From Pseudomonadota bacterium (GTDB lineage Bacteria; Chloroflexota; Ktedonobacteria; Ktedonobacterales; JADMIN01): 54,563 nucleotides of DNA. Each line of letters starts with the position of its first letter. Position 1 is the first letter of the stretch. Of the stretch, positions 1 to 54,563 are shown in pieces. The notes beneath the pieces were generated by a model. It worked only from the letters and a program-made list of their open reading frames with translations. It made no database searches and was not told the DNA's origin. Location of the stretch: assembly GCA_021324535.1 (NCBI GenBank), contig JAJPIU010000138.1, positions 1 through 54,563 of the forward strand, read 5' to 3'. The position numbers were made by a program, and so were the translations under genes.

Positions 1-104
1 GCCTCCTTTGGAGGACATGGTATCACATGCGTTCGCGGCACATGCCGCCGTCTCTGGCGGCGCTACTCTCTCTCCCCTTCCCATCTATGGGAAGGGGCCA
101 GGGG

Positions 105-1835
105 TTAGGTTAGTTTCCTCTTGCTCACCTTCGCCAGCGGCAGCGCAAAGCAGAAGCGGCTACCCTTGCCCAGGGTGCTTTCCACCCAGATGCGCCCGCC
201 GTGGTGTTCGATGATCGCCCTGGTGATATAGAGGCCCAGCCCCAGGCCAAAACTCGATCCGCTCTGTGTCTGGGCGCCAGGGGCACGGTAGAACCGCTCG
301 AAGATGTGAGGCAGCGCGTCGGGCGCAATGCCGCTGCCTTCGTCCTGCACAACGACAAGCGCCTCAGTCGCCATCCGCCGCACACGCACGGTGGGGGCGG
401 GCGCATCGCTCTGTGAATACTTCAGCGCATTGGTCAGCAGGCACGTCACCACCTGGCGGATGCGCTCTACATCGGCCTCCACATAGATGGGCCGCACAGG
501 GGCTTTGACCACAATCTCACGTCCGGTCGTCTTCGCCTCTTCCATCACCGTCTGGCGGCATAGGCTGGCAAGGTCGCATCGGGCGCGTGTGAGCGTCAGG
601 CGGGCGCTCTGGATGCGCGATATATCGAGCATCTCATTGATCAGACGCTCCATCCGTAAGATCGCGGCTTCCATATGGATTGCGCTGTCGCGCTCCTGGG
701 GAGATTCAGCGTTTCTGAGGCGACGAACGCTCATCTGAGCGAGAAGTTTGAGGGTAGTCAGTGGGGTCTTGAGTTCATGCGCGGCGATGGTAAGGAACTC
801 GTCCTGCTGCTGTTCAAGCTGGCGCCAGAGCCGCTCGCGCGCCTCATCGGCGTCGACAGATGGCACAGCTTGCCGGGAGGTCTGGGATGGAATCGAGGAC
901 GCAGGTATTTGCTGAGGTGTGTTGCTCTGCGGCGCCAGGGCAAGATCGGCGCCGACAGGCGACTGTGGAGTATGCGTATTGATCGAATAGCCAATCACCT
1001 TACCATGCTTGCGGATTGGCCCCACCTCGCAGCGTATGCGCAACGTCGCCCCATCGCCACGCCGCAGCGTTTGCATGCCCGCCAGCCGCCCAGCAAGCTC
1101 GGCGCCCACCACGCCCGCAGACCTCGACGCCGCCGACGGAGTATCCTCTACGATACGCTCAGGCTGCTTTGTCAAGAGCACATCTGGCTCTTCGGCATCA
1201 TCGTCGTGGATGGCCAGAAAGGCGCTGGCGAAGGCAAGCATATCAACTGGTTCCGCATCAACTGGAGCCTCAATGATGGGCCGCGCGTCAGCGGACTCGT
1301 GGGCAAGCGCAAAGGACGAAAGAAAGGGCGCAGCCACATCCGCAAGCGTTGTCATGGGGAGCGGCGCGCCACGCGCAACCACAGGTTCACACTCAATCCC
1401 TGCCTGGCAGATAACCGCGCTGATATGTGATCCCAGCAACACGCGCTCTGCCCAGCCGCTCAGCGCCGCAAACGCCCGATTGACGTAGGCAATGCGTCCG
1501 GCAGGATCGATCACGCAAAGAGATTCGTCAAGGCCATACGTCACCGAGCGAATGACCTCGATATGCTCACGCAGGTGATCTTCCGGCTGCGATGTGGGAA
1601 ATGGCCTAAAAGATCGTTGAGAACGCGGAGCAAACGGCGGCGGCAAAGGAACAGGAGATGCTGGAGTAGTCGTTGAGGGAAGCGCACGCAAGGAAAAAGC
1701 AGGATAGGCAGCAGGAAAAGCAGTTTGAGTAGACTCTTGTGTACCTCGATCGTTCGGCGAGGTTGCTGGCGGTTGGGTCGCCACCGAGTTGTGCATCGCG
1801 CGCATACTACGCGCAATCCGCCTGAACGATCTCAT
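105..1835 (-). CDS. PAS-domain sensor histidine kinase
   Basis: 576 aa ORF. PAS-like segment (SLCVIDPAGRIAYVNRAFAALSGW), HisKA H-box (FLTIAAHELKTPLTTL), HATPase motifs (DEGSGIAPDALPHIFERFYR, GLGLGLYITRAIIEHHGGRI). Confidence 0.9.
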   Translation of the reverse strand: MRSFRRIARSMRAMHNSVATQPPATSPNDRGTQESTQTAFPAAYPAFSLRALPSTTTPASPVPLPPPFAPRSQRSFRPFPTSQPEDHLREHIEVIRSVTYGLDESLCVIDPAGRIAYVNRAFAALSGWAERVLLGSHISAVICQAGIECEPVVARGAPLPMTTLADVAAPFLSSFALAHESADARPIIEAPVDAEPVDMLAFASAFLAIHDDDAEEPDVLLTKQPERIVEDTPSAASRSAGVVGAELAGRLAGMQTLRRGDGATLRIRCEVGPIRKHGKVIGYSINTHTPQSPVGADLALAPQSNTPQQIPASSIPSQTSRQAVPSVDADEARERLWRQLEQQQDEFLTIAAHELKTPLTTLKLLAQMSVRRLRNAESPQERDSAIHMEAAILRMERLINEMLDISRIQSARLTLTRARCDLASLCRQTVMEEAKTTGREIVVKAPVRPIYVEADVERIRQVVTCLLTNALKYSQSDAPAPTVRVRRMATEALVVVQDEGSGIAPDALPHIFERFYRAPGAQTQSGSSFGLGLGLYITRAIIEHHGGRIWVESTLGKGSRFCFALPLAKVSKRKLT

Positions 1836-2067
1836 AACAACCCTTTATCGCGCCATCTATTGGGGAAAACGAAGAGAGCGCGTTTCTATCGTCATTGGCT
1901 GTTGTGTTACAACCGTTTGGTAGCGCCTCGTTGCGCCACGCAGCCTCCACACCTGAACCACAACATAACAGTACCCGATAGGTCTGTATGTTGTCAAGTG
2001 GCTTCGTGTAGCGCGCTACACAAACGACGCATAGACGCATACCGACACGCATCAGCAGGCGCGCCAT

Positions 2068-3525
2068 TCAGTACGGCTGACGTTCGGGCACACGGGTGAT
2101 CTGCGCGCCCAGCGTGCGGAGCTTCTCATCCAGGTGTTCATAGCCGCGCTCGATATGCTCGATCCCCCGCACCAGCGAGACGCCGCTTGCGCAGAGGGCC
2201 GCCAGGATATATGAAGCGCCTGCGCGGATGTCCGGCATGGTCAGTTCAGTGGCGGTGAGCGGCGTTGGCCCCCGCACCACACAGCTATGCAGATGGTTTC
2301 CCTCGCGGAAGCGGCAGGTAACCTCACCAAGACACTTCGGGAAGAGTCCGGTGTCGGCGCCCATGCGATTGAGTTCGGCAGTGTAGCCAAAGCGGTCTTC
2401 GTAGATTGTCTCGTGGATGACCGACATCCCCTTCGCCTGGGTGAGCAAGACGGTAAATGGTTGCTGCCAGTCGGTCATAAAGCCGGGATGCACGTCGGTT
2501 TCGAGCGCGATGGGGCGCGGCTCGGCGTTGGTTCCCTTGAAGAGGATGGCGTCATCTTCCACCAGAAAATCAAGCCCAACGCGATAGAGCGTATTCAGGA
2601 AGGTGAGCAGATCGCCCTGGTTGGCGCCAATCAGCCGCACATCGCCATGCGTCAGATAAGCAGCGATGGCCAGCGAGACAGCCTCGTTGCGGTCGCTGAT
2701 CACGCGATGGTTAGCGCCATGCAGCCGCCGCACGCCTTCGATCACAATCTTGCGATCCACGCGCTGCTCGATGATGGCGCCCATCTTTTGCAGGAACTTG
2801 ATCAGATCGATAATCTCCGGCTCGATGGCGGCGTTCTCGATCACGGTCACACCCTTCGCCAGCGTCGCAGCAATCACCAGCGTCTCGGTCGCCATGACGC
2901 TTGGAAACGGCAGCTTGATCGTCGCGCCGGTTAGGCCCTTCTCGGCGTGAAAAGTAAACAAGCCGTCGCTCTCCTCGATCTGCGTCCCCATACTTCGCAG
3001 GCCGTTCAAATGAAAGTCAATTGGGCGTGGGCCAATGCGGTCGCCGCCCGGCGCCGGAATGACGGCGCGCCCCAGGCGATGGAGCAGCGGGCCAACCGTC
3101 AGCACCGCCAGCCGGTTTTTGCGTCCCAATCCCATTGGAATCACAGTGTTGGTGATGGAGCGCGTCTGAAGGCTGACGACATGCGGCGCCTGCCAGATGA
3201 TCTCGGCGCCAAGCGCGCGCATCACCTCCTCGGTGATCGTCACATCGCCCAGGCGTTGCGGCGCGTTGCGCAACGTGCAGAGGTCTTCGGTCAGCAGCGT
3301 GGCCACCATCAGCTTCGTCGCGGCGTTTTTTGCGCCACTCAGCTCCACCTCGCCATGCAGAGGAACACCGCCTTCAATCAGGTAATAGGGTTCAGGAACT
3401 GCGACAGGTTCCTCTTGACGCCCGATGAGCAGAGAAGATGCAGGCGCGCGGCGTTGTCCCCGCACCGCGTTCGCTCCATAAAGCTGCCCCCGATGTGTTC
3501 GCTGCTTTCCTGTTCTCTCGCTCAA
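2068..3525 (-). CDS. murA: UDP-N-acetylglucosamine 1-carboxyvinyltransferase-like (MurA family)
   Basis: 485 aa. EPT-fold signatures LSGAKNAATKLMVATLL, PGGDRIGPRPIDFHLNGLRSMG, ELTMPDIRAGASYILAAL. Asp occupies the usual Cys115 position. Confidence 0.85.
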   Translation of the reverse strand: MSERTGKQRTHRGQLYGANAVRGQRRAPASSLLIGRQEEPVAVPEPYYLIEGGVPLHGEVELSGAKNAATKLMVATLLTEDLCTLRNAPQRLGDVTITEEVMRALGAEIIWQAPHVVSLQTRSITNTVIPMGLGRKNRLAVLTVGPLLHRLGRAVIPAPGGDRIGPRPIDFHLNGLRSMGTQIEESDGLFTFHAEKGLTGATIKLPFPSVMATETLVIAATLAKGVTVIENAAIEPEIIDLIKFLQKMGAIIEQRVDRKIVIEGVRRLHGANHRVISDRNEAVSLAIAAYLTHGDVRLIGANQGDLLTFLNTLYRVGLDFLVEDDAILFKGTNAEPRPIALETDVHPGFMTDWQQPFTVLLTQAKGMSVIHETIYEDRFGYTAELNRMGADTGLFPKCLGEVTCRFREGNHLHSCVVRGPTPLTATELTMPDIRAGASYILAALCASGVSLVRGIEHIERGYEHLDEKLRTLGAQITRVPERQPY

Positions 3526-3612
3526 CGGCGTCTCACTTTCTTGTCTCTTTCTCTGTTTCCCTGTGCCTGGGCAGAAACTATCCTCACTCGCGACGTACAG
3601 TGTATGCTCCTT

Positions 3613-4509
3613 TCAGGGATGAGCAGGCAGGCGATAGCGAAGCATGAGGTGGCTACCTGCGCGCTTGACACTCAGTAGCGTTGCCCAGGGGGCCTGCCCC
3701 GGCGCAAACGCCAGCCCTTCGAGCAGCGCGAGGCGGCGTGTCACATCATTGCGTCCGGCGAGCTGTGGCGCAAGCGTCAGGAAGAGTTCATCCAGCGCGC
3801 CAGCCGCCAGAAACGACGCCAGTGTGCGCGGGCCTCCCTCGTTCAGCGCCAGCCGCACGCCATATTCCCGCGCCAGCAGATCGAGCATCGCCAGTGGGTC
3901 TACCTGCGTTGTATCGCCCGACACCCCAGGGGGAATCACCCGCACATCCACCCCATCAGGGAGTAAGCGTTCCGCCAATCGCTCAGCCCCTGCCTGGGTA
4001 GTGGCGATCACCACATGCAGGCCAGGTGTATGAAACGTAGGCTCATCGAAGTCAAGCGCGCCGCTGGCGCTCATGACAAGGTTGAGCGGTAAAGGTGCGG
4101 TTTTGCCAAGCGCCCGCCGTAATTCAGCATAGGCGTCGGCGTAGGAAGGAAAGACGAACGTGGGGATACGCACATGGCCGCGATCTTCACGTAGCGACCC
4201 AGCGCCGAAGATCACCACATCGGCGTATGCCCTGAGCAATCCCATCAGCATATGGTCGGGCGCGCTCTCGCCGCTGATGGCGCCGCCACCTGCCACTCCA
4301 GGCGCCGTCGAATAGCTGACCACACCATCTATCGTCTCGACAAAGTTGGCAATGACATAGGGCCGTGTGCGGCGTATTGGCGCTGAGGGAAAGCGCAACC
4401 CTCCATCATAGGCGGCGGCCAGCAATGGAGGGAGCGGTTCACCGGCTACCGGCTCCAATTCGTAGAGGGTTGAGAGCGGCTCGAAGCCATCGAGCGGAGT
4501 CGTCGGCAT
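3613..4509 (-). CDS. RibD C-terminal / dihydrofolate reductase-like pyrimidine reductase family protein
   Basis: RPYVIANFVETIDGVVS, DHMLMGLLRAYADVVIFGAGSLREDRG and LNEGGPRTLASFLAAGALDELFLTLAPQLAGR match the RibD_C family. Start at the internal Met MPTTPLDG. Confidence 0.8.
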   Translation of the reverse strand: MPTTPLDGFEPLSTLYELEPVAGEPLPPLLAAAYDGGLRFPSAPIRRTRPYVIANFVETIDGVVSYSTAPGVAGGGAISGESAPDHMLMGLLRAYADVVIFGAGSLREDRGHVRIPTFVFPSYADAYAELRRALGKTAPLPLNLVMSASGALDFDEPTFHTPGLHVVIATTQAGAERLAERLLPDGVDVRVIPPGVSGDTTQVDPLAMLDLLAREYGVRLALNEGGPRTLASFLAAGALDELFLTLAPQLAGRNDVTRRLALLEGLAFAPGQAPWATLLSVKRAGSHLMLRYRLPAHP

Positions 4510-4552
4510 GAATAGGCGCCTCTCGCTGGTCTCGTCTGCTTCGGCTGCGCGG

Positions 4553-6637
4553 TTATCCCAACGTATTTGCTGTGGAAAGCGCGCCCGCCACCAGCACAAC
4601 CAGCCCGAACATCAGATAGGTTGTCAACGCGAAAGTGTTCTGACCGGCGCTTACGCCAAAGACGGTGGCGCCCCAAATGGCGAGCGCGTGGGCAGCCACC
4701 AGAACGATGAACAGCCCTATCCCCTGGAAACGTCGCCTCCACTTGCCTATGACGCCCCTGCGATAGATTGGGCGGCTGATCACCTGACCACCAATCACCC
4801 CGAACACAAGGATCACAGCAAGCAACAAACCGCCCAATTCAAGCAGATGGGTGGTGGATGGCGCGCGGCCATTCTCGTAGATAGCCAGCGCGCCCAGACC
4901 AATGATTGTCAGCCCCCAGAGCATCTCGATCAGCGACAGGACGAGAAAGCCTTTCCCGCGCGCGCCTAGCGGCGTTGATCCCAGGTTGATCCACCCACGC
5001 GGGAGCGGCTGCGCCACCACAGCAGCATTTGCGCCCGCAAGAGCGACCGCAGGTTGTTTGCCTGAAACACGAGCGCCGTTGGCCTGCGCTTTGTTTCGCC
5101 CGCTGACGGGAGCAGGAGCGCCCATCACACCCACCGCAGCAGGGCCGCCACTGGCGCCGCGTGGCGCGCCTCGGCCAGCCGCATTGACAGCAGCGACAGC
5201 AGCGGTATTCTGGGGGGAAAGCGTTGGCGGATCAGATGGCGCGACAGCAACCTGCTTCCCGGTACTGCGGAGAATCCCTTGATTGGCAGGATTGGACTGA
5301 GCGGCTGGTGATGCGCTTTGCGCCTTGACAGCAGCCTGCCGACCGGTCGCCTTCCCAAGCGTCGTTGGCGGCGCGCCTACCTGAATCTGTGGGGTGGGCG
5401 CCGCTGGTGTGGCCTGTGCGCGTTGCGCGGCAGGCACAGCGTGTTTGTTGCTCGATCCGCTTAACAATCCACCAAGTAATCCGCCTCCCTGGCCGACCCC
5501 CGCGCGTTTGCCGCCGCTGTTCTGCGCCGGTTGGCCGCTCTGTGGGAGCGGCGCCTTGCAATTCACACACTGGATCGCGGTGGGCGTATTCTGTGTGCCA
5601 CAGCGTGGACAGGTCACACCCATGATCAACGTGCTTCCCGGTTGTTGATTTGCCGGAAGCTCAATGGGCGCCGCCTGGGGCGCCTGATGGGCCTGGGGCT
5701 TCTGCGGGCGAACGGCGGGCTGTGCGGTGGTCGCTGCGGCGGGCGCAGGCGCCGCGCCCAACCGCCGCAGCGACTCGGTGAGTTCATCGCGCAGTTGGAT
5801 GGCGGTCTGTTGACGCTGCGCGGGCGAGAGTTCCAGCGCCTTCATGACGATGCGCTCGGTTGTCTCGCTCACCTTGGGGTTGAGCCGCCGCAGGGGTAAC
5901 AAGACCGCGCCTGTTGCGCTGGTTCCTGTCTGCGCCAAGAGACGTGCGGGCGCCTCCGCAGGGTCTTTGCCGGTCAAGCAGGCGTAGATGGTGGCCCCCA
6001 GGCCGTAAATATCGGTACGCGCGTCGGTGCGACCTCTTGCCATGTATTGCTCTGGCGGAGCAAAGCCAGGCGAAACGCCCTGCGCCGCCGTCATCGTTGG
6101 CAGCTTTTTCGGGCCATTCGATTGCAGCTTGGCTAGCCCGAAGTCAATCAGCACGGGCCGCCCCTCAGGAGTGATCTTGATATTGGCCGGCTTGATGTCC
6201 CTATGGATGATCGGCGTTTTGAGGGAATGCACCTGGGCAAGCGCGTCGCAGATGGAGATGGCCCAGCGCAAGACCTGCGCCTCATCGAGCGGCTTGCCCT
6301 TCTGCGTCAGGCTATCGTTGAGCAGCTCTTCAAGGTCTTTGCCCTTGACATACTCCATCACGAGATACATCCGTCCCATATCCTCGAAGATACGGTAGCC
6401 GTGTGGGATATTGGGATGCTTGGTCTCGATCAGAAGCTCGGCTTCGAGCTGAAACTGGCTGCGCACGCCCCGGTCGGGGTCGGTCACTTCCTTGATGGCG
6501 CGCTCGTAGCCAAACGTGAGGTCGGTGGCGCGATAGACACTGGCGTAACCTCCACTGCCGATCACCTCTTCGATGCGAAACCGCTTACTCAAGATGGTTC
6601 CTGGGGTAAGCGTCGCCTGTGAAACGGCTGGTCGCAT
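4553..6637 (-). CDS. Serine/threonine protein kinase with zinc ribbon and C-terminal membrane segments
   Basis: Kinase motifs VIGSGGYASVYRA, HRDIKPANIKI, LIDFGLAKL; zinc ribbon CPRCGTQNTPTAIQCVNCKAPL; hydrophobic C-terminus. Confidence 0.9.
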   Translation of the reverse strand: MRPAVSQATLTPGTILSKRFRIEEVIGSGGYASVYRATDLTFGYERAIKEVTDPDRGVRSQFQLEAELLIETKHPNIPHGYRIFEDMGRMYLVMEYVKGKDLEELLNDSLTQKGKPLDEAQVLRWAISICDALAQVHSLKTPIIHRDIKPANIKITPEGRPVLIDFGLAKLQSNGPKKLPTMTAAQGVSPGFAPPEQYMARGRTDARTDIYGLGATIYACLTGKDPAEAPARLLAQTGTSATGAVLLPLRRLNPKVSETTERIVMKALELSPAQRQQTAIQLRDELTESLRRLGAAPAPAAATTAQPAVRPQKPQAHQAPQAAPIELPANQQPGSTLIMGVTCPRCGTQNTPTAIQCVNCKAPLPQSGQPAQNSGGKRAGVGQGGGLLGGLLSGSSNKHAVPAAQRAQATPAAPTPQIQVGAPPTTLGKATGRQAAVKAQSASPAAQSNPANQGILRSTGKQVAVAPSDPPTLSPQNTAAVAAVNAAGRGAPRGASGGPAAVGVMGAPAPVSGRNKAQANGARVSGKQPAVALAGANAAVVAQPLPRGWINLGSTPLGARGKGFLVLSLIEMLWGLTIIGLGALAIYENGRAPSTTHLLELGGLLLAVILVFGVIGGQVISRPIYRRGVIGKWRRRFQGIGLFIVLVAAHALAIWGATVFGVSAGQNTFALTTYLMFGLVVLVAGALSTANTLG

Positions 6638-6874
6638 GGGGCCGCCCTCCTTTTCGTGGTCATTCGCGCGGGCGTACACGGCAGAAACGCCACGCCCTGC
6701 CACACTCCCAAGACGCTAGAAGTTGGATAATATACTGTGTACGCTTATCTCTGCCGAAAGGTTCAGGGAATAGCATACTGCATCCTGCAGAAAAGCGTCA
6801 ACACTCCTACCCCAATAGTGGGGTCATCAACCTGGCGAAGGTGGTTGCCATTGTATGATAATCCCCATAGAAAT

Positions 6875-6911
6875 CCCCACCGCCTATTCTTTAAAAAATA
6901 ATGCGGTGGGG
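6875..6911. terminator. Hairpin terminator downstream of the CsbD gene
   Basis: CCCCACCGC(6875-6883)/GCGGTGGGG(6903-6911) perfect arms, AT-rich loop. Confidence 0.65.
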
Positions 6912-6935
6912 ATATATGCCCACAAGGGAGAAACA

Positions 6936-7160
6936 CTATTTAGCGGCGTCATCCAGCTTTTGCTCGGCGCTTCCCACTGTGCTTTCGAGTGAGCCTTTGC
7001 CCTGACGGAGCTTGCCCTTGGCCTCTTCCGAGCGATCGCCGGTCAGCTTGCCCATGCCTTCCTGCACCTTTCCGGCCACCTTGTCTGCCATGCCCTGGCC
7101 TTCATGCTCACGGCCATAGTCGCCCATGTCTTTGCCATCTTGATCGCGATCGGTTGTCAT
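6936..7160 (-). CDS. CsbD family stress protein
   Basis: 74 aa, ADKVAGKVQEGMGKLTGDRSEEAKGKLRQGKGSLE is typical of the CsbD family. Confidence 0.85.
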   Translation of the reverse strand: MTTDRDQDGKDMGDYGREHEGQGMADKVAGKVQEGMGKLTGDRSEEAKGKLRQGKGSLESTVGSAEQKLDDAAK

Positions 7161-7398
7161 CGTTGACCTCCTGATATGAATATGCTCTGTGATTCGCCAC
7201 TACGCATCTCCATAGATGGTAGCGATGGCGCGCTTGATCCTTTCTCATTCGGCAAACGGCCACATGCTGGCTAATCGCACATTCCATACCAGTTTGGCGT
7301 TTCTCTCTTCGAGGGGGCTGTGCAAGATCGGAAAGCGTGCTATACTGGGAATTGCGCTTCTATCATCCACATGCTTGTTCTCTTCCTCCCCGCTCCCT

Positions 7399-8646
7399 AT
7401 GGATTGCAGTGGGCGGTTGATTGCGTCTCGCCTGTTCCGAAAGGAGCCTGCTACGAGTATACTTCCCTTTCCACTTGGCCCCTACCATCCTGCGCTGACC
7501 CAGCCCGTCGCGCTGACGCTGGCAATGCGCGATGAGACGATAATTGATGTGCGGGCGCCCGACGCCCCGGCGGACGACTCGACGCCAACCACAGGCTACT
7601 GTCGCCGTGGGGCGGCTGCGCTCTGTATTGATCGGACGCCAGCCGATGCGCTGGCGATTCTCGAACGTTCGTGCTCGCTGGCAGGCGAAGCCCACCGGTT
7701 GGCGGGCTGCCTGGCGCTGGAAGCTGTGACACAAACCGAGGCGCCCACCCAGGCGCGCATTGCCCGCACGTTGTTTGTCGAGATCGAGCGCATCCTGGCG
7801 CGCCTCTGGACGCTTGGGCAGACCGCGCGCGCCGCCGAGGAGCAGACGCCCTTTCACGAGGCGATGGAACAGCGAGAATTGCTGTTTGGCGCGCTCGAGG
7901 CGACGACCGGCGCGCGTATGTTCTGGGGCGTGGCCCAACCCGGCGGCGCGCGAACCGATCTGACGCTGGCCCCCCTGCGCGAGGCGCTGGATCGCTTCGC
8001 GCCCACCATTGAGACCTGGCGTGTAGTCACCGGATCAGATGGCCCGCTTGGGCGGATTGGCGCGCGTTTGGGGCAGCTTGGCCGAAGCCTCGCCAACGAG
8101 CTTGGCGTGCAGGGATTGGCCGCCTGCGGCGCGGGCGTCGCGACCCTACACGATCTGCGCAAAGACGCCCCATACGATGGGTATCAGGATGTCGCTATTG
8201 AGGGCCTCGAATCGTCTATAGGTCAGACGGCCAGAACCAACGACACAACCAGCCCCAACAAAGTAAGCAGGGCAAACAGGGCAAGCAATGGGAACGGCCA
8301 ACGCGGCGATGTCGCCGCTCGTATGCGCTGCGCAGCGGACGACATCGCGCTGAGTGTACGTCTTGTGCAGGCGTGTTTTGAGGAACTTGGCGAGGAGCCA
8401 ACCTGGGAAAACGCCGCAGTGCGGCTGCGCCCAGGCTCCTCTGAGGTCACGGTTGAGGGGCCACATGGCCCGGCGACGGTCGCCCTCGCGCTGGACGCCA
8501 GGGGCGTCATCACCGATCTTCGGTTGACAACTCCCGCCGCCGCGACTCTTGCCGCGACGCCTGCCCTGCTGACGGAGCGCCCGTTGGCTGAGGCGGCGGT
8601 GATCCTGGCTAGCCTTGACCTGTGCCTGGAATGTGTTGACCTCTGA
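7399..8646 (+). CDS. Divergent NuoD / [NiFe]-hydrogenase large subunit-like protein (group 4 / EchE / HycE-like)
   Basis: PFPLGPYHPAL...DETIIDV...GYCRRG...ERSCSLAGEAHRLAGCLALEAV parallels the NuoD/EchE N-terminus including RxCGxCxxxH (here RSCSLAGEAH). ARTLFVEIERILARLW and GARMFWGVAQPGGAR also match. C-terminal ASLDLCLECVDL parallels the DPCxxC motif. ORF is open from 7216; start 7399 is inferred. Confidence 0.65.
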   Translation: MDCSGRLIASRLFRKEPATSILPFPLGPYHPALTQPVALTLAMRDETIIDVRAPDAPADDSTPTTGYCRRGAAALCIDRTPADALAILERSCSLAGEAHRLAGCLALEAVTQTEAPTQARIARTLFVEIERILARLWTLGQTARAAEEQTPFHEAMEQRELLFGALEATTGARMFWGVAQPGGARTDLTLAPLREALDRFAPTIETWRVVTGSDGPLGRIGARLGQLGRSLANELGVQGLAACGAGVATLHDLRKDAPYDGYQDVAIEGLESSIGQTARTNDTTSPNKVSRANRASNGNGQRGDVAARMRCAADDIALSVRLVQACFEELGEEPTWENAAVRLRPGSSEVTVEGPHGPATVALALDARGVITDLRLTTPAAATLAATPALLTERPLAEAAVILASLDLCLECVDL

Positions 8647-8757
8647 CCCGGCGAACCCGTCAAACCCTGATGTATCCCTTGTATCTGTGTGTTTCTCGCT
8701 TCAACGCAATCTGACTCATAGGCTGGCAGGCTGTGGTGGAAAGTGGAGGAGATCGGT

Positions 8758-17156: not shown

Positions 17157-20100
17157 TCAGGTTAGCGGCCAGCCCCCATGCTCCATGATCGTCTCGTCTA
17201 TCGCCTCCATCAGGCGCATCGTCTCGGCAAGCGCCGCCACCACCCACGCGTAGTGATTCAGGTCGTCGTAGGTCAGCTTGCGCCCCTTGCGATCTTTCAG
17301 CCACTTCTGGCAGACCTGGTAGCCGCCGATGGTGAACTCCCACACCTCCGGCGCCACGCCCTCGAAATACTGCGTCGTGTTGATCCAGACACGCCCCTGC
17401 TCCCAGCCGTTTGCCCCTGGCGGCGTATAGGCCACGCGCTCCACGATATTGCTGCCGCGCTCAGGATAGTTGATCATGCCCCTTCCCTGGCCCTCCCCCA
17501 GAGGGAGAGGGGAAGCGGAGTCTTCCATCAGATGCAGGGCGACGAGGCGTGCGCCGAGTTTGCACAACGCGCGGAAGAGATCGCGGTCGCTGGTGAGGGG
17601 GATGCGCGGGAAATCGAGTTTGAGATAATCGGCGTAGCGGCTGCGGTATTCGGGCGCATGGCAGACTGCGTAGATATAATGGAAGACATCCTCCGGCCCC
17701 CACCCCGGCCCTCCCCCAGCGGGAGAGGGGTTGATCGTGCCATCGGGGATGAACGCCAGCCCTAGCGTCTCTTCAAGCCTTGCGATGAAGGCGGGCGCGA
17801 GATTGGGCCGCCTGCCTGTCGCCCCGCCCCCATGCTCACCATCCCACAATGACTTCTCGCCAGTGGGGTAGAGGTAGAGCGGAAGCAGGTTCGTTCGTTC
17901 TTTACTTTCCAAAGAAACAGCGCAATTATCGGCGATGAGCCTTGTACAAAACGCATGATGAAAATCTTCGTTCACTTGGCGAGTTGTGAGCAGGCCAAGA
18001 TTCTTCCCAGCCAGCATGTGGCGCATGACCTCCGAGCGAGGGCGACACTGGAAGCCACGCGAATTCCCTGTGTAGTAGGTCTGCCGCACATCGAACGGGC
18101 GATAGAGGATGGGCGCCAGCTTCTCTTGCGCTGGGCCAGAGGCACGCACATCCTGCTGGGCAAGTGATACTTTCCAGTCTTGCGCATCCGGCCCTAGATT
18201 ATACTGTTCGCGCGCATCTTCGGGCGCAAGGCTGGCAAAATCTGTGACGCGGTTCCAGACCTCATCGCGCGTAAAGCCAATCGTCAGATCGTCGCGCGCG
18301 GTCACAATGCCTAAACTATGCGTCGGCATAATATCGGTCACACGCCAGCCGCGCTGATACTCCTCGGCGTAGGTGGCGTCTTGCGGAGCGAAGAGATAAA
18401 ACGGCGCCTGCGGCGTCAGCGTTTGCCAGCGTGTGTCGGCCAGGTCGTGCGCCGCCAGCCAGGCATATTTCGCATCACGCGCCCCCCACACATCCGCATG
18501 ATGCACCGTCGCATACGGCTTCCGCGCTTTTTCTCCCTCTCCCGCCGCAGCGGGGGAGGGCCGGGGTGGGGGCAACCGCACGAAAATCCCAATGGCCACC
18601 CCCTGCTGGATGTCGAAGACGTTCTCATCCTTGCCGCCATCGGGCGCGCGCTCCTTCTTCTTGCTGTTCCCATGCAGATCGAGCAGATAGATCGCGTCGA
18701 AGGTCTGGAGCAGCGATTGGCGCATGCCCCGGAAGGTGGGATTATCGAGATAGCTATGGTTCGTGATAAACGCCAGCGCGCCGTAGCCCGTCTGCTCGAT
18801 ACGCCACTGCGCGAAGCGGATAAACTTCACATAGTCATCGTTTAGCCACTTGGGGTTGCGCTCGCCCAGCGGGCGGCCATCCACCGAGAAGTAGTCGCCG
18901 GGGCTGTTGGCAATCCGCCCATGCAGCAGATCGGTGATCCATTTGCCCTTGTTGGCCGAGTGGCCCGAATACGGCGGATTGCCCAGCACCACCATCACCG
19001 GAAACGTCTTTTTCAGCGCCGCCGCCTCGTTCGCCTCATCCGAGATATAAAAACCCTGCGTCAGCGTCTCCGTGCGTTTGATCGCCTCCTCCAGCGTATT
19101 TGTCAGGAAGACGCCCAGCCGCTCGTCGCTCTCGAACTGATAGGCCCAGCGGTCGCGGTCGGCGGCGGGCAGGTCGGCAGCGGCAAGCTGTAGCCCCAGC
19201 TTCAGGTGGGCCATCGCGTAGGGCGCCATCAGCAGCTCGAAGCCAAACAGGCGTGGCAACAGGTGTTGCGAGACGTAGCCCGGCCACATCCCCGCCGCGC
19301 CGCGCTGGCGAAACTGCTCACGGATATGGTCCACCACGGCGTAGAGAAACGTCCCCGTGCCGCACGCCGGATCGAGCAGCAGCACGCGCGGCGATTGCGC
19401 CGTATGTTTGCCATCTTTGTCTTCGTAGGCATATTCAATCGTAGTGGTGTCGGCCAGCCCCTCGGCGCAGCCAAAGCGCGAACGCAACAGGCCATCCACC
19501 GAGCGCGTGATGTACGAGACGACCGGCTCAGGCGTGTAGTAGACACCGCGCAGTTCGCGCAGTCTGGGGTCATACGCCGTCAGGAAGGTTTCGTAGAAGT
19601 GAACGATGGGGTCTTCGCGCTTCGTGCGTTTGCCAAAGTCGGCCAGCACGGCCGCCATATCGGTCTGATCGAGCAACTGCGCGAGGTCGTCCACGAAGCC
19701 GACGAACGGCTCATCATCCAGATCAGGGCCGGTGATGGTCGCGAAGAGCCTGCGCAGGAAGGGATTGGTACGCGGAATCTCGCGGGCGGCGTCTTGCCTG
19801 CGAAACGGCTGCGATCCCTGGTGGCGCTGGCGCGCGGCGAAGAGGCCATAGGCGAGCGTCTGCGCGAACATATCGGCGAAACTTTCCGGCGTGAGGTCGG
19901 GCAACAAGACACGCTGGAAGTCGGTCAGCAGCCCCTTGAGCAGCGCGGATGGCTTGCCCTGGGCGAACGACGCTATGGCGATGTCGCGGATCATATGCGC
20001 CAGCCGCGCCAGCCGCTCGGCGAGGTCGCGCGGGTCGCGGATCGGCTCCATCCGGGCGCCGATGAACAGCGCCAGCAGCTCCGCAACGCGCGCCATGCCG

Positions 20101-20528
20101 TCGGGATCGAGTCGTAGCGCGCCTTTCGATTGCGGCGTGGCCAGGCGGGCGGTCATGCGCCGTTCGCCATTGACGTACCAACGAAACTCCAGATAATCGG
20201 TGAGGACAAGATTAGGCAGTGAGCGCAGATAGCGATGGAGTTGCTCAGATTTCTCCGTCTCGTCAAGCGAGACGCTAATATCTTTCGCTTCGAGATAGCC
20301 GATGGTGAGCGGGCCGTGCGGCGTCTGTCGGGCGATCACAAAGTCGGGGGCGCCACAGGCGACACGCTTTGGCTCGTTGGTGGCGCTGACGCCTGGAAGG
20401 ATGGCTTGAAGCAGATCGCGCAGGTCGGGGCGATAGGTATGTTCGGTGGCGTTGCCCTGCTGGCGCAAACGCTCGACGCCACGAAGATAGGCGCGGAGGG
20501 CGGCGTGTGCGGCTTCGCTGGCGGCCAT
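17157..20528 (-). CDS. Single-chain restriction-modification / N6-adenine DNA methyltransferase (type IIG / ISP-like)
   Basis: 1123 aa. N-terminal PDFVI...TIGYLEAKD (PD-(D/E)xK-like), methylase motif I LLLDPACGTGTFLYA, motif IV VLGNPPYSG, C-terminal target-recognition-like region. Confidence 0.85.
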   Translation of the reverse strand: MAASEAAHAALRAYLRGVERLRQQGNATEHTYRPDLRDLLQAILPGVSATNEPKRVACGAPDFVIARQTPHGPLTIGYLEAKDISVSLDETEKSEQLHRYLRSLPNLVLTDYLEFRWYVNGERRMTARLATPQSKGALRLDPDGMARVAELLALFIGARMEPIRDPRDLAERLARLAHMIRDIAIASFAQGKPSALLKGLLTDFQRVLLPDLTPESFADMFAQTLAYGLFAARQRHQGSQPFRRQDAAREIPRTNPFLRRLFATITGPDLDDEPFVGFVDDLAQLLDQTDMAAVLADFGKRTKREDPIVHFYETFLTAYDPRLRELRGVYYTPEPVVSYITRSVDGLLRSRFGCAEGLADTTTIEYAYEDKDGKHTAQSPRVLLLDPACGTGTFLYAVVDHIREQFRQRGAAGMWPGYVSQHLLPRLFGFELLMAPYAMAHLKLGLQLAAADLPAADRDRWAYQFESDERLGVFLTNTLEEAIKRTETLTQGFYISDEANEAAALKKTFPVMVVLGNPPYSGHSANKGKWITDLLHGRIANSPGDYFSVDGRPLGERNPKWLNDDYVKFIRFAQWRIEQTGYGALAFITNHSYLDNPTFRGMRQSLLQTFDAIYLLDLHGNSKKKERAPDGGKDENVFDIQQGVAIGIFVRLPPPRPSPAAAGEGEKARKPYATVHHADVWGARDAKYAWLAAHDLADTRWQTLTPQAPFYLFAPQDATYAEEYQRGWRVTDIMPTHSLGIVTARDDLTIGFTRDEVWNRVTDFASLAPEDAREQYNLGPDAQDWKVSLAQQDVRASGPAQEKLAPILYRPFDVRQTYYTGNSRGFQCRPRSEVMRHMLAGKNLGLLTTRQVNEDFHHAFCTRLIADNCAVSLESKERTNLLPLYLYPTGEKSLWDGEHGGGATGRRPNLAPAFIARLEETLGLAFIPDGTINPSPAGGGPGWGPEDVFHYIYAVCHAPEYRSRYADYLKLDFPRIPLTSDRDLFRALCKLGARLVALHLMEDSASPLPLGEGQGRGMINYPERGSNIVERVAYTPPGANGWEQGRVWINTTQYFEGVAPEVWEFTIGGYQVCQKWLKDRKGRKLTYDDLNHYAWVVAALAETMRLMEAIDETIMEHGGWPLT
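17479..17518. repeat. Palindromic C/T-G/A element inside coding sequence (copy alpha)
   Basis: CCCCTTCCCTGGCCCTCCCCCAGAGGGAGAGGGGAAGC, read in-frame as ASPLPLGEGQGRGM. Confidence 0.7.
17692..17731. repeat. Palindromic C/T-G/A element inside coding sequence (copy beta)
   Basis: CCTCCGGCCCCCACCCCGGCCCTCCCCCAGCGGGAGAGGGG, read in-frame as NPSPAGGGPGWGPE. Confidence 0.7.
18531..18573. repeat. Palindromic C/T-G/A element inside coding sequence (copy gamma)
   Basis: CTCCCTCTCCCGCCGCAGCGGGGGAGGGCCGGGGTGGGGGC, read in-frame as PPPRPSPAAAGEGEK. Confidence 0.75.
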
Positions 20529-20563
20529 GTGTGGCGTACTCCTTGTTGGACGTCAAGGATTGG

Positions 20564-20635
20564 TGGGCGGTGAGGGATTCGAACCCCCGGCCTTTTGCGT
20601 GTAAAGCAATTGCTCTTCCACTGAGCTAACCGCCC
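20564..20635 (-). tRNA. tRNA-Val (anticodon TAC)
   Basis: GGGCGGTTAGCTCAGTGGAAGAGCAATTGCTTTACACGCAAAAGGCCGGGGGTTCGAATCCCTCACCGCCCA folds as a cloverleaf with TAC in the anticodon loop. Confidence 0.92.
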
Positions 20636-20715
20636 ATATTGAGTTATGATAGAGAAACACAGCGCGCCGAACTATTGGAGAGTTCAGCGCGCGTCGTATC
20701 TCAATGTCTCATATG

Positions 20716-20800
20716 TGGTGCCCTCGACTGGACTCGAACCAGCACGCCCTTACGGGCACAGGCCCTCAACCTGCCGTGTATACCATTCCACCACGAGGGC
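20716..20800 (-). tRNA. tRNA-Leu (anticodon GAG), CCA encoded
   Basis: GCCCTCGTGGTGGAATGGTATACACGGCAGGTTGAGGGCCTGTGCCCGTAAGGGCGTGCTGGTTCGAGTCCAGTCGAGGGCACCA; long variable arm, GAG anticodon. Confidence 0.92.
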
Positions 20801-20926
20801 GAACAACAGGGCGATCTCCCTGCCAGGGGAGAGGATCACCCACGCGCATCAGTATACACCGTGGCGGCGTCTGTTGTCAATATTTGTCTATGATCCGTTT
20901 CCCCTCTCCCTGAAAGAGGGAGGGGG

Positions 20927-21346
20927 TCAGGGGGTGGGGGCTACTCCCTCGCTTTCCGCCAGCCCCTCTTGCTGGTAGATACCGAGAACATTCCCAGCGG
21001 GATCGCGAAAGCGCGCATACACCTCGCGTTCATCGGGATTGACCGGCTGCACGATCTCGCCACCTGCGTCGAGAATGGCCTGGATCGTTGTCGCGGCGTC
21101 GGCGACCATGATGGAGACCATCAGCCCTGTACTAGCATCCGTGGCTGGCTGGCGTCCCGTTACCCACATGCCGCTTACCTGGCCCACGGTGTCATCGAAG
21201 GCGGTTGAGCCGTCGTCGCGCTGTCTGGTCTGCCAGCCGAAGACTTGCTCATAGAACCGCGCTGACGCCGCAACGTCAACAGCGGGCATCTCGACGTAGC
21301 AGATTTTGCCTGTGCGATACCCAGGGGATGGCGCCGAAGTGGTCAC
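20927..21346 (-). CDS. VOC / glyoxalase family protein
   Basis: VEMPAVDVAASARFYEQVFGWQ...GLMVSIMVADAATTIQAILDAGGEIV...YARFRDPAGNVLGIYQQ. Confidence 0.88.
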   Translation of the reverse strand: MTTSAPSPGYRTGKICYVEMPAVDVAASARFYEQVFGWQTRQRDDGSTAFDDTVGQVSGMWVTGRQPATDASTGLMVSIMVADAATTIQAILDAGGEIVQPVNPDEREVYARFRDPAGNVLGIYQQEGLAESEGVAPTP

Positions 21347-21453
21347 GCTACTTCTCTCTTTCTCATGCAGGTTCGGGGCGCATATCTCTCGACGCCTTCC
21401 CCCAAGTATAGGCTATTTGTTCTATAAAAGCAATGGGCAATCTTCCCAATGGA

Positions 21454-21493
21454 GGAGGGATCGCTGGCGGCCAGCGACGCCAGCGATCCCTCC
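21454..21493. repeat. Perfect 16 bp inverted repeat (8 nt loop)
   Basis: GGAGGGATCGCTGGCG-gccagcga-CGCCAGCGATCCCTCC in the intergenic region. Confidence 0.85.
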
Positions 21494-21568
21494 TGGGACG
21501 CCTCGCCGAGCAATACTCGCCGACCAGGAGCGCGACGCTACTCGTTCTGCCACTCCTCTTGTCCCATG

Positions 21569-21627
21569 CGAGTCCGCGTAGGCGGACTTTGTGGCGCCAG
21601 CCCGTAGGCGCGGGTTCAACCGCCCGC
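21569..21627 (-). repeat. Dispersed two-hairpin REP-like element, copy E
   Basis: AGTCCGCGTAGGCGGACTTTGTGGCGCCAGCCCGTAGGCGCGGGTTCAACCGCCCGC. Confidence 0.8.
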
Positions 21628-21631
21628 TCGC

Positions 21632-22348
21632 TTACGCCCGTTCCCCACGCAGATACAGCGCACGCGGATCGCGCCCGAAGGCCAGCCGCTTCGCCCAGGT
21701 CGTCTGGCAGGCGCGCAACTCCGCCGCGCCGAGCGCAACCGGCGCCCGCATGGCAAAACCGGCCTCGCGTAATCCCCGACAAATCGCCCTCCCGGCGTCT
21801 TCGAGGCGCCAACCGATCTCCGTCAGCGCGCCGCCGTTCAGACGCAGTTCAAGCCGCGTTCCTGGCGTGGTTAGCGCCGTCAGCCGCGACAAGAGACGCC
21901 CGTCCTCCGGCAGCAGGCCCCGAAGCAGGCTGCCCCAGGGAAAGTTGACCGTGACGCGCTCTATCTGTGGCGCCAGCGACAGCAGCGCCGCCTCGATCTC
22001 CGGCGGCGGCTCCAGCGCGTCAGCGACCAGAAAGCACAGATTCGCTGGCGCGCGTCGGCTTGCCTCGCGCAGGTTGGCGAAACAGGCGTCCAGGCCGATC
22101 ACCAGATCGGTAGGATGCTGCGCCGCCAGCCAGCGCACAAAACGCCCGTCGCCTGTGCCTAGGTCGAGCCAGGCTCTTTCATACCCAATCAATGGCCCGC
22201 CATGTGGGAGCGTCTCCGCCACACGCGGGAGAACCATGCCACTCACTCTATCCTCACGATGCTCTCTCCACGCGCTCACTCGTTCGGAAGACGCGGATCG
22301 CTTCCGCCGCACGTGGGCGTTGTGAACGTTGGCTGCGCGTTTTGTCAT
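21632..22348 (-). CDS. Class I SAM methyltransferase resembling 16S rRNA (adenine1408-N1)-methyltransferases (KamB/NpmA-like)
   Basis: AWLDLGTGDGRFVRWLAAQHPTDLVIGLDA...ERVTVNFPWGSLLRGLL...WAKRLAFGRDPRALYL; the NFPWGSLL and WAKRLxxGR patterns suggest the family. Confidence 0.6.
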   Translation of the reverse strand: MTKRAANVHNAHVRRKRSASSERVSAWREHREDRVSGMVLPRVAETLPHGGPLIGYERAWLDLGTGDGRFVRWLAAQHPTDLVIGLDACFANLREASRRAPANLCFLVADALEPPPEIEAALLSLAPQIERVTVNFPWGSLLRGLLPEDGRLLSRLTALTTPGTRLELRLNGGALTEIGWRLEDAGRAICRGLREAGFAMRAPVALGAAELRACQTTWAKRLAFGRDPRALYLRGERA

Positions 22349-23089
22349 ATCCAGGCTCCTGTCAACTGTTGAAGGAAAAAAGCCATCAACCGCCGCAGGA
22401 GGTGGAGCGCGCGCGTGAACGCCACGCATGCGACAAGCGCCACACAGGTGTGGAAAGCGTGAACAATATCGAGAAAGGGGAAGAGAGTGGGAGCGGCCTC
22501 AAGCGCCGTCGAGCCGCTCAGGCAGGGGAAGCCTGGCGTACAGAGCGGCTATGCGAAGAGCCACCGCGCGCGACACATCGAGCCAGTGTCGCCACTGACT
22601 CTCACTCTCATCGCGCGCATCCTGTGGGGAATGCTGAGGGGAGGATATACGAGGAGAAAGCTCAAACGTTAGATACGTTCTGCTCGCGAACGCCTGGGCG
22701 CATCTGGGCGCACAAACTCGCCACCAACGCAACCGCTGGCGGACGACACGCCGATTCTGCCCATGAGCGCGGACAGCATTCTAACAGGGAGGCCGCGCCC
22801 AGGGCATCCCTGAGAAGAACCCATTCACCATTGAGAGCAGCCGCATCAGCGGTTTCACTACCACTGCGCCTGCTCCTTTCCAGGGCCATGTATAGCCGAG
22901 AGCCGAAGCGAAAAAGAAAGCGAAATATGGCGTTCGACAACACGAGAACACCGCCGACAGTATATGTCTTAGGCGAACGATATGCAAGGTGATGCGAGTC
23001 TCCTGCGCCATTTTGATGTGTATCCGCAACCATGCTGGCATGTTAGACGCTCTATAATACAGGTGATCGCCTTGGAAGGAGCGTTTCCT

Positions 23090-23575
23090 ATGCAGATTCC
23101 GCGCATTGCATATATCATCGGCGCTATCGTTGCCATTGGAGTCATCGCGTTTGTCGTCGTCGCGACCATCTTTGGCTGGTGGGGCATCGTCGTTGACATC
23201 ACGCTGACGCTGACGGCGCTACTCAGTCTGGCGCTGTTGGGCTTGCTGACCTACGCTGTGTTCTCGCTGCTGCGCACCGCGCTCAAGATTCGCAGCGAGT
23301 TGATCCCTGTGTTGCAGTCGCTCCGCGAGACGACCGACAGTGTGCGCGAGACGGCCCGCGCCGCTACGGCGTTTGGCGTGCAACCGGCGGCGCGTACCGC
23401 CAGCGCCGTATTGAGCTTTGGCGAGATCGCCTCGGTGATGTTTGGCCGTGGGCAAGCGCAGACACGCGCGGCACAGCGCCAGCGTCGCCGCCTGGAGATC
23501 GAGCGCGAAGAGGCCGAGCAAGAGCGGCAGGAGCAAGAGGCCCAGGCAAGGAGCGCAGCCAATGGACGCCGTTGA
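23090..23575 (+). CDS. Small membrane protein with charged coiled C-terminus, unknown function
   Basis: Two hydrophobic segments then an E/R/Q-rich tail; SD-like GGAAGGA upstream of ATG 23090. Confidence 0.65.
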   Translation: MQIPRIAYIIGAIVAIGVIAFVVVATIFGWWGIVVDITLTLTALLSLALLGLLTYAVFSLLRTALKIRSELIPVLQSLRETTDSVRETARAATAFGVQPAARTASAVLSFGEIASVMFGRGQAQTRAAQRQRRRLEIEREEAEQERQEQEAQARSAANGRR

Positions 23576-24338
23576 AACCACAGTCGCAGGCGCCAGCGTC
23601 AGCGCCCGGCTGACCTCCATGTTGAGCGCATTTCATATCGGCCATGCGCTGGCGAACTATCCCAGCGGACAGGGAAACGAACCGGAGTGGCTGCACACAC
23701 TTGGGCAGATTTCAGGCGTGCTGCTGATGCTCGAACTGTGCTTCGCGCTGTTGTTGGTCTGCGCGCTAGCCTTTGGCATCGCCTACGCGATGCACTGGAC
23801 GCATAGCAACGTGACACCGCTGCTCGAACGCTCCAGTGATCAGGCGCGGCGGGCGATGGCGGTGGTTGAGCGGAGCAGTGATCGCGTGGTCGAGGGCATC
23901 GCGGAGTTTCATGGGCGACGCCAGGGCATCGAGGCGGCGCTGCGTGTCTTCTTCTTTGGGCCAAAAGCCGCCGCAAGCCTGCTCAACGGACGAAAACCGC
24001 TTGCGCTGCCCGCAGAGGAACCAGCCACATTGCTACGTCCCGCCGAAACACTCCCTTTTCCGCCGGATCAATTGCCCATCCAGGAAGAGGCGACAGAGAC
24101 CTATATTGCGCGGCCAGTGGCCGCTAGCGACCATCCGCCACAACCGCTCCGGCAAGAGCCAACATGGCGCGGCCTGCCCGTAGGAAACGCCAGCGTAGCG
24201 AGGGAAACGAGTGGAAGGAGTGGGAGTGACGCGCAAGCGATTGTGACTGTGGCGCGTCCGTGGCGACAGGTGGGCCGCGCCGGAACCGCCAGCGGCGCCC
24301 GCGCAGGCAGCAGCCGTGGCGTACCGGCCATCGGCTGA
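23562..24338 (+). CDS. Membrane protein of unknown function
   Basis: Starts MDAVETTVAG, overlapping the previous gene by 14 nt; hydrophobic helix ISGVLLMLELCFALLLVCALAFGIAYAM. Confidence 0.6.
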   Translation: MDAVETTVAGASVSARLTSMLSAFHIGHALANYPSGQGNEPEWLHTLGQISGVLLMLELCFALLLVCALAFGIAYAMHWTHSNVTPLLERSSDQARRAMAVVERSSDRVVEGIAEFHGRRQGIEAALRVFFFGPKAAASLLNGRKPLALPAEEPATLLRPAETLPFPPDQLPIQEEATETYIARPVAASDHPPQPLRQEPTWRGLPVGNASVARETSGRSGSDAQAIVTVARPWRQVGRAGTASGARAGSSRGVPAIG

Positions 24339-24402
24339 TGTCGGAGAACGTCGAAGAACCCAAGCAACACGAAGGAAATCACTAGCACAGAAAACCTGAG
24401 AG

Positions 24403-25893
24403 ATGATCACAATCATGCCATCAACGCCCCCGCCCGGAGAACACCTTCCTGATCCACACAAAGGGGGAGATCACCCTGCACGACGCCTCCGGCAATGGAT
24501 CGCGCAGGCCACGCGGAACACCGTTGTCTATTCGCAGCGATTCCGATCATTGAACCGCAACGCCATCCTGTACCTCATCTCCAACACCATCCAGGCGCTC
24601 ACGGCAGGCGCGCTTGCCGTCCTCTATACGCTCTTTCTGGGGTCGCTTGGCTTTGGCGATGTCTTTATTGGACTGACGCTCTTCGTCGGCGCAGTTGGTG
24701 GCGGCGCAAGCATCCTCCCGGCGAGCGCGCTGGTGCGGCGCTATGGCTGGCGCACCATGCTCTTATGGTCAGACCTGATTGGCGGGGTAGCCATCGCGAC
24801 CCAACTGCTCCATCCAACGCCAGTGGTCACACTGATCACCACGTTAGGCATCGGCGCATCAGCCGCCATCATCCTGGTGCTGAACTCGCCGTTTCTAGCG
24901 GCGCAGAGCGAACCCCATGAACGCGCCGCCCTCTTTGGCCTGAACAACGGGCTTGGCTTTCTGGCTGCCGTCGTGGGCACGCTGCTCGGTGGGCTGCTGC
25001 CGGTCTGGCTGGCGTCGCCCCCTGTCGCCCATTCAGCGATGTTGCTGATGGCGCGTCCCTGGCTGCTGCCACACACCACAGAGCGCATCTATCAGGAGTC
25101 GTTGCTGGTGATGGGCGCCATCGCCGTGCCGTCGGTCATCCCGGTGCTCTTCCTGCGTGACACGCCAGCAGCGCCCACCGTCGAACCAATCGCCGTTGCG
25201 GCGGAACATGAACAGCAAAAGAGCAGTGACACGCAAAGTGACAAGCCTATTCCCATCAACAGGAGGTGGCTACGGCGGAAGATCGCCGAGGCGCACGCAC
25301 TTTTCACAGGGGTGATCGGGCGCTTCTCGCTCAGCCAGTTGCTCGTCGGCTTTGGCGCGGGCCTCTTCTTCCCCTACCTCAATCTGTATTTTGTCAACCG
25401 TGTGGGGGTCTCGGTGGCGACGTATGGCGCACTGAGCGCGGGACTGCTCATTCTCCAGGCGGTGGTCTCGCTGCTCTCAGCTCCCATCGCGGATCACTTC
25501 GGCAAGGTGCGCGCGTCGCTGCTGGCGCAGGTGGCCTCGCTGCCCTTCCTGCTGGCGCTTGGCCTGTTTCCCATTGGGGTGATCGCCGCCGCCGCCTATC
25601 TCATTCGTGGCGCGCTGATGACGGTGACGAGCGCCCCGCTGCAAGCCTACCTGATGGAGATCGTCCCTGGTGAACGGCGTATCGTCGCCAGCAACGTGTA
25701 TAACGTCAGCTGGCAGACAGCCTGGGCGATTGGCGCGGGGATAGGCGGCGCGGTGCTGGCGGTGGGCGGCTTTGCCTCGCTTGCTGGCGTCGCTTCGGTC
25801 TGCTATACGCTGAGCGCGATACTGCTGGCGCGCTGGTTTCTGCGCAGGCCGGGGAAAGAGGCCAACGAAGCCGCCAATCGGCTGATCGCGTGA
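24403..25893 (+). CDS. MFS transporter
   Basis: 496 aa, about 12 hydrophobic helices; LFGLNNGLGFLAAVVGTLLGGLLP and SVATYGALSAGLLILQAVVSLLSAPIADHFGKVRASL are MFS-like. Confidence 0.85.
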   Translation: MITIMPSTPPPGEHLPDPHKGGDHPARRLRQWIAQATRNTVVYSQRFRSLNRNAILYLISNTIQALTAGALAVLYTLFLGSLGFGDVFIGLTLFVGAVGGGASILPASALVRRYGWRTMLLWSDLIGGVAIATQLLHPTPVVTLITTLGIGASAAIILVLNSPFLAAQSEPHERAALFGLNNGLGFLAAVVGTLLGGLLPVWLASPPVAHSAMLLMARPWLLPHTTERIYQESLLVMGAIAVPSVIPVLFLRDTPAAPTVEPIAVAAEHEQQKSSDTQSDKPIPINRRWLRRKIAEAHALFTGVIGRFSLSQLLVGFGAGLFFPYLNLYFVNRVGVSVATYGALSAGLLILQAVVSLLSAPIADHFGKVRASLLAQVASLPFLLALGLFPIGVIAAAAYLIRGALMTVTSAPLQAYLMEIVPGERRIVASNVYNVSWQTAWAIGAGIGGAVLAVGGFASLAGVASVCYTLSAILLARWFLRRPGKEANEAANRLIA

Positions 25894-26007
25894 CAGGCGC
25901 CGTGGGCCATTCGTTCTCATGTGCGATAATCCCCATACCGACGTCAGGAGAGAGAGCATAAAGCGAGCGTGCGGCGCATGGGGCATATGATGAGAGCGAG
26001 GTGGCGG

Positions 26008-27705
26008 ATGCGAGAAGATCAAACATTCCCTTCGTTGGAAAATATGCAGGATGAGAACGCCAGGCGGTTGCTCTGGCTGCGCCAATCGGTAACGTTCAGC
26101 GTGAACGGCCAGACGCGCACGATTGAGATGGCGTTACCCGTGCGCCCCGGCGCCCCCGCCGAAGAACTCGAGGCGCTGCTGGATGAGGCCGACGCTGGCA
26201 TGCGCCGCCTCTCACGCCGCCTCGATGCGCACATCGCCGACGCCCAATACGCCGGACGTATAGAACACGAGCAACCGTCGCCCTCTACCAGCGAAACAGC
26301 GCAGTCTCCAGCGCAGCCCGCAACCGCAGCCGTTGCGCTCACGCCTGCCGCCACCCCACGGGAACACCGCCCCGTAGCGCAATCGCAAACACCTTCGCCC
26401 GCTGCACGCCCTGTAGAGCGTCCAGCGGAAGCGCCAGCGCGTCCTCCTCAGACGCCACAAACGCCACCCGCGCCAACGCGACAAACATCCGCCACGCAGC
26501 CATCTGCGGCGCCGGTCGCTCCTCCAAGCCGCCCACAACCAGCAACCGCGCAGCCACCCGCCCGCCCACAGCCATCCATTCCACAGCCCGCACCCACAGC
26601 AGCAGAGGCGGATATGTCGCGCGCGGAGTTTCTTGCAGAGGCAAACGCGCTAGGGTTGAACCCCAAACAGGCGATGGATCGCCTGGGTGTGCGCAGCCTG
26701 AGTGGACTGAATCTGCGCGAGGCGCTGGCGACCTTGCAGCGATTGAGCCTGCGCGCCAATGGAGAAACAGGGACGGCGCCCACCCCAAAAGCCGCTGAAC
26801 CGGCTGGCGCTACGCCCGCGCGTGCCTCCGTGAGCGTGAACCGCCCCGACGCGCGTCAGGCCACTCCATCGCGCCCACTGAGCCGACCGGCGCCTCCTCC
26901 GCCGCCATCCGCTCCGGCCTCGGCGCGCCGTGAACCAGCCACGCCAGCCTATGGCTTTGAGGAGGAGGACGAACCAGACCTCACGTTTGGGCTGCCCGAT
27001 GAGCCGGATGAGCCTGACGATCTCTTCGAGACTCGTGATGCTGGTGATGACTTGGCGCCTCTGGCGCCTGCCAGCCGCGCCGCGTCGGAGGCATTCAACG
27101 ACTTCGACGCCGATGACCCCAATGCGCTCAATGAACTTGACGAACTCTCGGCGCTCGATGCGCTCAACGAGTTTCTGGCGCCGGTTCAGCAAGCGGAAGC
27201 GCCTGAACCCATTGCCAGCGCGCCAGCCCAACAGGCGCCAGCCCAACAGGCGCCCGGCGCGACATCCGGCGCATCTGAGGCTTTGGAAGCCGACGAGGCG
27301 ACCTCGGCCCAGGCGCGGGCGCGTCAGCGTATTCAGGCGTTGCGTAAAGCGCGCGGCGGAGGTATTGCCGTCGCCCAACAGCGCACGGCCTACCGCAACA
27401 TCATCATCGGGCAGATCGGCGAACCCGAGGCCGCCGCGTTGATTCGCGGCGTCTGGCGCATCACACCCGACCGGCTGGGGCCGGAGCAATACGACGAATT
27501 GATCCGATGGGGCAAAGAGGACGACTTCGCCGACGAGGTTCCCCTGGTGATGGCTGCGCTCCGGGTGGAACGCGCAGGGCAAACAGGACAAACAGCGACG
27601 CCAACGAAGTCCGGCGCGCCCACACGTACGCCACGCCGGGCGGCTTCGTCAGCCAACACGGCGGGCGCCGCCGGGCGTGAAGGCGCCCCACAAGCTGGAC
27701 GGTGA
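26008..27705 (+). CDS. Pro/Ala-rich, largely disordered protein of unknown function
   Basis: Long ORF with short folded-looking ends and a P/A/E/D-rich middle; codon usage consistent with the window. Confidence 0.6.
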   Translation: MREDQTFPSLENMQDENARRLLWLRQSVTFSVNGQTRTIEMALPVRPGAPAEELEALLDEADAGMRRLSRRLDAHIADAQYAGRIEHEQPSPSTSETAQSPAQPATAAVALTPAATPREHRPVAQSQTPSPAARPVERPAEAPARPPQTPQTPPAPTRQTSATQPSAAPVAPPSRPQPATAQPPARPQPSIPQPAPTAAEADMSRAEFLAEANALGLNPKQAMDRLGVRSLSGLNLREALATLQRLSLRANGETGTAPTPKAAEPAGATPARASVSVNRPDARQATPSRPLSRPAPPPPPSAPASARREPATPAYGFEEEDEPDLTFGLPDEPDEPDDLFETRDAGDDLAPLAPASRAASEAFNDFDADDPNALNELDELSALDALNEFLAPVQQAEAPEPIASAPAQQAPAQQAPGATSGASEALEADEATSAQARARQRIQALRKARGGGIAVAQQRTAYRNIIIGQIGEPEAAALIRGVWRITPDRLGPEQYDELIRWGKEDDFADEVPLVMAALRVERAGQTGQTATPTKSGAPTRTPRRAASSANTAGAAGREGAPQAGR

Positions 27706-27715
27706 GCGCCTACGG

Positions 27716-28198
27716 CTACTTGAGGCGCTCACGCAGATAGCGCACCACCGGCTGTTTCTGTCTGTTCCCAGCGATGAGCAACCCAGCGCCAGAACCAATC
27801 AGCACAATGCCAATCAGCACAGGTAGGCTCGTCACCAGTTCGAGCAACGATCCCCGCACGCTGGCATACATGAACAGGAACAGCAAACACCCGCCAAGCA
27901 GGAGCGCAGTTCCCCAATTGAGCAGGCGGTGTCCAAGTGTGCGCGAGGCTATCGAGTCCTCATAACGCGCGGCGCACGGCGCGCAGAGCTGCATATTTCC
28001 ATGTGATGAGAGCGCGCTCCTCGCGTATCTGGTTCTGTAGCGACTCAGGCGCGATGCAGTGGTGCGGGTGGACAAGACTTCATCGTAATAGACAGTGGTA
28101 TCGGCTGGACGCTGCTTGCACAACGGACACAAGCCGGAAACACCAGCCGAGGTGGTTTGTGGCGCTTGAAGTCCTTGTGATCCTTGCGGCATAGACAT
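27716..28198 (-). CDS. Small membrane protein with CPLCKQRP zinc-knuckle-like motifs
   Basis: CPLCKQRPADTTVYYDEV...CAPCAARYEDSI plus two hydrophobic helices; SD-like GAGGAAC before ATGTCTATG. Confidence 0.65.
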   Translation of the reverse strand: MSMPQGSQGLQAPQTTSAGVSGLCPLCKQRPADTTVYYDEVLSTRTTASRLSRYRTRYARSALSSHGNMQLCAPCAARYEDSIASRTLGHRLLNWGTALLLGGCLLFLFMYASVRGSLLELVTSLPVLIGIVLIGSGAGLLIAGNRQKQPVVRYLRERLK

Positions 28199-28455
28199 AG
28201 CTGTTCCTCTCTTCAGAAGAACATGGCGCGACGCCAACCTATCAGACAATTCAGACAATCTAGTATCAGTACGTTTTTCTCTTCTATCAGGTTAGCGCCT
28301 AGCAGGACGACTACACACGTCAGCCAAACACCCCAGCATGCTTGGCAGAAACGGCCTGGATCGCATATAATGAACGGGTATGTCACGTGTGTGATATAGA
28401 TTGATTGTCCCATGTTAGCCGTTCACAAACAACCTGGATTGACGAGGGCGAACGT

Positions 28456-31425
28456 ATGCCAGCGAAACGGTCGCGGCCCCGCTCGATTGAGCGACCGGGA
28501 AAACCCACCGACCACACTCCCACCTTCACATCTCTGCCCTACCGCCTGAGCGCCGACGCCACCAAAGCGCGTCGCGCATCTCAGATGAATACGGCCACGC
28601 ACACCGCCGCGACTAACGACGCCCCCACGGCTATGGCGTCGGCTGGACGTACGGCGCGCGCCGCCAAAGCGGGCGAGACGGCGAAGGCAGGAAAGGCCGC
28701 CGGGCAGGCTGGCAAAACACGCGCCCCCAAACACGCGAACGGATCGGGCGGCGCCGATGGTTCACTGAGCGATGGAGGTATTCCCTCCTTGACGGGCGCC
28801 GAGATTCGCGAACGCTTCCTCAGCTATTTCGAGCAACGCGATCACCTGCGCATGGCGTCGGCCTCGCTCGTCTCACGCGATCCAACGGTGCTTTTCACCG
28901 TCGCGGGCATGCAGCAGATGATCCCCTTCTTCCTGGGGCAGGAGCAGCCGCCGCGCAAGCGCCTGACCACCGCACAGAAGGTCTACCGTACCATTGACAT
29001 TGAAGAAGTAGGCGACTCCTCGCATCTGACGTTCTTCGAGATGCTTGGCAACTTCTCGGTGGGCGACTATTTCAAGCGCGAGGCCATCGCCTTTGCTTGG
29101 GAGTTGCTGACCCAGGGCTACGGCATTCCTGCGACGCGCCTCTTCCCGACGGTGCATCCCGACGACGCCGAAGCGCCGCGTCTCTGGCAAGAGATCGCGG
29201 GGATTCCCGACGCGGAGATCACACGGCTCTCGGATAACTGGTGGGGGCCGCCAGGGGATCGCGGCCCGTGCGGCCCTGATTCGGAGATTTACTTTGATCG
29301 CGGCGCGGCCTATGGCTGCGGGCGACCCGACTGCGCCCCTGGCTGTGAGCATTGCGACCGCTACCTGGAGATCTGGAACCTCGTGTTCATGCAGTATTAC
29401 CAGGATGCGGATGGCAATCGCACGCTGCTCAAGCAGCCCAATATTGATACTGGCATGGGGCTGGAACGGTTGGCGTCGGTCTTGCAGGGCAAAGAATCGG
29501 TCTACGACACCGACCTCTTCCGCACGATCATTGACGCGGTGGCGCACATCTGTGGCATCACCTATGGAGAGAACCCTGCGCACGACCGCGCGCTGCGGGT
29601 GATTGCCGATCACGGGCGTGGTCTCACCTTCCTGGCGGGAGATGGCATCTTGCCGAGCACCACCGGGCGAGGCTACGTCTTCCGGCGGGTGTTGCGGCGT
29701 GCAGCGCTTTTTGGCAGGCGGCTTGGGCTGGATCGTCCCTTCCTGGGGGATGTGGCCGATGTCGTGATTGGCCTGATGGGGTCACATTACACCGAACTGG
29801 TCGAGCGGCGCGACCAGATCGTCGAAGTGCTGACATCGGAGGAGCGGCGGTTCAACAAGACGCTCACCGTGGGGTTGCAAGTGCTGACGCGCGAGCTAGA
29901 CGAGTTGGCGCGCACAGAACAGCGTGAGGTACCCGGTCGGTTGGCCTTCAGGCTCCATGATACGCATGGCTTCCCCCTCGAACTCACCGAGGAGATCGCG
30001 CGGGAACGCGGCATGACCGTGGATCGCGCGGGCTTTGAGAGCGCCATGCTCGAACAAAAAGAACGAGCGCGTCAAGAGAAGGCGTTCGTTCGCGAGCGAG
30101 AGGAGGAGGCATGGACGCAACTGATCAAGGGCCTACCCGCGACCCGCTTCACGGGCTTCGAGGGCGTGAACGGCGAAAGCCAGGTAGTCGCGCTCATGGT
30201 GAACGGCGCGCCAGTGGACGAGGTGAGCGCGCCGGATATGGCGACCGTCGTGTTGGCGGAGACACCGTTCTACGCCGAGATGGGCGGCCAGATCGGCGAC
30301 CGGGGCGTGATCGGCGGCCCGACGGGGCTGTTCGAAGTGACCGACACCCAGCGGCCCGTCCCTGGGCTGATCGCCCACTACGGGCAGATGATCGAAGGCC
30401 ACCTGCGGATCGATTCGGAGGTGCGCGCCCAGGTAGACCAGCGGCGTCGTCGCGCGATTATGCGCAACCACAGCGCCACCCATCTGCTGCATCGCGCCCT
30501 GAAAGATATTCTGGGCGAACAGGTCAACCAGAAGGGCAGCCTGGTCGCGCCCGACTATCTCCGTTTCGATTTCAACCTGTCGCGCCCGCTGACGACCGAG
30601 GAGCTACGCGAACTCGACCGCCGCGTGAGCGATTGGATTCTCGAAGACCTCCCCGTGACGACCGAGATTATGCCCTACAAAGAGGCGATCGCGACCGGCG
30701 CGATGGCGCTTTTCGGCGAGAAGTATGGGGACGAGGTGCGCGTGGTGACGATGGGGTCGAGCAAAGAACTGTGCGGCGGGACTCACGTCGCGGCGACGGG
30801 CCAGATCGGCATCTATCTGACGACGCAAGAGGCCAGCGTGGGCGCGAATCTGCGCCGTATCGTCGCGCTGACGGGGACGGGCGCCGACACCTACCTCCGT
30901 TCGCGCAACGAGACCGTGAGCGCGCTGACCGCCCGTTTGCAAACGACACCCGACGATCTGCTCACACGCATCCAAACCTTCCAGGAGGAACTCGCCCAGG
31001 CGCGCAAGCAACTCGCCCAGGCGCAGCGCCAACAGGCCCGCGTGGAAGCCGAGCGGATCGCCGCTTCGGCGACGAGCGTGCGGGGCGTCAAGGTGGCGAC
31101 GGGAGCGGTTTCCGTGCGCGACGACCAGACGCTCCGCGAGATGGGCGATATGGCGCGCGCGCTGATCAGTTCGGGAGTGATCGCGCTGGTGAACCAGGGC
31201 GGTCAGGGCGGCCAGACGCGGTTCATCGTGACGGTGGACGAGGCGCTGACCACTCGTGGGTTGGACGCAGGGAAGATCGCTTCGGCGCTGGGCGCGCGGC
31301 TGGGGGGCAAGGGCGGCGGGCGCCCCACCTCGGCGCAGGGTGGCGCGCCCGCCACGACAGACACGGCAGCTCTTCAGGCGGCGTTCGGCGCCGTCCGTGA
31401 GTACGTCGAAGAGCACGCGGGGTAA
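28456..31425 (+). CDS. alaS: Alanyl-tRNA synthetase
   Basis: Class II core (VFMQYYQDADG, PNIDTGMGLERLASVLQGK), editing-domain HSATHLLHRAL, SSKELCGGTHV, DHHA1-like C-terminus. ORF is open from 28405; the first ~105 aa are a non-conserved extension. Confidence 0.95.
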   Translation: MPAKRSRPRSIERPGKPTDHTPTFTSLPYRLSADATKARRASQMNTATHTAATNDAPTAMASAGRTARAAKAGETAKAGKAAGQAGKTRAPKHANGSGGADGSLSDGGIPSLTGAEIRERFLSYFEQRDHLRMASASLVSRDPTVLFTVAGMQQMIPFFLGQEQPPRKRLTTAQKVYRTIDIEEVGDSSHLTFFEMLGNFSVGDYFKREAIAFAWELLTQGYGIPATRLFPTVHPDDAEAPRLWQEIAGIPDAEITRLSDNWWGPPGDRGPCGPDSEIYFDRGAAYGCGRPDCAPGCEHCDRYLEIWNLVFMQYYQDADGNRTLLKQPNIDTGMGLERLASVLQGKESVYDTDLFRTIIDAVAHICGITYGENPAHDRALRVIADHGRGLTFLAGDGILPSTTGRGYVFRRVLRRAALFGRRLGLDRPFLGDVADVVIGLMGSHYTELVERRDQIVEVLTSEERRFNKTLTVGLQVLTRELDELARTEQREVPGRLAFRLHDTHGFPLELTEEIARERGMTVDRAGFESAMLEQKERARQEKAFVREREEEAWTQLIKGLPATRFTGFEGVNGESQVVALMVNGAPVDEVSAPDMATVVLAETPFYAEMGGQIGDRGVIGGPTGLFEVTDTQRPVPGLIAHYGQMIEGHLRIDSEVRAQVDQRRRRAIMRNHSATHLLHRALKDILGEQVNQKGSLVAPDYLRFDFNLSRPLTTEELRELDRRVSDWILEDLPVTTEIMPYKEAIATGAMALFGEKYGDEVRVVTMGSSKELCGGTHVAATGQIGIYLTTQEASVGANLRRIVALTGTGADTYLRSRNETVSALTARLQTTPDDLLTRIQTFQEELAQARKQLAQAQRQQARVEAERIAASATSVRGVKVATGAVSVRDDQTLREMGDMARALISSGVIALVNQGGQGGQTRFIVTVDEALTTRGLDAGKIASALGARLGGKGGGRPTSAQGGAPATTDTAALQAAFGAVREYVEEHAG

Positions 31426-31445
31426 GGTTTCACCTATCCCCCATG

Positions 31446-31471
31446 CCCCCTTCCCAATATTGGGAAGGGGG
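31446..31471 (+). terminator. Terminator of alaS
   Basis: CCCCCTTCCCAATATTGGGAAGGGGG perfect 26-nt palindrome followed by TTTGCTT. Confidence 0.85.
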
Positions 31472-31750
31472 TTTGCTTATGCTTATATGAAAACAACAAG
31501 AACGAACGTTTTTGTGATTCTCCACTTTTCATACAGCCAAGCCATTGACACCATGACATCGAGCAGGTATACTACTTCCCAAGCAGCAAATAGGCGCCAT
31601 TGCTGTCCAACATATTGTGCGCAAGTGGATGCGCTTTGTCGTGTGTGATCTTCATGCCTCAAATCTTTCTTGAGGTGATCGTCTTACTGTGTCTTGCTCT
31701 TTGTCGAGATCAGCTATACAAGCTGAAGTCACCGAGGAGGAAGTCACCTT

Positions 31751-32927
31751 ATGCTTCGTCTTCATTTCCTGTGGCGACTGGCATTGACTGGTATCGTCCA
31801 CTGGCGCGCTGGTCGCACTTTTTGTGCTATGGGCTTGCTTCCATGCGCCCGGTATATCCGCCCAGGGCAACGCAAATATGATTCCTCTCTGCCCGACCGC
31901 TATTGCCACTGGCTCTCCACATATCCCTTTGGGGTGCATAGGCGGCCAAAGTCTTGGCGGCCACTCCTGGTATATGGAATCAGAGCAGGGATATATGTCG
32001 TCACTGGGAGCCAACGACGCCTCCTGGTATAGCAACGACTGCGCCTACAGCGGCCAGGACTTTCTCACCGTCCTCAACTGGGGACGCCCTGGCCTCAATA
32101 ATGGTGTCTATTCGGTACTCGATCATAACAGTGTCTATCAGTCCTACACGCTGGTAGTCGGCTATACCGAACAATACATCCAGGCGTGGTATAACAACGT
32201 CTTATCCTGCCCCATGATGACGTTGATGGTTGGCACATCCAACAGCTATGAATGCTACAATGGAACCTATAATCCCTCTTGTAGCGTCTATACTGCGGGG
32301 GTAGACTGGGATAACGCCATCCACAGCGTGATGAACTGGGTAGCGTCGCATCACTACGATACACGCATCACTATCTGGGGTGGTGATGATCTCGAAGGCG
32401 AGTGGGATCAGTGGACGGGCGGCTCTGGTTGCCCCGCGGAGCCGACAACGCTTGATTTCCTGAACGGGGTCGCCAATCAGGAGGCAACCTACTCCCCTCA
32501 TGCGTTGCTCGGCGATTACGGTGACGCCAGCACTGGCATTGGAAACAATCAGTGTAACTTCTCCCCTGGAGTATGGACCGAGAACGATGTGTATCAAGCC
32601 TCCTGGGGGATTGGTTGGGATGTGCCCATCCCAGAGCTGTATCAGAACGCTTCCTACCAGGGGTATCAATTCAACGCCTGGTCGCAGGTCTTCAAGGATT
32701 ATCAAGGCCAGAAGTACGAGTTTTATGGCGTGATGACGGAATGCTCCGAGGTTGACCCACTGCCTAGCGGGCAGTGCTACAACCAGCGTAATGAGACGTG
32801 CGAGTGGAGTCCAACCATCGCAATGACCAACGTCAACGCCAAGCAGGAGTTCGGTACGTGGCCATATCAGGATGTCACCAATATCCGCTGGCAGGATGAT
32901 TCGCCCTCCGGCAACAATGGCTGTTGA
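31751..32927 (+). pseudogene. Secreted protein of unknown function, signal peptide in a different frame from the mature part (apparent +1 frameshift)
   Basis: ATG 31751 follows GAGGAGG and begins MLRLHFLWRLALTGIV. The rest (ALVALFVLWACFHAPGISAQGNANMIPLCPT... to 32927) lies in the frame of ORF 31824-32927. Could be an assembly/sequencing error. Confidence 0.6.
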
Positions 32928-33006
32928 TGAATCGCTCTCGCGCCTCGCGCTCCTTGCATAGCATGAGGCGCTCCTTGCCGTGTCTCTGTTGAAAGGAAGA
33001 CAAACT

Positions 33007-33648
33007 ATGAGCAAGTCGCGCAATACGAACAACGCCTCCCGTCCGTCACGTCCACCCGTTGCCCCACGTGACCCTGTACGCTCTCGCACGCGCCGCCTGC
33101 TGCTAGGCGCCGTCATCGCCGTGGTCATCAGCCTGGGCGTCACGGGAACCATTCTGGCTGCCAGTGGCGCGGGAGGCCACCCCACCCTGACGCTCAAAGA
33201 GCAACGACTGGCGCAGTATGCCACCCAACAAGCATTGGCGCACAACCACATCGCTGCCACCAAAGGGCCGGAAGTTCCCACAGCTGCATCGTGCCCTGAT
33301 CCTACGTTTTCGCAACCAGGTATCAGTTACAACTTCAATCCCGACTTTTCGATTGAGCATACCATCAACGTCGCCAACGTTGAACCACTCAAGAATGCCC
33401 CTGCATATAAATACATAGTGTATGCGGGCTATCAGGCGACTAATGCACAGCAAGGTATGATCATCGTCATGCGGATGGATGTTGATCCTTGCCTGAAGAC
33501 CTCAAAGGGTAGCGTCTTCCATACCTACCTGACGCCATATCAGCGCGGCGGCGTTACGCTTACTGCGCTCAACGGCGAGGTTGTCACCTTCACCACCAGC
33601 GGCGGCGCGTCGGGTAGCTTCAACTTCGTAATGGGGCAATTCCTGTAG
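33007..33648 (+). CDS. Membrane-anchored or secreted protein of unknown function
   Basis: MSKSRNTNNAS... then single TM helix LLLGAVIAVVISLGVTGTILAA and Cys-containing extracellular part; SD-like GAAAGGAAG before ATG 33007. Confidence 0.65.
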   Translation: MSKSRNTNNASRPSRPPVAPRDPVRSRTRRLLLGAVIAVVISLGVTGTILAASGAGGHPTLTLKEQRLAQYATQQALAHNHIAATKGPEVPTAASCPDPTFSQPGISYNFNPDFSIEHTINVANVEPLKNAPAYKYIVYAGYQATNAQQGMIIVMRMDVDPCLKTSKGSVFHTYLTPYQRGGVTLTALNGEVVTFTTSGGASGSFNFVMGQFL

Positions 33649-33668
33649 ACATATTTGGGTCTTTCACT

Positions 33669-33696
33669 CCCCTGCCCTTGAAGCTAAGGGCAGGGG
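33669..33696 (+). terminator. Hairpin terminator
   Basis: CCCCTGCCCTT-GAAGCT-AAGGGCAGGGG, 11 bp perfect stem 21 nt after the stop codon. Confidence 0.75.
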
Positions 33697-33706
33697 ATAT
33701 GTTTCT

Positions 33707-34366
33707 TTATGGCGAGAGGCGCTCGATCACCCAGCTTCCGTCGGCTTGTAAGCGATAGCGCAGACGGTCGTGCAGGCGGTTTGGGCGGCCTTGCCAGAAC
33801 TCGATGCGGTCGGGGATCACGCGAAAGCCGCCCCAATGCGGCGGGCGCGGCGCTTCGCTCTCGGCGTACTGCGCTTCACGTTCACGCAGCCGCTCTTCGA
33901 GTACGCCGCGCCCCGGAATCACCTGGCTCTGCTGCGAAGCAATGGCCCCAAGCTGGCTGCCTTTGGGGCGGCTGTGGAAGTAGGCATCGGACATCTCGGC
34001 GGAGACACGCTCCACTTGCCCCTCGATGCGTATCTGGCGCTCAAGCTCGGCCCAGTAGAGCACGAGCGCCGCCCAGGGATGGGCGGCCAACTCCTGTCCT
34101 TTGCGGCTCTCATAGTTGGTGTAGAAGACAACACCTTCCGGGCTGATCCCCTTCAGCAAGACCATGCGCGCTGAGGGACGCCCATCCGCGCCAACCGTAG
34201 CGACCGTCATCGCGTTTGGCTCAGTGAGATTCGCCGCCAGCGCCTCGGCTACCCAGGCTTGCAGCTGGCGTATAGGATCGGCGTCGAGGTCGCCCTCGCT
34301 CAGGCCGCGCGCCATATACTCTTTGCGCAGGTCTGCCAGTGGATGTTCTCCTGCATGCTCTGCCAT
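33707..34366 (-). CDS. pdxH: Pyridoxamine 5'-phosphate oxidase
   Basis: [53 protein letters not shown]...[18 protein letters not shown]...[27 protein letters not shown]. Confidence 0.95.
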
Positions 34367-34387
34367 ATCTCCCCCTTCCAACCAGGC

Positions 34388-35059
34388 TCAGCGGTGAATC
34401 TTGCGGAAGACGCCCGACCAGTCCTTCAGGAAATGCGCGTCCACAAACGGCCAGTAGACCAGATCGGCGCGCCCTACAATATCTTTGCGCGGCACAGGCC
34501 CCCAATCACGGGAGTCGTCGCTATCGCCCCGGTTATCGCCCAGCACAAAGTATTGCCCTGGCCCCAGCGTAATCGTCTTCGGCATGTAGGGATTCGACAT
34601 ATCGTTGATATACGGCTCGTTGAGGGTCACGCCATCCACCGTGACAGCCCCATCCGCTGAGACCGTCACCGTATCACCAGGAACGCCGATCACCCGCTTC
34701 ACCAGGTCTTTGCTGGAAGGATTGGGCGGGAAATGAAAGACAATCACATCGCCACGTTGCGGAGAGCTAAAGAAATAGGCGGACTTATCTACCAGGATGA
34801 ACTCGTTGGTGTGCAGGGTCGGCTGCATGCTTGGTCCGTCAACGATGTAGTTCTGCACCAGCATCCGAATGCCCAGAAAGATGAGCACCGTCAGGATGCA
34901 GACCTCCAGCGCGTCAACGAGCAGCCTGCCGCCCCAGTGCTCACCCTGTTCATCCTGGTAGTCATACTCCTCGTCGTCCTCCGGTTTCGGAGGCCGCCAG
35001 GGGGGTTGTTCTGGTTCCGGTTCCTCGGCGTGCTGAGAGATAACACTACTGCGCGCCAT
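34388..35059 (-). CDS. lepB: Signal peptidase I
   Basis: VDGPSMQPTLHTNEFILVDK, RGDVIVFHFP, KDLVKRVIGVPGDTV, GQYFVLGDNRGDSDDSRDWGPVP. Confidence 0.95.
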   Translation of the reverse strand: MARSSVISQHAEEPEPEQPPWRPPKPEDDEEYDYQDEQGEHWGGRLLVDALEVCILTVLIFLGIRMLVQNYIVDGPSMQPTLHTNEFILVDKSAYFFSSPQRGDVIVFHFPPNPSSKDLVKRVIGVPGDTVTVSADGAVTVDGVTLNEPYINDMSNPYMPKTITLGPGQYFVLGDNRGDSDDSRDWGPVPRKDIVGRADLVYWPFVDAHFLKDWSGVFRKIHR

Positions 35060-35660
35060 GGTGCGCTCCTATTCCAATTTCTGTGTATGGATTAGGTATT
35101 ACGTAACGATGTGAGCTAGAGACAAAGCGTCGGGTATGCTCTTCATGCTCTTCTCAGGCTTCTTGGTTTGCCCAAAAGTCTTTGGTCTTCCCCGGAGCAG
35201 CGCCCGTCCTGCCACCTGCTAGATCGCGATTTTGGGCGCCAGCAAGACATCCAGAGGATCAAACGAACTGACGCTCAATCTCTTTGAGAGCCTGGCAAGC
35301 AGCGCATGAGCCGGATGCAATAGGTTTTGCATATATCTACGCGCCAACAGCCTACAACGTAGCAGTGGGGGCTGTGTTAGCGATAGTATATCGTATTACC
35401 AAACGTCGCCGCCAGAGACACTGCTCCAAAAGACGGGAACGGCGAGATAGGTTTCCGCCGTATCGGCATGTTTTTAGAGCGATTGGCGTTTCTGCTTCGT
35501 TTTTGTTCATGAACCGTATATAGTGGGTCGGACGGAAGAACACAACCTGGTATCGGCTTTGGGATAGCCGGTCTATGCGTAGACAGTATGCACAGCGTGC
35601 GTAGTAGGCACACTGTGCAAAAAGCGGCGGCGCCGATGGCGTGAAAATAAAGGGGATGAC

Positions 35661-37691
35661 ATGGACGGACGGCGTACACAGTGGGAGCAGACAAATCGCC
35701 AACCCATAGATGACCTTGACCCGGAGGATGATGAGGTCAATCCACCCTGGGATCGCATTAGTATGCGTATGCCAGCCATCTCGCAGGATCAGGCCGAGAC
35801 GCTCATGCGCGCATCACATCCGCGCATGCAGGCGGCCTACGAAGACTCTGAGTATGACGCAATGGCGGAGCGTTCGATGGCTGGCCTGAGCCTGGGCGAC
35901 TTCACCGGCACGGGCAAAGTCGCCGCGATGCTGCCCATCCGGCCAGGCGTTTCCGGCTGGGGGTTGCGTGCGCCGAAGCGCGATTCCTCCGGCTCGCAGC
36001 TTGCCGTCAGCCCTAATGGCAGCGGCAGCATCGCGATAGACGAACAGCCGTCCATTCAGATGCGCGCGCTCCGCACCAGCAATCTGGTGCGCGCCGCAGG
36101 CATCGTGACGGCCGCGCTGGTCATCAGCCGTATTCTTGGTCTGCTGCGCACCTCGCTCTTCGCGGCCACCTTTGGCGGTGGCTTCCTTGCCGACGCCTTC
36201 ACCAACGCCTTCACGTTGCCTGATACCATCTTCAACATCGTCTCCGGCGGCGCGCTAGCCTCGGCCTTTATCCCCGTCTTCACTGGCTATCTGATCGAGA
36301 AACGCGACCGCAACTCCGCCTGGTATGTCGCCAGCGTTGCGCTCAACGCAGCGATCCTCGTCCTTGTGGTGCTGTGCGTGTTGGGGATCATTTTTGCGCA
36401 ACCCTTCCTCGAGCTGACCTATGCGCCGTTTTTCCAGCACTGTAATCAGGGCTGCGAAGGCCCGATGATTGTTCAATTGACGCGCGTGATGCTGTTGCAA
36501 CCAATCTTTCTGGGCGGCGCAACCATTGCCATTGCCATCTTGCAGGCGCGCCAGTCGTTTGTCCTTCCGGCGGTGGGCCAGGTCATCTACACCGGCAGCC
36601 TGGTCGGAGGCATCATGGTGACGCAGTTTGACAATCGCTATCACGTTTTTGGCGGCCACCTGGGCATCTATGGGCCAACCTGGGGTGTTGTCGTCGGAGC
36701 GGCGTTGCAGTTTGCCATCCAGATTCCAGGGCTGATCAGAGCGAAGATGGCCTACAAACCGATTCTGAATGTGCTGCATCCTGGGGTGAAGGAGATTGGG
36801 AAGCTGATGCTGCCACGCCTGCTCAACGCCGCGATGCTCTACGTCTCAGTGTTCATCAACCGCGACCTGCTTGGTTTGCTCAATCAACAAGGGGCGGTTT
36901 ATGGCTATGTCACGGCGTTTTCACTGGTGATGTTGCCTCAGGGCGTCTTTGGCATGGCCGTCTCGCAGGCGGCGTTCCCCACACTGGCGGCCTTTGTGGC
37001 GGCGGGCGAATGGGATCGCCTGCGCGAGACCGTTTTGCGCACCATCAAGGGCATTGCCTATCTGGCGATTCCTTCGGCGCTGGGGATGATTGTGCTGGCC
37101 GATCCGATTAGCCGCGTGATCCTGGCGCACGGCGCCTTCGAGTTGAGCCAGTTGCCGTTTACCGTATACCCTTTGATCTTTTTCTCGATTGGCCTGACGG
37201 GTCTGGCGCTTGTCGAGATTCTCACGCGCAGCTTCTACGCCATCCAGGATACGCGCACGCCCACCATCGTCAGCATCCTACAATTCCTCTTCCTGATCGG
37301 CATGAGCATCATCCTCCTGCCGCTCGGCGCGAGCGGGCTGGCGCTTGCCTCGTCGCTCGCCTGGACTGGCGAGGCAATCACGCTGATCCTGCTGCTGCGT
37401 CCACGCTTGGCGGGACTTGACATGAAAGACCTGGGCATGTTTACAGTGAATGTGCTGGCGGCGGGTCTGGCGGCGGCGCTCACGGCGCTGTTGGTCTACC
37501 AGATTTTGATTCTACCGTTCATCCTGCCGATTGGCGTTACCTCCAAGACGGAAACTGTGGAGATGCTCTTCCGCCTGGCAGTTTCGGGCGGTGCGGGCGC
37601 AGGCGTCTACCTCTGGTTCTCACGCTTCCTCTCGATTGACGACGTAGTACCGTTTGATCGTCTGGTGAAACGTGTCTTCCGGCGAGGCTAG
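35661..37691 (+). CDS. murJ: Lipid II flippase MurJ
   Basis: VISRILGLLRTSLFAATFGGGFLADAFTNAFTLPDTIFNIVSGGALASAFIPVF and the MATE/MVF-like helices that follow. Confidence 0.93.
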   Translation: MDGRRTQWEQTNRQPIDDLDPEDDEVNPPWDRISMRMPAISQDQAETLMRASHPRMQAAYEDSEYDAMAERSMAGLSLGDFTGTGKVAAMLPIRPGVSGWGLRAPKRDSSGSQLAVSPNGSGSIAIDEQPSIQMRALRTSNLVRAAGIVTAALVISRILGLLRTSLFAATFGGGFLADAFTNAFTLPDTIFNIVSGGALASAFIPVFTGYLIEKRDRNSAWYVASVALNAAILVLVVLCVLGIIFAQPFLELTYAPFFQHCNQGCEGPMIVQLTRVMLLQPIFLGGATIAIAILQARQSFVLPAVGQVIYTGSLVGGIMVTQFDNRYHVFGGHLGIYGPTWGVVVGAALQFAIQIPGLIRAKMAYKPILNVLHPGVKEIGKLMLPRLLNAAMLYVSVFINRDLLGLLNQQGAVYGYVTAFSLVMLPQGVFGMAVSQAAFPTLAAFVAAGEWDRLRETVLRTIKGIAYLAIPSALGMIVLADPISRVILAHGAFELSQLPFTVYPLIFFSIGLTGLALVEILTRSFYAIQDTRTPTIVSILQFLFLIGMSIILLPLGASGLALASSLAWTGEAITLILLLRPRLAGLDMKDLGMFTVNVLAAGLAAALTALLVYQILILPFILPIGVTSKTETVEMLFRLAVSGGAGAGVYLWFSRFLSIDDVVPFDRLVKRVFRRG

Positions 37692-37738
37692 GCCGACGGG
37701 GCGTGTAGCCTCACGCTGTTTCTTTGGACGCTGTTGAG

Positions 37739-38383
37739 CTATTTCAATCCGGCGTCACGGGCGCGCACGATGGCCTGTGCCCGGTCGGCCACCTGAAGTT
37801 TGCTAAAGATGTTGGAGACGTGGTTCTGCACGGTCTTCAGGCTGATGGTCAGGTGATGCGCGATAGCCGTGTTGTTCTTGCCCTGCGCGATCAGATACAA
37901 AATCTCGCGCTCGCGCTCCGTCAGATCGGGAAAGGCAATAGCTGAGGCGGATTGGGGCAGCGCCGAGAAGTAGTGAATCATACGCTGGGCGATGGCGGGA
38001 CTGAAAATGGCCTCGCCCCTGTATACGGCTTTCACCGCGCGAGTCAATTCGTCCTGGTCGGCGTCTTTCAGCAGATACCCGCGAGCGCCCGCGCGCATTG
38101 CGGCAAATACCGAATCGTCGTCCTCAAACATGGTAACAATGAGCGTCTTGATATGAGGGCTTGCGTGTAGAATACGCCTGGTGGCCTCGATGCCGTTAAT
38201 CCCTGGCATTTTGATGTCCATGAGGATCACATCCGGTTGGAGGGATTCCGCGCTGGCAATTGCTTCGTCGCCGTCCACGGCTTCGCCGATCACCTCTATC
38301 TCCGGCAATCCCTGCAACATTGCACGCACCCCTTCGCGGTAGAAGGTGTGATCGTCGGCGATCAAGAGGCGAATGGTCTCCAT
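37739..38383 (-). CDS. NarL/LuxR-type response regulator
   Basis: REC (LLIADDHTFYREGVRAML, PDVILMDIKMPG) and LuxR HTH (LTEREREILYLIAQGKNNTAIAHHLTISLKTVQNHVSNIFSKLQV). Confidence 0.95.
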   Translation of the reverse strand: METIRLLIADDHTFYREGVRAMLQGLPEIEVIGEAVDGDEAIASAESLQPDVILMDIKMPGINGIEATRRILHASPHIKTLIVTMFEDDDSVFAAMRAGARGYLLKDADQDELTRAVKAVYRGEAIFSPAIAQRMIHYFSALPQSASAIAFPDLTEREREILYLIAQGKNNTAIAHHLTISLKTVQNHVSNIFSKLQVADRAQAIVRARDAGLK

Positions 38384-38403
38384 AGAGATTTCCTTTCAGA
38401 GCA

Positions 38404-40563
38404 TCATTGCATGGTTTGCTCCGGTTTCAACGGCAGGCTGGCGAAAACACATACGCCACCTGTCGCCTGTGCCGTGATGGAGCAGACACCGCCCAGCTCC
38501 GCGACACGCTCACGGATAGACGTCATGCCAACACCCGCATGATAGGTATCAGGCAGACCACACCCGTCGTCGCTGATGACAAGCTGAAGGGATTGCCCGC
38601 CATCAATCTTCAGGCGCACAGCGCAATGAGGCGCGTTTGCGTGCCGCTCGACATTGGTTAGCGATTCCAGGATGATATGATAAGCCGCCACTTCAACGGC
38701 GGCAGACAGCACAGGCAGATCGGCAGGCGCTTCCACCAAGACGTGAAAGCCAGCCGCCTCCGAGAGCTGCGACGCATGTTCGCGAATGGCCGAGACCAGC
38801 CCAAGTTCATCCAGGATGGGTGGACGCAGGGCATAGACGACGCGGCGAATATCGGCAATGGTGGACTTGACCTGGGCCTTGAGATTGCTCAGCAGGACAA
38901 TTGCGGCGTCGGGATCGCTGCGAACCAGGCGTGTCGCCGTATCAATACGTTGAGAGAGGCTTGCGAGTGTGGGGCCAACGCCATCGTGCAAATCGCGACG
39001 CAGGCGGCGGCGTTCTTCTTCATGCGCCAACACCAGCCGCTCACGCGCCTTCTGGAGATCGTCTGCCAGCCGGACGGCATGAGCGGCGAGGCCCGCCTGT
39101 CGCGCCAGTTCATCGAGCAGGCGCGCGTCGGCAGGTGTAAAGGCTTCGCCCGGCGAACGCGGAGCAAGCTCCAACTGGCCAATGGTCTCCGACTGATAGA
39201 CGAGCGGAAGCGTTAATGGCATGTCAACAGGCGCGCCATAACTTGCCGCCAGCTCAAGCGTTTCTCCCTGCTTCCACCTGATGGCGACATAGGGGAGTTT
39301 CAGGGCTTGCGCTACCGTCTCAGTAATGGTGGAAAGAACCGCATCGGGCGCAAGCGTCTCTTTCAAGCGTTGGCTCAGCCGCGCGATCACTGCGTAGGGT
39401 TCGTCACGCTGACCGTAGAGCAGGCGATTGACGGCGCGCTGAAGGCGTTCACGCAAGGGCTGAAAGAAGACAGCGATGACGCCTGCCGCGAAGAGCGAGA
39501 TCAGAAAGTTCGTCTCTGTTCGCAGAAGAGCATCGAGTGAGACAACCAGGAGCGCGTAGGAGCCAACGACGCCGATGGTCAGAAGACCATAGACCAGTGT
39601 GCGATTGACGATGAGATCGATGTCCCATAGGCGGTAGCGCAGAATGGCGATGGCAATTGCCAGGGGGATCAGCAGAAGCAGCAGATAGACGCTACTTGTC
39701 AGAAGGACAAAAGGAAGGAGCGACAAGGTATACGATGGGAAGAATTGCAGCGCCGCCAATGGTATATATGCGACAAAGAGGAAGCCTATCAAAGCAATGG
39801 TGACGCCAAAAACAACCCATTTTGTCTGCTGGCGTTCGACCGGAGTCAAGACCCGCCGATACCGATAGATTTGCGCGAGGACGAGGGAGCCAAACACCAC
39901 AAGCATGATCAGCAGGTTGAGCAGGCGAGAAGCATGAATGACGCTGAAGAACGCGCCAGCAAGATAGAGCAGAGAAAAGCCAAACGCCACCCAGCGCGAA
40001 TAGCCAGGAGCGAAACGCCCCGTAGGGAAGACAAACAGGAATGCTACCAGGGAGGGAAGACCCAACCCGGTGAGCAGCGTCACGGGCAGGCGCCAGAAAG
40101 GATGCGTCGCCGCCAGGGTCACGGGGATGTCTGGGAAGGAGGCGCCCATCATAAAAAGAGCGAGGGCAGCGACACCAGTTATCCGGTCGCATGGTTTGCG
40201 CCAGACGATGAACAGCGCCACCCCGCAATACACTAGGGTAAACAGAAGATTGATCATCGTCCAGTAGGTAGCATATGCCGTGATGGAGACGTCTGCCGCA
40301 TGGAGCGACTGCGCATCGGCGGGCGTCAGTCGTTCGTCGGAGCAGTTAGCGCAGAGTGTGGAGAAATGGGCGAAGTAGACCGGCGCTCCAGCGATATTGA
40401 GCGTGACGGTAAGAATGCCTAGACACAGCAACGCCGCCCATGCGGCGAGCAGCCAGCGCGGCTGCCAGGCGAGCGCCCGCAAGACGCTTTGCAATGATGG
40501 CGCACTGGCAGCGTTACCCTGACGGGGAGGAGCAATCTCCCTGCGTAGCAACTTCACCCACAT
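38404..40563 (-). CDS. HisKA_3 sensor histidine kinase with N-terminal multi-TM and GAF-like domains
   Basis: LVLAHEEERRRLRRDLHDGVGPTLASLSQRI, ISDDGCGLPDTYHAGVGMTSIRERVAELGG; paired with the adjacent NarL-type regulator. Confidence 0.93.
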   Translation of the reverse strand: MWVKLLRREIAPPRQGNAASAPSLQSVLRALAWQPRWLLAAWAALLCLGILTVTLNIAGAPVYFAHFSTLCANCSDERLTPADAQSLHAADVSITAYATYWTMINLLFTLVYCGVALFIVWRKPCDRITGVAALALFMMGASFPDIPVTLAATHPFWRLPVTLLTGLGLPSLVAFLFVFPTGRFAPGYSRWVAFGFSLLYLAGAFFSVIHASRLLNLLIMLVVFGSLVLAQIYRYRRVLTPVERQQTKWVVFGVTIALIGFLFVAYIPLAALQFFPSYTLSLLPFVLLTSSVYLLLLLIPLAIAIAILRYRLWDIDLIVNRTLVYGLLTIGVVGSYALLVVSLDALLRTETNFLISLFAAGVIAVFFQPLRERLQRAVNRLLYGQRDEPYAVIARLSQRLKETLAPDAVLSTITETVAQALKLPYVAIRWKQGETLELAASYGAPVDMPLTLPLVYQSETIGQLELAPRSPGEAFTPADARLLDELARQAGLAAHAVRLADDLQKARERLVLAHEEERRRLRRDLHDGVGPTLASLSQRIDTATRLVRSDPDAAIVLLSNLKAQVKSTIADIRRVVYALRPPILDELGLVSAIREHASQLSEAAGFHVLVEAPADLPVLSAAVEVAAYHIILESLTNVERHANAPHCAVRLKIDGGQSLQLVISDDGCGLPDTYHAGVGMTSIRERVAELGGVCSITAQATGGVCVFASLPLKPEQTMQ

Positions 40564-40666
40564 GAATCTCCGCCTTTCCGCCGCTCTCGACCTCACTATC
40601 TGTTTCTCCTCATCTGCTATTTTGTCGTATATGCAAGTATGCAAGGTGTTCTTCTTGACAGGCAGG

Positions 40667-40718
40667 CGCCCCCTATGCCCACGCTCAGGCGCGGTTCGCG
40701 CATAGGGCATAGGGGGCG
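40667..40718. terminator. Perfect 14 bp inverted repeat between two minus-strand genes
   Basis: CGCCCCCTATGCCC / GGGCATAGGGGGCG with 24 nt loop. Confidence 0.6.
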
Positions 40719-40738
40719 ACGCTGCGCGCTGCCTGGGC

Positions 40739-41362
40739 TCAGGCGCGGGCGCTTGCGCCAACGGAAGCGGGCATTGCTGCCCCACGTTGGAGCGACGCCA
40801 GCAGAGTGGCGCCCAGCCAGATGAGCGCCACAAAGAAGAGCGCCTCGCCGATGTAGCTCAGGTAAGGGACACGCCCCCCGACAACAAACAAGACACTGCC
40901 AGCCAGCAAAAGGATGGCTGACGCTTTCGAGAAGACGCCCGCGCGCAGAAGCGCAATTCCAAAGACAACAGAACCAACCAGAACGAGCGCCTTCGCGATG
41001 AGGAAATAGAGGATGAAGGCCAGCGGCGGGTTATCGAGCGCGCTTGGGGCCAGGTGGTTTATCCAGGGGAGAAGCACGAGATCGGTGAGACCGCTACTGC
41101 CAGCAAACACAATACTTGCAACAAAGAACAACACGAAGCCAAACGCCCCAAACCTCCCTGCCTGTGGCGACTGACGCGCATACAGAGCAGGAAGCCCCAG
41201 GACAATCAAGAGCAGGCCGATAGCAGTGACAATCGCGGACGGAGTCCAAAATGGGCCAAACGCCTCGTTATCGAGCGCCTCACCAAGCGTTCCAATCACG
41301 GCGAGAACGCCCCCGATACCGAGGGCAATCCCGCTCAGCCGATACATGATCGTGGATGACAT
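40739..41362 (-). CDS. Multi-pass membrane protein of unknown function
   Basis: 207 aa, about six hydrophobic segments. Confidence 0.7.
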   Translation of the reverse strand: MSSTIMYRLSGIALGIGGVLAVIGTLGEALDNEAFGPFWTPSAIVTAIGLLLIVLGLPALYARQSPQAGRFGAFGFVLFFVASIVFAGSSGLTDLVLLPWINHLAPSALDNPPLAFILYFLIAKALVLVGSVVFGIALLRAGVFSKASAILLLAGSVLFVVGGRVPYLSYIGEALFFVALIWLGATLLASLQRGAAMPASVGASARA

Positions 41363-41587
41363 AGCTACCTCCTGGCAGGGCGCGCCTGCCGCTCGTGTTC
41401 ATAGAGCATGAAACCTGTTGTCTTGCTCTGCGAACAGCATACCTGGTGTATTTTCCCGTCGTCATGGGGAGAGCTTCCCGACCTGATCGGGAATTTTCCA
41501 ATCTCTCCGGCGCGCCTTGAAAGAAGCGAGGAGACCTGCTATGCTGGCGAAATCGGGAGCGTGTCGCGTTGGGAGGTCAAATATTTC

Positions 41588-42523
41588 ATGTCAGCATCAT
41601 CGCCATCAGCTTATCTGCATATCGCCGAGCCGGTGCAGGCCGCACTTGCCGCCGGGCAGCCGGTGGTCGCACTCGAATCCACTGTCATCGCGCACGGGTT
41701 GCCTGCGCCCATCAATCTTGAGGTTGCGTTGGCGATGGAGGCGGCGATTCGTGCGGAGGGCGCCACACCGGCGACGGTCGCGCTGATGGATGGACGGATC
41801 GTGATCGGGCTGACAGAGGAGGAGATCACCCGGCTGGCGACTTCACAGGGTGTGTTGAAGGCTAGCCGCCGCGATCTCTCGGTCGCGCTGGCGTGGCGGG
41901 CGCTGGCGGCTACCACCGTCGCGGGGACGCTGGCCTGCGCGGCGCTGGCCGGTATTCGCGTCTTTGCCACAGGCGGCATCGGCGGCGTGCACCGCGAGGG
42001 CGCGCAGAGCTTCGACATCTCCGCCGATCTGATCGAACTGGCGCGGTCGCCGCTGATCACCGTCTGCGCTGGGGCAAAAGCAATTCTTGATCTGGCGCTC
42101 ACCTTGGAGTATCTGGAAACGCAGGGGGTGACGGTGATTGGCTATGGAACCGACGAGTTCCCGGCGTTTTACCGCCGCGAGAGCGGGCTACATCTGGCGC
42201 ATCGGGTGGATACTCCCGATGAGGTGGTAGCCATCGCGCGCGCGCAGTGGGAGAGTGGCCTGGGCGGCGGCCTGCTGGTAGCTTGCCCCATTCCGGCGGA
42301 GTCGGCGCTCTCGGCGCGGGCGCTGGAGAAGGCGACCGAACAGGCGCTCTATCAGGCACAGGTGACAGGGATAACCGGCGCGGCGCTCACGCCCTATCTG
42401 CTGGCGCGCGTGGCCGACCTGACCGGCGGCGAGAGCGTGACCGCCAATCGCGCGCTGCTCCTCAATAACGCTGTCTGCGCCGCCCGCATCGCTCGCGCGC
42501 TGACGGAGGCTCACGATTTGTAG
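41588..42523 (+). CDS. psuG: Pseudouridine-5'-phosphate glycosidase
   Basis: VVALESTVIAHGLPAPINLEVA, VFATGGIGGVHREGAQSFDISADLIELARSPLITVCAGAKAILDLALTLEYLETQGVTVIGYGTDEFPAFY. Confidence 0.95.
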   Translation: MSASSPSAYLHIAEPVQAALAAGQPVVALESTVIAHGLPAPINLEVALAMEAAIRAEGATPATVALMDGRIVIGLTEEEITRLATSQGVLKASRRDLSVALAWRALAATTVAGTLACAALAGIRVFATGGIGGVHREGAQSFDISADLIELARSPLITVCAGAKAILDLALTLEYLETQGVTVIGYGTDEFPAFYRRESGLHLAHRVDTPDEVVAIARAQWESGLGGGLLVACPIPAESALSARALEKATEQALYQAQVTGITGAALTPYLLARVADLTGGESVTANRALLLNNAVCAARIARALTEAHDL

Positions 42524-42587
42524 CGCCTGCATCCGCGCTGGCTGTAGTCCGTTCATCCGCCACTTCATTTTGCCAGGTGGACGTTCG

Positions 42588-42910
42588 CTAGAACGTCGCG
42601 CCGTCCGCAGGAATGTTGGCTGCGGCGGCCTGAGCGGCGCGGATAATCAGCCCGTCATCCATCACCTGCTCAAACAACTCGACAGCGCCGAACCGTGTCG
42701 CTTCGTCCCAATCATTTCTGAAATAGATGCTTCTGGCGCACTCGATCACATCCTGAATGACGCGCTCCCAGAGATAATAGGTCAGCGCAACTCAATCAAT
42801 CGCTGTCCAACCCGTCTCGCCCTCGATGAAGGGGTCAGGCCATACTGCTCCTGCAAACAGGCGTGGAGTTCTATCGCTTCGAGAGCTGGGCGTCGCCCGT
42901 GCCGTGCCAT
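42588..42910 (-). pseudogene. Degraded small gene with frameshift and in-frame TGA
   Basis: MARHGRRPALEAIELHACLQEQYGLTP (frameshift) FIEGETGWTAID* VALTYYLWERVIQDVIECARSIYFRNDWDEATRFGAVELFEQVMDDGLIIRAAQAAAANIPADGATF*. Confidence 0.5.
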
Positions 42911-42918
42911 GCTGACTG

Positions 42919-43905
42919 TTATCCTCCCGCCGTCAGGGTGATGTTTCCGGCGTTGGTCTGAAGCGAAAGCACACCTTTGGCGTTGGAAGCCGTCTTGCCG
43001 ATGGCGCGCGCAGTGGCGCCAAAGCCATCGTGGCTGAGCGTCAGGTTCCAGCCATTCACCGTGATATGCCCGGCTGATGTGCGCGCGTTGATGATTGTCG
43101 CAGTGGTAGGAGGCAGCGTCACGTTGATGTCGCCTGCGTCGTTACGGACGCTGACCGAGGCGCCGCTAGCCAGCGTGCCGGTAATATTGATTGTTCCCGC
43201 CGAGTCGGTCACTTGTGAACCGTTGGCAAGCGTGACCTGGTTGAGTGTCAGCGTGCCCGCTCCGCTGTTTATCTGCATGACGCCGCTGACGCCGTTCGCC
43301 GTGATGTCGCCAGCGCCAATCGTCGCCCGGATGTTGGCCATCGGGGGAACGGTGATCGTCATATCCACGCTACGCTGCGCCCCCAGCGCGCCGCTGCCGG
43401 AGAAATGCGCCACAACGGTAATAGTGGCGCCCTGCTGTATCGTAGCGACCTGTATTTGTTGGATGTCCTGCTGGGCGCTATCGCTTGTGGCGTCGCGCGC
43501 ATGCCGCGCCACAGTGACGATCACCTGGCCGCTCTCCCCAAGCCGGAACGTGATGGAGCCAGCGGTATTTTGGGCGACAACTGTGGGCGCGCCACTTACG
43601 ACATAGGTCGAGGTGGTCTGGGCGCTGGCGTTTTGCTCCTGGCTCAGCTTGATGAGCAGCCCACCCACCAGTCCGGCAATCAGCGCGACTCCCAGCGTGA
43701 TGATTGCCAGTATTCCCAGGCAACCACCTATCGGCCAGGCGAACCAGGGCGTGCGGCGACGCTCTGAGGCGCCCTGCCGTGCCGATCTCCCATTGCGCAG
43801 CGGTGTATTGCTTCCTGGCACGCTCTGATACGGTGGGTAGGAAGATGGCGTGGCGAACGGCGCGCGCGGCTGCGGCGCATCTGGAGATGTGGGCGTATCG
43901 CGCAT
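42919..43905 (-). CDS. DUF4097-like beta-repeat (putative adhesin) membrane protein
   Basis: One TM (IGGCLGILAIITLGVALIAGLVGGLL) then repeats ITANGVSGVMQINSGAGTLTLNQVTLANGSQVTDSAGTINITGTL...DAGDINVTLP. Confidence 0.75.
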   Translation of the reverse strand: MRDTPTSPDAPQPRAPFATPSSYPPYQSVPGSNTPLRNGRSARQGASERRRTPWFAWPIGGCLGILAIITLGVALIAGLVGGLLIKLSQEQNASAQTTSTYVVSGAPTVVAQNTAGSITFRLGESGQVIVTVARHARDATSDSAQQDIQQIQVATIQQGATITVVAHFSGSGALGAQRSVDMTITVPPMANIRATIGAGDITANGVSGVMQINSGAGTLTLNQVTLANGSQVTDSAGTINITGTLASGASVSVRNDAGDINVTLPPTTATIINARTSAGHITVNGWNLTLSHDGFGATARAIGKTASNAKGVLSLQTNAGNITLTAGG

Positions 43906-44172
43906 AGTTGGCCTCCGGGGGATCTGCTGGTGTACGTGTTGTGTACGCGCCAAAGGAAGCGCGGGTTGTGCGGAATGAGCTGTTGGCTGGAACACAGCTT
44001 GCTGATCATCAGCCGTGATTGTCCCTGACACATCCCATACGTCTATGAGCGCCGTAAGGTATTCACCGTATTTTTATGCCAGGAGAGAGAGAAACGTCCT
44101 CTGGTAGTTGCAATCGCTGGACGCCTCGGCTACAATGAAAGAGAATGTTTCTCGTGCGGAAAGGAACCTGCA

Positions 44173-44586
44173 ATGCTTCCAGGTCGTAGCCCAAAACCGT
44201 GGGTCAGCATGCTGCTCGCAATCCTCTTTGTTCTGACCTTAACCTTGCCATTCCTTTCGACAGACTATCTGGCAGGCCCAACCACGCCATTTGATGTGGT
44301 ACAGGCAGGCTCGATTCACTGGGGCTTTGTGATCGCCGCAGCGCTGCTCTGGTTTGGTGTGCAGCTTTTCTGGCGTGCCCCTGCGGAAGCGACGAAACTA
44401 GGGCTGGCGGCGTCAGCGACGGTCGTCTGGCTCTGTCTGCTCTTCTTCTTCAACTTCCATCAGACCTTCGCAGAGGCTCAGTCTGGAACCGGTGACAAGG
44501 GCGCGGTCGCGTTCTTCGCCCTGATGGGCGGGCTGGGAGTTGTCCTGTTGTGGACACGCTTCCTCGCCGACGAAATCTCATTTTAG
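44173..44586 (+). CDS. Small membrane protein of unknown function
   Basis: 137 aa with four hydrophobic segments. Confidence 0.6.
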   Translation: MLPGRSPKPWVSMLLAILFVLTLTLPFLSTDYLAGPTTPFDVVQAGSIHWGFVIAAALLWFGVQLFWRAPAEATKLGLAASATVVWLCLLFFFNFHQTFAEAQSGTGDKGAVAFFALMGGLGVVLLWTRFLADEISF

Positions 44587-44881
44587 GCGCCCCTCATTAG
44601 ACACCCCACTCGCCAGCCTGCACACTCTGCGGCTGGCGTCTTGTTCTTTCTCAGCTCCTCACATTTCTGCTACTTTTTCGCTCGCTGCCCCTGTTCACAG
44701 TGTAGCCTGGGCGCCAACTTCCGCTTCCCACTTTTGTGCGTTCTCTGCCCTTGACTTTCTTACTTCTCCTATGGTATTAAATAAATATATGGAAGTTGCT
44801 TCCATTTATGAAGTCTTGGTTTTTCCTGACAAATGTTCAACCAGTACGCACAGGGCGCAGACGCGCCGGGAGCTAGCCCAC

Positions 44882-45418
44882 ATGGCATACGAGATCGATC
44901 CAAACCACTCAACCGTTGAGTTCGCGGCGAAGCACATGATGATCACCACCGTTCGGGGGCGCTTCAAGAAGTTCAGTGGGACGCTGCATATTGATGAGCA
45001 GAACCCCGCCAATTCACAGGTAGATGTGACCATTGACGCCAGCAGCATTGACACTGGCGCCGAGGCCCGGGATAACCACCTGCGCAGCGCCGACTTCTTC
45101 GATGTCGCCAAGTACCCCACCATCACCTTCAAGAGCACCCGCGTCGAGGCGCTCGGAGGCGAGAAATACCGTGTCACCGGCGATCTGACCATTCATGGCG
45201 TGACCCGCCCCCAGACGCTTGAAGTCGAGCGCGAGGGCAGCATCAAAGATATGCAGGGCAAGCAGCGCCAGTCCTTCAGCGCGACCGGCAAGCTCAGTCG
45301 TAAGGATTTCGGCCTCGAGTGGAACGTCGCGCTTGAGAGCGGTGGCTGGCTCGTCGGCGATGAGATCAAGCTTGACATCGAGGCGCAGGTCATCGAGACG
45401 GCCAGCGTCGCTGCCTGA
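44882..45418 (+). CDS. YceI family protein
   Basis: YEIDPNHSTVEFAAKHMMITTVRGRFKKFSGTLHID...RDNHLRSADFFDVAKYPTITFKST...VTGDLTIHGVTRPQTLEVE. Confidence 0.95.
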   Translation: MAYEIDPNHSTVEFAAKHMMITTVRGRFKKFSGTLHIDEQNPANSQVDVTIDASSIDTGAEARDNHLRSADFFDVAKYPTITFKSTRVEALGGEKYRVTGDLTIHGVTRPQTLEVEREGSIKDMQGKQRQSFSATGKLSRKDFGLEWNVALESGGWLVGDEIKLDIEAQVIETASVAA

Positions 45419-45541
45419 GATATCTACCCTTCTGTAACACTCTCAACACTTTCGCGCATCAGCGGCGCCAAACCGCAAGGCGCCTGGGTATCTAGGCGCT
45501 AATAAACAAAGTGGCGCATCACAACATCACGCAAACACAAC

Positions 45542-45579
45542 AAACCGCGCTCATACTCCTGTTGGTGTGAGCGCGGTTT
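45542..45579. terminator. Bidirectional hairpin terminator
   Basis: AAACCGCGCTCA / TGAGCGCGGTTT perfect 12 bp stem between convergent genes. Confidence 0.8.
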
Positions 45580-45608
45580 ATCTCATTCGAAAGAGCAGAG
45601 TGATCGCG

Positions 45609-54563: not shown

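Follow-up and report, generated by a model that had tools for sequence, protein, structure and literature searches.

Background

Group 4 [NiFe] hydrogenases, the Ehr complexes, the sulfur reductase MBS and complex I are the described systems closest to the locus reported here. In MbhL, the large subunit of the Pyrococcus furiosus hydrogenase MBH, the Ni ligands are Cys68, Cys71, Cys374 and Cys377, of which we take Cys68 and Cys374 to be the terminal Ni ligands and Cys71 and Cys377 to bridge Ni and Fe. Glu21 of the same subunit is the proton gate (PMC11228991). The Ehr complexes are like the group 4 enzymes and complex I, and are not expected to bind Ni-Fe (PMC6349859, PMC4378227, PMC10284858). 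MbsL of MBS keeps only C85 and C385, which are dispensable for catalysis, and the quinone residues of complex I are His38 and Tyr87 of Nqo4 (PMC7684303). True group 4 enzymes carry all four ligand cysteines and NuoD none, as the initial annotation of the DNA studied here had stated and our comparison bears out.

In this paper, we have analyzed a stretch of 54,563 nucleotides (the window), which encodes a large subunit with three of the four Ni-ligand cysteines. A fixed three-of-four state of this kind was not found in searches of open-access papers.

Results

The large subunit and its motifs

The window contains a set of four genes, in the order large subunit, antiporter-like subunit, NuoB-like subunit and NuoH-like subunit. 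These genes, together with the sites in the large subunit that are discussed below, are as follows:

7441..8646, + strand: large subunit (PF00346, NuoD/EchE/MbhL-like)
7501..7503, + strand: Gln at the position of MbhL Glu21 (proton gate)
7672..7674, + strand: Cys, equivalent to MbhL Cys68, invariant in 13/13 clade members
7681..7683, + strand: Ala, equivalent to MbhL Cys71 (ligand lost), Ala in 7/7 window-family members that cover it
8464..8466, + strand: His at the position of MbhL Arg320 (active-site Arg)
8623..8634, + strand: CLEC, with Cys equivalent to MbhL Cys374 (invariant), Glu at position 376 and Cys equivalent to MbhL Cys377 (12/13)
8743..11532, + strand: antiporter-like membrane subunit (PF00361; kin of NuoL/M/N and HycC; possible start GTG 8758)
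11529..12227, + strand: NuoB-like small subunit (PF01058)
12224..13237, + strand: NuoH-like membrane anchor (PF00146)

The open reading frame (ORF) of the large subunit opens at ATG 7216; since its conserved part begins only at ~7462 and in-frame starts are available at ATG 7399 and TTG 7417, the first 60-70 residues of the ORF are probably not translated. Just upstream, the raw sequence can be read as a possible small CsbD-like ORF on the reverse strand (window 6930-7160).

The N-terminal motif is translated as LERSCSLAGEAHR, in which the ligand positions read C-S-L-A (Cys 7672-7674, Ala 7681-7683), and the C-terminal motif as ASLDLCLECVDL, ending at the stop codon, with D-L-C-L-E-C at 8617-8634 (Cys 8623-8625 and 8632-8634). 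The three-of-four state (CxxA plus CxxC) described in the initial annotation is thereby confirmed, and so is its DLCLEC motif, but the coordinates that it gave for the latter, 8623-8634, span CLEC only. It had also pointed out that the protein lacks a C-terminal extension. The chain does end after the motif, with V-D-L and a stop following the final Cys; however, the solved MbhL chain, like several large subunits with four Cys from the same phylum, stops right there as well, so the missing extension is uninformative and was dropped as evidence.

Pfam and NCBIfam assign the large subunit to the NuoD/49 kDa family, and the N-terminal motif also weakly matches [NiFe] hydrogenases. The best solved match of a profile built from 12 relatives is MbhL of P. 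furiosus (6cfw_L), over the full length and with an E value of 6e-59. In this alignment the four motif positions fall without gaps on Cys68, Cys71, Cys374 and Cys377, so the superposition on the Ni ligands that had been presumed for the cysteines holds. The predicted model of the large subunit (mean pLDDT 83, pTM 0.85) has the fold of the complex I 49 kDa subunits and of HycE. Asp372 is kept, and the counterparts of Nqo4 His38 and Tyr87 are absent, the alignment giving Thr and Ser at these positions.

Conservation of the Ni pocket

Within the window's family, seven sequences (the window, G004-G008 and G010) extend over both motifs, and each of them has the pattern of CxxA plus CxxC, so the orthologues do fix this pattern, which the initial annotation had proposed to test; G003, of the same family, covers the second motif only and agrees with CxxC there. 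Of the sister-family members, G019, G141 and G086 have all four Cys, the first motif is CGSD in G224 and CGSA in G094, and the second is CVAD in G051. Over the whole clade of 13 members, Cys68 and Cys374 are present in 13/13, Cys377 in 12/13 and Cys71 in 4/13. The window protein has nine Cys, and only those at the ligand positions are conserved (the positions of Cys68 and Cys374 invariant, that of Cys377 in 12/13) while the other six vary; therefore, the match to the Ni-ligand positions is not due to chance. In a tree computed with the motif columns masked, three changes are needed at position 71. The decay of the Ni ligands in this clade, as read from the alignment, is stepwise, with at least three losses of Cys71 and one of Cys377.

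Other pocket residues vary as well. MbhL Arg320 is kept in 3/3 four-Cys members and in 0/10 three-Cys members, which have His or Gln there, a split that amounts to just two independent pairs on supported branches and is too small for a significance test. Four members (the window, G004, G005 and G010) have Gln in place of Glu21, and they are the only ones with Glu at position 376; each of the 13 members has Glu at either 21 or 376, never at both, and the swap is a single event in the tree. As G019 and G141 keep Glu21, His75 and Arg320 together with the four Cys, the ancestor may have been active.

The dN/dS ratios are 0.12-0.16 for all four genes between G141 and G019, and 0.25-0.33 for three genes between G007 and G008, values that come from these two pairs of relatives. 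The relatives are thus under purifying selection, which makes a pseudogene unlikely, and the pure relic that the initial annotation had listed as one option is accordingly disfavoured.

The neighbouring subunits

ATGA overlaps join the antiporter-like, NuoB-like and NuoH-like genes, and the order of the four genes is the same in the relatives, except that some have the first two separated by an unrelated gene. Near the set, homologues of NuoC and NuoI were not found. Both NuoC homologues of the window genome adjoin its two complex I nuoD genes, with none to spare, and only one of its three NuoB homologues lies within the window.

The profile of the antiporter-like subunit was aligned to NuoL/M/N, HycC and HyfB/D/F of E. 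coli (99% probability). In the window protein, Glu144, Lys229 and Lys399 of NuoL are replaced by Leu, Ala and Gln, respectively; among the antiporter-like members aligned, Glu144 and Lys229 are replaced in 11/11, and Lys399 has become a non-Lys residue (Arg in three). Without these key residues, the subunit is unlikely to pump protons as complex I does. The NuoH-like subunit of the window keeps the Glu residues of the ExxSG loop, and NuoH Glu157 is absent from it.

The NuoB-like subunit, on the other hand, has all four Cys of the proximal [4Fe-4S] cluster (residues 37, 40, 106 and 136), with the CxxC spacing of the hydrogenase type. All four are kept in the window's family, and f2, a sister family, has lost the fourth, which is Asp or Asn there except in G086. 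The NuoB-like protein of G086 (L062, G086:C58, 7690-8235) has lost all four cluster Cys, and the large subunit of the same genome keeps its four.

Tree and distribution

In the tree, the 13 members are united in a single clade (100/100), whose stem measures ~1.1 changes per column. A 100/100 split divides NuoD from the group 4 enzymes, and the clade lies on the group 4 side. Its placement is resolved to that side as a whole, and it does not join L107, the sole Ehr-like sequence in the tree. The initial annotation had called the three-of-four state intermediate, which is apt as anatomy but not as an evolutionary step: the separate, long-stemmed branch on the group 4 side suggests that the clade is a side branch in which decay ran in parallel, and not a step toward complex I.

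Among the order's 47 genomes, 14 have a match to the family model, 8/11 in the window's family (f1), 5/6 in f2, 1/1 in f4 and 0/29 in f3, so the complex appears, as far as sampled, to be confined to some families of one order. When the named genomes were searched by degenerate pattern with the single window protein, only a distant locus in Acidobacteria was returned. Ordinary complex I is present in 47/47 genomes of the order. L107 itself (G006:C68, 3385-5085) lies in a genome with the three-Cys complex and is an additional, Ehr-like large subunit, 566 aa long and devoid of Ni-ligand Cys.

Maturation genes and other hydrogenases

HypD and HypF were not found in any genome of the window's family, and HypC was found only in G002, G003 and G005. 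HypC, HypD, HypF and PF00374 hydrogenases were all without a match in the window genome (91% complete assembly) and in G004, G006, G007, G008 and G010. Hydrogenase genes are present in G002, G005, G019 and G141, yet no HypD or HypF match was found there either, so gaps in such assembled genomes do occur and the absence of Hyp proteins is not airtight. A missing HypD, considered as proof of a missing cofactor, was weakened by these evident-hydrogenase genomes.

Several of the other hydrogenase loci were recorded. L102 (G005:C12, 10224-14102) is a group 1-type [NiFe] hydrogenase operon with a protease and HypC, in a genome where HypD and HypF were not found; the case of G002 (G002:C139) is similar. 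L103 (G019:C27, 2985-5540) is a hydrogenase set with intact RICGIC and DPCISC and a protease-like ORF, G019 giving no HypD or HypF matches. L089 (G086:C33:6611-8161) matches [NiFe] hydrogenase large subunits and has one in-frame TAG.

Discussion

Proposed function and alternatives

We consider it probable, at about 0.6, that the four genes encode a minimal, H2-inactive, Ehr-like four-subunit derivative of a group 4 energy-converting [NiFe] hydrogenase. Since a nickel-holding Cys is lost in every member of the window's family that can be read at that position, we infer that the complex no longer carries out H2 chemistry. The window's family would have dismantled the Ni-Fe pocket through the changes of Cys71 to Ala and Arg320 to His, and the window's sub-branch would have changed Glu21 to Gln in addition; with these residues lost, the cofactor could presumably be neither completed nor used. 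The maturation genes, moreover, appear to be absent from most genomes of the window's family that carry the complex. What remains would be a proximal [4Fe-4S] site of the NuoB type and, facing it, a pocket that contains two terminal-type Cys, one formerly bridging Cys and one Glu. By analogy with MBS, the emptied pocket may act as a chamber next to the proximal cluster, and the leftover Cys may serve as structural thiols or as a simple Cys3-Glu metal site. As no NuoI-type subunit is encoded nearby, a putative soluble carrier would hand electrons directly to the NuoB cluster.

The residual Cys might instead make up a purely structural Zn or simple Fe site that pins the C-terminus in a non-redox membrane assembly, such as a scaffold or a sensor for ions or voltage, a reading that we regard as possible but rather unlikely. 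The invariance of Cys68 and Cys374, the loss of the pump residues from the antiporter-like subunit, the Asp or Asn in place of the fourth NuoB-like cluster Cys in the other f2 members, and the G086 protein, in which the whole cluster is gone beside a four-Cys large subunit, all fit such a role. However, the four cluster Cys kept in the window's family and the purifying selection on the NuoB-like gene in relatives suggest that redox chemistry still matters in that family. A further reading, which we hold to be doubtful, keeps the redox function: the genes would specify an assembly of the complex I superfamily free of both H2 chemistry and ion pumping, with a new Cys3-Glu metal site near the NuoB [4Fe-4S] cluster, anchored to the membrane and working as a redox sensor or as a reductase.

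A decaying relic without function is improbable. The long stem, the many functional residues lost and the absence from 29/29 genomes of the sister family f3 would agree with it, but the four genes are intact and keep their order in several genera, some residues are invariant, and the dN/dS ratios of both relative pairs (0.12-0.33) run against it. Metal binding by the three-Cys site is conceivable in principle, and with three of the four ligands and Asp372 kept, and Glu376 between the two C-terminal Cys as a replacement ligand, the protein might even be imagined as a hydrogenase with a [NiFe] or Ni-only centre. Such activity is highly improbable, since a bridging Cys is missing along with Arg320 and, in the window, also Glu21, and neither Hyp proteins nor any other [NiFe] hydrogenase were found in the window genome.

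Comparison with known systems

The H2-inactive derivative that we favour shares with MBH and other group 4 [NiFe] hydrogenases its best solved full-length match, the positions of the pocket and the CxxC spacing of the NuoB-like subunit. In contrast to them, it is without one Ni ligand (Cys71 is Ala), Arg320 and, in the window, Glu21, and is encoded by a set of four genes only, with no pump residues in the antiporter-like subunit; HypC, HypD and HypF were not found in the 91% complete assembly of the window genome. Like the Ehr complexes, it combines subunits of the complex I/group 4 type with an incomplete Ni-Fe motif; unlike them, it has a fixed partial Cys set and no NuoC domain or NuoI, and its clade branches apart from the single Ehr-like sequence in the tree, both kinds being carried by G006.

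In its sequence, the complex differs from both complex I and MBS. Its large subunit has the fold of NuoD but is separated from it by the 100/100 split, and NuoD combines 0/4 Cys with a quinone-site His and Tyr that the window protein does not have. With MBS it shares the stepwise loss of Ni ligands, C85 and C385 of MbsL corresponding by alignment offset to the pair that is invariant here, Cys68 and Cys374, as well as the lack of MbhL Glu21 and of the quinone residues. In MBS, however, neither bridging Cys is left, the NuoB-like loop is shorter, and there are ferredoxin-type subunits for electron entry and Mrp-type pumps, where the set studied here has only its four genes without the pump residues. 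A group 4 large subunit that retains most of its Cys can belong to a pumpless non-hydrogenase, which calls for caution. The clade offers living relatives of the same gene order with four-Cys and three-Cys pockets, with Arg kept and Arg lost, and with and without the NuoB cluster, whereby the stepwise loss of the Ni-Fe site that has been proposed for MBS and complex I becomes testable through the comparison of close relatives.
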